Below, piece by piece: positions 1 through 64,000 of a stretch of DNA of 64,000 nt. The stretch is from Pontibacter cellulosilyticus (GTDB lineage: Bacteria > Bacteroidota > Bacteroidia > Cytophagales > Hymenobacteraceae). A program made the position numbers and the translations under genes. Numbering within the stretch: the stretch's first letter is position 1; each line of letters opens with the position of its first letter. Location: contig NZ_JACRVF010000007.1 in assembly GCF_014306105.1 (NCBI RefSeq), positions 1-64,000 on the forward strand, read 5' to 3'. Under the pieces are notes generated by a model. It did no database searches. It saw nothing but the letters and a program-made list of their open reading frames with translations, and was not told where the DNA came from.

Positions 1-54
1 TTTTTCCCTTGTTTTTACACTCGCAGTACCGGGAGAAAAAGGGAAAAACAACCC

Positions 55-127
55 CGGCCAACAACACCCATAAGACAGTGAACTAAGTCGGACAAGCTTC
101 ACCGTCTAATGGCCTTTTACGTTGAAT
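55..127. repeat. attC-like imperfect inverted repeat (tentative)
   Basis: An imperfect palindrome: GGCCA at the left and TGGCC at the right enclose AAGACAGTGA / TCACCGTCT half-sites with mismatches. It ends in GTTGAAT, which fits the integron core site GTTRRRY, 59 bases before the next start codon. This is the layout of an attC site at a cassette junction, but no integrase is visible and the left core is not a clean RYYYAAC. Nothing else is seen in bases 1-185. Confidence 0.28.
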
Positions 128-185
128 AAGAATAAAATAAATGAGATTTAAGTAGTTTCTATTGCTTTGAAACATGCTGTGAATA

Positions 186-641
186 ATGTCAAAACAAGCT
201 ATTACAAACGGGATTATAGATTTTATTTTTCTCATAGCAGTCACAGCATTGTTCTATCATGGGTATAATAGTTTTAGTAATCAAGAAGAACACATAAACA
301 ATCGGGTAATCGTTGTGAACTTCTGGAATCTGTCAAATTCCTTACCCTTCGACTCTCTCCAAAGACTGCCTTTTGATTCTCATACTGGAACTTTTAAAAA
401 GATTTACTTTACTGGAATAGAAAAGAGTGACAGTTTGAAAATGATTGAGATTAAGGAAGCACTTACAAATTTCAATGCAAGGAAGGACGAGGGGCCAGGT
501 GTTCAGATTGTGTTTGGCGACAGCTCAAAGTATGGTGACTTCATTAAAGTTCTGGATTATTGTTCGAAGGAAAGTATAAGGCATTATCTACCTTATAAAA
601 ATAGTATATGGATTCCAGCAAAAGAGAATTTAACTAAATGA
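186..641 (+). CDS. Hypothetical membrane-anchored protein
   Basis: Encodes 151 residues of no family I recognise. Residues about 8-26 form one hydrophobic segment (LIAVTALFYHGY core), so the protein is probably anchored in the inner membrane with the remaining 120 residues outside or in the periplasm. The body is polar with no Cys pair or catalytic motif. Base composition is clearly more AT-rich than genes after 2.2 kb. The gene stands alone: no neighbour is close enough for an operon, and both flanks hold imperfect inverted repeats. This suggests a laterally acquired single-gene unit. Function unknown. Confidence 0.6.
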   Translation: MSKQAITNGIIDFIFLIAVTALFYHGYNSFSNQEEHINNRVIVVNFWNLSNSLPFDSLQRLPFDSHTGTFKKIYFTGIEKSDSLKMIEIKEALTNFNARKDEGPGVQIVFGDSSKYGDFIKVLDYCSKESIRHYLPYKNSIWIPAKENLTK

Positions 642-657
642 CTTATAGAACAGCATC

Positions 658-724
658 ACTCAACAAAGTATAGCAGTTAAGCTTCGGCTAACGCCTCGCC
701 ATCTGCTATACCAACACGTTGCAG
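658..724. repeat. attC-like inverted repeat between cassette genes
   Basis: A perfect 9-bp inverted repeat, GTATAGCAG (668-676) and CTGCTATAC (703-711), is enclosed by ACTCAAC (658-664), a perfect match to the integron R'' box RYYYAAC, and by GTT at 718-720 in the R' position (GTTGCAG, a poor match to GTTRRRY). The nested core-box plus stem arrangement is what attC sites look like. Seen directly; the integron interpretation is inference. Confidence 0.35.
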
Positions 725-743
725 CAAATTAAAAACAAGCGAA

Positions 744-1508
744 ATGTCAATAACAAAAGAATCAGAATTAATAGGAATGAAAAAGGTTAGTGAGGCCGTT
801 GGTACTACACTAAAGATGATGAGAGAATATGCCAAAGTTGGTATGACAACCAAAGAGCTGGACGAATACGGAGGAGAAATATTAAAAAGTTATGGTGCTA
901 AATCAGCACCTAATGAAACCTATGATTTTCCAGGTTACACATGCATTAGTGTAAATGAGGAAGCAGCCCATGGAGTTCCGTCCGAGATTAAAACGCTTAA
1001 AGAAGGTGACTTGATCAACATTGATGTTTCGGCAGAGTTAAATGGTTTTTGGTCTGATAACGGAGGTTCTTTTGTCCTTGGAAAGGATATACATAACCAC
1101 CAACCTCTTGTAGACGCTTCAAAGGACATATTGAAAAAAGCCATTTACAGCATAAAAGGAGGCGTGAAAATATCTGACGTTGGACATCTGATTGAAACGG
1201 AAGCAAAAAAAGCTGGATTCAAAGTAATTAAAAACCTAGCTGGACATGGAGTTGGCAGAAGTTTACACGAAAACCCTGAAAACATATTGAATTATAGGGT
1301 TAGTACAAATCGAGAAAGATTTAGAAAGAATACTACTGTTGCAATAGAAACTTTTATAGCTACAAAGTCCACTGTTGCGATTGAATTAAATGACGGTTGG
1401 ACTTTAGTTGGTAACAAAGGTGGTTATGTGACTCAGCATGAACAAACGATTTTAATTACCGATAACGAGCCTGTGATTTTGACAGACTCCAACGAAATTT
1501 GGAAATAA
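744..1508 (+). CDS. map: Type I methionine aminopeptidase (accessory copy)
   Basis: Removes the initiator methionine from nascent proteins; cytoplasmic M24 pita-bread enzyme. The 254 residues match the normal length of the catalytic domain without an N-terminal extension. All expected residues are present: His76 (AHGVP), metal ligands Asp94, Asp105, His168 (GHGVG), Glu202 (AIETF) and Glu233 (QHEQT), plus His175. The housekeeping copy in Bacteroidota normally sits with ribosomal protein genes, so this isolated, AT-rich copy between two orphan genes is probably an additional, horizontally acquired one. A cassette-borne map could relieve inhibition of the main enzyme, but that is speculation. 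Enzyme identity is secure; its being a second copy is inferred from context. Confidence 0.9.
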   Translation: MSITKESELIGMKKVSEAVGTTLKMMREYAKVGMTTKELDEYGGEILKSYGAKSAPNETYDFPGYTCISVNEEAAHGVPSEIKTLKEGDLINIDVSAELNGFWSDNGGSFVLGKDIHNHQPLVDASKDILKKAIYSIKGGVKISDVGHLIETEAKKAGFKVIKNLAGHGVGRSLHENPENILNYRVSTNRERFRKNTTVAIETFIATKSTVAIELNDGWTLVGNKGGYVTQHEQTILITDNEPVILTDSNEIWK

Positions 1509-1578
1509 AAGCTGGCTACGACAAAACCTATAAGCAACAGCGTCCTACAAGACCTACTGCCCATACTCAGACTGTTTA

Positions 1579-2088
1579 ATGCTAGTTTACATCATGCTCC
1601 TTAGACTTTTAAAAATCGTTTTTGGCCTGCTTATTCTTCTTGCAGTTGCTGTTGGACTGGCTTCAATAAGTCATCCTATAATCTTAAAATGGGTGACAGG
1701 ATCTGCAAAACATCACGGCAAACCAATGCCAGCCACAGTTTATACAAACGGACAAGTGAACGACCACATCAAAGTATTTTACAGCGATGAGCCAAAAAAT
1801 TATTTACTAAGCTTTGCAGAGTATGACAGTTTAGGAATGATAAAATTTTTGAATGTCGACTTGAATGAAAAACGGATAGGCAGACCAGTTGCAACATCTA
1901 AAAACGACTTTGACATCATTGCGGGACATTTATTTCAAAGCGAAACTGGCAGACATTTTTCTCCTCTTCAAGACGACATAAAAGGCGTTGACTTTGATTC
2001 ACACCTTACGTTTTCTGACACAGAAATAAAATTCAACATGCCTCCAAATAAATTAAAGTTTGATAGCATAAGGATAGAACTACAATAA
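1579..2088 (+). CDS. Hypothetical membrane-anchored protein
   Basis: Codes for 169 residues with a strong N-terminal hydrophobic segment at about residues 8-30 (uncleaved anchor or signal peptide) followed by a soluble domain rich in Asp, Phe and Lys. No family recognised. A second ATG at 1594 would shorten the product by five residues and leaves the membrane segment intact; the start is undecided. AT-rich like the two genes before it. The gap to map (1509-1578) carries a weak AACAG...CTGTT inverted repeat. Likely the third unit of the cassette-like segment. Confidence 0.55.
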   Translation: MLVYIMLLRLLKIVFGLLILLAVAVGLASISHPIILKWVTGSAKHHGKPMPATVYTNGQVNDHIKVFYSDEPKNYLLSFAEYDSLGMIKFLNVDLNEKRIGRPVATSKNDFDIIAGHLFQSETGRHFSPLQDDIKGVDFDSHLTFSDTEIKFNMPPNKLKFDSIRIELQ

Positions 2089-2098
2089 AATATTAAAC

Positions 2099-2215
2099 AA
2101 AACAGCAATCAACAGCAGCTTTGCAAAAGCTGAGTTGATGAACTGAGTTCAATCCTCTCTAACTAGCATCAGTTTTACAACTGACAATCGTCAACGTTTT
2201 TGCAAAGTGTAAAGC
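2099..2215. repeat. Cluster of short hairpins at the end of the accessory segment
   Basis: Holds a 7-bp hairpin CAGCTTTGCAAAAGCTG (2116-2132), a second hairpin CAGTTTTACAACTG, and a longer imperfect pairing between GTTGATGA and TCGTCAAC. It separates the AT-rich genes from the normal-composition chromosome that starts near 2250. Could be a third attC-like site or simply a terminator region; no clean core boxes. Confidence 0.25.
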
Positions 2216-2259
2216 CTTACTTTGGGTAGTATAGACATGGCCAGACTATCCACTAAAGT

Positions 2260-4398
2260 ATGCTTGTACCCCAGCTCCTTAATCCTAAAAGTATAGCCGT
2301 AATCGGCGCCTCTAACGACACCTGCAAACCAGGCGGAAAAGTATTGCAGAACTTGCTGGCCCACCAGTACCAGGGCCAGTTGTATGCGGTAAACCCCAGA
2401 GAGCAGCAGGTGCAGGGCGTTGCATGTTACCCTAGTTGCGAGTTTTTACCCGACGTGGATCTTGCCATTATTGCCGTAGCGGCGAACTACGTGGAGTCAG
2501 CCCTGCAAACGCTGGCATTTCAGAAATCCTGTAAAGCCTTTATCGTGTTTTCGGCGGGTTTCAGCGAAACCTGTGCAGACGGCAAAGCACTGGAAGCACG
2601 CTGTGCGCAAATTGTAAATTCGGTTGGTGGTACGCTTATAGGCCCTAACTGCATTGGGGTGATTACGGCTGCTTATAAAGGCGTATTTGCAGGCCCAATA
2701 CCAGCCTACAACTCCATGGACTGCGACTGTGTTTCTGCATCGGGGGCAACCATGGCTTACTTACTGGAGGCAGCCATACCGAGAGGGCTTAAGTTCCGGG
2801 ATATTTTTTCGGTGGGCAACAGTGCACAGGTAGGCGTAGAAGAGGTGCTGCAGTACTGGGACGAAACCTTTGACCCACAGCATAGCTCCAGGATAAAACT
2901 GCTGTACATGGAGCAGATAAAGGAGCCGCAACGCTTTCTGAAACATGCCGCATCGCTGGTAAACAAAGGCTGCCGCATTGCCGCCATCAAAGCAGGAAAT
3001 ACCGAGGCAGGCTCCAGGGCAGTGTCGTCGCATACAGGTGCGCTGGCTGGCTCCGATGCTGCTGTTAGTTCCCTGTTCAGAAAGGCAGGCGTTATCCGGT
3101 GCTACAGCCGCATAGAGTTGGTGTATGTAGCTGCTATCTTTTCTATACAGCCCCTAAAGGGCAACCGTATTGCCGTTATTACCCACGCTGGAGGCCCGGG
3201 CGTTATGCTAACTGATATACTTGTGAAAGGCGGTATGCAGGTGCCGCAGCTAACAGGTGCAAAGGCAGAGGCGTTGTTATCAAAGCTTCATCCCGGCTCT
3301 TCGGTAGCCAACCCCATCGATTTTCTCGCTACTGGCAATGCTACACAGCTTGGCCAGATACTGGATGCAGTAGAAAACGATTTTGAGGAGATAGACGGAT
3401 CGGTGGTAGTGTTTGGCACAACAGGTATGTGGCGCGTAGACGATGTATACATGGTGCTGCACGAGAAGATGAAAACCTGCAGCAAGCCTATCTTTCCTAT
3501 ACTTCCGTCTGCCATACAGGCTGCCGAAGAACTGAGCCGATTCCATGCCATGGGCCATATTAATTTTACCGACGAGGTAAGCTTCGGCTATGTGCTCTCG
3601 AGGGTAAATAAACTGCAGCCACCTTATACTTGCCCCACCCTGCCAGAGGTGAATACAGCTAAAGTAAGGCAGGTGATCCAGCAGGCTCAGGAAGGATACT
3701 TGCCACCAGACAAGGTTTTTGACTTGCTTAATGCCGCTGGCATCAACACAGTAAAGCAACACACAGCCACTACCCTGGAAGAAGCCCTTGACCATGCCAG
3801 CGCAATTGGTTATCCACTGGTTATGAAGGTGTCGGGGCCGGTGCACAAGTCGGATTTGGGCGGTGTGGTAGTTGGCATAAAATATCGCACTGAACTGGAA
3901 AAGACATTCGGTAGGCTAATGCAGTTAGAAGGCGCAGACGGTGTTATACTTCAGCAGCAGCTAAGCGGCACAGAAGTATACTTGGGCGCGAAAGCTGAAG
4001 ATGGGTATGGGCACCAGGTGCTTTGCGGGCTGGGTGGCATTTTTGTAGAGGTGTTTAAGGATGTTTCGGCTGCGCTGGCACCCGTAGGAAGCGAAGAGGC
4101 ACGCAAAATGATCCGGCGGTTAAAGTCCTACCCCATCATAAAAGGCACTAGAGGAAAAGCCGGCATTAACGAAGAGCTGCTTGTAGAGGCTATCATGAAG
4201 CTAAGCACTTTGTTGGAGGCTGCCCCGGAAATAAGTGAGATGGATATCAATCCACTAATGGGCACTCCCGGGGCACTTGTAGCAGTAGATGCCAGGATAA
4301 GTGTGTGCAAACCTGAGAGAAGTATAATTGATGCCCCTGTGCAAAGTATATTTGTGAATCCTAAAAGCGCAGCAATCTTGTCATCTCAAACAGCGTGA
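2260..4398 (+). CDS. acd: ADP-forming acetate/acyl-CoA ligase, fused alpha and beta subunits
   Basis: Interconverts acyl-CoA + ADP + phosphate with the free acid + CoA + ATP, conserving thioester energy as ATP. The 712 residues show the fused order: N-terminal CoA-binding Rossmann domain (residues ~5-130, with GAS loop near 16-18), succinyl-CoA-ligase-like domain with the phospho-histidine His258 in SSHTGALAGSD, a linker, then an ATP-grasp domain (residues ~480-700; VMKVSGPVHKSD and EMDINPL motifs). No GNAT domain is attached, so it is not a Pat-type protein acetyltransferase. Substrate could be acetate or a branched or aryl acid. The last codons lie inside an interspersed repeat (see 4380-4495), so the C-terminal tail may be repeat-derived. 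Confidence 0.88.
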   Translation: MLVPQLLNPKSIAVIGASNDTCKPGGKVLQNLLAHQYQGQLYAVNPREQQVQGVACYPSCEFLPDVDLAIIAVAANYVESALQTLAFQKSCKAFIVFSAGFSETCADGKALEARCAQIVNSVGGTLIGPNCIGVITAAYKGVFAGPIPAYNSMDCDCVSASGATMAYLLEAAIPRGLKFRDIFSVGNSAQVGVEEVLQYWDETFDPQHSSRIKLLYMEQIKEPQRFLKHAASLVNKGCRIAAIKAGNTEAGSRAVSSHTGALAGSDAAVSSLFRKAGVIRCYSRIELVYVAAIFSIQPLKGNRIAVITHAGGPGVMLTDILVKGGMQVPQLTGAKAEALLSKLHPGSSVANPIDFLATGNATQLGQILDAVENDFEEIDGSVVVFGTTGMWRVDDVYMVLHEKMKTCSKPIFPILPSAIQAAEELSRFHAMGHINFTDEVSFGYVLSRVNKLQPPYTCPTLPEVNTAKVRQVIQQAQEGYLPPDKVFDLLNAAGINTVKQHTATTLEEALDHASAIGYPLVMKVSGPVHKSDLGGVVVGIKYRTELEKTFGRLMQLEGADGVILQQQLSGTEVYLGAKAEDGYGHQVLCGLGGIFVEVFKDVSAALAPVGSEEARKMIRRLKSYPIIKGTRGKAGINEELLVEAIMKLSTLLEAAPEISEMDINPLMGTPGALVAVDARISVCKPERSIIDAPVQSIFVNPKSAAILSSQTA

Positions 4399-4495
4399 GA
4401 GACCTCTATAGAACTCTTTTGCAATAGTTTTGATAAGATCTCTCACAGCTACGCTGGTCCCTTTCGACTCTCGTCTCAGGCATATTCGAGATGAC
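4380..4495. repeat. Short interspersed repeat with GTCATCTC terminal inverted repeats
   Basis: GTCATCTC at 4380-4387 is mirrored by GAGATGAC at 4488-4495; inside, GCGTGAGAGA near the left end pairs loosely with TCTCTCAC plus ACGCT on the right. The left end covers the last six codons and stop of the acyl-CoA ligase. Related TGTCATCYTG sequences occur inside the longer repeats near 24.9 and 52.0 kb. No coding capacity. Confidence 0.5.
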
Positions 4496-4582
4496 AGCTA
4501 ATATAGGCTTGAGTTGGCAGCCTTAGTATGTTTACTGCAGCAGATGAATTGTATGGGGCAGTTCGAGTTACTCAGGCCATTT

Positions 4583-4960
4583 CTATTCTGTTTCCTTTTC
4601 ATCGGTGGGCAGTGGCAAACCGGTTGGGGAGATGGTGCTGTCGGCACGTTGGGCCGGAGTCATGTACTTGCAGTGCTTCATGCCCTCTATGCGGGCCTCC
4701 ACTTCATACTTGTTATTGTAGTACCCCACCCGCCACGACTCTACCAGGTAAAGCCACAGAAAACGAAAGTAGCCATGCTCTTTAAACTGCCTGATATGAC
4801 ACAGCTCATGCGCCACCCAGCCGGGGTCACGCATAAAATCGTCGCGGCTAACACCGCTTAAATGTATGGTTTTGCCCAGCACCATCGCTACGTTGCTGCT
4901 CTTTAACACCATGCGTGCAATACGGGCAAATAAAGATCGTTCAACAATTTTAAAATCCAT
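4583..4960 (-). CDS. Small HExxH-motif protein (zinc peptidase-like)
   Basis: A 125-residue protein with a HELCHIRQF motif (residues ~52-60) and a downstream KYEVEAR segment supplying a possible third metal-ligand Glu, as in short DUF4157-like or M-clan peptidase-like families. There is no signal peptide, so a cytoplasmic or membrane-associated place is likely; YFRFLWLYLVESW may be a hydrophobic helix between the motifs. The gene is alone on its strand, convergent with acd. The long opposite-strand frames over it lack any motif. Proteolytic activity is not demonstrated by the motif alone. Confidence 0.7.
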   Translation of the reverse strand: MDFKIVERSLFARIARMVLKSSNVAMVLGKTIHLSGVSRDDFMRDPGWVAHELCHIRQFKEHGYFRFLWLYLVESWRVGYYNNKYEVEARIEGMKHCKYMTPAQRADSTISPTGLPLPTDEKETE

Positions 4961-5238
4961 TCGGCTTACTATTGGATTGTACTTTATACTTATACTATTT
5001 ATGTTTTAGTTTTAACTTTAAGGGTAAACAATCAAAAAAGCAGGGCAGATACTCCACATTGTCAGGCAAATAGAAAACAGCATTTGTTTGTAATTTAAAG
5101 TTTTGTAACTATTTTTGCCCGCCGCTAGGCCATATCCGCCTGATAAGCAGCACTTAATGCAGGATTTTGTACAATTTTCCTGCTTTAGTTCTTTAAATAA
5201 AGGTGTAACTGTTTGCCTGTTTCGCACAGGCTGATAAC

Positions 5239-5865
5239 ATGCCAAACCCTATGACCAAAACCATTGTATTAACAGCGTTTGCCATTATCTCGGTTGTCTT
5301 ATCTTTCTTCTACGAGGTAATACCGGCTAAGTCGGCAACTCCTGAAAGCACAGCTCCGGTTGCATTCCATATTACTCCTTACGCCATTAACTCCGGCGAA
5401 GACATGGTACGCGCACTGGAACTGAACGAACCCTTGGCAGAAGAAGAGGCTGCCGGCCTTTTCTTTAAAAAACTTAACCTAAGATTTAACAAACCCAACG
5501 AGCAGCAACTGGCAGAAACAGTCACACAGTGGTTAGGCACACCTTACCGCTACGGCCGCAGCTCAAAAAAGGGAGCAGATTGCTCCGGGTTTGTAACCAG
5601 CATCTACCGCGATCTGTACGGCATTAAGTTAAGACGCAGCTCCCATTCCATGTTCCAGGAGGTAGAGCGCATCCAGAAAGACAGTATCCGCACCGGCGAC
5701 CTGGTGTTTTTCCGCCGTAGTCCTAAGCAACCGGTTTTCCATGTGGGCATCTACCTTAAAAACGGCAAGTTCATACATTCTGCTTCCAGCGGAGGAGTAA
5801 AGATCAGCTCATTAAAAGAGCCTTTTTACCGCAACCACTACTATGCGGCCGGCCGTGTAAACTAG
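5239..5865 (+). CDS. NlpC/P60 family cell-wall hydrolase
   Basis: A secreted or membrane-anchored cysteine peptidase that cuts peptidoglycan stem peptides. Residues ~8-25 are a hydrophobic signal or anchor; the catalytic domain covers about residues 88-205. The triad is visible: Cys115 in GADCSGFV, His168 in FHVGIYL and His180 in FIHSASS. 208 residues is normal for a single-domain Spr/MepS-like enzyme. A second ATG at 5251 is equally possible as start. Monocistronic: it is followed directly by a strong terminator. A role in wall expansion or recycling is likely, but cleavage specificity cannot be told. Confidence 0.88.
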   Translation: MPNPMTKTIVLTAFAIISVVLSFFYEVIPAKSATPESTAPVAFHITPYAINSGEDMVRALELNEPLAEEEAAGLFFKKLNLRFNKPNEQQLAETVTQWLGTPYRYGRSSKKGADCSGFVTSIYRDLYGIKLRRSSHSMFQEVERIQKDSIRTGDLVFFRRSPKQPVFHVGIYLKNGKFIHSASSGGVKISSLKEPFYRNHYYAAGRVN

Positions 5866-5876
5866 CAATATGCGTT

Positions 5877-5924
5877 TATAAACATAAAGCCCTGCAGCGA
5901 ACACTGCAGGGCTTTATGTTTATA
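5877..5924. terminator. Bidirectional intrinsic terminator, 21-bp perfect stem
   Basis: Perfect inverted repeat of 21 bp (core AAAGCCCTGCAG / CTGCAGGGCTTT) around a 6-base loop, with A/T-rich ends. It ends the NlpC/P60 transcript. Confidence 0.85.
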
Positions 5925-6061
5925 GCCCAAACAACAATTTTACCTGCATCTAGTATAGGAAGGATGCTGTTAGTTAAGCAACTTTGCACCGCCGTAGCAA
6001 TCTGCTGCACGGCCTTAAAATTTAACGCACAAACAGAATAAACAAGAGCACGTAAAAAACT

Positions 6062-6604
6062 ATGGAGAACCAGAGACCTGATGGCAAGAATGTAGCCGAA
6101 AGCAAGATCTTTAAAAATATACTTAACAAAGCCGAGCAGTACCTGAAGCACCCTTCTAAAGTAGCAGGTCTTTTAAACGACGCTTTTAAGAAGGCCACAC
6201 AGAGCAAAAGTGTGGGTGCCATTGCCGGCGAAGTATGGGAAAACCTGCAACTGCTTTCGCGCCTGATAAAAGCTGCCACAGCCGGAGAGTATAAAGGAAT
6301 ACCAACCACCACTTTGGTTGGCGGTATTGCGGTTATACTTTACTTCCTGATGCCGATAGATGTGATTCCGGACTTTATACCAGTGCTTGGCCTGCTGGAC
6401 GATGCCAGCCTGCTTGCCTGGTTTATGACAAGTATAAAATCTGAGCTGGATAAATTTAAAGAGTGGGAAAGCCACCGGCCTGCCACCGAAACACACCACC
6501 AGCACACAGAGGCCACTCATAACGCTGATCCCTCGTTTGGTACACCGAAGTATGCCGACAGAACAGAAGGAACAGTTGAGATAGAGACTGACAAACGAGA
6601 ATAA
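6062..6604 (+). CDS. DUF1232 (YkvA-like) membrane protein
   Basis: 180 residues with the DUF1232 signature, a single hydrophobic stretch followed by MPIDVIPDFIPVLGLLDD (about residues 95-115), known in YkvA-family proteins of unknown function. The N-terminal ~75 residues are charged and helical; the C-terminal ~45 are polar and His/Thr-rich, probably disordered. Followed 19 bases later by a small hydrophilic gene on the same strand, and both share the terminator at 6856-6905, so they are likely cotranscribed. Confidence 0.8.
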   Translation: MENQRPDGKNVAESKIFKNILNKAEQYLKHPSKVAGLLNDAFKKATQSKSVGAIAGEVWENLQLLSRLIKAATAGEYKGIPTTTLVGGIAVILYFLMPIDVIPDFIPVLGLLDDASLLAWFMTSIKSELDKFKEWESHRPATETHHQHTEATHNADPSFGTPKYADRTEGTVEIETDKRE

Positions 6605-6623
6605 AACGCAAAACCACACTACT

Positions 6624-6848
6624 ATGAAAACGAACAAAGCAGATAAGAACAACGACAAAATGCAGGGCAAGCAGCCGAAAGGCCAGAACCACCCAAACAA
6701 AGACCACACATCGCAGGGGCATAGCACAGATGCGCAAGGATCTGCTACCAGTAGTAAAGAGCCAACGCTACGCGGCTCGACCACCGATAGCAGCCGTACA
6801 CATAAAAACCCACACGACGATTTGCCGACAGGCGGCAACGTCCGCTAA
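6624..6848 (+). CDS. Small hydrophilic protein, probably disordered
   Basis: 74 residues, almost entirely polar (Lys, Asn, Gln, His, Ser, Thr, Asp), no hydrophobic core, no Cys. Such composition is typical of intrinsically disordered or stress-type peptides in Bacteroidota. Supported by the close spacing after the DUF1232 gene and by the strong terminator immediately after its stop codon. No homologous family recalled. Another frame over the same bases (6730-6960) crosses the terminator and is not credible. Confidence 0.55.
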   Translation: MKTNKADKNNDKMQGKQPKGQNHPNKDHTSQGHSTDAQGSATSSKEPTLRGSTTDSSRTHKNPHDDLPTGGNVR

Positions 6849-6855
6849 TAAAAAC

Positions 6856-6905
6856 ATACAAAAACAAGGGCCGGCTACATCAATAGCCGGCCCTTGTTTT
6901 TGTAT
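6856..6905. terminator. Intrinsic terminator, 22-bp stem
   Basis: Long perfect inverted repeat with core AAGGGCCGGCTA / TAGCCGGCCCTT and a 6-base loop, flanked by A-run and T-run. It ends the DUF1232 operon. Confidence 0.85.
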
Positions 6906-6997
6906 TGAATGTTTGTTTAAAGAATACCAGAGGCATAAACCCCATCCCTTAAAACATTAAAATATAGTACAATACTAATAAGGATATTTAAATAAAA

Positions 6998-7828
6998 TTG
7001 AACAAAAGGCACTGTAACTCTGGTTTCGTAAGGAAATTATTATTTATATTTGGTCACAGGATTTTGTATTTTAACTTTTTAGCCAAAGTGTCTTCATCAT
7101 TTTTACGACTTACCTCCGTTAATGTACATATTGACGGAATCGGGAAAGTTCTGATTGAGCGAAGCGATAAAGCAAAGCGCCTCAGCATTAGCGTACGCCC
7201 TTTAAAGGGTGTGCGTGTGGCTGTACCGCCGCATATCAGCTTCGAAAAAGCAGAACAGCTCATTTATACCAAGACAGACTGGATAAAAGAGCACCAGGCG
7301 CGCATGCAGCAGCATGAGCAGCAGCTTACCGTATACGATGGCTCTACGGAGTTTAAAACCAAATACCACACGCTGCGCCTGCTTACCCACGCCCAGTACA
7401 GCATGCGGTGCGTAATACAGGATGGCTACATTAATGTGTTTTATCCCGCACATAAAGATGTACGCGATGCAGACGTGCAGAAGTTTATCAGGCAATCAAT
7501 AGAAGAAGGGTATCGTAAAGAGGCCAAGCAGTACCTGCCGGGCCGCGTGGCTTATTTCGCTGATAAGTTCGGTTTTGAGTATCAGAATGTGTTTATCAAG
7601 AGCGCTAAAAGCCGTTGGGGCAGCTGCTCCCACACAAACAACATTAACCTGAACCTGCACCTGATGCGACTGCCTGATGCGCTTTGCGACTACGTGATCC
7701 TGCACGAGTTGGCACACACTGTAGAGAAGAACCACGGCCCCGGCTTCTGGAAACTACTCGACAGCATCTGCGGAAACGCAAAAGGACTGGACAAAAAGTT
7801 AAAAGCTTACCGTATCTCCATCTTTTAA
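6998..7828 (+). CDS. YgjP/M48-type metallopeptidase
   Basis: A zinc metallopeptidase of the YgjP (DUF45) group. Near residue ~205 is KSRWGSCS, followed by LHELAH (residues ~229-234) and a distal KNHGPGFW segment; HELAH provides two zinc histidines and the catalytic Glu. The open frame begins with TTG at 6998; family alignment suggests that the conserved part begins only near residue 40, so the GTG at 7088 (Val31) is a better candidate start, giving ~246 residues. The first 30 residues look untranslated. Function of the family is poorly known. Confidence 0.82.
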   Translation: MNKRHCNSGFVRKLLFIFGHRILYFNFLAKVSSSFLRLTSVNVHIDGIGKVLIERSDKAKRLSISVRPLKGVRVAVPPHISFEKAEQLIYTKTDWIKEHQARMQQHEQQLTVYDGSTEFKTKYHTLRLLTHAQYSMRCVIQDGYINVFYPAHKDVRDADVQKFIRQSIEEGYRKEAKQYLPGRVAYFADKFGFEYQNVFIKSAKSRWGSCSHTNNINLNLHLMRLPDALCDYVILHELAHTVEKNHGPGFWKLLDSICGNAKGLDKKLKAYRISIF

Positions 7829-8033
7829 AGTATAAGCTATCGCCTAACTCTACTAAAGTATAAGTATGCTCTCTGCCACAAGTCATAAGCACAACGTGGC
7901 TTGTAAAGTGTAACAGAGGAAGTCTTTAGGCTTCTGTGAGCCATACTTCGTTTCTTGATTTGCCATAGCAGAACAGTTAGGCGGAAAGCCCAATGCAGAT
8001 AAGACGCAAAGCAGAACAAACTTTCATAGACAC

Positions 8034-8067
8034 AAAAAAGCCCCGGAGCATGCTTCGGGGCTTTTTA
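8034..8067. terminator. Intrinsic terminator between convergent genes
   Basis: AAAAAGCCCCG ... CGGGGCTTTTT hairpin with a near-palindromic loop. It lies between the convergent peptidase gene and the end of the efflux operon and can serve both. Confidence 0.75.
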
Positions 8068-8090
8068 CTTGCGTGTGTTTTAATAAAAAT

Positions 8091-8342
8091 TTAGCTGGCC
8101 TTTCTTAGCGTATGTGTCGAAACAAAATCGATAAAGTCGCCTACTTTGTCAATTGGCACTTCGTCTGGAATAGTGATCTTAAAGTTCTTCTCCAACTCCA
8201 GGATAATATCCACCACATCCACTGTATCAAAGCCAAAATCCTGTAACATTCTGTCGGCCCACAGGCGATCTGCTTTTATCTCTTTTGTTTTGCTAATGAT
8301 ACGGATAACCTCTTTCTCAATAGCGTTAGCTGTAGCAATCAT
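8091..8342 (-). CDS. Acyl carrier protein-like protein with Thr at the phosphopantetheine site
   Basis: 83 residues with the four-helix ACP pattern and normal length. The helix-II signature that normally reads D-S-L reads DFGFDTVDVVD here, so the serine that carries 4'-phosphopantetheine is Thr40 (codon ACA read on the minus strand). Known carrier-protein synthases modify serine, so this protein may be unmodified. It starts 5 bases after the stop of the RND pump gene and is almost certainly the last gene of the efflux operon. A structural or regulatory subunit of the pump is my inference; MmpL3-AcpM is a known precedent for an RND protein binding an ACP. Confidence 0.82.
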   Translation of the reverse strand: MIATANAIEKEVIRIISKTKEIKADRLWADRMLQDFGFDTVDVVDIILELEKNFKITIPDEVPIDKVGDFIDFVSTHTLRKAS

Positions 8343-8347
8343 AGTAG

Positions 8348-11300
8348 TTAAACTGTGTATTCTCTAACTTTTCCGTTTACATGAACCTCTTGCTGCTGAT
8401 CTACTTTAAGAGCTCCACGTTTTCTCTTACTAATTAATCTATCTTTTAATTTCTCGTTCAATAAGTACATTACTGGTACAATCAGCAGGGTAATGATGGT
8501 AGCAAAGCTTAGGCCAAAAATAATGGTCCAGGCCAACGGTCCCCAGAACGCCACGCTGTCTCCGCCCAGGAAGAAGCCTGCCTCAAACTCTGTGAACAGC
8601 GTAAAGAAGTTCAGGTTTAAGCCTATTGCCAGCGGAATAAGACCAAGTATAGTAGCCGTGGCCGTTAGCAATACCGGGTTCAGACGTGTTTTACCAGCCT
8701 CTACAATGGCTTCCTTCAACTCCCGGCCTTCTGCCAGTAAAATGTCTGTAAATTCCACGATAAGAATACCGTTCTTCACCACAATACCGGCCAGCGCCAC
8801 TATACCAACGCCCGTCATTACCACCGAAGTATCCATTCCGAAGATAGAGAAGCCCAAAAGCACACCTATGATCGAGAACAGCACCTCCGAAAGTATAATA
8901 AACGGCTTCGATACCGAGTTAAACTGCGTTACCAGGATTAGGAAGATGATCAGGAAAGCCGCTACCAGAGCAACCATAAGGAATATCATGGTTTCCTGCT
9001 GCTCTTCCTGCTGTCCGCCCATTCTCACCTCATAGCCCTCTGGCGTCTGGAAGTTCTGCAAAGACGTCTCTATCTGCTGTACTACCTCGTTCGGGTTGTA
9101 GCCATCCAGTACGTTCGACTCCAGTGTAACCATACGCTTCAGGTTCTTACGTTTAATGCCCCCATAGCTCGTAGAGTAATCTATACTTGCTACCGACGAT
9201 AACGGGATCTGACGCACCTGCCCTGAGTTCATGTCGCGGTACGTAATGCGCATATCCAGCAAGGCGTCAATATTGTCGCGGTAAGGCTCAGCGTAACGCA
9301 CCTGTATAGGGTACTCTTCCTCATCCAGTTTAAACTTAGAGGCCTCTGTACCGAAGATGGCTGTACGCACCTCCTGCCCTATTTGCCCTGTGCTAATGCC
9401 TTCGCGGTTCGCACGCTCACGGTCAATGTTCACGATAATCTCCGGCTTGCTATCCTCTAAGTCAGAACGCAGTTCTTCAATACCGCCAATACCTTGCTCA
9501 TCTATGTACTGCTCTACCTGCTTCGACAGCCTGATCAACCCTTCAAAGTCTTCACCGGCAACTTCAATCGAGATTGGTTTGCCAACTGGTGGCCCACTTT
9601 GCTCCTTGTCAACTGTGATGTCAGCACCCGGTATACCCTGCACCGCTTCACGTATTTTAGTCAGGTAATCTGAGGTCGAAATATCTCCTTCACGGTCTTT
9701 ATACTCAACAAAGGCAACGGTAACCTTTCCTTTATGAGATTGTGGTGTAGCACTACGTTCGTTCTGGTCGCCGGCACCAATGGCCACGTTCGAAATCACC
9801 GACTCCACGTTTGGGTTGTTCTCGCCTATCACGTTGTAAACCCGCTTCTCCACGATCTTCGTAACCGAGTCTGTTACAGCCTGATCTGTACCGACAGGCA
9901 TGTTGATATAAGTATAAACGAAGTTCGGGTCACCAGAAGGGAAGAACACCATTTTAGGCGGACGAAGTGCTGTGAGAACTATTGAAAAAATTAACAGGCC
10001 AATGATGCTGAAGAACACACCGATCGGTCTTTTGCCTACCAGCATCCAGCGAAGAACATTTTCGTAACCTCTCATAAAACGAGGCAGCGTATTGTTCTGG
10101 AATCTGTTGATCATGCCAGTAAACACAAACTTGTTCAGCAGTACTAGCACCACTAGCAGCATGAGCAGGTTGGCAGTACCGTACCAGCCAGCTATGTAGC
10201 CGATAAGTGCCAGCACTAAGCCCACTACAGTCAGAATCCAGAACATCTTGCGGGAACGCGGTGCAACTTCTGCCTCTGTTTTGTGCTCCTTCTTCATGAA
10301 AGACGCAGCAAACACAGGGTTGATGATGAATGCCACCAACAGCGACGATACAAGCGTTACGATTAGCGTAATAGGCAGGTACTGCATAAACTTACCCACA
10401 ATCCCCGGCCAGAACAGCAGCGGGAAGAACGGCGCAATAGTAGTAAGCGTACCAGCCAATACAGGTATAAATACCTCACCTGCCGCAGCCTTCGATGATT
10501 TAACTATACTTAAGTTGGTAGTATGGAAAATGCGGTGCGTGTTCTCAATTACCACAATCGCGTCGTCTACTACTATACCTAGAGCAAGCAGGAAGGCAAA
10601 AAGTACGATCATGTTTAGCGAGATGCCAAAGAAGTGGAATGTCAGGAATGCCACAAACATAGAGATAGGCACCGACAGACCGACGAAAATCGCATTGGTT
10701 GTACCCATAAAGAACATCAGCACCAGCGTTACCAGCACAAAGCCGATGATAATGGTGTTGATCAGGTCGTTTAGGGTATGGCGCGTCATTTTAGACTGAT
10801 CGCCGGTGATGGTGATCTTCAGGTCGTCTGGTAAGGTAGAGCCCTGCATCTCTTCAATTGTCTCACGGATCTTGTCAGAAGCCTCGATCAGGTTCTCGCC
10901 GCTGCGCTTGATCACGTTCAGGGTAATTACCGGTGCGTTGTCCAGGCGGGCAAAGCTTTCCTGCTCTTCAAAGCCTTCTCTTACCTCGGCAATCTCTTTA
11001 AGCTGTATGTTGGCACCCGATAAGGATTTCACAACGATGTCGCCGATCTTGTTTGGGTCTACATACTGGCCCACCACACGCACAGAACGCTTGGCCTCGC
11101 CAACGGTAACGTTACCACCTGAAATAGTAATGTTTTCACGTGCGATGGCAGCGGCAATATCATTAAAAGTTACTTTTGCAGCCTGCATTTTATACAGGTC
11201 CACATTTACCTGCACCTCTTTGTCCAGGGCGCCTACCATGTCTACGCGGGTAATCTCCGGAAACTCCTCCATCCTGTCTTGCAGGTCTTCGGCATACTGC

Positions 11301-11770
11301 TTCAGTTTGTCCAGGCTGTAGTTACCCGACACGTTCACGAACATGATCGGAATTTCAGAGAAGTTTACCTCCTGCACGTTCGGCTCCTGGTCCAGGTCGG
11401 TTGGCAGGTCTGGTCGGGCTTTATCTACAGCATCTTTCACCTGCTGTTTCGCCTCGGCCACCTCCACATCAGTATTAAACTCCACGGTAATCATCGAGAA
11501 ATCCTGAATGGAGTTGGAGGTAACTTTCTTAACGCCGTTAATAGCTTTAATTTCCTTCTCTATTGGTCGCGTTACCAGGTTCTCCATGTCTGATGGAGAG
11601 GTGCCTGGGTAAATGGTGCTCACAAACACCGTCGGGATAACGATGTCCGGGAAGTTCTCTTTCTGCAGGTTGATGTAAGAGAAGATACCCGCCAGCGAGA
11701 TAATAACGGTTATGATATAGATACTTGTTCTATTATCGATAGACCAACTGGTTGGCTTAAACTGTTTCAT
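8348..11770 (-). CDS. RND efflux transporter permease
   Basis: Inner-membrane proton-driven drug or lipid exporter of the HAE1/AcrB-like class, 1140 residues, a full-length size. It has an N-terminal TM helix (residues ~15-33), a large periplasmic porter domain, a central TM bundle with GIVVDDAIVVIENTHR (TM4 proton-relay aspartates), a second porter half and a C-terminal TM bundle. Its expected partners lie upstream in order: adaptor (22-base gap), TolC channel, TetR repressor. The second half is interrupted by extra TM segments near residues ~510-545, as in many Bacteroidota RND pumps. Substrate unknown. Confidence 0.93.
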   Translation of the reverse strand: MKQFKPTSWSIDNRTSIYIITVIISLAGIFSYINLQKENFPDIVIPTVFVSTIYPGTSPSDMENLVTRPIEKEIKAINGVKKVTSNSIQDFSMITVEFNTDVEVAEAKQQVKDAVDKARPDLPTDLDQEPNVQEVNFSEIPIMFVNVSGNYSLDKLKQYAEDLQDRMEEFPEITRVDMVGALDKEVQVNVDLYKMQAAKVTFNDIAAAIARENITISGGNVTVGEAKRSVRVVGQYVDPNKIGDIVVKSLSGANIQLKEIAEVREGFEEQESFARLDNAPVITLNVIKRSGENLIEASDKIRETIEEMQGSTLPDDLKITITGDQSKMTRHTLNDLINTIIIGFVLVTLVLMFFMGTTNAIFVGLSVPISMFVAFLTFHFFGISLNMIVLFAFLLALGIVVDDAIVVIENTHRIFHTTNLSIVKSSKAAAGEVFIPVLAGTLTTIAPFFPLLFWPGIVGKFMQYLPITLIVTLVSSLLVAFIINPVFAASFMKKEHKTEAEVAPRSRKMFWILTVVGLVLALIGYIAGWYGTANLLMLLVVLVLLNKFVFTGMINRFQNNTLPRFMRGYENVLRWMLVGKRPIGVFFSIIGLLIFSIVLTALRPPKMVFFPSGDPNFVYTYINMPVGTDQAVTDSVTKIVEKRVYNVIGENNPNVESVISNVAIGAGDQNERSATPQSHKGKVTVAFVEYKDREGDISTSDYLTKIREAVQGIPGADITVDKEQSGPPVGKPISIEVAGEDFEGLIRLSKQVEQYIDEQGIGGIEELRSDLEDSKPEIIVNIDRERANREGISTGQIGQEVRTAIFGTEASKFKLDEEEYPIQVRYAEPYRDNIDALLDMRITYRDMNSGQVRQIPLSSVASIDYSTSYGGIKRKNLKRMVTLESNVLDGYNPNEVVQQIETSLQNFQTPEGYEVRMGGQQEEQQETMIFLMVALVAAFLIIFLILVTQFNSVSKPFIILSEVLFSIIGVLLGFSIFGMDTSVVMTGVGIVALAGIVVKNGILIVEFTDILLAEGRELKEAIVEAGKTRLNPVLLTATATILGLIPLAIGLNLNFFTLFTEFEAGFFLGGDSVAFWGPLAWTIIFGLSFATIITLLIVPVMYLLNEKLKDRLISKRKRGALKVDQQQEVHVNGKVREYTV

Positions 11771-11792
11771 AGTTTTACTTTAAAAGTATGAC

Positions 11793-12944
11793 TTACTTCT
11801 GCGTCAGGCTGTTCTGGGTAAACACCACTGGCTGCCCCTCGTTCACACTCTGGTAACCGGCAGTAATTACCTGGTCATCGGCAGTCAGGCCACTTAACAC
11901 TTCCACGTTTCCTTTGTAGGTCATGCCTGTTTTAATTTCTTTTCTGGCAGCTACATACTTGTCGCCTTCTTTTTTGGCCACATACACATACTCGGTTTTC
12001 TCGTCGCGCTGTACCAAGTTTACAGGCAACACAATAGTGCCTTCATTCTTATAATCCTGGATGCGCACCACAGCCACCATATTAGGTTTCAGGTTCACTT
12101 CGTTGCCATTCTTCAGGCGAAGCTCAACAGTAAATGTGCGGCTGGTTGGGTTAATAAAATTGCCCACTACATCCACTTTCGTCTCAATCTCCTTGTTCAG
12201 GTCCGGGAAGAAAACCACTGCATCGTCGCCTTTGTTTATCTTAGCCTGATAAGCCTCTGATACCTCTGCCACAATCTTACCGCCCTGTGTGTTAACCACC
12301 CGGATAATACCCATGCCCGGTGCTACAGACTCTCCTGAATTAGGAATAACATCATCTACCACACCGCTTATCGGAGCCTTGATATTATACTGATCGCGCT
12401 GCTGCTGCAGTGTAGCCAGACTACGCTCCAGGGCCTCTTTGTTATTTTTGGCCGTCAGGTACTGCATCTCGGTGCCGATCTTCTGGTCCCACAGGTTTTT
12501 CTGTTTTTCGTAAGCAATTTTGGCAAGATCTAGGCGGGTTCTTACCTCTGCCAGGTTCTGCTCCAACACCTGCGCATCGATGGTAGCCATTGTCTGTCCT
12601 TTAGACACTTTATTACCACGCTCAACACGTACGCTTGTAAGTACACCCGGCACTTTGGCGCTTACCAGCACGTTTTGGTCAAAATCAACCTTACCCTGCA
12701 CCTCCAGGTAATGGCGGAAAGTATCCTGGCTTAGCGCCTCCACGGTTACAGGTACAGTCTTTTTCTCAGTGGCAACAGTTTTGCCTTCCGCCTTCAGTTC
12801 AGCCTCAAGAGCTGCAATTTGCTCTTCTATTTTTACCTGCTCTGCCTTTAGTTCTTCCAGCTGCTTTTCTTTGTCGTCGTTTCCGCCGCAAGCAGCCAGA
12901 CCTAGCAACAGGGCCATAGAAGATATTCCTAGTATTCGTCTCAT
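11793..12944 (-). CDS. RND efflux periplasmic adaptor (membrane fusion protein), lipoprotein
   Basis: Links the inner-membrane pump to the outer-membrane channel. The 383 residues begin with a lipoprotein signal with lipobox LAAC, Cys19. A coiled coil (KEKQLEELKAEQ onward, residues ~25-55) precedes the lipoyl/barrel-sandwich halves, a helical hairpin (residues ~125-185) and beta-barrel plus membrane-proximal domains. The early extra coiled coil right after the lipid anchor is slightly unusual. Same operon as the pump and TolC genes, 34 bases after the TolC stop. Confidence 0.9.
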   Translation of the reverse strand: MRRILGISSMALLLGLAACGGNDDKEKQLEELKAEQVKIEEQIAALEAELKAEGKTVATEKKTVPVTVEALSQDTFRHYLEVQGKVDFDQNVLVSAKVPGVLTSVRVERGNKVSKGQTMATIDAQVLEQNLAEVRTRLDLAKIAYEKQKNLWDQKIGTEMQYLTAKNNKEALERSLATLQQQRDQYNIKAPISGVVDDVIPNSGESVAPGMGIIRVVNTQGGKIVAEVSEAYQAKINKGDDAVVFFPDLNKEIETKVDVVGNFINPTSRTFTVELRLKNGNEVNLKPNMVAVVRIQDYKNEGTIVLPVNLVQRDEKTEYVYVAKKEGDKYVAARKEIKTGMTYKGNVEVLSGLTADDQVITAGYQSVNEGQPVVFTQNSLTQK

Positions 12945-12978
12945 TTCAGTTTAGCGATTTGGTAGTTTTTCGATAGTT

Positions 12979-14346
12979 TTATTTAGTAAGTAGGGTGCCA
13001 GTGGCTTTCTCTAAGTTCACTTTTGCAACTAGAGCATCATAGATAGCAGCGTAGTAGTTTGTTTGGGCCTCGCGAAGCTCTGTCTCTGCAGTAATCACCT
13101 CCAGGTTAGATCCGACACCCTCCTGAAACTTGATCTTGGCCACACGGGCAATGTCCTCTGCCAACTCCAGGTTCTCGCGCTGCGAATCCAGCACATCAAG
13201 GGCATTGGTTAATTCTGTTGAGGACTGGTCGATTTGCAGGTCTATACTTTGGCGCAACGCCTCAAAGCCAAACTTGGTGTTCTCCAGGGTCAGCCTAGCT
13301 TGCTGTATTTGGTAGTGTTTGCGTAGGCCGTCGAATATAGGAAGCTGAATCTGACCACCAACATAGCCATACTCCAGCCAATTTCTTGTTTGGGTTATTT
13401 CGCTGAAATCGTTGTTTGCTGCGTTGTAACCATAGCGGGCATTTAAGTATAGCTTAGGCAGGTAACCTGATTTCCTGTTGCGCAGGTCGAGCTCAGCCAA
13501 ATCGCGCTGTGTTTCAAGTATAGAGTATTCGATTCTGCTGCCGTAGTTAAACTCCTGCGGAGCAACTTTGGCTATACTTACCTCTACCTCCGAAAGCTTG
13601 TCTGTCAGGGTTAATTGTTGCCTATGATCAATGCCCATCTGGAATTTTAGCAGGCTTTCGCTCAACTCCATTAGGCGCTCTGCTTTCTGCTTTTCTACCT
13701 TTAAGTTGTTCAGCGATACACGCAGTCGGTCTACGTCTAGCTTTTCAGCAACACCATTCTCAAACATTATGCGTGTCTGGCTTAGCACCGTGTCTAAGCG
13801 GGCAATGTTCTGGTTAAGCAATTCCATACGTTCACGGTTAACCAGCACACCATAATAAGCTTTAGACACCTGCTCTGCTACGTCTATTTCGCTTTGGGCA
13901 GTGGTTTTGCGGGAAAGCTCTGTATAGGTTTTAGCTGCTTTTAAGCCAATCAGGTAAGTACCATCAAATAGCAACTGGCTACCTGTCAACACCGCATTAC
14001 CAGTATATGCCGGCGTAAAGGTAACCGGCACGAAAGTACCTGGCTGTGGAGAGTTAGGATCATTAGGGTCGTTAAAGAACTCACCCGGCAAGAAGCTCTG
14101 TTGCTGTACAAAGTTATCTCCCACATCCAGTGAGCCATTGATCTGCGGCAAGCCCATTGCTCTTATTTCGCCAACCTGCGCCTTGGCGATTTTTTCCTCG
14201 TTGCGGGTAGCGGCAAGGCTGGCGCGGTTCTGCAGTGCGTAGTTTATACTTTCCTGCAGGCTAAACGACTGTGGGCTCTGCCCTTGTGCGTGTGTAGAGC
14301 CTATCAGCGCAAAGACAGCTAAAAATAGGCTTAGATAGTTCTTCAT
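12979..14346 (-). CDS. TolC family outer-membrane efflux channel
   Basis: Outer-membrane trimeric channel of the efflux complex. About 455 residues after choosing the ATG at 14346; an upstream ATG at 14403 would overlap the tetR gene and precede the signal peptide by 19 residues. The signal (MKNYLSLFLAVFALIG...) ends near an AQG site. Two OEP repeats follow, starting LQESINYALQNRASL and RDLAELDLRNRKSG, each with long coiled-coil helices. The 25-base gap to tetR indicates cotranscription with the regulator. Confidence 0.88.
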   Translation of the reverse strand: MKNYLSLFLAVFALIGSTHAQGQSPQSFSLQESINYALQNRASLAATRNEEKIAKAQVGEIRAMGLPQINGSLDVGDNFVQQQSFLPGEFFNDPNDPNSPQPGTFVPVTFTPAYTGNAVLTGSQLLFDGTYLIGLKAAKTYTELSRKTTAQSEIDVAEQVSKAYYGVLVNRERMELLNQNIARLDTVLSQTRIMFENGVAEKLDVDRLRVSLNNLKVEKQKAERLMELSESLLKFQMGIDHRQQLTLTDKLSEVEVSIAKVAPQEFNYGSRIEYSILETQRDLAELDLRNRKSGYLPKLYLNARYGYNAANNDFSEITQTRNWLEYGYVGGQIQLPIFDGLRKHYQIQQARLTLENTKFGFEALRQSIDLQIDQSSTELTNALDVLDSQRENLELAEDIARVAKIKFQEGVGSNLEVITAETELREAQTNYYAAIYDALVAKVNLEKATGTLLTK

Positions 14347-14371
14347 AATTTTATTTAGGTAGTAGGTAGTG

Positions 14372-15004
14372 TTATTCTTCTTCGATTCTATGCTTAAACT
14401 CATTAATCATCTTATGTCCGCGTAAAGTAGCCATACCTAGCATATAGTGCTCCAACATGTCTACCTGCACTTTCTGTATGTTGAATTCGTGCGGCGGAAA
14501 CAGTTTATTATCATAGGCCATCTCTATCATTCCCAAGCGCATCCGTGCTATTATTTCCACATCCAAATCGCCGCGGTAAAGTCCCTCTGCCACACCACGC
14601 AGTATATTTAGCTTTACCTTCTCAAGTATAAATTCATACTTGTGGGCCAACCACAGCTGCCAGCTGTCGCCGTGATACTTCTGCACGTCATGGAAAATGG
14701 ATGGATGCACCCTGGCCACTACTCGCTTCGTCATCTCCATCAGTCCCCAAAGTTCTTCGATTGCATTACCGGCCCCCTGCATAGAACACTCACAATCGTC
14801 TTCCATTGTCTGCAGAAATGTTTTGCAGGAGTAGTACACGATCTGGTCTTTGTTATCGAACCACTTGTAAATGGTTTTTTTAGACATAGACAGGTGCTGG
14901 GCAATATCATCCATCGACACACTTTTAATACCCCTCTGGCAGAAGAGCTCGAAAGCGGCCTGTGTAATTTTAAGTTTGGTCTCTAAGTTCTCAGTTGTTT
15001 CCAT
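14372..15004 (-). CDS. TetR/AcrR family repressor of the efflux operon
   Basis: 210 residues with an N-terminal TetR helix-turn-helix (residues ~10-56, with SMDDIAQHLSMSKKTIYKWF) and a C-terminal ligand/dimer domain. First gene of the operon tetR-tolC-adaptor-RND-ACP, so it probably represses its own transcript and senses a pump substrate. The ~250 bases upstream hold a candidate palindromic operator. Confidence 0.9.
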   Translation of the reverse strand: METTENLETKLKITQAAFELFCQRGIKSVSMDDIAQHLSMSKKTIYKWFDNKDQIVYYSCKTFLQTMEDDCECSMQGAGNAIEELWGLMEMTKRVVARVHPSIFHDVQKYHGDSWQLWLAHKYEFILEKVKLNILRGVAEGLYRGDLDVEIIARMRLGMIEMAYDNKLFPPHEFNIQKVQVDMLEHYMLGMATLRGHKMINEFKHRIEEE

Positions 15005-15020
15005 TTCACCACAAAACTAT

Positions 15021-15055
15021 GGAAACGTTTTTAATTCCGAAAGTTTCCGAACGTT
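15021..15055. promoter_or_regulatory. Candidate TetR operator upstream of the efflux operon
   Basis: A palindromic core CCGAAAGTTTCCG (15037-15049) is flanked by two AACGTT palindromes (15024-15029 and 15050-15055), starting 17 bases before the tetR start codon. Position and symmetry fit a TetR-type operator. The rest of 15056-15254 shows nothing recognisable. Confidence 0.4.
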
Positions 15056-15254
15056 AAATTTATGTAAATATTTCTTATAGAATTGGCCATATAACTCTGT
15101 ATATAAATAACATACCATAACCTTACACCCTACCTGACATAACAGTATGTGCGAAAAAGAAGACAAATAAGCCATAACATCTGACACTAAGAGGAATTAC
15201 CAGGACAGACGACAGCGGCAATCACGTTACCAGCGAAATGGCATCTACAGAAAG

Positions 15255-16001
15255 TTACAATCCTAAAACTGACCTTAATTTTGTGTAGCCACTCTTGCTC
15301 AGGGGTATGCGTTCGCCGGTTTTCAGCAGTGCCACGTGGTTGTCTTTCTCCAGAGGTTCTATTCGGGTGAGTTGGGGCAGGGCAAGTATAAAAGAGCGGT
15401 GCACACGCACAAATTGGCTGGGGTTCAGGGTGTTTTCGTAGTAGCCCATGGTTTTCTTCTTCAGAAAAGTGCCCTCTTTGGTGTGTATCTTCACATAATC
15501 GTCGTAGGCCTCTAAGTATAGCACATCGACCACAGGTATGATTTTGATGTTATTACCCACTTTTACCACAATGCGTACCTGCTCTTCGGGTTGCTTGGCG
15601 GGTGTTTCTTCGAGTTGCTGCAGCTTTGCTTCTGGTGCGGCTATTTTTCGCTGCTCCTGCCACTTCTGCAGGGCTGCATCAAACCGGGCCTTGCTGAATG
15701 GCTTTAGCAGGTAATCCACGGCATTAGCCTCGAAAGCTTTAATGGCATACTCATCAAAAGCCGTAGTAAAGATTACCGAAGGCGCATGCTCCACCAGTTC
15801 CAGCATCTCGAAGCCGTTTATTTTGGGCATCTGCACATCCAGGAAGATTAGGTCGGGATGGTGCTGCATAATGGCTTTCACGCCTTCAAACCCGTCGCCG
15901 CACTCCTGCGCCACTTCTATGTCGGGGTGGCCCTGCAGGTATTCTGCCACTATACTTCTGGCTAATGGCTCGTCATCAATTATAAGACACTTACTACTCA
16001 T
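15255..16001 (-). CDS. LytTR family response regulator
   Basis: Two-component response regulator: receiver domain (residues 1-120, phospho-acceptor Asp55 in IFLDVQMPK, Lys in LLKPFSK) and C-terminal LytTR DNA-binding domain (residues ~145-245). A polar Gln/Glu-rich linker joins them. Its start overlaps the stop of the histidine kinase gene by 4 bases, so the two are translationally coupled. Likely regulates the LiaF-like operon itself (see the direct repeat at 17958). Confidence 0.92.
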   Translation of the reverse strand: MSSKCLIIDDEPLARSIVAEYLQGHPDIEVAQECGDGFEGVKAIMQHHPDLIFLDVQMPKINGFEMLELVEHAPSVIFTTAFDEYAIKAFEANAVDYLLKPFSKARFDAALQKWQEQRKIAAPEAKLQQLEETPAKQPEEQVRIVVKVGNNIKIIPVVDVLYLEAYDDYVKIHTKEGTFLKKKTMGYYENTLNPSQFVRVHRSFILALPQLTRIEPLEKDNHVALLKTGERIPLSKSGYTKLRSVLGL

Positions 16002-17023
16002 TTTGCTTGCGGAATTTTGATGGTGGTGATGAAGGTATGGTCTTGCTGCCGGGTGCTTAACAGGTCCTGGCGGGCGTACAGCAAGTATAGCCTACGCTGC
16101 ACCGAGCTTAACCCAAAGCCTGTCCCGCGATTTGGCCGTGTGGTGTCGGGGTCGTAGGGGTTTTGCACCTGTAGTTGCAGGTGATGATCTGCGACAGTGG
16201 CTTTTATATTTATGGCTGTATCGCCGATGGTGTCGTAAAGGCCGAACTTAATGGCATTTTCTACTACGGGCTGCAGCAGCAAAGCCGGCAGGCGCATGTT
16301 CATAGTTTCATTTTGTACTTCTATGGCAGTTTGCAGGCGATGCCCGAACCGTACCTTCTCTATCTCCAAGTATAGCTCCAGGTGCCTCAGTTCGTCCTCC
16401 AGCGTTACCAGCTGCTGGTTTTCTTTGCGCAGCGTACCCCGCAGGAACTCCGATAGCTGATGGATCATTGTTCTGGCCTGCTCCGGCCTTGCCCCTACCA
16501 GTGCGCTGATAGAGTTAAGGCTATTGAACAGGAAATGTGGCTGCAATTGCTGACGAAGCGTGTTCAGTTCAGCCTCACGGGCCAACTTTTCTGTAGTTGC
16601 TTTGCGTTCCTCGTCCTGCTGCCGGTTACGTGTGTAGTACCACATCCAGCTCATAAGCAGCATCAGCAGCACCATTAGCCAGGCAAACACAAGCCTTACA
16701 GGCAGCGTAGCACTTTCAAAGCTCAGGTATACTTCGTTAGAGCTAAACGCACGTTCTACTATAAAATCAAATAACAATATGCAGATCCCGGCCAGGCCAA
16801 GGCTCCAACCAAACAAGTAAGCACCCTGTTTTATACTTGGCTGATAGTAACGCAATCCTGTTCCCATGGCATAACCTCCTGTTGTCAGCAGCAGGTTAGT
16901 GAGCAGCGCATCAGCTACAGCTACGTCTACGGGCAGCCCCACCGACCACAGCAGCATTGCCTGTACTGCAGACCACAACAGGGCCCAACCCAAGTAAACA
17001 AGTATGATGCGCAGTGGAGACAT
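15998..17023 (-). CDS. LytS/YehU-type sensor histidine kinase
   Basis: 341 residues. Four hydrophobic segments (about residues 8-28, 38-55, 70-90, 108-128) form a membrane sensor without a large external domain. A coiled linker leads to the His_kinase motif QLQPHFLFNSLNS, with His163 as phosphorylation site, and a HATPase_c domain (VVENAIKFGL and GTGFGLSSVQRRL). Partner of the following LytTR regulator. The gene lies 11 bases after the LiaF-like gene. Confidence 0.92.
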   Translation of the reverse strand: MSPLRIILVYLGWALLWSAVQAMLLWSVGLPVDVAVADALLTNLLLTTGGYAMGTGLRYYQPSIKQGAYLFGWSLGLAGICILLFDFIVERAFSSNEVYLSFESATLPVRLVFAWLMVLLMLLMSWMWYYTRNRQQDEERKATTEKLAREAELNTLRQQLQPHFLFNSLNSISALVGARPEQARTMIHQLSEFLRGTLRKENQQLVTLEDELRHLELYLEIEKVRFGHRLQTAIEVQNETMNMRLPALLLQPVVENAIKFGLYDTIGDTAINIKATVADHHLQLQVQNPYDPDTTRPNRGTGFGLSSVQRRLYLLYARQDLLSTRQQDHTFITTIKIPQAK

Positions 17024-17034
17024 ATTTTTATACT

Positions 17035-17874
17035 TTAGAAGCTCTTGATCTGAAGACCGCCAAACATAGAGGTACCTTTTATGATCAGCACTTTGTTCGG
17101 GTCGTAGCCGCCGGGCATTACCGGACGTTTGTCGTCGATGCCGCCAAGTATAGCCACCGCCTCCGATTTAACCTGCCAGTGCGGCGGAACTATCAGCGTG
17201 GTGCCTCCAAAGATCTGCGTTGCCTCCAATACAGCCGGCTGCTGCAGGTCGGCCTGGCTCATGTTTAGCTCCGTGCCGCCAAAAACACTCACAACCTCGC
17301 CTCCTCTAAAGTTTTTAGAAATGATGCTCTTCTTTACTCCTCCGAAAATAGCAGTGGCATCCACGTAATCTTCTGTAGAGGCGTCGCTGCCAAAAACGTT
17401 GAAACCTTCATCCTGCTGCCCTACCGTAGCGCTACTGGCATAATCGCCGGTGTAGTCATTTATTGGCTGCTGGGGTTGCTGTGGCTGTGGTGGCGGCATG
17501 TGCCGGGGATAGTGCCCTTTGGGCTTTAACATTACCCACAGTCCGATACCGATCAGCAGAATTGGCCAGAAGTAAAATTTGAGATTAATACCCGGCACCA
17601 GGTCGCTTATCAGGAAAACTGTACCGATGATGATCAGCACCAGCCAGGCCGGTTTTCTGAAGTTGTGCTTAAAGCCAACAAATAAGCCTAGCACGATCAA
17701 AAACATTTGCCAGGAAAACACCCAGCCAGGCAGAAAGAAGTAGTCTAGTTTGGTGGCAAGTATAACCAAGCCAATTACTACCAGCAGCATGCCTGCCATT
17801 ACTTTGCCTCCGCTACCGCCACGGCGCGGACTGTCCCAGTTGCCGCCGTAGTTGTTATAATCTCTGTTATCCAT
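17035..17874 (-). CDS. LiaF-like membrane protein (envelope-stress operon)
   Basis: 279 residues: a Gly/Arg-rich N-terminus, four predicted TM helices in residues ~25-125, a Pro/Gln linker, and a C-terminal beta-rich domain with repeated IFGG / VFGG / ILGG turns typical of LiaF_C or DUF1707-like cell-wall-active-antibiotic-response proteins. In Gram-positives LiaF inhibits a LytS-like or LiaS kinase; here it precedes a LytS/LytTR pair, so a modulatory role for the kinase is plausible but inferred. Confidence 0.82.
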   Translation of the reverse strand: MDNRDYNNYGGNWDSPRRGGSGGKVMAGMLLVVIGLVILATKLDYFFLPGWVFSWQMFLIVLGLFVGFKHNFRKPAWLVLIIIGTVFLISDLVPGINLKFYFWPILLIGIGLWVMLKPKGHYPRHMPPPQPQQPQQPINDYTGDYASSATVGQQDEGFNVFGSDASTEDYVDATAIFGGVKKSIISKNFRGGEVVSVFGGTELNMSQADLQQPAVLEATQIFGGTTLIVPPHWQVKSEAVAILGGIDDKRPVMPGGYDPNKVLIIKGTSMFGGLQIKSF

Positions 17875-17957
17875 AGTTCCTTTTGTTTTAATTTCTGATC
17901 AAATGTACTTCAATTGTCTTCGCAGGTCTATAGCAAATAGGCTAGCCACAGAGAGAA

Positions 17958-17987
17958 GTCGGTAAACGAGGGGTTTGCGTCGGTAAA
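17958..17987. promoter_or_regulatory. Candidate LytTR operator: 9-bp direct repeat, 21-bp period
   Basis: GTCGGTAAA occurs at 17958-17966 and again at 17979-17987, giving 12 bases between copies and a period of two helical turns. LytTR regulators characteristically bind imperfect 9-bp direct repeats 12-13 bp apart; read on the minus strand the half-site is TTTACCGAC. It lies about 85-115 bases upstream of the LiaF-like start codon, the expected place for autoregulation. Confidence 0.5.
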
Positions 17988-18145
17988 GTTAACAAGTATA
18001 TAGAGCTTTTACTATGTAGTTTTCCTTAACCCATTTGGCGCCAAAGATCACGACCTTGTTTCGGGAGAGATGCAGGGGCAACTGCCATAGCATCACAGTA
18101 AAACCATTTTGCCCGTAGATTTTACGTATTATCCCATAGTAATTT

Positions 18146-18153
18146 TATCTTTG
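18146..18153 (+). promoter_or_regulatory. Bacteroidota -7 promoter element of pheS
   Basis: TATCTTTG matches TAnnTTTG perfectly and ends 6 bases before the pheS ATG at 18160, so the transcript may start at or next to the start codon. No clear -33 TTG is seen at the usual distance. Confidence 0.45.
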
Positions 18154-18159
18154 CATATT

Positions 18160-19185
18160 ATGGTGGAGAACATACAAGCAGTAGCACAAGAGATAGAGGC
18201 GGCGCAACTTACCAACGCTGCCGAACTGGAGCAGTTCAGGATTACCTACATTGGCCGCAAAGGCCGTGTGGCAGAACTTTTCGACAACCTGAAGCAGGTT
18301 GCCCCTGAGCAGCGCCGCGAAGTAGGCCAGCAGTTAAACGCACTTAAAAACCGTGCCCAGGAGCGTTTTGACCAGGCGCAGGAGCAACTGCAAAGTGCAG
18401 CCGACACAGCCGGCGACACAGGTTTTGATTTTACGTTGCCTCCAGTGCCTAACACCTTAGGCACACGCCATCCGCTTTCGCTGGTTCGCCGTGAGATTGT
18501 GCGTATTTTCGAGCGCATTGGCTTTAACGTGGCCGAAGGCCCAGAAATTGAGGACGACTGGCACAACTTCTCCGCCCTTAACTTCCCGGAAAACCACCCT
18601 GCCCGCGAAATGCAGGACACCTTCTTCCTGAGCGAAGACAAGGATAAATTACTACGTACCCATACTTCTAATGTGCAGGTGCGCCTGATGGAGAACAACC
18701 AGCCACCGCTGCGCAGCATTATGCCAGGCCGCGTGTACCGCAACGAAGCTATTTCAGCACGTGCACACATGGTATTCCACCAGGTAGAAGGCTTATATGT
18801 AAACAAGGGCGTTAGCTTTAAGGACCTGAAGGAAACGCTTTACTACTTTGCTAAAGAGATGTTCGGCCAGGACACCAGAATCCGTTTCCGTCCGTCTTTT
18901 TTCCCGTTCACAGAGCCTAGCGCTGAGATCGACATCTCCTGCTTTATCTGTAAAGGCGAAGGTTGTAACATTTGCAAAGGCAGCGGCTGGGTAGAGATTG
19001 GCGGTGCTGGTATGGTAGACCCTGCTGTATTAGAGAGCTGCAAAATAGACCCTAAAGTATATTCTGGCTTTGCCTTTGGTATGGGTATAGAGCGTATCAC
19101 TATGCTGAAGTATCAGATCAAAGACCTTCGCCTGTTTACAGAAAACGACGTGCGTTTCCTGCGCCAATTTGAGGGGGTTATTTAA
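18160..19185 (+). CDS. pheS: Phenylalanyl-tRNA synthetase alpha subunit
   Basis: Charges tRNA-Phe with phenylalanine in an alpha2-beta2 complex. About 341 residues from ATG 18160 (MVENIQAVAQ); an in-frame ATG 51 bases upstream adds residues unlike the family and precedes the promoter, so I reject it. N-terminal coiled coil (to ~85) binds tRNA; the class II core follows (PGRVYRNE motif 2; GFAFGMGIERI motif 3). pheT is not adjacent, which is common. A CFICKGEGCNICKGSG segment with four Cys resembles a zinc-finger-like insertion seen in the family. Confidence 0.95.
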   Translation: MVENIQAVAQEIEAAQLTNAAELEQFRITYIGRKGRVAELFDNLKQVAPEQRREVGQQLNALKNRAQERFDQAQEQLQSAADTAGDTGFDFTLPPVPNTLGTRHPLSLVRREIVRIFERIGFNVAEGPEIEDDWHNFSALNFPENHPAREMQDTFFLSEDKDKLLRTHTSNVQVRLMENNQPPLRSIMPGRVYRNEAISARAHMVFHQVEGLYVNKGVSFKDLKETLYYFAKEMFGQDTRIRFRPSFFPFTEPSAEIDISCFICKGEGCNICKGSGWVEIGGAGMVDPAVLESCKIDPKVYSGFAFGMGIERITMLKYQIKDLRLFTENDVRFLRQFEGVI

Positions 19186-19322
19186 TTGCTGATCGTTTAT
19201 TGCTGCTTGTTAGGCTTCGCCAATAGCTTTTGCCTGTTGCCTGGATAGCCAGCAAGATGCAAAGCATTGCGTTTCTACGAAAACAACAATTTAACTATCC
19301 AACCATTTAACAATCAAAAAAA

Positions 19323-20180
19323 ATGAAACTAGAAGATATCAAAACGATAGGAGTTGTAGGTGCCGGTACCATGGGGCAAGGCATAGCACAGATCTGCGCC
19401 CAGGCAGGGTATAAAACTATACTTTTTGATATCAACGCGCAGGTGCTTGAGAAAGCCCAGGTTACTACTGTTAAAAATCTGGACAAAGGCATTGAGCGTG
19501 GCAAGCTAACCGAACAGGAGAAACAGACTGCTTTAGCGAATATCACCTTCACCGGCGATACGCTGCAACTGAGTTGTGATGTAATTATTGAGGCCATTGT
19601 AGAAAAGCTGGAGGTAAAGCAGAGCATCTTTAAAGAGCTGGCTGATATAAACACACCAGACACCATACTTGCCTCCAACACCTCTTCTATTCCGATAACG
19701 CAGATAGCTGCTGCCGTTCCGAACCCGGAGCGTGTGGTGGGCATGCACTTCTTTAACCCGGCCCACATTATGAAGCTGGTAGAGGTAATTTCTGGTGCTG
19801 CCACCTCCCCTGAGATCGCCTCAACAATAAAGCAACTGGCCGAGAAGCTTGGAAAAACTGCTGTTATGGCAAAAGATTCTCCAGGTTTTATCGTTAACCG
19901 TGTAGCGCGCCATTTTTACGTGGAGGGGCTTAAGCTGTTGGAAGAAGGCGTTGCAGACGTTGAAACTATTGACAAACTGATGCAGGCCAGCGGCTTTAAG
20001 ATGGGCCCCTTCGAACTGATGGACTTAATTGGCGTTGACACTAATTTTTCGGTAACAACCTCTATGTTTGAGGCTTTCCATTATGATCCAAAATTTAGAC
20101 CAAGCCGCATACAGCAACAGAAAGTGGATGCCGGACACCACGGCCGCAAATCCGGCAGGGGTTTTTATAAGTATGAGTAG
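19323..20180 (+). CDS. hbd: 3-hydroxybutyryl-CoA dehydrogenase
   Basis: NAD(P)-dependent oxidation of 3-hydroxyacyl-CoA, a beta-oxidation or butanoate step in the cytoplasm. 285 residues, the standard length of the stand-alone enzyme. N-terminal Rossmann motif GVVGAGTMGQGIAQ, catalytic His in MHFFNPAHIMKLVEV with the conserved Ser/Asn around it, and C-terminal dimer domain with GFIVNRV. Its stop codon overlaps the ATG of the next gene by 8 bases, suggesting coupling. Confidence 0.93.
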   Translation: MKLEDIKTIGVVGAGTMGQGIAQICAQAGYKTILFDINAQVLEKAQVTTVKNLDKGIERGKLTEQEKQTALANITFTGDTLQLSCDVIIEAIVEKLEVKQSIFKELADINTPDTILASNTSSIPITQIAAAVPNPERVVGMHFFNPAHIMKLVEVISGAATSPEIASTIKQLAEKLGKTAVMAKDSPGFIVNRVARHFYVEGLKLLEEGVADVETIDKLMQASGFKMGPFELMDLIGVDTNFSVTTSMFEAFHYDPKFRPSRIQQQKVDAGHHGRKSGRGFYKYE

Positions 20181-20586
20181 GCTGCTGCCACTCCTGCTTC
20201 TCCTTTTGCTGGTTGGCTGCAAAGACAGCTACGAAGGCCCTGCCATACCTGAAGTACCCGTAAACGAGCAAATAAATGTAACCAGTTTGCAGTACCCCGA
20301 GCTGAGGCGCGATGGTGGCTATGTATACTTAAATGCCGGTTATAAAGGGATTTTACTGGTACGCCAAACCGCCAGCCTATATACTGCCTTTGAGCGTGCC
20401 TGCCCATACGACCCTACTTCCGCCTGCGGCCAGGTAAAGGTAGATCAGTCTAACTTGTTTATCGTGGATGAATGCTGCGGCTCTCAGTTTAATTTTCAAG
20501 GCAATGTTACATCCGGCCCTGCCGTATACAGTTTAAAGCAGTACCGAACCTCGCTATCAGGTAATCTGCTGTATATTTCGAACTAA
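20173..20586 (+). CDS. Lipoprotein with degenerate Rieske fold (no His ligands)
   Basis: 137 residues from ATG 20173; longer upstream starts lie within hbd and lack a signal peptide. Lipobox LVGC near residue 15 predicts a lipoprotein. The body resembles a Rieske [2Fe-2S] domain: a first loop ERACPYDP and a second loop ECCGSQFNFQG followed by the typical GPA...L..Y ending. In true Rieske proteins these read CxH and CxxHGSxFD; here the histidines are Tyr and Cys/Gly, so cluster binding of the classical kind is lost. Similar proteins are scattered in Bacteroidota as hypotheticals. Function unknown. Confidence 0.7.
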   Translation: MSRLLPLLLLLLLVGCKDSYEGPAIPEVPVNEQINVTSLQYPELRRDGGYVYLNAGYKGILLVRQTASLYTAFERACPYDPTSACGQVKVDQSNLFIVDECCGSQFNFQGNVTSGPAVYSLKQYRTSLSGNLLYISN

Positions 20587-20647
20587 AAAATTTTTATTTG
20601 ATTTACAGCGGCTTATACTTTTATAAAAGATTTTTTTAGCTACAGAC

Positions 20648-20678
20648 TTGCGTAATAAGTAAAACCGCCGTAATATTG
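20648..20678 (+). promoter_or_regulatory. Promoter of tRNA-Asn
   Basis: TTG at 20648-20650 and TAATATTG at 20671-20678, 20 bases apart, match the Bacteroidota -33/-7 arrangement with one mismatch. The tRNA starts 42 bases further on. Confidence 0.45.
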
Positions 20679-20720
20679 CACCATCAATCAGCGGGAAAGC
20701 CGCAGATGATATGTCGAAAT

Positions 20721-20794
20721 TCCTCCTTAGCTCAGTCGGTTAGAGCACCTGACTGTTAATCAGGGGGTCCCTGGTTCGAGCCCAGGAGGGGGAG
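20721..20794 (+). tRNA. tRNA-Asn (GTT)
   Basis: Full cloverleaf: acceptor TCCTCCT / AGGGGGA, D-arm with AGCTCAGTCGGTTAGAG, anticodon stem CCTGA / TCAGG with loop CTGTTAA (anticodon GTT), and T-arm with GGTTCGAGCC. Discriminator G at 20794; the CCA end is not encoded. No integrated element follows, only a terminator. Confidence 0.97.
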
Positions 20795-20795
20795 C

Positions 20796-20823
20796 AAAAG
20801 CCACTCATTAGAGTGGCTTTTTT
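20796..20823 (+). terminator. Terminator of tRNA-Asn
   Basis: AAAAGCCACTC / GAGTGGCTTTT stem, 4-base loop, then a T-run, starting two bases after the tRNA. Confidence 0.85.
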
Positions 20824-21045
20824 GTTTTAGTGCAACCTGCAACTATAAGTCCTACAGCATATATAAGTTACCTCACTACTTGCTTACTAATTATTTGCAG
20901 CGGCCGTAACACAACTTATAAAAGCAACTTTACTCTACAATTCAAAAAATATGTTACCTTTAGTAGCTGATAATACCGCAGCAGCTTTCAGTTCTGAAGG
21001 GCAATAAGTGACACATTTTATAGACATCTAAAGGTATAGCGCAGG

Positions 21046-21537
21046 ATGAGTTTGAATGAAAGGCCGCTGGTTCTTCTTGCTGACGATGACGCTGAAGACC
21101 GTATGCTGATCTGTGAGGCCATGGAAGAGGCCAACGCAGCAAGCGACATAAAATTTGTAGAAAACGGAGAAGAGCTAATGGACTACCTGCTTAACCAGGG
21201 CAGGTTTGAGGACAAACAAGAGTTTCCAGCACCCAGCATTATACTGCTCGATCTAAACATGCCTAAAAAAGACGGCCGGGAGGCACTGCTGGAGATAAAG
21301 CAACATCAACACTTACGTTTTATACCAGTAATTATACTTACAACTTCTAGTGCCGAAGAAGATGTAATAAGAACTTACCAACTCGGTGTAAACTCTTATA
21401 TTACCAAACCCACTTCATTTACATCGCTGGTTGACCTGTTGGCAACTATAACTAAGTACTGGCTTGAAATTGTAAAACTACCAAGTAACTGCTTAAGCAG
21501 CTCAGTCCACAAATTTTCTGTCGCTGATAAAGCCTAG
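21046..21537 (+). CDS. Single-domain CheY-like response regulator
   Basis: 163 residues made of one receiver domain (residues ~7-145): acidic pair in LADDDAED, phospho-acceptor Asp69 in LLDLNMPKKDG, Thr/Ser in ILTTSS and Lys in YITKPTSF. No output domain. This type, with a loop after beta-3, is common in Bacteroidota and usually acts with hybrid or phytochrome kinases elsewhere. The last ~18 residues exceed the normal domain and overlap by 36 bases the end of a convergent gene. Confidence 0.88.
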   Translation: MSLNERPLVLLADDDAEDRMLICEAMEEANAASDIKFVENGEELMDYLLNQGRFEDKQEFPAPSIILLDLNMPKKDGREALLEIKQHQHLRFIPVIILTTSSAEEDVIRTYQLGVNSYITKPTSFTSLVDLLATITKYWLEIVKLPSNCLSSSVHKFSVADKA

Positions 21538-21786
21538 CAATTTAGCAGGTGACTTACTCTTCATCTGCTTTAGCATGAACTTAAACAAAAAATAATCCTC
21601 TTTTATCCTCTCCAGCGGCTCTAGGTTTGATCTGTAATTTAACATGCTCATAAAGCTGTCTCTGTCGTTGTACAACATGTATAGCTTGATATTATGAAAC
21701 AGCTTACTAGCTAACGAGCCTTCTAACTCATACCCTAACTCTTCTAAAGCTGCTTGTACTCTGTTATCTCTCATACTCTGTGACAC
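21502..21786 (-). CDS. Hypothetical small protein
   Basis: 94 residues, mixed charge and helical, no signal peptide, no Cys or catalytic motif. Opens with MSQSMRDNRVQAALEELGY; a second Met at residue 5 (21774) is possible. Convergent with the response regulator and overlapping it by 36 bases at the 3' ends. The protein-like composition supports a real gene; family unknown. The 270 bases upstream (21787-22056) show no other gene. Confidence 0.5.
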   Translation of the reverse strand: MSQSMRDNRVQAALEELGYELEGSLASKLFHNIKLYMLYNDRDSFMSMLNYRSNLEPLERIKEDYFLFKFMLKQMKSKSPAKLLGFISDRKFVD

Positions 21787-22056
21787 GCGGGTTATAAGCT
21801 TTTCAAATTAAGTCTTCCTAACAAACTTACCCACAGCAGTCTACATATAAAATGACTGTAGTCATGTTTAACAGAAATATAACAATTACTTAGCGGCAAA
21901 AACCACTAACTTGCCCATGCCATAGCACATACTTCACAAAGGCTATACTTAACCTTTTAAGCATTAATGCAGTAACATAAGATATGGCAATGTTTTCATA
22001 TATAGCTTTAAGCGCTGAGTATTGGATGCATGCCACTAAACCAAACGTATAAAACT

Positions 22057-22227
22057 ATGAAAAACATAAGAGCATATTTAATGACGCTGCTTGTGCTGCT
22101 AACCTTCACGTTGAGCAGTTGCGAGCTGGTAGGAGACATTTTTGAGGCCGGCATGTGGACAGCCCTTATTATCATTGTAATAGTGGTGCTGTTGATAACA
22201 TGGCTCTTCAGGAAGCTGAGAAGATAA
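22057..22227 (+). CDS. Small lipoprotein with C-terminal TM helix
   Basis: 56 residues from ATG 22057 (MKNIRAYLMTLL): lipobox LSSC near residue 22, then ELVGDIFEAG and one strong TM helix (GMWTALIIIVIVVLLITW) with a basic tail. Conserved tiny Bacteroidota family, sometimes wrongly labelled phosphatidate cytidylyltransferase; it is far too short for that. A terminator follows 9 bases after the stop. An upstream ATG at 22030 adds nine non-signal residues and is less likely. Confidence 0.65.
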   Translation: MKNIRAYLMTLLVLLTFTLSSCELVGDIFEAGMWTALIIIVIVVLLITWLFRKLRR

Positions 22228-22236
22228 CAGAAACAG

Positions 22237-22263
22237 AAAAGGAGCCATGTGGCTCCTTTTTTT
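22237..22263 (+). terminator. Terminator of the small lipoprotein gene
   Basis: AAAAGGAGCCA / TGGCTCCTTTT stem with 2-base loop and a run of seven T. Confidence 0.85.
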
Positions 22264-22267
22264 ATAC

Positions 22268-22882
22268 CTAAGCTTTGTTGCTCCGTTTTGGCATAGTGCC
22301 TAGTAAGTAGTCCCACAGCGGCGAAGAAACACCAAAGGCCACCTCAGGATCTTTGTAGTGGTGTATACTATGGTGTATCCAAAGCTGCTTCAGGAAATTT
22401 TTGGGAGGCGCATAGGCATGTACTATGTAGTGCACAAACAGGTACATGGCATACCCAAACAGTACACCAGCCACCACACCAAATACATACTGCCCAAATA
22501 TCAGCTCAAAAATAAAGAAGAACATAGTAGCGTAAAGCAGGCTGACTACCGGCGGCATAGCCAGGCGCTTCTTGTCTTTAGGATATTCATGATGGTTACC
22601 ATGAAACACATACTGCAGCTTTGCCTTAAGCGGCGTATCTGTCTCCATGTGAAACACATATCGATGCGCCAAATACTCTAGCAAGGTAAAAATCAGCCAG
22701 CCCAAAACGAAAAAGCCTATAGCTTGCACTAAATTTATAAAGCTATGCATTAAGCCATAGTACAGCATTCCGATGGCTATAATTATAAAGATAGAGATAG
22801 GAAGGGCAATATGTGTTCTTGTCATCTTTTCGAGAATAGGATTCTCGAAGAGCTGAGCTCGTCCTTTGTGGTTGGGTTTCAT
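22268..22882 (-). CDS. Fatty acid hydroxylase / sterol desaturase family protein
   Basis: 204-residue integral membrane di-iron oxygenase. Four or five TM helices and the histidine clusters HRYVFH, HGNHHEYP, HYIVHAY and HHSIHHYKD, which bind the two irons. The set is that of bacterial fatty acid 2-hydroxylase-like or carotene hydroxylase-like enzymes. In Bacteroidota, 2-hydroxylation of sphingolipid or ornithine-lipid acyl chains is a plausible task, but the substrate cannot be read from sequence. Transcribed alone from the TACTTTTG promoter upstream. Confidence 0.85.
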   Translation of the reverse strand: MKPNHKGRAQLFENPILEKMTRTHIALPISIFIIIAIGMLYYGLMHSFINLVQAIGFFVLGWLIFTLLEYLAHRYVFHMETDTPLKAKLQYVFHGNHHEYPKDKKRLAMPPVVSLLYATMFFFIFELIFGQYVFGVVAGVLFGYAMYLFVHYIVHAYAPPKNFLKQLWIHHSIHHYKDPEVAFGVSSPLWDYLLGTMPKRSNKA

Positions 22883-22912
22883 AGTTAAGCTTTGTGTATC
22901 GTTTTAGTGCCG

Positions 22913-22920
22913 CAAAAGTA
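22913..22920 (-). promoter_or_regulatory. -7 element of the fatty acid hydroxylase gene
   Basis: On the minus strand TACTTTTG, a perfect TAnnTTTG, with TTG 23 bases upstream (22944-22946). It overlaps one copy of the TATACTT heptamer. Confidence 0.5.
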
Positions 22921-22985
22921 TAATTTTTCAGAAAAAACAGCTACAAGATTAGTTGCCTACTTAGGTGTATAACGGACCGCTATAA

Positions 22986-23492
22986 CTATTGGTTGAGCAA
23001 CTGCGCCAATTGTGACGCAGTTATGGCAGCGCCTTCTGCTGTATACTTTGCCTGTTGATAAAACCACACTCTGTGTGCCAATGTTTTAACCATGAAAGAA
23101 GTTATTTCTGCTTCGCTCTTGCCCGCTAAAAGTGGCCTGGTGTTTAAATCTGTAACCGTGAGCCTGCGCACTATTGCCTCCGGCGGAACAGCCAGGAAAA
23201 CAGTTTTCCCTTGCTGGTTCATGAAGTTGATGTTATCGAAGAAACATGGAGTACCACCGCCTGTGGCCACCACAGCATCTGCATACTCCTGCACTACAGC
23301 CTGCAGAGCATCACGCTCTTTCTGCCTGAAGGTATTTTCGCCCTGATCTGCAAAAATGGCGGGGATGGTTTTCTGCTCCCGCTGCTCTATGTACTCATCC
23401 AGGTCTATGAATGTATAGCCCAACATTTGCGCCAGTTGCCTGCCCAGCGTGGATTTGCCACTCCCCATCATGCCTACTAAAAACACCAGCAT
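22986..23492 (-). CDS. aroK: Shikimate kinase
   Basis: Phosphorylates shikimate with ATP in the chorismate pathway. 168 residues, standard length. P-loop GMMGSGKST (residues ~7-15), shikimate-binding DLDEYIEQ, GENTFRQKE and the GGGTP motif; the lid contains LNTRPLL. Adjacent on the same strand to the DoxX gene (54-base gap), but with its own perfect -7 element in that gap. Confidence 0.95.
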   Translation of the reverse strand: MLVFLVGMMGSGKSTLGRQLAQMLGYTFIDLDEYIEQREQKTIPAIFADQGENTFRQKERDALQAVVQEYADAVVATGGGTPCFFDNINFMNQQGKTVFLAVPPEAIVRRLTVTDLNTRPLLAGKSEAEITSFMVKTLAHRVWFYQQAKYTAEGAAITASQLAQLLNQ

Positions 23493-23541
23493 CTAACGAA
23501 AAATATATGTAGCTTTTAAACGACTCTCATTTAACTTAAGG

Positions 23542-23549
23542 CAAAGTTA
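23542..23549 (-). promoter_or_regulatory. -7 element of aroK
   Basis: Minus-strand TAACTTTG matches TAnnTTTG and sits 50 bases upstream of the aroK start, over the stop codon of the preceding gene. No convincing -33 element. Confidence 0.4.
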
Positions 23550-24638
23550 CAGTAACTCCTTCACCTGTTCTATACTTGGCGTGTCGTTGTAGTGCCACTT
23601 GCCTTTTACCGTACCGTTTTGCAACAAAAGTATACCTGGGTTAGATCGCATAATGGTTTTAATCACCGTACCATCACCATAATAATACGGCACGGCCAGA
23701 TTTACCTCGTGGCGGAACTCCTCAAATTCCTGGCTACTGCTGCTGGTTACAGCAAGAGGCGTTATTCCCTGCTGTTCCGCTGCATTCACCAGTTTGGTTA
23801 TCTCTTTAAAGGAGTCACGGTCTGCTTTAGATGCTCCCTGCACAAGTATAATTAGCTTATTGCCGGTTAACACTTCCTGCGTAAAGTCGCCTTGGTCGTT
23901 CCATACATTAAAGTCAGTGATTTTCGGGCCATCCTCCGGGTTAATGGCTATCATCTCTTTAAAAGTATAACTCTGGTCGGTTGGGTATTCTTCAAATTCC
24001 TGCTCCTCCCCATTTTTCACCATAATATACTTGTAGCGCAGCGGTGCCGTAGGCTTCATCATAGTTGGGATGTTGTTTCCTACTTTGTAAGCGCGGAAAT
24101 CGATGTACGGCAGGTGCTCGTAAGCATACCAGCCAATGCCCACCGAAAGTATAGCCGTAAGAGCAGTAGCAACTGCACCCGTTTTCTCACTGATAAACTG
24201 GGGTAGGTAACGCTGTGTCATCAGCAGGATAATGATCATCACCAGCAGCACGATGTCTTTCGTAAACGACTCCCAAGGGGTTAGCTTGATTGCATCGCCG
24301 AAGCAACCGCAGTCAGTTACTTTGTTGAAGTAAGCTGAGTAGAATGTCAGGAAGGTGAAGAACACGATCATGACCAGCAGGGCGATTAAAACACTCTTTA
24401 GCTTCCAGCGCACAAGCAGTGCCACACCCAACACAATCTCTGCCGCACTTAAAAAGATGGACAGGAACAGCGAGTATGGCTCAAAAGCTTTAAAGAAAGG
24501 AGCAATGTCGGTAGAGAATACTTCAAAGTACTCCTCTAACTTGATAGCTGTACCAACCGGGTCGTTAATTTTGATCAAACCCGAAAAGATGAACAGCACG
24601 CCCACAAAGAGCCAGCAAAATTTGCTTATGTATTTCAT
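23547..24638 (-). CDS. DoxX/MauE-like membrane protein with thioredoxin-fold C-terminus (BT_3928-like)
   Basis: 363 residues. The N-terminal ~150 residues contain four TM helices of the DoxX/MauE type, with TDCGCFGDAIKLTPW between helices, where the CGC pair recalls MauE and vitamin-K-reductase-like redox loops. The C-terminal ~120 residues look like a thioredoxin fold (LIILVQGASKADRDSF, GILLLQNGTVKGKW) but lack CxxC. This fusion is typical of the Bacteroidota BT_3928 family of unknown function. Usually next to DUF1599; here a 370-base repeat-filled gap separates them. Confidence 0.82.
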   Translation of the reverse strand: MKYISKFCWLFVGVLFIFSGLIKINDPVGTAIKLEEYFEVFSTDIAPFFKAFEPYSLFLSIFLSAAEIVLGVALLVRWKLKSVLIALLVMIVFFTFLTFYSAYFNKVTDCGCFGDAIKLTPWESFTKDIVLLVMIIILLMTQRYLPQFISEKTGAVATALTAILSVGIGWYAYEHLPYIDFRAYKVGNNIPTMMKPTAPLRYKYIMVKNGEEQEFEEYPTDQSYTFKEMIAINPEDGPKITDFNVWNDQGDFTQEVLTGNKLIILVQGASKADRDSFKEITKLVNAAEQQGITPLAVTSSSSQEFEEFRHEVNLAVPYYYGDGTVIKTIMRSNPGILLLQNGTVKGKWHYNDTPSIEQVKELL

Positions 24639-24684
24639 GACTTTTTAGTTAAAAGCTTGATGATGCTAAAGTAAAAATCTGGCG

Positions 24685-24768
24685 CCGGTATCCAACCGGT
24701 GACGCAATGTGAACGCGAGTCTCCAGACTCGCTTTTTACAATTTGCCTGTTTCGGATTTACTAATCCG
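24685..24768. repeat. REP-like cluster of three hairpins
   Basis: Three palindromes in a row: CCGGT-ATCCA-ACCGG (24685-24699), GCGAGTCT-CC-AGACTCGC (24715-24732) and CGGATT-TACT-AATCCG (24753-24768). Similar GAGNC-type palindromes occur at 35457-35503. Such clusters are usually mobilised by a RAYT transposase located elsewhere. Confidence 0.6.
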
Positions 24769-24783
24769 CGTGTATGCAACACT

Positions 24784-24995
24784 GGGTCCACCCCCCTAGT
24801 CCCTCCTTGGCTAAGGCGGGGAATTCTGCTACTACTTTTGCAGACAAGTAGTATCTAGCTTCTGCATAACCTCTCTTCACACAAGATTCTTTCAGGATGA
24901 CAGGAGGAGGAGAGCAAAGCTATAGGATAGTATAGAAGAAACAGTAAGTATAACTTCCCCGCCTTGGATAAGTAGGGATAGGGGTGGTTGGACCC
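24784..24995. repeat. MITE-like interspersed element, copy 1 (212 bp)
   Basis: Ends are GGGTCC (left) and GGACCC (right). The left arm continues CCCTCCTTGGCTAAGGCGGG and the right arm is its imperfect inverse, so about 40 bp at each end pair. The middle contains a CAGGATGACAGG motif shared with the shorter repeat at 4380. No ORF. Together with the REP cluster it fills the DoxX-DUF1599 gap. Confidence 0.7.
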
Positions 24996-25009
24996 CACAT
25001 TATACTTCC

Positions 25010-25564
25010 CTACTTCACCGGCTCTGCAAACCCTGACTTGATCAGTGCGAAAACTGCATAGTTGATCATGTCGCGGTAGTTAGCCTCTACACCTTCCGAT
25101 ATTAGCGTCTGGCCCTCGTTATCCTCAATCTGCTTGGTGCGGAACAGCTTCATCAGGATAATATCCGTGATAGAACTTACCCGCATGTCGCGCCACGCCT
25201 CGCCGTAGTCGTGATTCTTGGCATTTAGCAGTTTAATGTTCTCTTCAATATGGTGCGTATACTCCCGCTCTACCTCCTCTGCCGAAAGACTTAGCGGCGC
25301 ATCCGCGGGCAGGTTAAGCTGCATTAGAGCTATTACGCAGTAGTTGATAATGCCGACGAATTCTCCGTTAATATCATCTTCCACCATTTGCTTCCCCTTC
25401 TCCTGGATAGAGCGGATGCGCTGCGCCTTGATAAATATCTGATCGGTGATAGAGGGCACACGCAGTACGCGCCAGGCAGTACCGTAATCTTTGGTTTTCT
25501 TTACAAACGTGTCTTTGCAGCGGTTTACTACGCTATTATATTCCTGGAGTGTTTGGCTAATCAA
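25010..25564 (-). CDS. DUF1599 protein, internally duplicated
   Basis: 184 residues built from two copies of one ~75-residue unit: KTKDYGTAWRVLRVPSITD (first) and KNHDYGEAWRDMRVSSITD (second), each followed by a helix with KxxRxxQI and a IINYCVIAL / MINYAVFAL ending. Known only as a Bacteroidota domain of unknown function; helical and cytoplasmic, with conserved Asp/Tyr/Arg that could bind a nucleotide or phosphate (inference). Divergent from folP with 34 bases between starts, so their promoters overlap. Confidence 0.85.
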   Translation of the reverse strand: MISQTLQEYNSVVNRCKDTFVKKTKDYGTAWRVLRVPSITDQIFIKAQRIRSIQEKGKQMVEDDINGEFVGIINYCVIALMQLNLPADAPLSLSAEEVEREYTHHIEENIKLLNAKNHDYGEAWRDMRVSSITDIILMKLFRTKQIEDNEGQTLISEGVEANYRDMINYAVFALIKSGFAEPVK

Positions 25565-25598
25565 CTTTTTAGATTTAATTTTAAAACGATAGACTGAA

Positions 25599-26465
25599 AT
25601 GCCACCATTGGATTCGAAAGATAAGCTTTTTCATAAAAAAAGTACACTCAACTGCCGCGGAAATATCCTCTCGCTAAGTACGCCGCAGGTGATGGGCATT
25701 CTTAACCTTACCCCCGACTCTTTTTATGCCGGCAGCAGGCTCAGTTCTACACAAGAGGCTGTAAAACGTGCCGAAGCCATGTTGGCAGAAGGTGCGAATA
25801 TCTTGGACATTGGAGGCTACTCCAGTCGCCCAGGGGCAACCGACATATCAGAGCAGGAGGAAATTGACAGGGTAGTACCTGCCATTGAGGCCATACATGC
25901 TGCTTTCCCGGAGGCTATACTTTCTATCGATACGTTCAGAGCAAAGGTAGCCGAGGCTGCCGTAAATGCCGGAGCAAGTATAATTAACGATATTTCTGGC
26001 GGAAACCTGGACGAAGCTATGTTCGAAACCGTAGCTAAACTACAGGTTCCCTACATCTTAATGCACATGCGCGGAACGCCTCAAACCATGACAACGTTGG
26101 CTAAGTATGAGGACGTGGTGCTTGAGGTGATTGATGAACTGCAGGCGCAAGTGGCAAAACTAAACCAGCTTGGCGTAAAGGATATTATACTTGATCCCGG
26201 CTTCGGATTTGCCAAAACCATTGAACACAATTTTGAATTGCTGCGCCGTTTGGATGAATTGCGTATATTAGGCTTGCCTATACTTACCGGCATGTCACGC
26301 AAATCCATGGTTTATAAAGCCTTAGGCATAGATCAGGCCGATGCACTTACGGGCACAATAGCCGTTAATACCATAGCGTTGATGCACGGCGCCGACATTT
26401 TACGGGTGCACGACGTAAAAGAGACAAAACAAACAGTACAACTTTACACGAAAACATTACTTTGA
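25599..26465 (+). CDS. folP: Dihydropteroate synthase
   Basis: Condenses p-aminobenzoate with hydroxymethyl-dihydropterin diphosphate in folate synthesis; the sulfonamide target. 288 residues. TIM-barrel motifs: VMGILNLTPDSFY, DIGGYSSRPGA, INDISGG, LDPGFGFAK and the C-terminal LRVHDVKE. Overlaps the TTG start of dacA by 4 bases. The folP-dacA order is conserved in Bacteroidota. Confidence 0.95.
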   Translation: MPPLDSKDKLFHKKSTLNCRGNILSLSTPQVMGILNLTPDSFYAGSRLSSTQEAVKRAEAMLAEGANILDIGGYSSRPGATDISEQEEIDRVVPAIEAIHAAFPEAILSIDTFRAKVAEAAVNAGASIINDISGGNLDEAMFETVAKLQVPYILMHMRGTPQTMTTLAKYEDVVLEVIDELQAQVAKLNQLGVKDIILDPGFGFAKTIEHNFELLRRLDELRILGLPILTGMSRKSMVYKALGIDQADALTGTIAVNTIALMHGADILRVHDVKETKQTVQLYTKTLL

Positions 26466-27310
26466 TATTTTTATTCAGCATAGGGTTTTTAGAGATAGAG
26501 ATGCTCGATGTGATCGACATCCTGCTCGTTACAGTGCTGCTGTACCAACTGTACAAGCTCCTGACGGGTAGCGTTGCCCTAAAAATCTTCCTGGGTTTGC
26601 TTTCTATTTACCTGCTGTACCTGGTGGTGCGTGCCGCCGGCATGGAATTGCTGAGTATTATACTTGGGCAGTTTATGGGGGTAGGTGTACTAGCCGCCAT
26701 TATACTTTTCCAGCCCGAGATCCGGCGCTTCCTGCTGCTTATCGGCAAAACCACAGCCTTTAACAACGACCGTTTTTTCCGGGGTTTCCCGTGGCGCCGC
26801 GAGCAGACAGACAAGCTAAGCCTTACGCCTTTTATTGAAGCCGCAAAATCTTTGGCTGGCAAGAATACCGGTGCTTTAATTGTGTTCACTAAAAGCTCAG
26901 AGCTAAAATACTATGCCGAGTCCGGCGATTTGATCGATGCTGTTATCTCGAAGCGCTTGCTGGTCTCCATCTTCAATAAAAACAGTCCGCTGCACGACGG
27001 CGCCGTAATTATTTCAGGCAATCGCATTAAGGCGGCCCGCTGTATTCTTCCGGTATCTGAGAACCAGGAGATACCGGCCTCTATGGGTTTGCGACACCGT
27101 GCGGCCATTGGCCTAACTGAGATCACGGATAGCGTGGTATTGGTGGTATCAGAAGAAACCGGCCAGATTGCCCTGGTACGAAACGGCGAAGTATACCGTA
27201 ACCTATCTTCATCAGACTTACGCGTCAAGCTAAATCAATTCTTGTTTGACACAGACCAACGTGCATCCTCTGCCCCCGCTGCCGCAGAAAAGTCTGTGAG
27301 TGCCGCTTAA
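26462..27310 (+). CDS. dacA: Diadenylate cyclase (c-di-AMP synthase)
   Basis: Makes c-di-AMP from two ATP. 282 residues from a TTG start. Two or three N-terminal TM helices (to ~residue 80) and the DAC domain with DGAVII and LRHRAAIG catalytic motifs. The stretch FSIGFLEIEMLDVIDILLV before the first ATG (26501) resembles the N-terminus of family members, so the TTG at 26462 fused to the folP stop (TTGA) is the better start. The c-di-AMP target in this organism, probably potassium or wall homeostasis, is not visible here. The C-terminal ~20 residues are Ala/Ser-rich. Confidence 0.92.
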   Translation: MIFLFSIGFLEIEMLDVIDILLVTVLLYQLYKLLTGSVALKIFLGLLSIYLLYLVVRAAGMELLSIILGQFMGVGVLAAIILFQPEIRRFLLLIGKTTAFNNDRFFRGFPWRREQTDKLSLTPFIEAAKSLAGKNTGALIVFTKSSELKYYAESGDLIDAVISKRLLVSIFNKNSPLHDGAVIISGNRIKAARCILPVSENQEIPASMGLRHRAAIGLTEITDSVVLVVSEETGQIALVRNGEVYRNLSSSDLRVKLNQFLFDTDQRASSAPAAAEKSVSAA

Positions 27311-27519
27311 TTACCGGTCTTTTTCCCTTTTTGCCAGAAGTACCAATAGGTTACAGGCCCGAATACAGGTAGTATCCAAAGTAATACCATCCAGTTAAGG
27401 CGCTGTGTTAAAGTATAGTGCGATCTGAAAATAAGGTGGAATATACTTAAAAGCACTACCAGGTAATTAGCAAGTATAAGTATAACTACAAGAGGATATT
27501 GAGCGAACAGCTGTTCCAT
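27307..27519 (-). CDS. PLDc_N-domain small membrane protein
   Basis: 70 residues from ATG 27519 (MEQLFAQYP); an upstream ATG at 27564 would add 15 charged residues before the first helix. Two TM helices (VVILILANYLVVLLSIFHL and LNWMVLLWILPVFGPVTYW) with the LPVFGP..Y signature of the phospholipase D nuclease N-terminal domain, which alone has no catalytic residue. Ends 4 bases inside the convergent dacA gene and follows another small membrane gene on the same strand. Confidence 0.72.
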   Translation of the reverse strand: MEQLFAQYPLVVILILANYLVVLLSIFHLIFRSHYTLTQRLNWMVLLWILPVFGPVTYWYFWQKGKKTGN

Positions 27520-27536
27520 ACAGGAGTCTTTATCTT

Positions 27537-27824
27537 TTAAAACAGCATTTCGCTTACAAACCACATCAGGTAAAGCAGGGCCGGTGCTACAAACAAAAGT
27601 ATAGTCCCCAGGTTAACCCGCGTCCATTGCGGGTTAAGTAGCATACTCACCCAAGCCTCCGCAGATAGTAGTATAGAAAAGTAGAAAGTGATCTGCAGCA
27701 GCGTATACATAACATTAGCCTCTCCGCGAACGCCCGCCGTTGCATAAGCCAGAAAAGAAACGACCAGCCACGATAATACCGTCCCAACTAATAACTGCCC
27801 AGGCTTAACTTTAATGTCATTCAT
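27537..27824 (-). CDS. Hypothetical three-helix membrane protein
   Basis: 95 residues with three hydrophobic segments (about residues 12-32, 43-62 and 72-92). No recognised family. Probably cotranscribed with the PLDc_N gene 17 bases downstream. Confidence 0.6.
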   Translation of the reverse strand: MNDIKVKPGQLLVGTVLSWLVVSFLAYATAGVRGEANVMYTLLQITFYFSILLSAEAWVSMLLNPQWTRVNLGTILLFVAPALLYLMWFVSEMLF

Positions 27825-27867
27825 GCTGTCTGCTTTTAGCTGTTTTAGATGACAATATACAAAAATA

Positions 27868-27900
27868 AAAAAAAGCCACTCCCCTAAGGAGAGTGGCTTT
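27868..27900 (-). terminator. Terminator of the giant surface-protein gene
   Basis: AAAAGCCACTC / GAGTGGCTTT stem, 8-base loop, with a T-run on the minus strand, 23 bases after the stop of the 5.1-kb gene. The stem core GCCACTC is also found in the terminators at 20796 and 35526. Confidence 0.75.
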
Positions 27901-27922
27901 ATGTTTAAACTAATGTATAGAT

Positions 27923-30900
27923 TTAGCGCTTGATAATCTTCTTCTGTACCTGCCGCTGCTTCGACTGCACACGAAGTATATATTGCCCCGTGCGCAGCTT
28001 AGCAAGATCAAGTATAACTTCGCCTGTTTTTGCCTGCTCGCGCAGCAGTGTCTGCCCTGTAACCGAAATCACTTCTACCGTTGCATCCTCCTGCAGTTCT
28101 AAGTATAGGAAACGTTCTGTAGGGTTCGGGTAGTAAGACAGCTTCACTTGCTCTTTCGCGTCGCCAATGGCAGTGGTACCTACAATGGTAAGTGTGGCCG
28201 TAGTTTCTCCAACATAATTCTCGTGCTGTACGCGAACAGCCACTGCATACGTTCCTGAGGCTGTCGGAAGCACTTCTGAACCATTATAGGTAACTATAAC
28301 TGGCAGCTCTGTTGGTGTAGTGGTAACAGTTACCTGCTTAGCCTGCCCGTCATACTGCTGCTCCAGGTTGCTGATGGCGATGGCTGCGTTGGCTTTATTT
28401 ACTGTAAAACTACGCGTTACACTTTCAGCTGCGTTGTAATTGTTATGTCCGCTTTGAGAGGCTGTAACCGTTACTATGCCAGCACCTGTAATTCTAACTT
28501 TGTTGAAACCGTTTTCGGTATAAACTTCTGCAGGACCTGTTACAGTAAAAGCTGCCGGAAGACCAGATGAAGCAGATGCTGTAAGCACAAACGGTGCATC
28601 TCCAAATGTTTTGTTACTTAAGGCAGCAAAAGTTACGGTCTGGTCTGCTTTCTCTATTGTCAGAGTGCCTTTTACATAAGAGAAAGTATAGTTGTCCGCT
28701 GCGGCACCGCCTGGAGTAATATCATATTGGCCAGCAGAAGTGTAATCTGTTACTGCAGCTGTAGCTACCACCGGAGTGGTAAGCAAATTGATTGTCTCTC
28801 CATTCTGGAAACCTTCGTAAACTACTGTAAACGCAGGAGTTGGTTCAGCATATTTCTTGGTTTTATTCTCAGCTCTTACAGTAAGCACAGCCTTAGCAAT
28901 TGTAAGTGTACCGCTTTTGCTTCCTTGGTAGTTTGCCTCGTTAACAGTTGCCATAACCTCATAAGTACCTGCACTAGTTGGAGCTGCCACTACTACTCCG
29001 TCTTTCTTATAAACAATGTTTACAGTAAGTCCTGCTGGAGAGGTCGTTGCTGTTGCAGTTTTAGCTGTGCCACTATAAGTATGGTTAAGGTTAGCTAACG
29101 TAATGTTTGCTAAAGCTTTATCTGTTACCACGAACTCACGGGTAACACTTGCCGCTGCACTGTAGTTCGTGTTACCAGCTTGCGTAGCTCTAACAGTTAC
29201 TGTACCAACTGTGCCATTAAGCGTAATTGTGTTACCAGACAGAGAAGCCGGACCAGACACAATGCTGAGTGAAACAGGTAACCCAGAGCTTGCAGTAGCC
29301 GAAATATTAAAAGCCGGATCAGACATTTGCTTGTCGCTTATCTCAGCGAAATTGATTGTCTGGCTAGCTTGCGTTACTGTTAGGGTTCCTTTTGTGTATG
29401 TGAAGCTGTAGTTTTCAGATACTGCGTTTGAGGGTACAATGTCATAAGCACCAACAGCACTTAAATTAGTTGCCGTTGTAGTGGCTGTTGGCAAGTTAGT
29501 TAGACTTGTTTCATTATCCCCATTTTTGAAACCTGTGTAGCTAAAGGTAAATGCAGGATCAGCCGCTTTGTAAGCCCTTGATTTATCGTCTGCTTTAATT
29601 GTAAGGGCAGCTTTGTTAACAGTGAAACTCTGATTAACATCTGCTGAGGCGTTGTAGTTGTTGTTGCCAGCCTGCGAAGCACGCACCGTTACAGTACCTA
29701 CGCCAGTTATGGTTAAGGTAGATCCAGTTATAGTTGCCGGTCCTGATACTACAGTAAAATATACTGGTTCACCGGATGCTCCTGCTGTGTGATTCAAGTT
29801 AAAAGCAGGATCTCCGTATATTTTTGAACCTGGAGAATTAAAGGTTATAGCCTGAACTGCTTTATTTATTCTCATTGTAGTCACTGCTGAGCCAGCATAA
29901 TTAGCATCGTCAATAACTGCAGTCACATCGTACAAACCAGCATCAGTAGGAGCACCTGTTAGGTTCACCCCTTCTTTTTGATAGGTGATATTAACTGAAA
30001 GTCCTGCAGGAGTTGTGGTAGCTGTAGCTGCTTTGGCAAACCTATCGTAAGCGTGGTTTAGGTCGGACAAGCTTATTGTTGCCGTAGCTTTGTTAACTGT
30101 CATTGTAACCTGCTTCTCAACTACAAGATAATCGTTTAAATTAGTTGGCGTAAACACAGCATATAAGGTATATGTGCCTGCGTTTAGTATAGCCCCTGAG
30201 GCATCCTGATTCTTATACTCGTTCTTATAGTAAGCAAAACTACCTGCCACTGTATTACCACTAGCATCCTTTGCTGTAGCGTTCAACTGTATGGAACTTA
30301 AGGCTGTACCATACGTGATAGCTGTCGGAGTGGCCCAAGTAACTACAGGTGTAACTTTCTGAAGCGTTCTAAAGGTTTGCACTTCGCCGTAAACCGTACC
30401 AACTGAGCTTTTAGCGTAAGTTCGTACATAATAGTTGGTATTAGGATTCAGTCCGGTTTTGTCAATAGAGTATGTTCCGCTACCAGTTCCTACATTGACA
30501 GAACTACTGCTACTCAAGTCTGGATTAGAAATTACCGGACTAAATACAAAGCCCTTTTCTGTAACTGTTAAACCGCCAGTAGCTGTAGCATCTCCGCTCC
30601 ATGTAGCTGTAGTGGCAGCTATATTACTTACACTTGTTGCCAATGCAACAGGCAGACCTGTTGTTTTAAATGATAAGATTGAGCTGTAAGCAGTTCCTGC
30701 AGAGTTGGTAGCGTACGCTCTTACATAGTATATAGTATTACCAGTAAGGCCTGCACCGTTAGCCGAGAATCCTCCCATACCTGCTGTAACAACGCTCTTA
30801 GGATCACTAAGTGTTGGAACTCCTGTTGTGTTATACACAAAGCCTCTGCCTGTAATAGTTGCCCCACCATCATTCGTAACACTACTGTTCCATGTAGCAG

Positions 30901-33028
30901 TTGTAGCTGTAATGTTGCTCACTGTAACATCAGACAGCGTAGCCACGCCAGGCGCAGGAGTAGCAAAAACAGCTAACGATCCATATGCTGTACCCTTTAC
31001 GTTTTTGGCATAGGCTCTTACATAGTAAATTGTGTAAGGTGATAAGTGCTCATATGTTAATGAAAAAGCACCTGTTCCACTTCCGCTACTCTGTCCAGAG
31101 TTAGGCCCGCTTGCCGGGTCTCCAGTTGTACTAAAGATAAAGCCTCTCTCGGTAATTGCTCCACCTCCATCTGATGTAATGCTGCTGCTCCATGTAGCTG
31201 TAGTAGCTTTCACGTTGCTGTAAGTTGTAGCAGTTAAAGTTGGTAGGTCAGCGTTGGTTGTAAAAGAGATCTCATTACCATAGGCTGTGCCAACGCTGTT
31301 TTCTACATAAGCACGCACATAATATTTGGTACCGGTAGGCAAGCCATTTATAACGCCTCCATAGCTGCCCACAATGCCACCACTACCAACAACTTTTTTA
31401 GACTGCGTAGCATGCGGCAAGCCGGAAGTAGTACTGTAAATAAAGCCCCACTCACCCAGTGTAGCTCCACCTGTAGAAGTAATTTCTCCATTAAGCGTTG
31501 CTGAAGTATAATCTATACCTGTTGGCGTTGCAGTTGTTATACTTGCCAGGCTGGCTGGTGTCGTAAAAGTATGCACGGCTCCGTATGATGTTCCCTGAGC
31601 GTTTGTAGCATAAGCACGTACATAATAGGTAGTTCCTGGCGCTAATCCTGATTTATTCTCTGAGAATGTACCTGTACCAGTCCCGTTAGAAGTATAACTG
31701 TCAGCAGTTATTGTTGGGCTACCTGTTGTGTTAAAGGTAAAGCCTCTTGCTGTTACTGCAGCGCCACCATCGGCTGTTATATTGCTACTCCAAATGGCAG
31801 TGTTAGCTGTAACTCCCGTTACCGTTGTACCTGACACTGTAGCAGGGTTAGCCGCAACAGTAATTGTTTGAGCACTTGATGCCGGGAAGTAAGTGGTGTT
31901 TCCGTACTGCTTTGCGTAAATTGTCACGGTACCTGCGCCTACAACAGTAGCGGTGTTGCCAGTTACGCTTATAACAGAGGAGTTTGTACTTTCAAAGCTC
32001 ACTGGCATACTTGTGCTGGAAGTTGCACTTAGTGTAAAAGGAGCATCTCCTACTCTCTTATTACCAATTGTAGTAAAGCTATTGATAGTTTGGGTAAGGA
32101 AGTTTAATGCAGTAAATTTCTGTACTTTGTTTGAATTGTACGTGCGTTTCTCGCTTACATAGATATTATCATCCATATCCAGCGCAACAGACTTTGTATA
32201 GTCGAACTGACCATCGCCACTACCATATGTTCCGAACTTTTTTATAAACTCGCCCTTCTGGTTAAATATCTGGACTCTGTGATTAACTTTATCTGCCACA
32301 TACAATAAACCTTTCGAGTCGAATGCCAAATCATGCGAAGGAGGATTGTCGTCAGCAAAGAATTGCCCATCACTAAAACCTGCAGAGCCTATATTAAATA
32401 GAAAGTTCCCTGTCGCGGCTTCGTAAATGTTTATCTTCCCCTGGTCTTTGTTGAATAGATATATTCTTCCGTCACGCTCAGCTATTGAGCGGAGAGCGCC
32501 TCCTGAAGCTCCGGTAGTGATAGTCCTTAGAAGTGTTCCTGACTGTGTTAAGATTTTTATCTTGGCAGCATCTAATACATAAAGATTTCCATCTGATCCT
32601 ATGGCTACATCATTCACACTTGTGAAGCTGCTGGTGATATAGTTAACCATGTTGCCATGATAGTCATAAACCATAACTTCGTTACTCCAGGTAGCGGTGT
32701 AAATCAAACCTTCGTTGTTTACTGCCACTCCATTTGCACTACCACCATAGTCGCTCATGCGGTGGTAGAACTTCTTGAGAAGGGAAAAGTCGGATGAATT
32801 TAAGATTTGAATCTCAGAATTTGTTAATACAATTAATTTGCCGTCTTTATCTACATCCATGTCTGCTACAGGGTAGTAGGTAAAGTCTGTTTTCGACATA
32901 AACGTTTGTCCGAAAGATGTGGCATGCACCGCTATAAGCAACAGCAAGAGCAAAACACTTTTTTTCCAGTAGCCCAGCGCTATAGAAGTAGCTGCGCAGG
33001 CGCTTTCCGTTTGTAAAGTTGATCTCAT
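27923..33028 (-). CDS. Giant T9SS-secreted repeat protein (NHL propeller, FN3-like and MBG repeats)
   Basis: 1701 residues, secreted. After an N-terminal signal (hydrophobic residues ~24-40, VHATSFGQ end) come about 270 residues of NHL-type beta-propeller blades (GSGDGQFDYTKSVALD and similar), a Big-like domain, five ~95-residue FN3-like repeats each containing (V/A)xATTATW, RGFxF and YYVRAYAxNxxGTxYG, then a long series of MBG-type modules alternating YxGxAKxATxTTPAGL, AxPAFTxxYxGFxNG and PVSLSIVSGPA forms, and finally a type IX sorting domain (YYPNPTERFLYLEL; GQYILRVQSK; KKIIKR). Probably an adhesin or binding protein on the cell surface. The repeats make it prone to recombination. Confidence 0.9.
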   Translation of the reverse strand: MRSTLQTESACAATSIALGYWKKSVLLLLLLIAVHATSFGQTFMSKTDFTYYPVADMDVDKDGKLIVLTNSEIQILNSSDFSLLKKFYHRMSDYGGSANGVAVNNEGLIYTATWSNEVMVYDYHGNMVNYITSSFTSVNDVAIGSDGNLYVLDAAKIKILTQSGTLLRTITTGASGGALRSIAERDGRIYLFNKDQGKINIYEAATGNFLFNIGSAGFSDGQFFADDNPPSHDLAFDSKGLLYVADKVNHRVQIFNQKGEFIKKFGTYGSGDGQFDYTKSVALDMDDNIYVSEKRTYNSNKVQKFTALNFLTQTINSFTTIGNKRVGDAPFTLSATSSTSMPVSFESTNSSVISVTGNTATVVGAGTVTIYAKQYGNTTYFPASSAQTITVAANPATVSGTTVTGVTANTAIWSSNITADGGAAVTARGFTFNTTGSPTITADSYTSNGTGTGTFSENKSGLAPGTTYYVRAYATNAQGTSYGAVHTFTTPASLASITTATPTGIDYTSATLNGEITSTGGATLGEWGFIYSTTSGLPHATQSKKVVGSGGIVGSYGGVINGLPTGTKYYVRAYVENSVGTAYGNEISFTTNADLPTLTATTYSNVKATTATWSSSITSDGGGAITERGFIFSTTGDPASGPNSGQSSGSGTGAFSLTYEHLSPYTIYYVRAYAKNVKGTAYGSLAVFATPAPGVATLSDVTVSNITATTATWNSSVTNDGGATITGRGFVYNTTGVPTLSDPKSVVTAGMGGFSANGAGLTGNTIYYVRAYATNSAGTAYSSILSFKTTGLPVALATSVSNIAATTATWSGDATATGGLTVTEKGFVFSPVISNPDLSSSSSVNVGTGSGTYSIDKTGLNPNTNYYVRTYAKSSVGTVYGEVQTFRTLQKVTPVVTWATPTAITYGTALSSIQLNATAKDASGNTVAGSFAYYKNEYKNQDASGAILNAGTYTLYAVFTPTNLNDYLVVEKQVTMTVNKATATISLSDLNHAYDRFAKAATATTTPAGLSVNITYQKEGVNLTGAPTDAGLYDVTAVIDDANYAGSAVTTMRINKAVQAITFNSPGSKIYGDPAFNLNHTAGASGEPVYFTVVSGPATITGSTLTITGVGTVTVRASQAGNNNYNASADVNQSFTVNKAALTIKADDKSRAYKAADPAFTFSYTGFKNGDNETSLTNLPTATTTATNLSAVGAYDIVPSNAVSENYSFTYTKGTLTVTQASQTINFAEISDKQMSDPAFNISATASSGLPVSLSIVSGPASLSGNTITLNGTVGTVTVRATQAGNTNYSAAASVTREFVVTDKALANITLANLNHTYSGTAKTATATTSPAGLTVNIVYKKDGVVVAAPTSAGTYEVMATVNEANYQGSKSGTLTIAKAVLTVRAENKTKKYAEPTPAFTVVYEGFQNGETINLLTTPVVATAAVTDYTSAGQYDITPGGAAADNYTFSYVKGTLTIEKADQTVTFAALSNKTFGDAPFVLTASASSGLPAAFTVTGPAEVYTENGFNKVRITGAGIVTVTASQSGHNNYNAAESVTRSFTVNKANAAIAISNLEQQYDGQAKQVTVTTTPTELPVIVTYNGSEVLPTASGTYAVAVRVQHENYVGETTATLTIVGTTAIGDAKEQVKLSYYPNPTERFLYLELQEDATVEVISVTGQTLLREQAKTGEVILDLAKLRTGQYILRVQSKQRQVQKKIIKR

Positions 33029-33653
33029 AAGGGTTTAAAAATTTTCATAGTTGGGCTTATGCAAAAAGCAGCACACGCAGGAGCCGTTACAGCCCGCGCC
33101 GCACTTTTGCACGAAAAAATACGAGTAGATTCTGGGTACCCTATAATGGAGCAGCTAGAGCTAAGTCCACTGTAACCGCGGCACCTGGTGCGGCGGCGGG
33201 TAATATAAGCGGCTTAAGCGCTAGGGGCCGGGCCAGCCGGCAGGTTGGGAAGGGTGATCATTTTCATCATAGTTTTATAGTGTTAGGTTTTGTGGCTGAC
33301 GGGCACAAGGCCCAGGTACTGCTGAGCTCAAAGCCGCTCCAGCAGGAGCGGCTTTTTTGCATCAGTTTTTTTCATAGTTTTTGGTAAAGTGTTTGGCGCG
33401 AGTTAAGCTTTTACCCTTAACTGTACTGCCACCTATCTGGGGTAACAGTACGATGCAAAATTAGCCTAAAAAACACACCTTGTGTTGTCACAACAGCTTA
33501 AACCAAGCAATTTGTAGCTGAAATCAGGAAATCCGGGGCTGAAATGCCGAACTTTGAGGATGAAATTCAGAAGTTTTTTATTCGCTAAAACATCTGAGTA
33601 CAAGTGTTTTTACTTAAATTGCGCTTCAAAACCTGCAATTCTCCCAGCTTTTT
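33029..33653. other. 625-bp non-coding gap, GC-rich and structured in its first half
   Basis: Lies between two divergent genes. Bases ~33070-33240 are unusually GC-rich and hold short hairpins (GCACC-T-GGTGC inside a longer stem; GCCGG-GCCAG-CCGGC). A plus-strand terminator follows at 33330-33358 although no plus-strand gene precedes it. TAGGTTTTG near 33285 could be an imperfect -7 box, so a short plus-strand RNA ending at 33358 is possible. The rest (33360-33653) is AT-rich with no clear feature. Confidence 0.4.
33330..33358 (+). terminator. Orphan plus-strand intrinsic terminator
   Basis: AAGCCGCTCC-AGCA-GGAGCGGCTT followed by a T-run. No annotated gene upstream on this strand; see the gap entry. 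Confidence 0.7.
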
Positions 33654-35384
33654 ATGCAACGAGGACAAGCTTTCCAACACCAGAGGCAAAACTTAATTAG
33701 TATAGCTACTTGGCTCTTAATTTTACTGGCTTTTTTACCCGCTTATACTTTCGGGCAGTCTCCTGTTGTTTCTCCTAAAGACTCGTTGGTTATCTTAGGC
33801 GCACTGTATGAAAAAACGCACCAGGAGAAGCCAGAATTAGCTATTGCATACAGCCAAAAATCGCTGCGCATTTCCCGAAGTATAAATGATAAATCCTCAG
33901 AAGCTAAGGCACTTTTCTGGAGCGGCTCTTCTTACAAAAACTTACGCCAACTTGATTCTGCCAAAGTATACCTTTCAGCATCAGTCGTCTTATACAAAGA
34001 GTTGAATGACCAGAAAGGCTACGGTGAGGCCCTTGTCTTTTTAGGTGAGGCTTATTTTGTGAACGGAGAGTTTGTGAAAGCGATGGAGCAGTTTAAGGCA
34101 GCAACCAAAGTATTGCAAAACGAAAAGCCATTGCTGCGCAGAGCACTTAACGGCTTAGCAAACGTACACGGCAACCTCGACAAGATTCCTGAAGCTATCA
34201 ATTACTTAAAACAAGCCTTGGCTATAGCAGAAGAACTAGGCGACTTGCCGGCAAAAAGCATTTGCTATAATAACCTCGGCTCTATGCATTTTGAGCTGAA
34301 GGAATATGAGCAGGCGCTGGAGTATTTTAAATCTACTGTTGAGATACAACAGATTTTGCACAAGAGTGGCCTTACTAAACCCGGTGACGACAAGCTGATA
34401 GATGCGTACTGGCAGGTGGGCCGCACTTACACAGTGCTAGGAAAATATCCGGAGGCTGAAAAGAATTTGAACCTTTCTATAGCCAGGGCAAAAGAAGCCG
34501 GTGACAAGTATAAAGAAATAGGAGCCACATGGTACCTGGCAGAGTACCACAGCAAGCAAAAGGAGTACCTGAAAGCCATTGAATTGCTAAAATCAACAGA
34601 GAAGGCAATTGCAGATAATAGATATGACTGGCTTTACCGGGAATATTTTGAGCGGGTAGCCGACCAGTATAAGCTGGCAGGAAGAGAGAAAGAGTCGTTG
34701 GAATACAAAGAACGCTATGTAGCCTTCACTGATTCACTGCTCAGGCTTAAGGAACTGGAAGGTGTTGCCATAGCCAAAGGCCCTGCCGAGGATTCTTTAC
34801 AACTTCAAAAGGCAGAGCCATCTTTTATGAACAGCATAATATCTGCAGACAAAAAGAAATTTTGGTGGATGCTGTTTGGCACTACCCTCTTTATTTGCTC
34901 TACTTATATGCTATGGCGCTATAAAAAGAAACAACCTGACGCAGATAATACCATGGAACCACTTGTTGAGGCGCAGGCACAAAGTATAACCCATGAGTTT
35001 ATAACCCCGGAGCAACCTGCTACCATGGCTCCCTTAAAGTATGTGCAAGCTGTAAAACATTCCGGCGAGGTAATAGTGCCTATCGAGACTATTTACTGGT
35101 TTGAAACGAAAGACAAAAAGTATTTTCTCTCAGACGGCGAAGAGCTATTGGAAACGCACCATACTATTGCCGAACTAGAAAATATGCTGGCGGGTAATGA
35201 GAATTTTATCCGCATCAACCGTTCTGTTATCATCAACGCGTACTTCATGTTTAACTACTCACCTTGGGAGAAAGACAAGTATATCGTGCGTATGCAAGAC
35301 AAAGCCAAAACGGAATTCTCGATGCCACGCAACCGCATGAAAGCCATGCGCCAGCAATTCGGACTAGAGCCTGCTGCGGTATAG
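33654..35384 (+). CDS. TPR-transmembrane-LytTR one-component regulator
   Basis: 576 residues. Signal peptide (residues ~15-35, AYTFGQS end), then about eight TPR repeats (residues ~60-385; for example AICYNNLGSMHFELKEYEQALEYF), one TM helix at ~400-420 (FWWMLFGTTLFICSTYML) with a basic stop-transfer KKKQ, and a C-terminal LytTR DNA-binding domain (residues ~465-570, with IYWFETKDKKYFL and NFIRINRSVIIN). The layout predicts periplasmic TPRs and a cytoplasmic DNA-binding tail in one chain, without phosphorelay. Divergent from the giant surface-protein gene, a plausible target. Confidence 0.87.
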   Translation: MQRGQAFQHQRQNLISIATWLLILLAFLPAYTFGQSPVVSPKDSLVILGALYEKTHQEKPELAIAYSQKSLRISRSINDKSSEAKALFWSGSSYKNLRQLDSAKVYLSASVVLYKELNDQKGYGEALVFLGEAYFVNGEFVKAMEQFKAATKVLQNEKPLLRRALNGLANVHGNLDKIPEAINYLKQALAIAEELGDLPAKSICYNNLGSMHFELKEYEQALEYFKSTVEIQQILHKSGLTKPGDDKLIDAYWQVGRTYTVLGKYPEAEKNLNLSIARAKEAGDKYKEIGATWYLAEYHSKQKEYLKAIELLKSTEKAIADNRYDWLYREYFERVADQYKLAGREKESLEYKERYVAFTDSLLRLKELEGVAIAKGPAEDSLQLQKAEPSFMNSIISADKKKFWWMLFGTTLFICSTYMLWRYKKKQPDADNTMEPLVEAQAQSITHEFITPEQPATMAPLKYVQAVKHSGEVIVPIETIYWFETKDKKYFLSDGEELLETHHTIAELENMLAGNENFIRINRSVIINAYFMFNYSPWEKDKYIVRMQDKAKTEFSMPRNRMKAMRQQFGLEPAAV

Positions 35385-35456
35385 TAAAGTCTTTTGACAC
35401 TTTTCGCTGGTGCGGGTTTTTAACCAATGCCAATAGTATCGGGTTTAAATCTTACT

Positions 35457-35503
35457 GGGCCGGAGGCCCAACTATAGCCGGTCACGAGCCAGGAGGCTCG
35501 CGC
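35457..35503. repeat. REP-like hairpin pair
   Basis: GGGCC-GGA-GGCCC (35457-35469) and CGAGCC-AGGA-GGCTCG (35485-35500), 15 bases apart. Same style as the cluster at 24685-24768. Confidence 0.55.
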
Positions 35504-35525
35504 CATTAACGAAGGCTATTAATAC

Positions 35526-35556
35526 AAAGGCCACTCCCTTACCGGAAGTGGCCTTT
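35526..35556. terminator. Bidirectional terminator
   Basis: AAAGGCCACT / AGTGGCCTTT stem between the convergent TPR-LytTR and kbl genes. Confidence 0.75.
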
Positions 35557-35579
35557 GTGTCATTGTAAAGAATAAACAA

Positions 35580-36776
35580 TTACTTAATTACACCCAATTC
35601 TTTACCTACCTCAGTAAAGGCTTCGATACACTTATCCAGGTGTACTCTATCATGCACGGCAGAGATCTGCACACGAATACGCGCCTGACCTTTTGGTACT
35701 ACCGGGTAGTAGAAACCAATCACGTAGATGCCTTTATCCAACATACGGGCAGCAAACTCCTGCGCAAGCGGTGCATCGTAAAGCATTACCGGCACAATTG
35801 GGTGATCACCTGGCTTGATGTCGAAACCAGCTGCTGTTATCTGCTCACGGAAGTACTTTGTGTTCCACTCCAGTTTATCGCGTAGCTCAGTGGTAGAGCT
35901 CAACAGATCAAGCACAGCAATAGAGGCACCAACTATAGACGGAGCCAGTGAGTTAGAGAACAAGTATGGGCGCGAACGCTGACGCAGCATATCGATGATC
36001 TCTTTGTGGCCGGAAGTAAATCCACCCATCGCGCCACCCAAAGCTTTGCCTAACGTGCCTGTAATAATGTCAATTTTGCCCATCACATTGCGGTACTCGT
36101 GTGTACCACGGCCAGTTTTGCCCAGGAAGCCAGAGCTATGGCACTCGTCGATCATAATCAGGGCTTTATACTTTTCGGCTAGCTCTACGATCTTATCTAG
36201 CTGCGCAATAGTACCGTCCATAGAGAAAGAACCGTCGGTTACGATAATGCGGTGCTTCGTGTTGGAATTTACAGCCTCCTGCAGTTTAGCCTCCAGGTCG
36301 GCCATGTCGTTGTGGTTGTAGCGGAAACGCTGCGCTTTGCAAAGGCGAACTCCGTCTATGATAGAGGCATGGTTTAGTGCATCCGAGATAATAGCTGAGT
36401 CTGCATCAAAAAGCGGCTCAAACACACCACCGTTTGCATCGAAAGCGGCTGCGTAAAGTATGGTATCTTCTGTGCCCAGGAATTCCGAGATTTTACGCTC
36501 CAGTTCTTTGTGGATGTCTTGGGTACCGCAAATAAAGCGTACAGAGCTCATACCATAGCCGTGCGTATCAATAGCTTCTTTGGCAGCCTCAATAACCTTT
36601 GGATGAGCAGAAAGCCCTAAGTAATTGTTGGCGCAGAAGTTTAGCACATGGTGCATCTGCGTGGTATCAATATTAGCACCCTGTGGTGTAGTGATAATGC
36701 GTTCTTGCTTATACAGTCCTGCTTCTTTGATTTCGGCAAGCTGCTGCTCTAAGTCTGGTTTTAAAGTTTCGTACAT
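35580..36776 (-). CDS. kbl: Glycine C-acetyltransferase (2-amino-3-ketobutyrate CoA ligase)
   Basis: PLP enzyme that splits 2-amino-3-ketobutyrate with CoA into glycine and acetyl-CoA, the second step of threonine catabolism. 398 residues, standard size. Schiff-base Lys244 in [10 protein letters not shown]; also [21 protein letters not shown] and [10 protein letters not shown] of the alpha-oxoamine synthase family. The partner tdh lies 1.6 kb away in divergent orientation. Kbl rather than BioF or HemA is supported by that neighbour. Confidence 0.93.
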
Positions 36777-36837
36777 AGTCCCTTTTGTTCTTATCCGTTT
36801 ATCGTTTTTCGATTTATTACAAGTATAGTATTAGCCA

Positions 36838-37953
36838 TTAAACACCTGTGGCCTCACCGCCTTCATCAGGTTTTGGCGGCTCTGGTTTGCGAATGATAAG
36901 CCGGGGCCTGGGTGGTTTTGGCTTTTGCTTGTCTCCTGCATTCGACTCAGGCCTTGGTTGTTCAGTTGCAGATGCACCATCAGGTTTATCAGCAGCCTCA
37001 GTTGGTGGCGCTGGCCGTTTAATGACAGGTCGTGGCCTTGGTGGCTTCTGCTCTGGAGGGGCAGCGGATTCTGGTGCGGCGGCCGGCGTGGCAGTAGCAT
37101 CTTCCTGCTTTGGCTCTTCGGCAGCTGGCTTTTGTAAGGCTACAGGTCGCTTAATTACGGGCCTTGGACGTGGTGCAGGTTTCGGAGTTTCTTCTGTTTT
37201 GCCTTCTGTCGTACTTCTATCTGCTGCTCCAGCCTCAGTCTGCTCTTCAGCAGGTTTTTGCAGGGCAGTTGGCCGTTTAATCACCGGGCGTGGTCTGGGT
37301 GCAGGTGTAGTCGCAGCATTTTCTTCTGCGGCAGGTTTAGCTGCAGATGGCTCCTCTCCTGTTGCTGCCTGCTCCGGCTTTTGCAGCGCCGCCGGACGCT
37401 TGATGACAGGCCGTGGCCTCGCAGCAGGCTTTGCCTCCTCAGTAGCTGGCTTATTTACGCCTTCCCCCTCTGTTGCAGGCTTTGGCAGTTCCTCTGAAGT
37501 TGCAGGCTTACTAATAACCGGCCGCTTTATGACAGGTCTTGGTTTAGCTGGTGCTGACTCTTGCTCTGTGGCTGGTTTTCCTGTCGCCCCCTCCCCTGTT
37601 TTCGGTAATGCTGTCGGCCTACGCACTATCGGTCTTGGCTTAGGAGTAGCGGCTTCTACGGCAGATGTTTCCTGTGGAACAGTGGGTTGTGCAGGTGTTT
37701 CTGGCGTTGGTGCAGCTGCTCTTCTTACAGCCGGACGTGGTGCCGTGGTGGCAGGTGCTGTCTTCGGCACATCCTCTTCGGCCAGGTGGTAGCGCAGACG
37801 CACATTGTTTAACTGCATCTTTACAGCTACTAAAAAGCTGTTTGGGTGCATTTGGGTATACATTTCCTGCCAGGCCGCAAAGCGAACCGGATCACCGGCC
37901 TCAAAATCCGATTTGTTAATCCGTTTTTTTATCAGGTATTCTTCGAAATTCAT
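36838..37953 (-). CDS. Pro/Arg/Lys-rich repeat protein
   Basis: 371 residues. The N-terminal ~58 residues (MNFEEYLIKKRINKSDF, MHPNSFLVAVKMQLNNVRLRY) form a conserved-looking small helical domain. The rest is low complexity: eight units centred on RPRPVIKRPxALQKP separated by acidic Glu/Ala/Pro/Thr spacers, predicted disordered and basic in the repeat cores. No signal peptide. It lies between kbl and tdh, 61 bases upstream of kbl on the same strand. The long open frame on the opposite strand is a shadow of the repeat composition. Function unknown; a nucleic-acid or polyanion contact through the basic motifs is only a guess. Confidence 0.75.
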   Translation of the reverse strand: MNFEEYLIKKRINKSDFEAGDPVRFAAWQEMYTQMHPNSFLVAVKMQLNNVRLRYHLAEEDVPKTAPATTAPRPAVRRAAAPTPETPAQPTVPQETSAVEAATPKPRPIVRRPTALPKTGEGATGKPATEQESAPAKPRPVIKRPVISKPATSEELPKPATEGEGVNKPATEEAKPAARPRPVIKRPAALQKPEQAATGEEPSAAKPAAEENAATTPAPRPRPVIKRPTALQKPAEEQTEAGAADRSTTEGKTEETPKPAPRPRPVIKRPVALQKPAAEEPKQEDATATPAAAPESAAPPEQKPPRPRPVIKRPAPPTEAADKPDGASATEQPRPESNAGDKQKPKPPRPRLIIRKPEPPKPDEGGEATGV

Positions 37954-38157
37954 TTCTGCGCCTGGCTTGCAGCCTATGCTGTAAAGTTAAGGTGTTCGTG
38001 TTTAAAAACAGATTTTTACGGGTAAAATGCGCCTGCCAGCTAAACAAATATAAGAAATTCCGGTTCTTGAAACAGCTGTGCATTATTTATACTTTACCCT
38101 TTTATTAACTCTCAGTTAATTCTGATGTTAGCTGTTTCACCCTCCAAAAAGCCATTA

Positions 38158-38239
38158 TACCTTTGTGCTAAGGTTAGTTACAAGTTAGTTTAGATTAGTG
38201 AGTAGAGCAGAGGTGCTGGTGCAAAATCAGCACCTCTGC
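38158..38239 (+). ncRNA. Candidate small RNA or leader upstream of tdh
   Basis: TACCTTTG at 38158-38165 is a perfect -7 element; about 45 bases further is a strong hairpin GCAGAGGTGCT / AGCACCTCTGC (38207-38239) followed by CTTTTGC. No reading frame lies between. This could be a ~70-base small RNA or an attenuator in the tdh leader (tdh begins at 38358). The -33 box is weak. Confidence 0.35.
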
Positions 38240-38357
38240 CTTTTGCACTAAACTTACATTTACCCGCACTTTTCGTTAACTCGCTGCCATTCTTGATGCT
38301 TATACTTTCACTATTGACCTGAATTCGGTTACTTTGTGTGAAGAATATTATTTATCT

Positions 38358-39338
38358 ATGGCAAACACAACTGACACAGTATTGGTGATAGGCGCCTGCG
38401 GGCAGCTTGGCTCTGAGCTTACGCTGGAGCTGCGTAATATGTATGGGGGAGCAAATGTAGTAGCAGCAGATATTGCGGCACCAAAACAGGCAGACTTACG
38501 TGATTCGGGTCCGTTCGAGAAGATTGACGTGCTGAACCTGAAAGCGATGGGTGAATTAGCCGCTAAGTATAAGTTCAAGCAAATTTACCACCTGGCAGCT
38601 GTACTGTCGGCTACTGGCGAGAAAAACCCGAAGTTTGCCTGGCAACTGAACATGGATGGCCTGTTTAACGTGCTGGACCTGGCTCTGGAGCAGAAAGTTG
38701 AGAAAGTATACTGGCCAAGCTCTATTGCAGTTTTTGGCCCGAACACACCACGCCAGAACACACCACAACACACTGTTATGGATCCTAACACAGTGTACGG
38801 CATCAGCAAGCAAGCTGGTGAGCGCTGGTGCGAATACTATTTTGAGAAATATGGGCTGGATGTGCGCAGCCTGCGTTATCCCGGTCTTATTGGTTATAAA
38901 GCTTTACCTGGCGGCGGCACTACCGATTACGCTGTGGATATCTACCACAAAGCACTGGAGGATGCAAAGTTTGAGTGCTTCCTGAGCGAAGATACTTACC
39001 TGCCAATGATGTATATGCCGGATGCGCTGAAAGCTACTCTGGACCTGATGCACGCTCCGGCTGAGCAGGTGAAAGTGCGCAGCTCTTACAACCTGAGCGC
39101 CATGAGCTTCTCGCCTAAAGAAATCACAGCCTCTATTCAGAAACATATACCGGAGTTTGAAATAACTTACAAACCAGACTCACGCCAGCAGATTGCTGAC
39201 TCGTGGCCTCAAAGTATAGATGATAGCGCTGCACAGCAGGACTGGGGATGGAAACCAGCTTATGATCTGGATGCCATGACAGCAGACATGCTCCTGAATT
39301 TGAAGAAGATGAAAGAAGAGCAGGCAGTGGGCCAATAA
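38358..39338 (+). CDS. tdh: L-threonine 3-dehydrogenase, epimerase (extended SDR) type
   Basis: NAD-dependent oxidation of L-threonine to 2-amino-3-ketobutyrate. 326 residues from ATG 38358 (MANTTDTVLV); an ATG 24 bases upstream adds residues before the Rossmann strand. GACGQLGSEL replaces the usual GxxGxxG; catalytic YGISKQAGE (Tyr-xxx-Lys) near residue 145. This is the short UDP-galactose-epimerase-like TDH, unrelated to the zinc E. coli enzyme. With kbl it completes the route to glycine and acetyl-CoA. Confidence 0.9.
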   Translation: MANTTDTVLVIGACGQLGSELTLELRNMYGGANVVAADIAAPKQADLRDSGPFEKIDVLNLKAMGELAAKYKFKQIYHLAAVLSATGEKNPKFAWQLNMDGLFNVLDLALEQKVEKVYWPSSIAVFGPNTPRQNTPQHTVMDPNTVYGISKQAGERWCEYYFEKYGLDVRSLRYPGLIGYKALPGGGTTDYAVDIYHKALEDAKFECFLSEDTYLPMMYMPDALKATLDLMHAPAEQVKVRSSYNLSAMSFSPKEITASIQKHIPEFEITYKPDSRQQIADSWPQSIDDSAAQQDWGWKPAYDLDAMTADMLLNLKKMKEEQAVGQ

Positions 39339-39355
39339 GCTCATTTGAAATTTGT

Positions 39356-39395
39356 AAATAAAAAAGGCGGTACGGTTGTGCTGCCTTTTTTATTT
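39356..39395 (+). terminator. Terminator of tdh
   Basis: AAATAAAAAAGGC ... GCCTTTTTTATTT stem with one internal mismatch and a 10-base loop. Confidence 0.75.
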
Positions 39396-39533
39396 ACCCT
39401 GTAAAGTACAATCATCTAATTTTAAACTAAACTACTATAGGCTGGTTTTACACGTATGTACAAACGCACAGCAAAAATTCAGGTCTGTTGCACATATTCG
39501 ATTTAAAAACCAAACAGCAGTAAAGTATAATTT

Positions 39534-39851
39534 ATGAGTATTCTGGAGTCTGACGACAATGATTTAAGAAAGCTGATCTTTGAGAAAGAAAAAGTAATTG
39601 TGAAATTTATAAATGAGTCCTGCCCAGTTTGCCAGAGCTTGGCACCCTCTTTCGAGAAGTTTGCAACAGACCCTACTTATAGTGATGTTACGTTTGTAAG
39701 AATGCATGCCGACCAGAATCCTGTTACTAGCCAGGAGGTAAAACTTACAGGCACCCCCTTTTTTGCCGTTTACCGCAATGGCACTATTCTGGAATGTGGC
39801 CTGTTATCGTCTGAAGAAGAAATAAAGCAGATGCTGCAAAAGCTTAAATAG
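39534..39851 (+). CDS. Thioredoxin-like protein (CPVC)
   Basis: 105 residues of thioredoxin fold without signal peptide. Active-site-like CPVC in NESCPVCQSL and cis-proline in TGTPFFAVY. The CPVC pair differs from the classical CGPC, so redox potential or partner may differ. Stand-alone gene; 96 bases separate it from the next gene. Confidence 0.85.
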   Translation: MSILESDDNDLRKLIFEKEKVIVKFINESCPVCQSLAPSFEKFATDPTYSDVTFVRMHADQNPVTSQEVKLTGTPFFAVYRNGTILECGLLSSEEEIKQMLQKLK

Positions 39852-39947
39852 CTATATCTCACAATTTTGCAGCACTGCCGGCACAAAGTATAGCGCAAAT
39901 CAAAATAGCATAGTAACTTGCGCCGCTTTTAAAATCAGGCAAAATTC

Positions 39948-41402
39948 GTGAAGAAATCTACAACCTCCTTTATCTACTCGTTGCTGTTAATTACGGCAAT
40001 AAATTTTACACTAACAGGCTGCTCCAGCACAGACAAGCTGAATGCTTCTGCCCCAGAGGCTACAACAGTAGCGGCACCTGTTTACAAGCCCCAGCTCTCG
40101 TCTATTACTGTTCCGGTTTCTATCTCAATAGCAGCCATGGAAGAGAAGCTGAACGACGAGGTAAAAGGCATCCTGTATAAAGACACCAACCTGGACGATG
40201 ACAACGTTGCCGTAACCGTTTCGAAGGGTGGGCGCATGAGCATCCGGGCCGAAAAGGATAAAGTATACTTTAGCGTACCGCTGCGCATTTATGCCAAAGG
40301 CCGCTGGAAATGGGACCCTTGCAAACTTTGCCCTGCCATTGATAAAACAGAGGACACCACTTTTGATATGGTGATCAAGACCGAGAGCAAAATCGGCCTG
40401 ACCGACGACTACAGAATTAACACAATTACAAGCGGTGACTTTGAGTGGGGCAACACAAAGCCTGTACTGGAGTTAGGCCCGCTCAAGATCGGGTTAGCCC
40501 GTTTTGTTGAGCCTGCCCTGCGCAACCAGATGGCATCGCTTTCAAAGCAACTGGATAAGGAACTACAAAACCGCCTGGACATGAAAAAGTATGTGGCGCA
40601 GGCCTGGCAAATGGTGCAGGAGCCTGTTAAACTGGATGATGATATGAATGCATGGTTAACGGTTGTGCCAAAAGAGGTGCGTATGGCTCCGCTTTATGCT
40701 CAGAACGGCACCCTTAACACGCGCCTGGGCATCACCTCCTATATATCGGTGTCTACAGACGGGAAGCCACAGACACAGGTAAACAAAAACCTACCTAAGC
40801 TGATCGTGGACAGCCGTTTGGCAGATGATATACAAATCGGCCTTACTACTACTATACCCTATGCCCATGCCAGTAAGATGATGCAGGCACAGGTGGCAAA
40901 ACAAACCTATAAGTTTGATGGTGGCAAAAGCGAATTAACTGTAAACGACGCAGCCATTTTACCCGGTGGTGAACAGCTGGTTCTGATGCTGGATGTGAAT
41001 GGTAAAACTAAGGCTGGCTTGTTTACAAAGAAAATAGTAGGTAAAGTATACCTGCGCGGCACCCCATACTACGATGCGCAGACCGCTTCTATTAAAGTGC
41101 GTGATGTAGACTATGATCTGGACACTAAAGATAAACTGTTGAACACTGCCAGCTGGCTAGCTAAAAACAAGTTTAAGGATATGATCCAGGCGCAGGTAAG
41201 CATTCCGGTACAGAGCCAACTGGATGATGCTAAAAAGATGCTGCAGAACACACTGGACAAGCAGGGACGTGTGCATGAATCGTTACTGCTGCGCGGAAGT
41301 ATAAAGCACATTACTCCGGATAACATTTACCTGACCAAAGATGGAATAAAAGCAGTTGTAAACGCAAAAGGCACACTTACAGCTACAGTAGATAAGCTCT
41401 AG
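39948..41402 (+). CDS. DUF4403 lipoprotein
   Basis: 484 residues starting with GTG. Signal peptide and lipobox LTGC (residue ~25) predict an outer- or inner-membrane lipoprotein. The rest matches the DUF4403 pattern: two similar halves with ITVPVSISIAAMEEKLN, KWDPCKLCPAI and GTPYYDAQTASIKV segments, resembling BPI/LBP-type lipid-binding tubular folds (family-level inference). No operon partner. Confidence 0.82.
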   Translation: MKKSTTSFIYSLLLITAINFTLTGCSSTDKLNASAPEATTVAAPVYKPQLSSITVPVSISIAAMEEKLNDEVKGILYKDTNLDDDNVAVTVSKGGRMSIRAEKDKVYFSVPLRIYAKGRWKWDPCKLCPAIDKTEDTTFDMVIKTESKIGLTDDYRINTITSGDFEWGNTKPVLELGPLKIGLARFVEPALRNQMASLSKQLDKELQNRLDMKKYVAQAWQMVQEPVKLDDDMNAWLTVVPKEVRMAPLYAQNGTLNTRLGITSYISVSTDGKPQTQVNKNLPKLIVDSRLADDIQIGLTTTIPYAHASKMMQAQVAKQTYKFDGGKSELTVNDAAILPGGEQLVLMLDVNGKTKAGLFTKKIVGKVYLRGTPYYDAQTASIKVRDVDYDLDTKDKLLNTASWLAKNKFKDMIQAQVSIPVQSQLDDAKKMLQNTLDKQGRVHESLLLRGSIKHITPDNIYLTKDGIKAVVNAKGTLTATVDKL

Positions 41403-41425
41403 TTATTTTAGACAAAAGACTTTTT

Positions 41426-41477
41426 GACAAAGGAAAAAAGACTTATGCCTACATAGGAGAGTCCTTTGTCCTTTGTC
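41426..41477. terminator. GACAAAGG / CCTTTGTC inverted repeat between convergent genes
   Basis: GACAAAGG (41426-41433) faces two tandem CCTTTGTC copies (41463-41470 and 41470-41477). Could be a weak bidirectional terminator. Confidence 0.35.
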
Positions 41478-41498
41478 ACATAATCCTTCGTCAGATAA

Positions 41499-42242
41499 TC
41501 AAAGCTTCTCTATCGGGGTAGGGCTGTTAAATACTTTGTCTGGCACAGATGCAGGAGCGGCAATGTGCATCAACCTGAAATCGCTCTGCGGATTGCTGCG
41601 GTTACTGGCCAGCTTTATACTTCCATAGGTTTTATAGTCATTCCAAAAGCGGGTAAAAGCAGGTTGCTCATCGTTGTAGTTCCGGTAGAAAGCCCACTGT
41701 GTTATCAGCCCATCGTTTTTATCCACCCACAGTTTATACTTGTTTTGCGGCGTCAGTCCTACGTTCTCAAAAGTCATCTCCAGCACATCGGCTTTGGCAC
41801 CGTCCATAGTGGCTTCCTCTCCTATGTACTTTAATGTTACACCTGGGTCCTGCAGCTTAAAGGGCATCACTAGCCAATAAGAGTTGTTTATCCAGAGGGC
41901 ATAGGCACGCTCTAACAGCTTTTGCTTCTCTTCAGGATTTTGTAACTCCTGCCCTGCCACGTATACTTTGCCGTCTTTTGTTTGCGTATCGATAACGGCT
42001 ACTAAACTATCCTTTTCCCACCTGAACCGGTTCTGGTGCTTATCCCATACCTGATATTGGTTGTTAAAGGTCCAGGCAAGGTAACGGGTGTCGTTCCATG
42101 CCTTTTCGCCGCCCATATTCTTCATTACCCTGTCTGCTATACTTTTTGCTTTTGCATCGGAAGTTTGCGCCAGTACAAAAACAGTTTGCAGCATAAGCAG
42201 GCACAGCAGCAGCAGGGCTTTGGTTTTTTTTAAGTATGACAT
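41499..42242 (-). CDS. Secreted DUF6503-like protein
   Basis: 247 residues from ATG 42242 (MSYLKKTKALLLL), with a signal peptide ending VLAQT. The mature protein has alternating beta-strand character with MGGEKAWNDTRYLAWTF and NKYKLWVDKNDGLITQW, resembling LolA/LolB-type or DUF6503 periplasmic proteins. No catalytic motif. The upstream ATG (42275) adds 11 residues before the basic n-region and is less likely. Confidence 0.7.
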   Translation of the reverse strand: MSYLKKTKALLLLCLLMLQTVFVLAQTSDAKAKSIADRVMKNMGGEKAWNDTRYLAWTFNNQYQVWDKHQNRFRWEKDSLVAVIDTQTKDGKVYVAGQELQNPEEKQKLLERAYALWINNSYWLVMPFKLQDPGVTLKYIGEEATMDGAKADVLEMTFENVGLTPQNKYKLWVDKNDGLITQWAFYRNYNDEQPAFTRFWNDYKTYGSIKLASNRSNPQSDFRLMHIAAPASVPDKVFNSPTPIEKL

Positions 42243-42397
42243 CGTGTTAAGGCTAATTGATTGCGTAAGATACAACGTAATACGTGATTTTTTCGCAGAA
42301 TAGCTACATCTTCAGCAGGCTAAACACAGCGATTTTAACCATAGTATGCAAGGCCCCGTATCAAATGCATTATAACCATACGGAATACGGACTGCCT

Positions 42398-43363
42398 ATG
42401 CCAAGCTATACATTTAAAGACACTTTTGCGCTACTAAAGGATTCTGCTAGCGAGTTCTCCGATAATAACTCACTTATGCTGGCTGCGGCACTTGCATTCA
42501 ACGCCATTTTCTCTATTCCACCTCTGCTCATCATCATCATAAGGGCAGCAGGAGCATTTTTTGGGGAGAAGGCTGTGTCCGGAGAGTTATCTAACCAGAT
42601 ATCAAAAGCTATCGGACCTCAGGCAGCCAAGGAGGTAGAGACTATCATACAAAACGCTCAGATGAGTGAGTCTGGAGGGCTGGCGCTCTGGATAGGTATA
42701 GGCACCTTAATTTTTGCTGCCACCACTTTTTTTGTAACCCTGCAGCAATCGCTTAATAAAACCTGGAACCTGAAGGTAAAGCCTACCAATAGTATTATGC
42801 GCATGGCCAAGGAGCGTGTGTTTTCCTTTGGCATTATACTTAGCATTGCCTTGCTCATGCTGGTGTCGTTTGTACTTAGTGCAGCTATTTCTGTAATGAG
42901 CGGCTACATTTCGGATATGCTGCCCGGCGTGGGGGTATGGGTTATTAAGCTGATAGATTTCCTGGTTTCGGTGGGCATTATAACAATACTTTTTGCCCTC
43001 ATATTTAAGTACCTGCCCGATGCTCAGATCCGCTGGAAAGACACTTTAGTAGGAGCTTTTATCACTGCCCTACTTTTCGGGATAGGCAAATTCCTGATCA
43101 GTTGGTACATTGGCACTTCGGATCCAGGTTCTGCTTATGGTGCTGCCGGTTCTATTATCATCATACTTGTCTGGATCTACTACTCTTCTATGATCGTGCT
43201 GTTTGGGGCAGAGTTTACACAACAATACGCTAATAAGTATGGCCAGCACATCAGACCAAAACCACACGCTGTGTTTGTAGAAGAGCGCGAAGTACACGAG
43301 GATAAAACAGACAAGCAAAGCGGAAGACCACCTGCAGAGGGAAGGTATAAAGTTAAAAGCTAA
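42398..43363 (+). CDS. YihY/BrkB family inner-membrane protein
   Basis: 321 residues from ATG 42398 (MPSYTFKDTF); the frame is open for 38 more codons upstream, but these look untranslated. Six TM helices; signature AALAFNAIFSIPPLLIIII and the FGAEFTQQYANKYG C-terminal motif of the family formerly annotated as ribonuclease BN. Polar C-terminal tail of ~35 residues. Its 3' end overlaps the convergent porin-like gene by 11 bases. Confidence 0.88.
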   Translation: MPSYTFKDTFALLKDSASEFSDNNSLMLAAALAFNAIFSIPPLLIIIIRAAGAFFGEKAVSGELSNQISKAIGPQAAKEVETIIQNAQMSESGGLALWIGIGTLIFAATTFFVTLQQSLNKTWNLKVKPTNSIMRMAKERVFSFGIILSIALLMLVSFVLSAAISVMSGYISDMLPGVGVWVIKLIDFLVSVGIITILFALIFKYLPDAQIRWKDTLVGAFITALLFGIGKFLISWYIGTSDPGSAYGAAGSIIIILVWIYYSSMIVLFGAEFTQQYANKYGQHIRPKPHAVFVEEREVHEDKTDKQSGRPPAEGRYKVKS

Positions 43364-44123
43364 CCCCTACAACTCCCGAAATTATTTGATTAGTCTGGTG
43401 AGCATGCTCTCTTGGAGCAAGGCCATCATTTATTTGGTAGCTAAATTCAATAACACCATTATTCTTACTAGTAACAGGAAACCTAACCCCGAGTGCTCCT
43501 GAGATACTTTTGGCAATGGATTTATTTTCTGGGTCATAGTTATACTGATTAACTCTATTATCATTCATATCATCATGCCATGCATATCTGTTATGATCAA
43601 CATAAGCAAGTATACTTAAACCAGGACCCGCCTTGAAATAAGGAATAAAAGTCTTGACAGGAAAATCAATCTGCAGCATTAGCGGAACGGCAACATATAC
43701 TGCCGAAATCTTATTCATAACTACTATTTCCGAAGAAGCACCAGAGTTTGGGTTGGTAAAGTAATCCTCAAAACCAGCTTTTGTTCGATAAGAGTTAATA
43801 AATAAGCCTGTAGCAATTTTTAGTTTCTTACTAAATCTTGGTGAACTCAGATTAAACATTAATCCACCTGTTATATCTGTAGACTCCTCGAAGTCATCAC
43901 TACCATAACCAAAGTAATCACTATCACTGAATTCATCTACACTTCTAATATTACCAAACTTAATATGTGTATATGAAGCACCTAAAACAACTGCTTTTTC
44001 TATAGCTAATTTTGGCAAGTCCTCTTCTATCTCTACTTCCTCAGCTGTAGATTCCTGAGCTAGGATATTTGTAGCACTTAAAAAGAGTAAGAAGATGATT
44101 ATAAAGGGTATAGACGCTTTCAT
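43353..44123 (-). CDS. Outer-membrane beta-barrel protein
   Basis: 256 residues with signal peptide (hydrophobic 5-20, ILAQES) and alternating strands ending in a terminal aromatic (GVVGVSF), typical of Bacteroidota PorT-like or OmpW-like eight-stranded barrels. More AT-rich than its neighbours. A possible acidic plug region EEVEIEEDLPK precedes the barrel. Function unknown. Confidence 0.78.
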   Translation of the reverse strand: MKASIPFIIIFLLFLSATNILAQESTAEEVEIEEDLPKLAIEKAVVLGASYTHIKFGNIRSVDEFSDSDYFGYGSDDFEESTDITGGLMFNLSSPRFSKKLKIATGLFINSYRTKAGFEDYFTNPNSGASSEIVVMNKISAVYVAVPLMLQIDFPVKTFIPYFKAGPGLSILAYVDHNRYAWHDDMNDNRVNQYNYDPENKSIAKSISGALGVRFPVTSKNNGVIEFSYQINDGLAPREHAHQTNQIISGVVGVSF

Positions 44124-44167
44124 AGGAATTTATATATGTAGCAAATCTATCGAATTTAAAGCAAAAT

Positions 44168-44204
44168 AAAACCGGCTCCTGCTTAAAATTGCAAGAGCCG
44201 GTTT
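44168..44204. terminator. Intrinsic terminator downstream of rlmN
   Basis: AAAACCGGCTC / GAGCCGGTTTT stem with a 15-base loop, 65 bases after the rlmN stop on the minus strand. Confidence 0.7.
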
Positions 44205-44269
44205 TGTGTTTTTATACTATAAATTGAGGTAGTCTCCTTAAAATCGTGCTACGCGATACTAGATCGCAC

Positions 44270-45343
44270 CTAAGCTGTCTTTTTCTCCTTCACAGCCAAC
44301 TGGCCACAGGCAGCGTCTATATCTTTACCACGGCTGCGGCGCACGTTCACTTGTACTCCTCTGTCAGCAAGGTAATAGATAAAGTCCTGCAGGCGATCGT
44401 CGTTGGTATTCACGAAATCAGCGTTCTCTATCGGGTTATACTCTATCAGGTTGATCTTGCAAGGGATGATCTTAGAGAAACGTAGTAGTTCCTCAGCATC
44501 CTCCAGCGAGTCGTTAAAGTTATCGAATACGATGTACTCGTATGTTACCTTGCGGTCTGTTACTTGGTGATAGTATTTCAGCGCATCTGTTAAAGCCTCC
44601 AGAGAGTTAGTCTCATTGATCGGCATGATCTGATTGCGCTTCTCATCATTAGCTGCGTGTAGCGACAGAGCCAGGTTAGCTTTCACGCCATCATCCGCCA
44701 TTTTCTTGATCATCTTAGCGATACCGGCTGTACTTACCGTAATGCGGCGTGCAGCCATGCCCAGGCCATCGTGTGCGGTAATGCGCTCAATGCTTTTCAT
44801 TACGTTGGCATAGTTCAGCATTGGCTCACCCATACCCATGTATACAATGTTGGTAAGCGGCGTGCCGTACTGGCGCATGCTTTGCTCGTTAATGCGCACC
44901 ACCTGGTCGTAGATCTCAGCGGCATCGAGGTTACGCACGCGGTCCATGTAGCCGGTTGCGCAGAACTTACAGGTAAGTGAACAACCTACCTGGCTGCTCA
45001 CACAAGCGGTTTTGCGTTCGTTGTGCGGTATCAGCACACCTTCTACAATGTTGCTGTCGTGAAGTTTAAAAGCAGATTTGATAGTGCCGTCGTTGCTTAG
45101 CTGCTCAGTGGCAACCTCCACCGCGTTAATGGCAAAGTGCTGCTCCAGCTTTTCACGCAGGGCCAGGCTCACGTTGTTCATCTCTGTAAAAGACTGGGCA
45201 GAGTGCTTCCAGAGCCACTCGTATACCTGCTTGGCACGAAATGGTTTCTCGCCCTGCTCCACCAGCCACGCCTTCAGATCGTCGAGCGTTAGCTTACGGA
45301 TGTCTTTCTTATTGATGATGTTTATATCTGCAATCAAATTCAT
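44270..45343 (-). CDS. rlmN: 23S rRNA (A2503-C2) / tRNA (A37-C2) methyltransferase RlmN
   Basis: Radical-SAM enzyme that methylates C2 of A2503 in 23S rRNA. 357 residues. CxxxCxxC cluster Cys121, Cys125, Cys128 in GCSLTCKFCATG; methyl-carrying cysteine Cys346 in DAACGQL and the partner Cys114. MGMGEPMLNY is the GGEP-type SAM motif. Follows the thioesterase gene with a 21-base gap; an own -7 element lies within that gap (see 45348). Confidence 0.95.
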   Translation of the reverse strand: MNLIADINIINKKDIRKLTLDDLKAWLVEQGEKPFRAKQVYEWLWKHSAQSFTEMNNVSLALREKLEQHFAINAVEVATEQLSNDGTIKSAFKLHDSNIVEGVLIPHNERKTACVSSQVGCSLTCKFCATGYMDRVRNLDAAEIYDQVVRINEQSMRQYGTPLTNIVYMGMGEPMLNYANVMKSIERITAHDGLGMAARRITVSTAGIAKMIKKMADDGVKANLALSLHAANDEKRNQIMPINETNSLEALTDALKYYHQVTDRKVTYEYIVFDNFNDSLEDAEELLRFSKIIPCKINLIEYNPIENADFVNTNDDRLQDFIYYLADRGVQVNVRRSRGKDIDAACGQLAVKEKKTA

Positions 45344-45347
45344 ACTG

Positions 45348-45355
45348 CAAAATTA
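45348..45355 (-). promoter_or_regulatory. -7 element abutting the rlmN start codon
   Basis: Minus-strand TAATTTTG (perfect TAnnTTTG) ends 4 bases before the ATG of rlmN, with TTG 23 bases upstream (45379-45381). A transcript from here would have almost no leader. Confidence 0.45.
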
Positions 45356-45364
45356 CAAAAATCT

Positions 45365-45793
45365 TCAGGCTTTAGTTTCAATTTTCGCCTTTACTTCGTC
45401 TGGCAGGGCTATTAGTTTCCGGTTCTGGTAATCAAAGCACAGCATACCTGTTTTAGCGCGCGCTACTTCCCTACCCTCCTGGTTCTGCACATGGTAGGTG
45501 ATATCAAAGCCATACTTGTTGATGTCGTCGAAGGCAAGTTTTATACTTAGCACATCCCCGTAAAAGCCCTCACCTTTATACTCAATCGCCACATCTGCCA
45601 TAATCATACTTGCGCCACCTATGTTTAGCTCACTCCACCCAAAGCGCCCCAGCAGTTGCATGCGTGCCTCGTGCAGTATAGAGAGCAGTGCGTCGTTACC
45701 CAGGTGGTTGCCGTAGTTCAGGTCGGTAACACGTACAGGTATGTTTGCTATAAAGTGACTATGAGACGGTATCGCTACTTTTATTCTTGCCAT
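45365..45793 (-). CDS. Hot-dog-fold acyl-CoA thioesterase (4HBT family)
   Basis: 142 residues. RVTDLNYGNHLGNDALLSILHEAR carries the 4HBT Asp and the hot-dog helix (Asp near residue 22, Asn/His in YGNHLG). Cytoplasmic, probably hydrolyses short or aromatic acyl-CoA; substrate unknown. Likely cotranscribed with rlmN. Confidence 0.86.
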   Translation of the reverse strand: MARIKVAIPSHSHFIANIPVRVTDLNYGNHLGNDALLSILHEARMQLLGRFGWSELNIGGASMIMADVAIEYKGEGFYGDVLSIKLAFDDINKYGFDITYHVQNQEGREVARAKTGMLCFDYQNRKLIALPDEVKAKIETKA

Positions 45794-45904
45794 TGTTGCT
45801 TATTTCTTACAGATTTAATTTTATACTTGCACAAAAACGCAAGCATTGTAAGCTGATATTCAGCTTAGTTCCTTATGCAACGGCTCTTAATATATTATTA
45901 TTTG

Positions 45905-45936
45905 TTGCAGCCAGTGCACAGCTTTGCTTACCTTTG
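45905..45936 (+). promoter_or_regulatory. mnmD promoter
   Basis: TTG at 45905-45907 and TACCTTTG at 45929-45936, 21 bases apart, a full Bacteroidota promoter 18 bases before the mnmD ATG. Confidence 0.6.
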
Positions 45937-45954
45937 TAAAGTAACACAAAAAAC

Positions 45955-46632
45955 ATGCACCTCGAAATACGACAAACGAAAGACGGCTCAAACACGCTTT
46001 TTGTACCGGAGCTCAATGAGCACTACCACTCGGTACACGGTGCACTGCAGGAGTCGCAGCATGTTTTCATAAAGCACGGCCTGGAGCATGTTATGTCTTA
46101 TAAAAAAGACATTAAGATCCTGGAGATTGGTTTTGGCACTGGCTTAAACGCCATACTTACCTACCCGTTTGCGTTGGCCAAGAAAGCTTTTATACAGTAC
46201 GATACGCTGGAGAAATTCCCGCTGCAACAGGAGGTAGTACAGCAACTGCAGTTCGATAAGTTTATACTTAACCCAGAGCTGCACGATGTGTTTCTGCAGA
46301 TGCACCAGTCGCCATGGAACGAGCCGGTGGATATGATCCCATACTTTTCGCTGCAGAAAATGCACGAGACGCTGGAAGAGTTTGTAGCGCCGCAATCGTA
46401 TTACGACCTGATTTATTTTGATGCCTTTGCTCCTGAGAAGCAGCCGGAACTGTGGTCGGAGGAGATGTTTGTGAAACTGTACAATGCCACCCGCCCGGGA
46501 GGAGGATTGGTTACTTACTGTGCCAAAGGCTCTTTTAAGCGCAGCCTAAAAGCTGCTGGCTTTGAAGTAGAGGCCCTGCCTGGCCCTCCGGGCAAACGCG
46601 AAATGACACGTGGGGTAAAGCCGTTGGAGTAA
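45955..46632 (+). CDS. mnmD: tRNA mnm5s2U34 methyltransferase MnmD
   Basis: Stand-alone methyltransferase that completes the mnm5(s2)U wobble modification, equivalent to the N-terminal half of E. coli MnmC. 225 residues. SAM motif LEIGFGTGLNA, catalytic-region DLIYFDAFAPEKQPELW, TYCAKGSFKRSLKAAGF and PGPPGKREM. No oxidase half (MnmC2), as usual in this phylum. Single gene. Confidence 0.93.
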   Translation: MHLEIRQTKDGSNTLFVPELNEHYHSVHGALQESQHVFIKHGLEHVMSYKKDIKILEIGFGTGLNAILTYPFALAKKAFIQYDTLEKFPLQQEVVQQLQFDKFILNPELHDVFLQMHQSPWNEPVDMIPYFSLQKMHETLEEFVAPQSYYDLIYFDAFAPEKQPELWSEEMFVKLYNATRPGGGLVTYCAKGSFKRSLKAAGFEVEALPGPPGKREMTRGVKPLE

Positions 46633-46698
46633 GTATAGCTTCTACTCTATACTTTCTGTCATAAATCCTTATCTTGAGCGGCAATAATAACTCAAGCA

Positions 46699-47373
46699 AT
46701 GAAAACAATACTAACTCTGGCGCTTTGCCTTCTAAGCGTTACATCAGCCTTTGCGCAAAATACTCAGTCCATTACCTATAAGCAGGCTTTTGAAAAATCG
46801 CAGAGATATAGTCAAAAAGCCCAACTAGCCTGGAACGATAAGAATGAGGAGCTCACAAAAGCGTATCGCGATTCCAGCATCAGTATATTTATTAACAGCT
46901 TAGTGGAGCCTCACGTTTTCAAAGACCGGCGCAACAAGCCTTTTTCGCTGGGAAGTATAGATAAACCCGTAGTACTTTCTGCTTCAGCCTCGTGGTGTAC
47001 ACCCTGTATAGCCGAAATTCCTGCATATAATAAGATTGTGGAAGAATATGGCGATAAGGTAACTTTTATAATACTCTTTCACGATACTAAGGATAAGCTT
47101 TCTGCATTAGCTTCTAAGTATAACAAGCAAGTTATTTTGGTACCTTCAGCCCCGCGTGATATACCCAATACGGACTTAGACATCAATGGCTTTAAACATT
47201 CTTTAGGCTACCCTGCCAACTATTTTATTTCCCAAGACAGGCAGATCGTATCTGTTACATTAGGCGCAGCGGTAGCAGGCACCAAAGTAACTACCGAACA
47301 AGCTTACCAGTTTAACTATGAGCACCTAAAAAATGAAATAGAGCATTTGCTCAGCAAGACGAAGCAACTATAA
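46699..47373 (+). CDS. Secreted TlpA-like thiol-disulfide protein
   Basis: 224 residues with signal peptide (SVTSAFAQNT). Thioredoxin fold begins near residue 75, with active-site CTPC in SASWCTPCIAEIP. Periplasmic disulfide chemistry likely. The N-terminal 60 residues after the signal are helical and not part of the fold. Confidence 0.85.
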   Translation: MKTILTLALCLLSVTSAFAQNTQSITYKQAFEKSQRYSQKAQLAWNDKNEELTKAYRDSSISIFINSLVEPHVFKDRRNKPFSLGSIDKPVVLSASASWCTPCIAEIPAYNKIVEEYGDKVTFIILFHDTKDKLSALASKYNKQVILVPSAPRDIPNTDLDINGFKHSLGYPANYFISQDRQIVSVTLGAAVAGTKVTTEQAYQFNYEHLKNEIEHLLSKTKQL

Positions 47374-47595
47374 GCCACTTTATTGTTTCTGTCTAAAATT
47401 GAACTGAAACTGCTATTAGTTGTTTATTGCAATTATTCAATAAGCTGAACTATAGCACACTTATACTTTATATACCATTTTATCCATTATTATTGGTTTG
47501 TTAAAGTTTTATGATAATTTAGCCAGCAGCCTTGATATATAAAATTAAAAAGTTACTTTGCAAATTCTTTAACCCTTGTTCACAAATTATTTATA

Positions 47596-47904
47596 ATGAA
47601 GAAGTTATTCAGAAGCTTTATCAAACCTTTTTTATCAAAGTACGAGGTGGTATGCACAAACTACCATGTTATTCCGGGTATGCCGGTTAACAAAAACCAG
47701 CAAACGCATGCTTTCGAAAGAGGCGCTGCTACAGAAGCCAGAGAATTCTACATCAAGGTTGTTTCTTCGGACATGACCAAAACAATGGCTCCGGTAGAAG
47801 TGCAGCTTAGAAAGATTTACCTGAGAGGCAAGACTATTGAGCAGAAGCAGTTTGGTCCGGTAGAGCACCTGAAAAGCCTGAACGCAAAGAAAAAGAAGAA
47901 GTAA
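47596..47904 (+). CDS. Conserved-looking hypothetical basic protein
   Basis: 102 residues, basic, ending in a Lys-rich tail (NAKKKKK). No signal peptide or TM helix. NYHVIPGMPVNKNQQTH and EAREFYIKVVSSDM look like an ordered alpha/beta core. Supported by a good terminator 20 bases downstream and the ATG context after an AT-rich 220-base gap containing TTACTTTGC. Family not recognised. Confidence 0.6.
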   Translation: MKKLFRSFIKPFLSKYEVVCTNYHVIPGMPVNKNQQTHAFERGAATEAREFYIKVVSSDMTKTMAPVEVQLRKIYLRGKTIEQKQFGPVEHLKSLNAKKKKK

Positions 47905-47924
47905 GCTACATTGCTATACCTGTA

Positions 47925-47959
47925 AAAGCCCTCCTGACAGTGCATGTCGGGAGGGCTTT
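47925..47959 (+). terminator. Terminator of the basic hypothetical gene
   Basis: AAAGCCCTCC-TGACA / TGTCG-GGAGGGCTTT stem. Confidence 0.8.
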
Positions 47960-48077
47960 CTGTTTAAGGTGGTTTTTATAAAGTTTCAACTTAGGGCTCT
48001 GTACTCCGTAATGCAGCATTATAATATATAGTGCTTTTAATTTATGTGCCTCTGCTGCTATAAACACTAACCATACT

Positions 48078-49184
48078 ATGAAGAACGCAGCAATTACTAT
48101 TACGCTACAAGCCTTGGCGACTTTTACCATACTTGCCACTGCCTTGCCGATTCTGCACTCGCAGGAATGGTATGTGCGTGTTTTTGACTACCCGCGCCTG
48201 CAAATTTTTGCCCTTGCTATACTTTGTTTTATACTTTACATCTGGCTTGCCCCCAGGAACCGAAAACGCGACAAGTTTCTACTGGTAGCTTTATTAGTCT
48301 CTATTGTATACCAGGCAGTAAATATCTTCCCGTATACTTTCGTAGCGCCAAAAGAAGTGAAAGATGCTGATGCAAACAGCCCCTCTGACACCCATTTAAG
48401 CTTATTAGTATCTAATGTACTGATGGACAACACGGAGCATGATAAACTAATAACCCTTACCCAAAAATATGAGCCTGACATTTTGCTGTTGCTGGAGTCT
48501 GATTTAGTATGGCAGCAGGCCTTGGCACCCATTACCAAAAGCTACCCGTACCGCGTTGAAATCCCACTTAAGAACACCTATGGGATGCACCTTTACAGCA
48601 AACTGCCCTTGCGCCAGCAAAAGGTAAGCTACCTGCTCGACAAGGACATTCCCTCTATTAAAACGTTTGTACAACTCCGCAATGGTACATGGGTAGAACT
48701 GCATGCCGTGCACCCTAAACCACCAGTACCTACCGAGGATGCCACCTCCGAAAAACGTGATGCCGAGATTGTATTAATTGCCCGTGACATCGCCAACTCC
48801 AAATACCCGGTTGTTGTAGCCGGTGACTTTAACGATGTGGCCTGGTCGCGCACGACGGAGCTTTTCCAGGAGGTAAGCGGATTACTGGACCCACGACTGG
48901 GACGTGGTTTTTACAATACCTTTAACGCGGACTACCCAATTCTACGCTGGCCCCTCGACCATGTTTTTCACTCCACACACTTTAAGCTGGAAAGTATAGA
49001 AAGGCTCCCCGACATTGCATCAGACCACTTCCCGATCTTCATCAGGCTAAGCTTTTCTCCTAAAAATAAATATGATCAAGAAGAACCCGAAGCCGATTCG
49101 CAAACTCAGGAAGAAGCCTCGGAATTGATAGAGGAAGGAAGAGAAGAGGCTGCGGATGACAAGCGTGAAGGGAAATCGCAATAG
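48078..49184 (+). CDS. Endonuclease/exonuclease/phosphatase (EEP) family membrane protein
   Basis: 368 residues. Three TM helices in residues ~7-95, then a periplasmic EEP domain: LLLESDLVW, HAVHPKPP, VVVAGDFNDVAWS (metal Asp/Asn) and SDHFPIFIRL (catalytic Asp-His). The C-terminal ~45 residues are acidic low complexity. Similar proteins are annotated as membrane-bound phosphodiesterases; lipid or nucleic-acid substrate cannot be told. Confidence 0.85.
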   Translation: MKNAAITITLQALATFTILATALPILHSQEWYVRVFDYPRLQIFALAILCFILYIWLAPRNRKRDKFLLVALLVSIVYQAVNIFPYTFVAPKEVKDADANSPSDTHLSLLVSNVLMDNTEHDKLITLTQKYEPDILLLLESDLVWQQALAPITKSYPYRVEIPLKNTYGMHLYSKLPLRQQKVSYLLDKDIPSIKTFVQLRNGTWVELHAVHPKPPVPTEDATSEKRDAEIVLIARDIANSKYPVVVAGDFNDVAWSRTTELFQEVSGLLDPRLGRGFYNTFNADYPILRWPLDHVFHSTHFKLESIERLPDIASDHFPIFIRLSFSPKNKYDQEEPEADSQTQEEASELIEEGREEAADDKREGKSQ

Positions 49185-49185
49185 A

Positions 49186-49761
49186 TTAGTTATTCCTCCA
49201 AACACGCTGCGGCATTACCACGGCATCTAACGGCACATCAAACGGGTTTGGGTCTGCTATACTTTCCACAGGCGGCTCCAGCGACAGGCCTACCTTTAAC
49301 ACATCGGGTCGGCAGTCGGCCAGAAATCGATCATAGAAACCTTTGCCATACCCTACCCGATGACCGGCCAAATCGAAAGCCAGCAGCGGAATAAGCACCA
49401 CGTCTACCTCATTTGCATGAATAATGTGCGCGTCCTGTGGCTCCGGTATTCCCCATGGGTTCTCAATCAGCACAGCCTCATCAGTCAAATGGTGATGAGT
49501 AAGTATATTCTGAGCTACATCGGTAACCGGAACAGCCACACGCACCTCCGGGTGCTCCTGCCGTAGACGCTCAATAATAGGCCATGTGTTTACTTCGTTG
49601 TTCTTCACAATCGGCAGAAACACATGCACCGTTTGCCCCGGCTTTAGCACAAACTGGCTAAAAAACTGATCTGCTATACTTTCGCTTCGCCGCTGCACTT
49701 CTTCTAAAGGCAGTGCCCGACGCTTTTGCAGCATCAGCTTACGCAGTTCTGCCTTCTGCAT
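49186..49761 (-). CDS. fthC: 5-formyltetrahydrofolate cyclo-ligase
   Basis: Converts 5-formyl-THF to 5,10-methenyl-THF with ATP. 191 residues. N-terminal KAELRKLMLQKRRAL, NPWGIPEP and the C-terminal GYGKGFYDRFL signature are all present. Its first base coincides with the last base of the bshC stop codon, so translation is coupled. Confidence 0.93.
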   Translation of the reverse strand: MQKAELRKLMLQKRRALPLEEVQRRSESIADQFFSQFVLKPGQTVHVFLPIVKNNEVNTWPIIERLRQEHPEVRVAVPVTDVAQNILTHHHLTDEAVLIENPWGIPEPQDAHIIHANEVDVVLIPLLAFDLAGHRVGYGKGFYDRFLADCRPDVLKVGLSLEPPVESIADPNPFDVPLDAVVMPQRVWRNN

Positions 49762-51323
49762 TATTCTTCCTCAAGTATGGTAAACCTGAACTCCAATGGA
49801 TCAAAAGCTTCTACCAAAGCAGGTATAAAATCCGGGTTATTGGTGCGGTAAGAAAGCAGGTTATCGTGGCGTTCCTGCAGGCTACCGTTCGGAAAGAGTT
49901 TTTCTTTCAGGTTTTCGAGTTGCTTAAAGGTTTGCTCGTGTTTGCTGTCACGTGCCTTTGATATTTTCTTCTCCAGCATCTGCAGCGCGTTATTTGCCTT
50001 TTGCTCTTCGGCGGCCACTGCTCTTACTAAGGTAGGGTCAATGTCTTGCGCCAGCTTTTCTACCTCGGCAAAGGCAGCTGTTACAGCTTTGCGCTGTTCC
50101 TCCAGGTTTATTTCCTCCTCGTGTATCTGGCTGGACAGGTATTTTTTCAGGTCCAGGTAAGACTGGAACATCTCTTCCGGCTTCAGACCAAGCTTGTGCA
50201 TGCGGCTGGCGTTGCCACGGGTAATGTACAGTGCCGAGTTGCGCAGCATCAGCATCGGGAAAGTCACTTTATATGCTTCGAATAGCTTCTTCAGCTGAAA
50301 CCAGTAAGCTACCTCTGCCCCTCCGCCTATGTACGCTAAGTTTGGTAGCACCAGCTCTTCGTAAAGTGGCCTAAGTATAACGTTTGGACTAAAACGCTCC
50401 GGATGCTCCTGTGCCTCCTGGAGTATTTCTTCTAAAGTAAAGCTGATATCTGTGTTCAATACTTTATACTTTCCGTCTTCCTGCACAATACGCTCACGCA
50501 GGTTATCCTTCAGGTAAAATAAGTTGATCTCTCTTGAGTATACTTGTGGCTTGTACCCAAGCTTTTCAAGCTCTGCATTCGCCTCCTCTACCAGTTTATT
50601 AGACAACTGCTCCGTCAGCTCCTTCTCCACTACAGGTGTCAGGGATTTTTTCAACATTGCATCATCACCGTCTATACTTAACAGGCCATACTCTCCGAAT
50701 AAATCATACGTAATGGCACGTGTAGCATCAGCAAGTGTTTTGCTGTTACGGTATGCCTCGTCAAACACAGGATAAGTTTCCGGCAGTTCTTCCATCAGTT
50801 TGTCTAAGCCCTCTGTGCTGAAGCGACCAACTGCACCTTTCTGTGTTGTCTCCCACTTGTAGCCTTTGCCAAACAAGTTAAAATGGTTAATCTCGGCGAA
50901 GTCGTGGTCTTCGGTGGCCATCCAGTACACCGGCACAAAGTTATAGTCCGGGTACTTTTCCTGTAGTTGCTTACAGGTGTTTATGGCTGTGATGATCTTG
51001 TACACAAAGTATAACGGACCAGTGAAGATGTTGAGTTGATGGCCAGTGGTAACAGTGTAGGTATTCGGCTGCTGCAGCAGGTCTAAATTCTGCTGCACTT
51101 TGGGATTTATACTTGTTATGGAAGTATACTGCTGCTGTAGGGCCTGGTGCAGTGTCTGGCGTTGTGCTTCGGAGAAAGTTTTCTCCTTTAGCTGGGCCTC
51201 GAAAACCTCTAAAGTTGGGTAGCGGTTATAGAACGGTTGTAGCTTTTCGTTTTGACAGAGATAGTCTGTTACTGTTTTCGAAAACGCGCCGGCGGCAGCG
51301 TAATCCATTTTAGTTACTTTCAT
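49761..51323 (-). CDS. bshC: Putative cysteine ligase BshC (bacillithiol synthesis)
   Basis: Last step of bacillithiol synthesis, adding cysteine to glucosaminyl-malate. About 520 residues from ATG 51323 (MKVTKMDYAAAGAFS); the frame is open 25 codons further upstream, but the family starts here. HQLNIFTGPLYFVYKI, VYWMATEDHDFAEINH and GGGAEVAYWFQLK are typical. A coiled coil occupies residues ~400-480. Indicates that bacillithiol is the low-molecular-weight thiol here; bshA and bshB are not in the window. Confidence 0.93.
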   Translation of the reverse strand: MKVTKMDYAAAGAFSKTVTDYLCQNEKLQPFYNRYPTLEVFEAQLKEKTFSEAQRQTLHQALQQQYTSITSINPKVQQNLDLLQQPNTYTVTTGHQLNIFTGPLYFVYKIITAINTCKQLQEKYPDYNFVPVYWMATEDHDFAEINHFNLFGKGYKWETTQKGAVGRFSTEGLDKLMEELPETYPVFDEAYRNSKTLADATRAITYDLFGEYGLLSIDGDDAMLKKSLTPVVEKELTEQLSNKLVEEANAELEKLGYKPQVYSREINLFYLKDNLRERIVQEDGKYKVLNTDISFTLEEILQEAQEHPERFSPNVILRPLYEELVLPNLAYIGGGAEVAYWFQLKKLFEAYKVTFPMLMLRNSALYITRGNASRMHKLGLKPEEMFQSYLDLKKYLSSQIHEEEINLEEQRKAVTAAFAEVEKLAQDIDPTLVRAVAAEEQKANNALQMLEKKISKARDSKHEQTFKQLENLKEKLFPNGSLQERHDNLLSYRTNNPDFIPALVEAFDPLEFRFTILEEE

Positions 51324-51541
51324 AGTTGATACTTCCATCAGCATGTTTGGCCAGGGTATAGCCTCTTTAACAGTTTTACAAGAATTCTGTTGCAGCATCT
51401 GCTTTTTGCTGGCTGCTGCGTAAAGTTATACTTTTTTGTAAAGGGTATTGCAGCCAACACGACAGAAAGCAACTACAGGAGGCCAGGCGATAAAACTTAT
51501 CAACTAAATAACGTAAATACGCTAAACCTTAATCAACAACT

Positions 51542-51922
51542 ATGGGATTACTAAGCGGCATGATGGGCCACGCCTCAGAGGTGTCTATCGAAAAAATATC
51601 CAGGGAATTTCAACCTATACTTATAGAAGATGAACGGATTGAAAAAGCTTACAAGCTGATCCGGGACATGCTGGTGTTCACAAACAAGCGGCTTATACTT
51701 GTTAACAAGCAAGGCATAACCGGATCCAAAATTGATTACCGCAGCATCCCGTACGGAAGTATAAAGATGTTCTCAAAAGAAAGTGCCGGTATTGCTGATT
51801 TGGATGCAGAACTCAAAATTTGGCTAACCGGCGAAACCGAACCTACTATCAAACAGGATTTCAGAAAGGGAGAGAATATAAATGAGGCGTATCGGGTGCT
51901 GAGCAGGTATGTGTTGAATTAG
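51542..51922 (+). CDS. Bacterial PH-domain protein
   Basis: 126 residues: a single PH-like domain (residues ~12-120) with DMLVFTNKRLILVNKQGITGSKIDY, the typical bPH strand pair. No signal or TM helix. Widespread small bacterial family of unknown function. Monocistronic and followed directly by a 215-bp interspersed repeat. Confidence 0.8.
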   Translation: MGLLSGMMGHASEVSIEKISREFQPILIEDERIEKAYKLIRDMLVFTNKRLILVNKQGITGSKIDYRSIPYGSIKMFSKESAGIADLDAELKIWLTGETEPTIKQDFRKGENINEAYRVLSRYVLN

Positions 51923-51935
51923 GACCTACTTTATA

Positions 51936-52150
51936 GGGTCAAACCACCCCTAGCCCCTCCTTATCCAAGGCGGAGAATTTTGCTATTACTGCTTCAATTG
52001 CCAACACAGTAGTCAAGGCCATTCCTCTTTGTCATCTTGTAAAGATCTTGGAGGAAGGGAGGTTAAGCAGCTGCTACAGAGTTTATCCTATTACGAAAGT
52101 AACAGCAGTGTTCCCCGCCTTGGATAAGGAGGGGCTAGGGGTGGTTGGAT
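51936..52150. repeat. MITE-like interspersed element, copy 2 (215 bp)
   Basis: Left arm ACCACCCCTAGCCCCTCCTT continuing to ATCCAAGGCGG; the right arm from TTCCCCGCCTTGGATAAGGA to GGGGTGGTTGG is its near-exact inverse over about 40 bases (30 consecutive matches). Centre contains TGTCATCTTG as in the other repeats. Starts 14 bases after the PH-domain stop. No ORF. Confidence 0.75.
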
Positions 52151-52164
52151 AACTATACTAAAAG

Positions 52165-52200
52165 CAAAAAGCCCTGCAAGATTAACTTACAGGGCTTTTG
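52165..52200 (-). terminator. Terminator of rimO
   Basis: CAAAAAGCCCTG / CAGGGCTTTTG stem with a 13-base loop, 23 bases after the rimO stop. Confidence 0.8.
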
Positions 52201-52222
52201 TTAAAATCTATATTAGGAGTGG

Positions 52223-53536
52223 TTAACTCACCACCTCACCATACAAATCAAAGTCAGAAGAGTCAGTGATCTTCACATTAGCAAAGTCACCTAAGCGAAC
52301 GTAGTTGCTATCTGCTGGCACCAACACCTCGTTGTCTACCTCCGGAGAATCGTACTGTGTACGGCCAACAAAATAGCCGCTCTCTTTGCGATCAAACAGT
52401 ACTTTATAAGTCTTGCCTACTTTCTCTTCGTTCATCTCCACAGAGATTCCCTGCTGAAGCTCCATGATAGCGTCGGCACGATCCTGCTTCACCTCTTCCG
52501 GCACGTTGTCCTCTAAAGTATAAGAGTGTGTGTTATCCTCATGAGAGTAAGTAAAGATACCTAATCTATCGAAGCGAGTCTCCTCTACCCAATCGTACAG
52601 CTCCTGGAAATCCTGATCTGTTTCTCCTGGGTGACCTGCGATAAGTGTTGTTCTCAAGGCGATGTCCGGCACGCGCTGACGTATCTGGTCTACCAGCTCA
52701 ATCGTTCTGCGCTTGCTAATGCCACGGCGCATAGTCTTGAGCATGTTATCAGAAATGTGCTGCAGCGGCATGTCCAGGTACTTGCAGATGTTCTCACGCT
52801 CGTTCATCACTTCAAACACCTCCATCGGGAACTGAGACGGGTAAGCATACTGCATCCTGATCCACTCGATCCCCTCTACATCAGATAAGTTTCTTAGCAG
52901 ATCTGCCAGTTTGCGCTCACCGTAGTGCTGCAGGCCATAATAAGTAAGGTCTTGGGCAATAAGGACTAGCTCTTTTGTTCCCATACCTGCCAGGCGCTTC
53001 GCCTCCTTCACCAAGTCCTCTATTGGGCGGTCTACGTGTTTACCGCGCATTAAAGGGATGGCACAGAAAGAGCAAGGACGATTACAGCCTTCGGCAATTT
53101 TAAAGTATGCAAAGTGCGAAGGCGTTGTCAGTAAACGCTCCCCGATAAGTTCGTGCTTATAATCAGCTTCCAGAGTTTTAAGAAGGCGCGGCAACTCCAG
53201 CGTACCGAAGTATGCGTCTACCTGCGGTATTTCAGCCTCAAGAGAATCCTTGTAGCGCTGCGAAAGGCAACCTGTAACGTACAGCTTATCTATCTGGCCA
53301 GCTTCTTTGGCATCAGCATAGCGAAGTATAGTATCAATAGACTCCTGCTTGGCATTATCGATAAAGCCACAGGTGTTCACGATGATGATATTGGAATCGT
53401 CTTTGTCAGACTCGTGCGCCACATCAAATTCGTTGGCACGCAGCTGCCCCATCAGTACTTCCGAATCCACCAGATTTTTAGAGCAACCCAGGGTGATTAC
53501 GTTTACCTTATCCTTCTTTAAAGATCTTACTTTCAC
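52223..53536 (-). CDS. rimO: Ribosomal protein S12 methylthiotransferase RimO
   Basis: Radical-SAM enzyme that methylthiolates Asp89 of ribosomal protein S12. 437 residues. N-terminal MTTase cluster Cys18, Cys56, Cys90; radical cluster Cys151-xxx-Cys155-xx-Cys158 in GCNRPCSFCAIP; C-terminal TRAM domain. The ITLGCSKN start and absence of tRNA-type motifs favour RimO over MiaB. Transcribed alone. Confidence 0.95.
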   Translation of the reverse strand: MKVRSLKKDKVNVITLGCSKNLVDSEVLMGQLRANEFDVAHESDKDDSNIIIVNTCGFIDNAKQESIDTILRYADAKEAGQIDKLYVTGCLSQRYKDSLEAEIPQVDAYFGTLELPRLLKTLEADYKHELIGERLLTTPSHFAYFKIAEGCNRPCSFCAIPLMRGKHVDRPIEDLVKEAKRLAGMGTKELVLIAQDLTYYGLQHYGERKLADLLRNLSDVEGIEWIRMQYAYPSQFPMEVFEVMNERENICKYLDMPLQHISDNMLKTMRRGISKRRTIELVDQIRQRVPDIALRTTLIAGHPGETDQDFQELYDWVEETRFDRLGIFTYSHEDNTHSYTLEDNVPEEVKQDRADAIMELQQGISVEMNEEKVGKTYKVLFDRKESGYFVGRTQYDSPEVDNEVLVPADSNYVRLGDFANVKITDSSDFDLYGEVVS

Positions 53537-53618
53537 TTACTTGTATATTTAATGAAATACGCTACAATCGATAAAAACCTTTATCAGACCATAATGGTTC
53601 GTTTTAGGAACCAGTTCG

Positions 53619-53626
53619 CAAAGGTA
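53619..53626 (-). promoter_or_regulatory. -7 element of rimO
   Basis: Minus-strand TACCTTTG, a perfect TAnnTTTG, about 83 bases upstream of the rimO ATG. No clear -33 TTG. The remaining bases 53627-53794 show no gene. Confidence 0.45.
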
Positions 53627-53794
53627 CAATATGTTTGGGTAATAAAGGGCAGGCTATAGTGCAATTGATTCTTGTACTGTTAGTTTCATTACCCCCAAAC
53701 CAGCTGGCAATGGTTATATAAGATCAGGAGCCTTAACAGGTAATGGTTCCTGTTGCACTTTGATTAAGTGACTAATATTGCTTTATGGCTTTTC

Positions 53795-54199
53795 CTACAA
53801 TGACTGCAGAAACCATTTATAGCAAGCAACTCTGTTTTTCATTAATTTAACTGCGATTGGCAGTTGGTAGGTCGTAACAAGGAGCTTTATTACTTGGTAT
53901 AGATTGCCGTCCCAGAGATAATCCGGCGACTCAAGGAGAGCAATATTTTTTAGAGGCGTGTTGGGGATACTCTGGATAAAATATTCAATGATCTCTTCAG
54001 TAAGTACTCCGCCGGCAGGTATACCCGAGTCTATCATCAGGTTTGTTACCTGCTTCTTTTGAATAAATGTAAACAAGTATACAACTGTTTGGAAAAACTC
54101 GTAAGATTCTACGCTTAACTCATCCGACCAATTTACACATAGAATATCATGAGCCTTATCGTACGCCAGTTCCATTAAGCCATACTTTAACATTCGCAT
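53795..54199 (-). CDS. Hypothetical STAS/SpoIIAA-like protein
   Basis: 134 residues, no signal peptide. Pattern of a SpoIIAA-like or STAS-like alpha/beta fold: DILCVNWSDELSVESYEFF then TNLMIDSGIPAGGVLTEEIIEYF and NIALLESPDYLW. Similar proteins are common orphan genes in Cytophagales. Isolated gene. Role unknown; the call rests on pattern only. Confidence 0.6.
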   Translation of the reverse strand: MRMLKYGLMELAYDKAHDILCVNWSDELSVESYEFFQTVVYLFTFIQKKQVTNLMIDSGIPAGGVLTEEIIEYFIQSIPNTPLKNIALLESPDYLWDGNLYQVIKLLVTTYQLPIAVKLMKNRVACYKWFLQSL

Positions 54200-54316
54200 T
54201 TTATATGCTTATTAAGATTATACCCTACAGTAAGTATAAAAGTAGGGATTATAATGCATTAATAAACACCTGTGTACTTTTATCTGGAAAGTATGTAGTA
54301 AGACTTGCTTTTCCGG

Positions 54317-54859
54317 CTAATAACTTGCCTGATAATTGATTAGAAACTCCACGCTTGTAACCTGCCCCTTCTTTACCTCTACCGGATTGATGTTCATTTC
54401 CCCATCGAAAAGGTTTGCGAACATCCCCTTCTCTTCTTTCGAAAACAGGCTATACTTGCCGGGCTTGAGGCTAACTGCAAAGTTACCATTAGCATCTGTA
54501 GCAACCTGAGTAACTAATTTAGTCTGGATATTGGTGTGAAAAACACCTTCTGTGGTTTTTGCCTGGTTGCTGTTGGTAAGCTCGTAGATGTACAACGTGC
54601 GCTGTATGCCTCTACCTTTGCTTGGCGGCGCATCTGGCGAAGGCATCTGGTTGCCTGCCTGCCATAGCACCTGACCGGCTATACCTTGCTCAATAGGAGC
54701 CTGCTGGTCCTGCGCCTGTTCGGCAGTAGCAAGTGGGGCCTGCTTCTGTTGTGCGTTTGCCTGCTCCGTCTGCTCTTGTGGATTGGCGGATTGCGAAGAC
54801 TTAGAACCGTTGCACTGCAGGAACAGCAGTGCCAACGGCAACAACAGAAGCTTTTCCAT
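54317..54859 (-). CDS. Lipoprotein with carboxypeptidase-regulatory-like domain
   Basis: 180 residues. Signal with lipobox ALLFLQC (Cys16), then a Gln/Ala/Pro-rich disordered stretch (residues ~20-60) and a beta-sandwich resembling carboxypeptidase regulatory or Cna-B-like domains (QVATDANGNFAVSLKPGKYSLFSKEE). Lies 12 bases after ftsY on the same strand, so probably cotranscribed. Confidence 0.68.
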   Translation of the reverse strand: MEKLLLLPLALLFLQCNGSKSSQSANPQEQTEQANAQQKQAPLATAEQAQDQQAPIEQGIAGQVLWQAGNQMPSPDAPPSKGRGIQRTLYIYELTNSNQAKTTEGVFHTNIQTKLVTQVATDANGNFAVSLKPGKYSLFSKEEKGMFANLFDGEMNINPVEVKKGQVTSVEFLINYQASY

Positions 54860-54871
54860 GGCTTTTATACT

Positions 54872-55831
54872 TTATTTGCGTGAAAAGAAAGACTCTACAA
54901 ATTCGTGCTTGTCGAATAATTGTAAGTCCTCAATTTTCTCGCCAACTCCGATATACTTCACCGGAATTTTAAATTCATCAGAGATACCAATCACTACACC
55001 GCCCTTGGCTGTACCATCTAGTTTGGTAATAGCTAAGGCTGTAACATCAGTAGCTTTGGTAAACTCACGGGCTTGCAATAGTGCATTCTGGCCAGTGCTG
55101 CCATCCAATACTAAAAGTACCTCGTGTGGGGTATCTTCTGTTACTTTTTGCATCACACGCTTGATCTTCGAAAGCTCGTTCATCAAGCCTACTTTGTTGT
55201 GCAATCGGCCAGCCGTGTCTATAATCACTACATCTGCGCCAGTCTCAACGCCTTTTTTAACGGCATCATAGGCAACAGAAGCGGGATCGGTGTTCATGCC
55301 GTGCGATATAACCGGCACACCTACTCTATCTCCCCAAATGATCAGTTGGTCAACGGCAGCGGCACGGAAGGTATCGGCAGCGCCAAGTACTACTTTTTTA
55401 CCTGCTTTGTGGAATTGTGCGGCAAGCTTGCCAATAGTAGTGGTTTTGCCCACACCATTCACACCAACTACCATGATCACGTAAGGCTTTACACCTGCAG
55501 GCAGTTCAAAGTTGGCTCCGTCACCGGCACGATTCTCTTCCAGCAGGGCGGCAATTTCTTCGCGCAGTATCTTGTCCAGCTCATCGGTGCTCACGTACTT
55601 GTCGCGGGCTACACGTTTCTCAATGCGGTCAATAATCTTTACCGTCGTCTCTACCCCTACATCGGCATGTACCAGGATTTCTTCCAGTTCATCGAGCACC
55701 TCCACATCAACTGTAGATTTGCCGATAACAGCCTTGCTCAGTTGCCCAAAGAAGCTGCTTTTGGTTTTCTCAAGTCCTTTGTCGAGCGACTCTTTTTTCT
55801 TCTCTTTACTGAAAAAGTCAAAAATGCCCAT
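54872..55831 (-). CDS. ftsY: Signal recognition particle receptor FtsY
   Basis: GTPase that docks SRP-ribosome complexes at the membrane. 319 residues: short N-domain (to ~95, without the long acidic A domain of E. coli), then the G-domain: P-loop GVNGVGKTT (residues ~123-131), DTFRAAA, DTAGR, TKLDGTAKGG. A terminator upstream (55882-55907) separates it from the DUF4295-rpmG transcript. Confidence 0.96.
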   Translation of the reverse strand: MGIFDFFSKEKKKESLDKGLEKTKSSFFGQLSKAVIGKSTVDVEVLDELEEILVHADVGVETTVKIIDRIEKRVARDKYVSTDELDKILREEIAALLEENRAGDGANFELPAGVKPYVIMVVGVNGVGKTTTIGKLAAQFHKAGKKVVLGAADTFRAAAVDQLIIWGDRVGVPVISHGMNTDPASVAYDAVKKGVETGADVVIIDTAGRLHNKVGLMNELSKIKRVMQKVTEDTPHEVLLVLDGSTGQNALLQAREFTKATDVTALAITKLDGTAKGGVVIGISDEFKIPVKYIGVGEKIEDLQLFDKHEFVESFFSRK

Positions 55832-55881
55832 ACTGATGTTTTTGTAAGGATGAAGGCTTCCGGTGATACGGTAATATACTA

Positions 55882-55907
55882 AAAAAGTCCCATTAGTGGG
55901 ACTTTTT
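55882..55907. terminator. Terminator between DUF4295 and ftsY
   Basis: AAAAAGTCCCA-TTAG-TGGGACTTTTT perfect hairpin. Confidence 0.85.
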
Positions 55908-55938
55908 GAATTCTTCTATCTGTAATAGAGTCGGCTGA

Positions 55939-56094
55939 TTACTTCTTAGCAAGGAACTCCTGTACTTTATCTACAGGTACCATCTCCTCTTTAAAGCTGT
56001 AAGCACCAGTTTTTGGAGATCTCACAGCCTTGATAACTTTTGCCCAGTCTTTACCTGTAGCAGTCTTTAGGGTTGCAACTACCTTCTTAGCCAT
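55939..56094 (-). CDS. DUF4295 ribosome-associated small protein
   Basis: 51 residues (MAKKVVATLKTATGKDWAK ... VQEFLAKK), basic. Always found after rpmG in Bacteroidota and thought to be a small ribosome-linked protein; function not established. Only 2 bases separate it from the rpmG stop. Confidence 0.85.
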   Translation of the reverse strand: MAKKVVATLKTATGKDWAKVIKAVRSPKTGAYSFKEEMVPVDKVQEFLAKK

Positions 56095-56096
56095 GG

Positions 56097-56285
56097 TTAT
56101 TTAATTTCTTTATGTACAGTTACTTTTTTCAATACTGGGTTATACTTCTTAAGCTCAAGACGCTCAGTAGTATTCTTTCTGTTTTTGGTAGTGATGTACC
56201 TTGAAGTTCCAGGCATGCCAGTCGCTTTATGCTCTGTGCACTCCATGATAACCTGGATTCTATTACCTTTTGCTTTTTTAGCCAT
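56097..56285 (-). CDS. rpmG: 50S ribosomal protein L33
   Basis: 62 residues, [21 protein letters not shown] start and [15 protein letters not shown] end typical of L33. Only one cysteine is present, so it is the zinc-free (C-minus) form. Separated from rpmB by the pepP gene, with its own promoter at 56317-56346. Confidence 0.95.
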
Positions 56286-56316
56286 CTCTCTATCGTAATT
56301 TTTTATTTAGGACTGC

Positions 56317-56346
56317 AAATATAGGGGCTTAAATCTCTAATTACAA
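56317..56346 (-). promoter_or_regulatory. rpmG promoter
   Basis: Minus-strand TTG (56346-56344), 19-base spacer, TATATTTG (56324-56317): a textbook Bacteroidota promoter 32 bases before the rpmG ATG. Confidence 0.65.
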
Positions 56347-56421
56347 ACAAAGTATAACATTTATTGTAAAATTTAAGCGAGGTGGTTCACAAATATTACA
56401 TAAACAGGTGACAGTGTGCGG

Positions 56422-58038
56422 TTAGTTCAGCGCAGGAAGTATAAAATCGTCCAGTGCACTCGGCTGTGCCATGGTCTTTTCGATGTCTGCTACGGTACGC
56501 GGCGCCAGTTTTGAGAGGTTCTCCCAACCCTTATTTGTGATCAGAATATCATCCTCAATTCTAACACCGATATTCCACCACTTCTTATCGCAGGGACTTC
56601 CTTCCGGAATGTAGACTCCCGGCTCTACCGTAATTACCGTGTTATGCTTAAAAGCACCGTAAGCACCCGGATCGTGCACATCCAGGCCTAAGTAGTGCGA
56701 AGTACCGTGCGGGAAATAACGCTGCACTTCAGATCTGTCTTTTATGATGCCAAGCTTCAGCAAACCTTCTGCAATTACTTCCTCTGCTGCCTCATGGGGC
56801 GCCATGAAATCATTACCTACTTTACACGCCGCAAAGGCTGCCTCCTGTGCTTTGTACACCAGTTCGTAAATCTCTTTCTGCTCTTTAGTAAACTTACCGT
56901 TGGCTGGCATGGTGCGGGTAACATCGGCGGTATAGCCTTTATATTCAGCCCCTACATCCATTAAAACCAAATCGTCGCCTACAGTCGGTTTCTTGCTATC
57001 TATGTAATGTAATACACAGGCATTTTTACCAGCACCAACTATAGAAGGATATCCTACATGCTGCGCACCGTACTTTTTATGCACAAATTCATGTATCCCC
57101 TGCAGCTCCATCTCCGACATCTTCGGGTGCACAGCCTTCATTACCTCTATCTGCCCCAAAGCAGAAATAGTAATAGCCTTGCGCAGCAGTTGCAATTCCT
57201 CCTCTGTTTTAACTTCGCGCAGGTACTCCATGGCGCGCTTTAAGAAGTAAGGATCAAACTTACCTATTGGAAAGGCAGCTAACGCTTTTTTCTGGCTAGA
57301 GGCATCGTTGGCTTTAAGGTAGTTGTTCAGGTAGCTATCCTGGCGCAAAGATGGGTTAGACTGCATTAATTGCCTTAGGTAATTTTTTACCGCCTCTGGC
57401 TGTGCCGGCCCCTGCTCTTGCACTGCACTATACAGCATATTGCGCTGGGGGTCAAAATCTGCCGGCACTTTAACTTTTTGCTTAAACTGCTTTATCAGGC
57501 TGTACAGGTCAGCTTCATCAGAAGCATTGTCTCGTACATCATGAGGCAGTCCTTTAAAAAGGATATGCTGAAGATTAGCTGTGTCTAACTTAAAAGCGGA
57601 AAAGGCGGTGTTAGGTTGTGTAGCAATACCTGTAGCTTTGCCCGCACCTTCTACACCTAAACGCTCTCCATTCCAAAGTTCCTCTTGCGGATCGTTTGGC
57701 TGCACAAACAAAACTTCATTTGCCTGCTTACCATTTACACTTTGCGGCTCCGAGAAAAGCACCAACACTGAGTTCGGCTCCTTGTACCCAGTCAGGTAGT
57801 AGAAATCAGGATCAGGGTGGTAATAGTAGTCTACATCGTTGGCACGGTTGCGAACGGGAGATGCAAAAAAAACAGCAACGGAGCGAGGCGGAAGCTGCTT
57901 ACGCAGTTGCTCTCTCCGTTGCTGGTGAAATGTTTTATCTAAAGTATCAGATGGCTTATCCGGGGTGGTACGTACCTGGGCCGTGGCAGCAGTTATTGTT
58001 GCCCAAACCAGCAGCACGCACAGCCGGAAGGCTGCCAT
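56422..58038 (-). CDS. pepP: Secreted aminopeptidase P (M24B)
   Basis: Cleaves X-Pro N-termini. 538 residues with a signal peptide (AFRLCVLLVWATITAATAQ), so periplasmic. N-terminal domain with RREQLRKQLPP and DVDYYYHPDPDFYYLTG, catalytic pita-bread domain with LMDVGAEYKGYTADVTR (metal Asp pair), GTSHYLGLDVHD (His), ITVEPGVYIP (Glu) and GVRIEDD (Glu). Its ATG overlaps the rpmB stop (TAATG), so it is translated from the rpmB message, an uncommon position. Confidence 0.92.
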   Translation of the reverse strand: MAAFRLCVLLVWATITAATAQVRTTPDKPSDTLDKTFHQQRREQLRKQLPPRSVAVFFASPVRNRANDVDYYYHPDPDFYYLTGYKEPNSVLVLFSEPQSVNGKQANEVLFVQPNDPQEELWNGERLGVEGAGKATGIATQPNTAFSAFKLDTANLQHILFKGLPHDVRDNASDEADLYSLIKQFKQKVKVPADFDPQRNMLYSAVQEQGPAQPEAVKNYLRQLMQSNPSLRQDSYLNNYLKANDASSQKKALAAFPIGKFDPYFLKRAMEYLREVKTEEELQLLRKAITISALGQIEVMKAVHPKMSEMELQGIHEFVHKKYGAQHVGYPSIVGAGKNACVLHYIDSKKPTVGDDLVLMDVGAEYKGYTADVTRTMPANGKFTKEQKEIYELVYKAQEAAFAACKVGNDFMAPHEAAEEVIAEGLLKLGIIKDRSEVQRYFPHGTSHYLGLDVHDPGAYGAFKHNTVITVEPGVYIPEGSPCDKKWWNIGVRIEDDILITNKGWENLSKLAPRTVADIEKTMAQPSALDDFILPALN

Positions 58039-58277
58039 TAGTACAGGATATAGCCTTGCTCTACTGCTTTCTTCAATACTGCTGTGATACCGTTTTTGTT
58101 GATAGTTCTCAAAGCAGATGTAGAAACTTTAAGTGTTACCCAAGCATCCTCTTCCGGGATGTAGAAACGCTTCTTCTGAAGGTTTGGATAAAACTTACGC
58201 TTCGTCTTATTGTTAGCGTGAGATACGTTGTTACCTACGCGTGGTCTTTTTCCTGTAATGTCGCAAACTCGTGCCAT
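58038..58277 (-). CDS. rpmB: 50S ribosomal protein L28
   Basis: 79 residues. [23 protein letters not shown] start typical of Bacteroidota L28, with [17 protein letters not shown]. No zinc cysteines (one Cys only). Stop codon fused with the pepP start. Upstream, GATATTTG on the minus strand is a near-consensus -7 box. Confidence 0.95.
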
Positions 58278-58411
58278 CTTGTATTTTCTTCTAAATTATT
58301 TCAATAGGGGTGCAAATATCTGCAAAAAGATACAGAAATTCAAAAGCATAGAGAATATTTTTCCTGTAATTGTGTATTCTGCCGCAGTAAGGCGCATTTC
58401 TGACACAAATT

Positions 58412-58594
58412 TTATACTTGCTTTTGCTTTTCTACGGGTTTTCTGTCCTTATTAAATCCGTAAGGGCAGTTCTTGCAGGCGTTCTTGCAGCAGTACCCGC
58501 GCTTTAGCAGATATTTTGCCGTCAGCACCATTAAGCCGTGCTCGTTAAAGTAAAAGTCCTCCCCTTCTGTCAGCTTCTGACTCACATTATTCAC
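58412..58594 (-). CDS. DUF5522 small cysteine protein
   Basis: 60 residues. YFNEHGLMVLTAKYLLKRG followed by CCKNACKNCPYGF, the Cys cluster of DUF5522 (possible metal site). Function unknown. Confidence 0.75.
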   Translation of the reverse strand: MNNVSQKLTEGEDFYFNEHGLMVLTAKYLLKRGYCCKNACKNCPYGFNKDRKPVEKQKQV

Positions 58595-58739
58595 TTTTGT
58601 TTAACTGCAAATTACGCTAATTACTTGTCAACCACCAAAATCAGCTGCCCTAATAGCGGCTATACTTCGTACACAATTACACTGGCAGAGCGTTATAATT
58701 AATAATGCGTTTATAGATCGAAATTTAGAGAAGAAGCCT

Positions 58740-59054
58740 ATGTCTAGTTACCATACCTTTAGAGAAGCCCTGTCTGATATGCGAGACCGCGGCTTTACCC
58801 ACACTTTTAGTATACAGAACCAGCAGCTGTTCTGCCCCGAGCTTAATGCCGTAATTTCGCCAGAGAAGCTAACACTTGTGGAGCAGCATCATGTTACAGT
58901 TGACGGAGCAGGCAGCGAAGAACGCGATGTATACGGCCTTAAAACAGATGACAATATCTTAGGGCTGATGACCAGCACATATGCAGCCTATGATCCTGAG
59001 GGTTTTAATAACATTTTCAGCCGCTGCAGAAAGTCACAAAGCAGGAGAGGCTAG
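58740..59054 (+). CDS. Conserved hypothetical protein
   Basis: 104 residues, no signal. FREALSDMRDRGFTHTFSIQ and DGAGSEERDVYGLKTDDNILGLM look like a small alpha/beta fold. Bacteroidota relatives are sometimes mislabelled phosphoribosylpyrophosphate synthetase; none of that enzyme's motifs occur here. Isolated. Confidence 0.62.
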   Translation: MSSYHTFREALSDMRDRGFTHTFSIQNQQLFCPELNAVISPEKLTLVEQHHVTVDGAGSEERDVYGLKTDDNILGLMTSTYAAYDPEGFNNIFSRCRKSQSRRG

Positions 59055-59200
59055 GCATGCCGTTACAAATCTGTTTCGCAAGCGGCACTATTTTCACTAT
59101 TTTTACAACAATAAATAATAGCATCTGTACTTATACTATGCTGCTGCCCTAGTGCGCGCAGCCGTAGTATGAAACAGGAATAACCCGTTAACTTAGAACT

Positions 59201-60442
59201 ATGAGTACGCAAACAATCACCTCCAGCCAGCAGGCTATTGATACCGAGCATAAGTACGGAGCCCATAATTATCACCCCCTGCCTGTGGTGCTTAGCCGTG
59301 GCGAGGGCGTGCACCTTTGGGATGTGGAAGGCAAACAATATTATGATTTCCTGTCTGCCTACAGTGCCGTAAACCAGGGGCATTGCCACCCTAAAATCGT
59401 AAATGCCCTGATTGAGCAGGCACAACAACTCACGCTTACTTCACGTGCTTTTTATAACGATAAGCTTGGCCTCGCCGAAAAGTATATCTGTGAGCTCCTC
59501 GGCTATGACAAGTCCCTGTACATGAACTCTGGCGCTGAGGCTGTAGAAACGGCTATAAAGCTGGCTCGTAAGTGGGGCTACCTTAAAAAAGGAATCGCTC
59601 CGCATAATGCCGAGATCATCGTGGTAGAGCATAACTTCCATGGCCGCACCACTGGCATCATCTCCTTCTCCACTGATCCGGATTCTACCAAAGGCTTTGG
59701 CCCTTATATGCCAGGCTATAAAGTAATCCCTTACAATGATATTGATGCATTGGAGCAGGCCCTGCAGGAAAACCCGAATGTGTGCGGCTTTATGGTTGAG
59801 CCGATACAAGGTGAGGCCGGCGTGGTTGTGCCTGACGAAGGTTACCTGGCAAAAGCTCACGCCCTGTGTAAAGAGTATAGCGTGCTACTAATGGCCGACG
59901 AGATACAGACAGGTATTGGCCGCACCGGTAAATTACTGGCAAGCTACTATGACGATGTAAAAGCAGACATTCTTATACTTGGCAAAGCACTGTCTGGTGG
60001 CGTGCTGCCGGTTTCCTGCGTGTTGGCTAACGATGATATTATGCTGTGCATCCAGCCAGGTGAGCACGGTTCTACGTTTGGCGGTAATCCACTAGCTGCC
60101 CAGGTCGCCATTGCTGCGCTTGAGGTTATCAAAGAAGAGAACCTAACGGAAAATGCCTACAAATTGGGAGAGGTTTTCAGAGAGCGTATGCGCCGCCTGA
60201 TGGAGAAACGCCCCGAACTGGTAACGCTGGTACGAGGCCGCGGCTTGTTAAACGCCATTGTGGTGGAGCCTACTGCCGACGGACGCACTGCCTGGGATGT
60301 TTGCGTGGAAATGATGAATAGAGGCCTGCTTGCTAAACCAACTCACGGCGACATCATTCGCTTTGCACCTCCGTTGGTAATGACAGAGGACCAGCTGCAC
60401 GAGTGCTGCGATATCATTGAGAATGTGATCCTGAATTTCTAA
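59201..60442 (+). CDS. rocD: Ornithine aminotransferase
   Basis: Transfers the delta-amino group of ornithine to 2-oxoglutarate, giving glutamate semialdehyde, in arginine and ornithine catabolism. 413 residues, class III fold. PLP Lys262 in [38 protein letters not shown] and [13 protein letters not shown]. No arginase gene adjacent. Monocistronic with its own terminator. Confidence 0.93.
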
Positions 60443-60461
60443 AGTATACTTATTGATGTTG

Positions 60462-60494
60462 AAAAGGCGAGGCTGTAATGGCTTCGCCTTTTTT
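60462..60494 (+). terminator. Terminator of rocD
   Basis: AAAAGGCGA ... TCGCCTTTTT stem and T-run. Confidence 0.75.
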
Positions 60495-60552
60495 GTGAAT
60501 TAGGATCTTTAACCGGTGGATTAGGAGGTTCAATGGACTTCTCTGCAGTACC

Positions 60553-60640
60553 GGGTCCAACCACCCCTATCCCTCAGAGCTAGGCTCACTAGTTTCGAAC
60601 TCTCGTTCTCACTAGTCCAAGGAGGGGAGTTTGCAGCAGG
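60553..60640. repeat. MITE-like element, copy 3, interrupted
   Basis: Starts GGGTCCAACCACCCCTATCC like the other two copies, then is broken by about 40 foreign bases flanked by the direct repeat CTCACTAG, and resumes TCCAAGGAGGGGAG. The right arm is missing or degenerate. The surrounding 60495-60842 has no gene. Confidence 0.5.
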
Positions 60641-60842
60641 AGTAATCATCCTCTACCCCCTTCAAAGAGGGACTTTCTGCTACTTACTTTTTATACTTCT
60701 TATCAAAGAAAGTCATATGCCAGCTTCACAATTCCAGTCTTCACCCAAGCCCACATCAATTTATCAATTCGATAATCAACAATTAAACCGTACCTTTACA
60801 GCAACTTGATTTTGAATAATTTCTGTAACAGAATTTATACTT

Positions 60843-61814
60843 ATGAACAGAAGACCAAGACGTAATCGCCAGTCCGAGGTGATCCGAAACATGGTGCAGG
60901 AAACATCCCTGAGCCTCAACGACTTTATATTTCCACTTTTCATTATAGAAGGTCAAAACCAGCGTATTGATGTGGCTTCCATGCCAGGCATCGCGCGCTA
61001 CTCCATCGACAAGTTGCAGGACGAGATTGCTTCTTGTGTGGATCTGGGTATCAAAACCTTTGCCCCTTTTCCGAGCATACCTGAGCCGCTAAAAGACAAA
61101 TATGCCACTGAAAGCCATAACCCCGATGGACTTTTCCCAAGAGCAATCCGTGAGATAAAGAAGAACTTTCCGGAGGTGGTGCTGATGACAGACGTAGCCA
61201 TGGACCCTTATAGCTCCGATGGACACGACGGCATTGTAGAGAATGATGAGATCATTAACGACGAGACGCTGGAGGTATTAGGCAAAATGGCTCTTACCCA
61301 GGCGCAGGCCGGAGCCGATATAATTGGCCCCTCAGATATGATGGACGGACGCGTTGGCCACATCCGTAAGGTGCTTGACGAGAACGGCTTTACGAAGGTG
61401 GGGATTATGGCTTACACCGCCAAGTATGCCAGTGCTTTCTATGGCCCGTTCCGCGATGCCCTGGACTCTGCGCCTAAAAAAGGTGACAAGAAAACCTACC
61501 AGATGAACCCAGCCAACAGCCGCGAGGCTCTGATAGAGGCTGAACTGGACACTGCCGAAGGTGCAGACTTCCTGATGGTAAAACCTGCATTGGCTTACCT
61601 GGATGTGATCAAAATGCTGCGCGACAGTTCGCACCTGCCAATCGCTGCCTATAACGTAAGCGGTGAGTATGCCATGGTTAAAGCCGCAGCCCAAAACGGA
61701 TGGTTAGATGCCGAAAAAGGCATGCTGGAGATACTGCTTAGCATCAAGCGCGCTGGCGCCGACGTTATACTTTCATACTTTGCCAAAGAGTTTGCGCAGT
61801 ACTTGAAAAAGTAG
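60843..61814 (+). CDS. hemB: Delta-aminolevulinic acid dehydratase (porphobilinogen synthase)
   Basis: Condenses two 5-aminolevulinates to porphobilinogen in heme synthesis. 323 residues. Schiff-base lysines Lys194 (TAKYASAFYGPFRD) and Lys247 (LMVKPALAY). The metal loop reads DVAMDPYSSDGHDG, without the cysteines of zinc enzymes, so this is the magnesium-type HemB. Confidence 0.95.
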   Translation: MNRRPRRNRQSEVIRNMVQETSLSLNDFIFPLFIIEGQNQRIDVASMPGIARYSIDKLQDEIASCVDLGIKTFAPFPSIPEPLKDKYATESHNPDGLFPRAIREIKKNFPEVVLMTDVAMDPYSSDGHDGIVENDEIINDETLEVLGKMALTQAQAGADIIGPSDMMDGRVGHIRKVLDENGFTKVGIMAYTAKYASAFYGPFRDALDSAPKKGDKKTYQMNPANSREALIEAELDTAEGADFLMVKPALAYLDVIKMLRDSSHLPIAAYNVSGEYAMVKAAAQNGWLDAEKGMLEILLSIKRAGADVILSYFAKEFAQYLKK

Positions 61815-61839
61815 AATGCATTATTGAATTTATACTTAG

Positions 61840-61867
61840 AGCCGCCTTAGCAAACGCTAAGGCGGCT
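61840..61867 (+). terminator. Terminator of hemB
   Basis: AGCCGCCTTAGC-AAAC-GCTAAGGCGGCT perfect 12-bp stem followed by a short T-rich tail. Confidence 0.85.
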
Positions 61868-62023
61868 TTGCTTTTGCACTGTCTTTAGAACTAAGCCTGT
61901 AACACACGGTGCCCCAGAGGTTAAGCGCATGAAAAATACCATGAAGAAATAAGGAACTGCTTTGCCTTTATTAGCATTTTGTTATAAATTGAGAGATTAT
62001 AATATCTACCCAAGCATAACTTT

Positions 62024-64000
62024 ATGAGAAGATTAAGCCTATGGCTTGTTGCTACAGCAATGGCAACAGCCACAACGGCGTTTGCACAGCGTGGCGATGC
62101 ACCTAGTGTTCGCGCTAATGTATCGGAGCTGGGCCGTATTGCCGTGGCAGCAGAAAAAGACTACAAAGCTAGCCGGAACAAGGCATTACAGCTCGCCAAA
62201 AAGCATGGTTGGGTAGTAGAAAAAACCTATTCTGACGGTACATTCATTTCCTTGCAGGGCCTGGATGCCAAAGGCATGCCTATTTACTACATCACGTACA
62301 ATAACTCCAGAGCAGCTGCATCTGTGGGCACAACTGAGCTTTGGGCCGGCGGTTCGCTTGGGCTTAGCTTGAGTGGTGCCAGCAATTCGGTAGCAGAAAA
62401 ACTGGGTGTTTGGGATGGCGGCCGCGTAAGAGAATCGCATCAGGAGCTAACCGGCAGGGTAATACAAAAAGACAATCCTTCTTCTTCGAGCGAACACGCA
62501 ACGCACGTAGCCGGAACCATGATGGCCAAAGGCGTTAACCCACTGGCAAAAGGCATGTCGTTTGGCTTAAAGAAACTCGCAGCATACGACTTTAGCAACG
62601 ATGTATCGGAGATGGCGGCGGCGGCAAGCGAGTTACTAATCTCTAACCACTCGTATGGGGCTATTACCGGTTGGCGCTACAACTCTGATCGCAAAGGCAC
62701 CACCGAAGATCCTTATTGGGAATGGTGGGGTGATACGGAAATAAGCGCTACTGAAGACTACAGGTTTGGCTACTACAACGAAACTGCCTCTAGTTGGGAT
62801 CGCATTGCTTACAATGCTCCTTACTACCTAATTGTTAAATCTGCAGGCAACAACCGTGTAGAAAATGGCCCTGCCGTAGGTCAGCCATACTACCAGCGCG
62901 ATAACGCTGGCAAGTTCACCAAAATAGATGCACGCCCAGCCGGCATGAACTTCAACAACGGCTTTGACATCATCTCTACCTACGGCACTGCTAAAAATAT
63001 ACTGACTGTAGGCGCTGTGAACCCTATTTCGGAGGGTTACAGAGATACTTCTGACGTGGTGATCTCCTCATTCAGCAGCTTTGGACCTACAGACGATGGC
63101 CGTATTAAGCCAGATCTGGTGGGAAACGGCGTGTCGGTACTATCTACATCAGATAAAAGTAATACAGCTTATACTTCGCTGAGCGGTACTTCTATGGCAT
63201 CTCCGAACGTAGCCGGCAGCTTACTGCTGTTACAGGAGCACTATGCTAACCTGAAGAACGGCCAGGTAATGCGAGCCGCCACTTTAAAAGGTCTGGCTAT
63301 ACATACCACAGACGAAGCCGGCAAAACTGCTGGTCCAGACTATAAGTTCGGCTGGGGATTGCTCAATGTGAAGCGCGCGGCTTCTGTTATATCTAACACA
63401 AACAATACAAACCTTATCCAGGAGAACTCCTTGGCGCAAGGACAGACCTATACTTACCAGGTTGTTGCCTCAGGCTCTGGGCCATTAGTGGTAACTATTT
63501 CCTGGACAGATCCGGAGGCTACTCCTTTTGCTATAGGCTCTTCTGCACTTAACAACCGCACAGCACGACTCATTAACGATATTGATGTCCGTGTAGCTAA
63601 GGGCAGCACAATTTACCAGCCTTGGGTGCTTGATCCGGCAAGTCCGGCGAGCGCGGCCACCACCGGCGATAATAAGCTGGACAATGTGGAGCAGGTAAAG
63701 ATCATGAACGCTGTGCCTGGCGAAACTTATACTATAACTGTTAATCATAAAGGCACTTTGCTAAAAGGCCCGCAGGCTTACTCAATGATCGTTAGCGGCA
63801 TTGGTGGTACAGCTGTTTGCGAAAGCAAGGCAACCTCGGATCAGGGTACGCAACTAACAAAAGTAACGCTTGGCAATACGTTCTATTCTTTTATAGGTGG
63901 CTGCAGGACTTACATGAACCTGACAGACAGAATTTTTATGTTTGAGCCAGGACAGCAGCAAAACCTTAGCTTGGAGCTTGGCACGTGCACTACGGATGCT
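62024..64000 (+). CDS. Secreted S8 subtilisin-like protease (3' end beyond window)
   Basis: 659 codons are visible and the frame is still open at the window end. Signal peptide (LWLVATAMATATTAFAQ). Catalytic triad: Asp131 (VWDGGRVRESHQ), His158 (EHATHVAGTM) and Ser390 (SGTSMASPNVAG). The modified WDGG Asp motif is typical of Bacteroidota T9SS-secreted subtilases; a proprotein-convertase-like beta domain follows near residues 460-595. A sorting domain is expected past the edge. Start ATG at 62024 is the only one before the signal. Confidence 0.9.
   Translation, partial: MRRLSLWLVATAMATATTAFAQRGDAPSVRANVSELGRIAVAAEKDYKASRNKALQLAKKHGWVVEKTYSDGTFISLQGLDAKGMPIYYITYNNSRAAASVGTTELWAGGSLGLSLSGASNSVAEKLGVWDGGRVRESHQELTGRVIQKDNPSSSSEHATHVAGTMMAKGVNPLAKGMSFGLKKLAAYDFSNDVSEMAAAASELLISNHSYGAITGWRYNSDRKGTTEDPYWEWWGDTEISATEDYRFGYYNETASSWDRIAYNAPYYLIVKSAGNNRVENGPAVGQPYYQRDNAGKFTKIDARPAGMNFNNGFDIISTYGTAKNILTVGAVNPISEGYRDTSDVVISSFSSFGPTDDGRIKPDLVGNGVSVLSTSDKSNTAYTSLSGTSMASPNVAGSLLLLQEHYANLKNGQVMRAATLKGLAIHTTDEAGKTAGPDYKFGWGLLNVKRAASVISNTNNTNLIQENSLAQGQTYTYQVVASGSGPLVVTISWTDPEATPFAIGSSALNNRTARLINDIDVRVAKGSTIYQPWVLDPASPASAATTGDNKLDNVEQVKIMNAVPGETYTITVNHKGTLLKGPQAYSMIVSGIGGTAVCESKATSDQGTQLTKVTLGNTFYSFIGGCRTYMNLTDRIFMFEPGQQQNLSLELGTCTTDA

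Follow-up and report, generated by a model that had tools for sequence, protein, structure and literature searches.

A serine-less acyl carrier protein paralogue at the end of an RND efflux operon, a putative cofactor-free docking protein of Hymenobacteraceae

The last gene of an RND efflux operon in Pontibacter cellulosilyticus encodes an acyl carrier protein (ACP) paralogue that has lost the serine of the phosphopantetheine attachment site, and the gene is kept across the sampled Hymenobacteraceae even where the pump beside it has been deleted. Our preferred reading, to which we give a probability of about 0.55, is that the product would be a cofactor-free docking ACP, a non-carrier acting in trans with a function of its own, for which the RND operon would serve mainly as the transcription unit. 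An ACP-fold protein without an acyl chain would act through protein-protein docking, in the cytoplasm. We put at about even odds the evolutionary reading that an ACP lineage gave up its carrier function and is now a core cofactor-free docking protein of Hymenobacteraceae, cotranscribed with RND genes and tied to no single pump. ACPs bind many proteins besides lipid enzymes, and the essential nature of the carrier makes docking difficult to study apart from cargo. Evolution appears to have made this separation here, with a cofactor-free ACP that every family member examined has kept, alongside a normal carrier. ACP docking without cargo would thereby become testable in a cultivable bacterium, with the natural pump deletions as controls.

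The features of the locus within the window, that is, the whole 64,000-nucleotide stretch analyzed, are as follows.

8035 to 8066, no strand assigned: inverted repeat with perfectly abutting arms and a T run on either strand, an intrinsic terminator
8091 to 8342, minus strand: copy A, the Ser-less ACP paralogue of 83 aa, with Thr40 in the attachment motif (translation, PF00550, orthologues)
8348 to 11770, minus strand: RND permease (pump A), 1140 aa, ACR_tran (domain match, orthologues)
11793 to 12944, minus strand: periplasmic adaptor (MFP; RND_mfp), 383 aa (domain match)
12979 to 14403, minus strand: TolC-type outer membrane efflux protein (OMP), 474 aa (domain match)
14372 to 15004, minus strand: TetR-family regulator, first gene of the operon, with a 32-nt overlap with the OMP gene

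The gene order of the operon is TetR-OMP-MFP-RND-ACP. Copy A is read from 8342 to 8091, which corrects its strand; the plus strand of 8091-8342 contains stop codons. The stop codon of the permease occupies 8348-8350 and the ATG of the ACP gene lies at 8342, leaving a gap of 5 nt. The ACP stop is followed by a strong hairpin and T run (fold -21.6 kcal/mol, z -4.3), its arms at 8035-8050 and 8051-8066, indicating that the ACP gene is the last of the operon. Coordinates and hairpin together confirm the claim of an earlier note on this DNA that the gene begins five bases past the RND stop and ends the operon. The terminator is common to the pump operon and a convergent gene for a YgjP-like metallopeptidase (window 6998-7828), which adjoins the ACP gene in Pontibacter, Rufibacter and Adhaeribacter, even at loci that lack the pump. 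Just upstream of the TetR gene, on the same strand, genes for a LytTR response regulator, a histidine kinase and a LiaF-like membrane protein (window 15255-17874) form a Lia-like envelope-stress system adjoining the pump operon.

We then consider the protein itself. The 83-aa product contains GFDTVDVVDIILELEKNF, and the translation bears out the earlier reading of D-T-V instead of D-S-L, with Thr40 in the Ser slot. Copy A narrowly passes the PF00550 cut-off (22.7 bits versus 20.8) and fails that of TIGR00517, the AcpP equivalog (43.2 versus 70.45 bits). A profile of the Ser-less family matched solved ACPs in the PDB (E 2e-15), and an AF2 model of the ACP alone, of moderate confidence (pLDDT 68.7), had ACPs as its top Foldseek matches (best E 0.008), the second PDB match being the AcpM chain of 9mx0. 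The PF00550 match, the PDB profile match and this moderate-confidence model place the protein in the ACP sequence family with a four-helix fold.

The residue at the attachment site was compiled for 151 distinct members of the Ser-less family. Thr occurred in 106, Ile in 19, Val in 7, Leu in 6, Pro and Gln in 3 each, Met, Asn and Ala in 2 each and Glu in 1. Ser, whose presence in orthologues had been named beforehand as the refuting result, was looked for and found in none of them; the lone Ser in the site table belongs to L051, a canonical ACP from outside the clade that is not among the 151. Together with a report that E. coli ACP S36T carries no 4'-PP modification (PMC3340395), this supports the earlier suggestion that the protein probably cannot be charged, and on this evidence a carrier function is very unlikely. 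The proposed survey of Thr conservation turned out otherwise: although Thr is the commonest residue, the site is variable and Thr is not special there. This variation gives no pointer to chemistry on Thr40, and we rejected a conserved Thr with special chemistry as a candidate explanation on the same ground.

Drift of this kind is not seen in the remainder of helix II. D39, D42, V44, I47, E51, P59, D60, E61 and D69 showed no variation among the 84 copy-A sequences, and the acidic docking face of helix II is retained (D39, D42, D45, E51 and D60). Helix I and loop I, acidic in Ser-type ACPs, are basic here, with a mean charge of +4.3 in the 151 members versus -2.8 in 19 Ser-type ACPs. The dN/dS values of the ACP (0.02-0.16) indicate strong purifying selection, and these values, with presence in 200 of 200 sampled Hymenobacteraceae genomes, rule out chance or a pseudogene. 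Replacement of the Ser throughout by unmodifiable residues and retention under selection are two of the features by which a non-carrier docking ACP, bound to a defined partner, would be recognized, and these two were found.

To describe the distribution of the Ser-less ACP, we compared matches within and outside the family. Each of the 200 family genomes gave a match at E 4.6e-14 or better, the named genera being Pontibacter, Rufibacter, Sabulibacter, Botryobacter, Adhaeribacter and Hymenobacter, and the closest named relatives, 95% and 94% identical, belong to Pontibacter. Family members scored about 64 to 143 bits against the profile, versus about 63 bits and below elsewhere in the order. 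Among 395 genomes sampled across the phylum, none outside Hymenobacteraceae gave a match at E 1e-15, and the top profile matches outside the family, considered as possible relatives, were rejected as ordinary Ser-type (DSLD) ACPs. Within the sampled genomes, the Ser-less ACP looks specific to Hymenobacteraceae as far as sequence comparison can tell. All Ser-less forms grouped in a single clade with bootstrap 99, separated from the Ser-type ACPs by a long branch, a pattern consistent with one loss of the Ser and later drift at that position. A limited search of the open literature, which is no proof of novelty, returned no paper joining ACP, RND and Hymenobacter, and a phrase search of the literature for Ser-less bacterial ACPs found none.

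The gene is closely linked to pump A. In 78 of the 80 named genomes, copy A lies directly behind the permease gene (median gap, 6 nt), and this linkage, with the presence of the ACP in all sampled family genomes, indicates that its position behind an RND pump is not due to chance. Pump A was found in 194 of the 200 family genomes, and none of the family genomes sampled had pump A without the ACP. In other Cytophagales families, orthologues with 45-61% identity to pump A were present in 23 of 24 genomes, none of them with an ACP behind it, so the operon is older than the arrival of the ACP in it. Compared with these ACP-less orthologues, the family pumps have few family-specific positions, scattered without clustering, and their cytoplasmic loops show no clear rise in basic charge. 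At one locus (L122, Pontibacter sp. isolate 905), identity to the window falls to 81% for the pump but is 95% for the ACP beside it, which suggests an exchange of the pump gene.

Pump A was absent from 6 of the 200 family genomes, 4 of them at least 99% complete, and the ACP was retained in all six; an obligate subunit would have been lost along with its pump. The pump-less loci examined, from three Rufibacter, P. silvestris and Pontibacter G007, have lost the OMP, MFP and RND genes with the ACP gene intact, and they are otherwise undisturbed between pheS and the YgjP-like gene, in synteny with pump-bearing loci. Short RND remnants are still present in the P. silvestris locus and in one other (L161). 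Because the pump-less loci are internal to their contigs, an assembly-edge artefact does not account for them. In a FastTree phylogeny of neighboring proteins, whose support values were not read, the pump-less species occupied five distinct positions, of which three lay within pump-bearing Rufibacter, and we therefore hold the number of independent pump losses to at least three, probably five. The ACPs of pump-less species are conserved like the others (profile scores of 133-143 bits), with a dN/dS of 0.033 between those of two such species. Pump deletions that spare a conserved ACP suggest that it is selected for something besides pump A, and its survival after pump deletion suggests that it probably has a separate job, performed by binding other proteins.

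Other copies of the protein bear on what that job might be. Two further PF00550 proteins are encoded in the host genome, a canonical DSLD ACP and a second Ser-less paralogue. The canonical gene sits apart and is followed by a ketoacyl-synthase gene (FabF-type, fabF). The second paralogue (L003, C1:40431-40692), with D-I-L at the site, is separated by 92 nt from the preceding gene, which encodes another RND permease, of the 1059-aa type (RND-B). The gap between RND-B and its linked copy is 35-150 nt in Pontibacter and 103-291 nt in Rufibacter, and the Rufibacter copies are closer to copy A than the Pontibacter ones are. Another copy occupies an RND-OEP-ACP arrangement (L252), and on Hymenobacter plasmids one copy lies behind a pump-A-type operon whose pump is 61% identical (L285) and another between TolC and TetR genes (L286). 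RND-linked placements made up 3 of about 11 extra-copy placements, counts that were judged by eye; assuming that 0.5-1.5% of sites qualify, the corresponding chance is about 2e-5 to 5e-4. Because extra copies adjoin RND systems at a rate above chance, a looser tie between the Ser-less ACP and RND systems in general is possible, and the recurrence of such copies argues for an RND-related role over a wholly separate one. Under the docking reading, candidate partners would be the cytoplasmic face of RND permeases generally, as for AcpM on MmpL5, or another bacterial ACP-binding protein. A point against the docking reading is that the acidic residues of the docking face are also common to ordinary ACPs.

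AcpM is an established meromycolate carrier, and the analogy with MmpL-AcpM drawn in the earlier note is fair structurally but does not extend to this carrier role: AcpM keeps its Ser and carries meromycolate, whereas here the Ser is lost and helix I is basic. In mycobacteria, AcpM associates with the RND-superfamily permeases MmpL5 and MmpL3, likewise as an ACP fold, and the Ser-less ACP is encoded with an RND permease in the 78 named loci noted above. On MmpL5, AcpM docks mainly via acidic residues, with contacts at D40, V45, E46, E52 and D61 (PMC11633376, PMC12346298). These correspond here to D39, V44, D45, E51 and D60, invariant or nearly so in the 84 copy-A sequences. Of the helix II/III interface positions, 5 of the 7 mapped are retained, with K/R in place of D53, although most of them also occur in ordinary ACPs. 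AcpM binds an MmpL protein, whereas the pump encoded here is an ACR_tran/AcrB-type tripartite one, without which the Ser-less ACP persists.

The other precedent is the mitochondrial ACP of Plasmodium falciparum, in which the Ser is changed to Phe and Ppant is absent, and which is retained in an essential docking role on Isd11-Nfs1 (PMC8547962). It likewise lost the attachment Ser and the cofactor with the protein kept, and a canonical ACP is found elsewhere in the cell. In contrast, it is a eukaryotic organelle protein with a defined partner, whereas the Ser-less ACP is bacterial, multi-copy and linked to RND operons, and its partner is only a candidate; no common descent of the two Ser losses is implied. 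Canonical AcpP (TIGR00517) shares a homologous fold and the helix II motif, but the Ser-less ACP lacks the Ser, falls below the TIGR00517 cut-off and lies away from fab genes. By the tests applied, it combines features of AcpM and the P. falciparum protein and is a member of neither group.

An alternative that we regard as possible but rather doubtful is a general RND docking subunit, which would bind the cytoplasmic face of several permeases, tune their assembly or activity and outlive pump A because other pumps remain; the pump-less genomes do retain about 12-22 other RND candidates. Copies behind two unrelated RND permeases in the host genome, behind RND-B in Rufibacter too and in or beside other RND-type operons would fit this, as would the low chance of the placements and the solved AcpM-MmpL5 precedent, an AcpM chain being the second PDB match of our model. 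However, RND-B stood without an adjoining ACP in 8 of 11 family genomes checked, including most of those checked outside Rufibacter, and several extra copies have no RND neighbor. Pump A orthologues in the rest of the order presumably work without any ACP, and the family pumps show neither a clear rise in cytoplasmic charge nor clearly clustered changes relative to those orthologues.

It is improbable that the protein is a decoy for the enzymes of holo-ACP, a competitor through which induction of the efflux operon would damp lipid synthesis. The retained acidic recognition helix and the TetR-headed operon speak for this, but the ACP is kept where the whole TetR-controlled operon is gone, and the reversed charge of helix I and loop I would make it a poor mimic of holo-ACP. 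No better placed is the reading proposed at the outset, in which the protein serves pump A alone as a structural or regulatory subunit. The 5-nt spacing, the consistent linkage and the lack of any sampled pump A without the ACP accord with it; it is nevertheless largely contradicted by deletions that stop at the ACP gene, by selection on the ACP with no sign of relaxation after pump loss and by the diverged pump beside a conserved ACP at L122. The earlier tie to a pump may persist in a looser, RND-wide form, and the subunit role is weakened: RND-B often stands without an ACP, as do the orthologous pumps checked in other families. Very improbable is a carrier still charged on Thr40 or elsewhere, since the predominance of Thr and a Ser17 invariant in copy A are outweighed by the nine residues other than Thr recorded at the site, by the reportedly unmodifiable S36T form of E. 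coli ACP (PMC3340395) and by the position of Ser17 in helix I, where it is not fully kept in copy B.

Finally, several observations concern the remaining extra copies. Their unrelated neighbors include genes for a metallophosphatase, a luciferase-like monooxygenase, an adenylate cyclase, a TonB receptor and an amylase. Three Ser-less copies from Rufibacter-like and Hymenobacter genomes (L247, L248 and L253) are followed by a calcineurin-like phosphoesterase gene. Very diverged Ser-less copies with the motif ELG[LI]VDVID occur in Pontibacter G024 and G034, the latter being P. silvestris (L061 and L062). The plasmid copies L285 and L286 are annotated merely as "acyl carrier protein", and one of these plasmids carries a complete TolC-MFP-RND-ACP operon followed by genes for a histidine kinase and a LytTR regulator.
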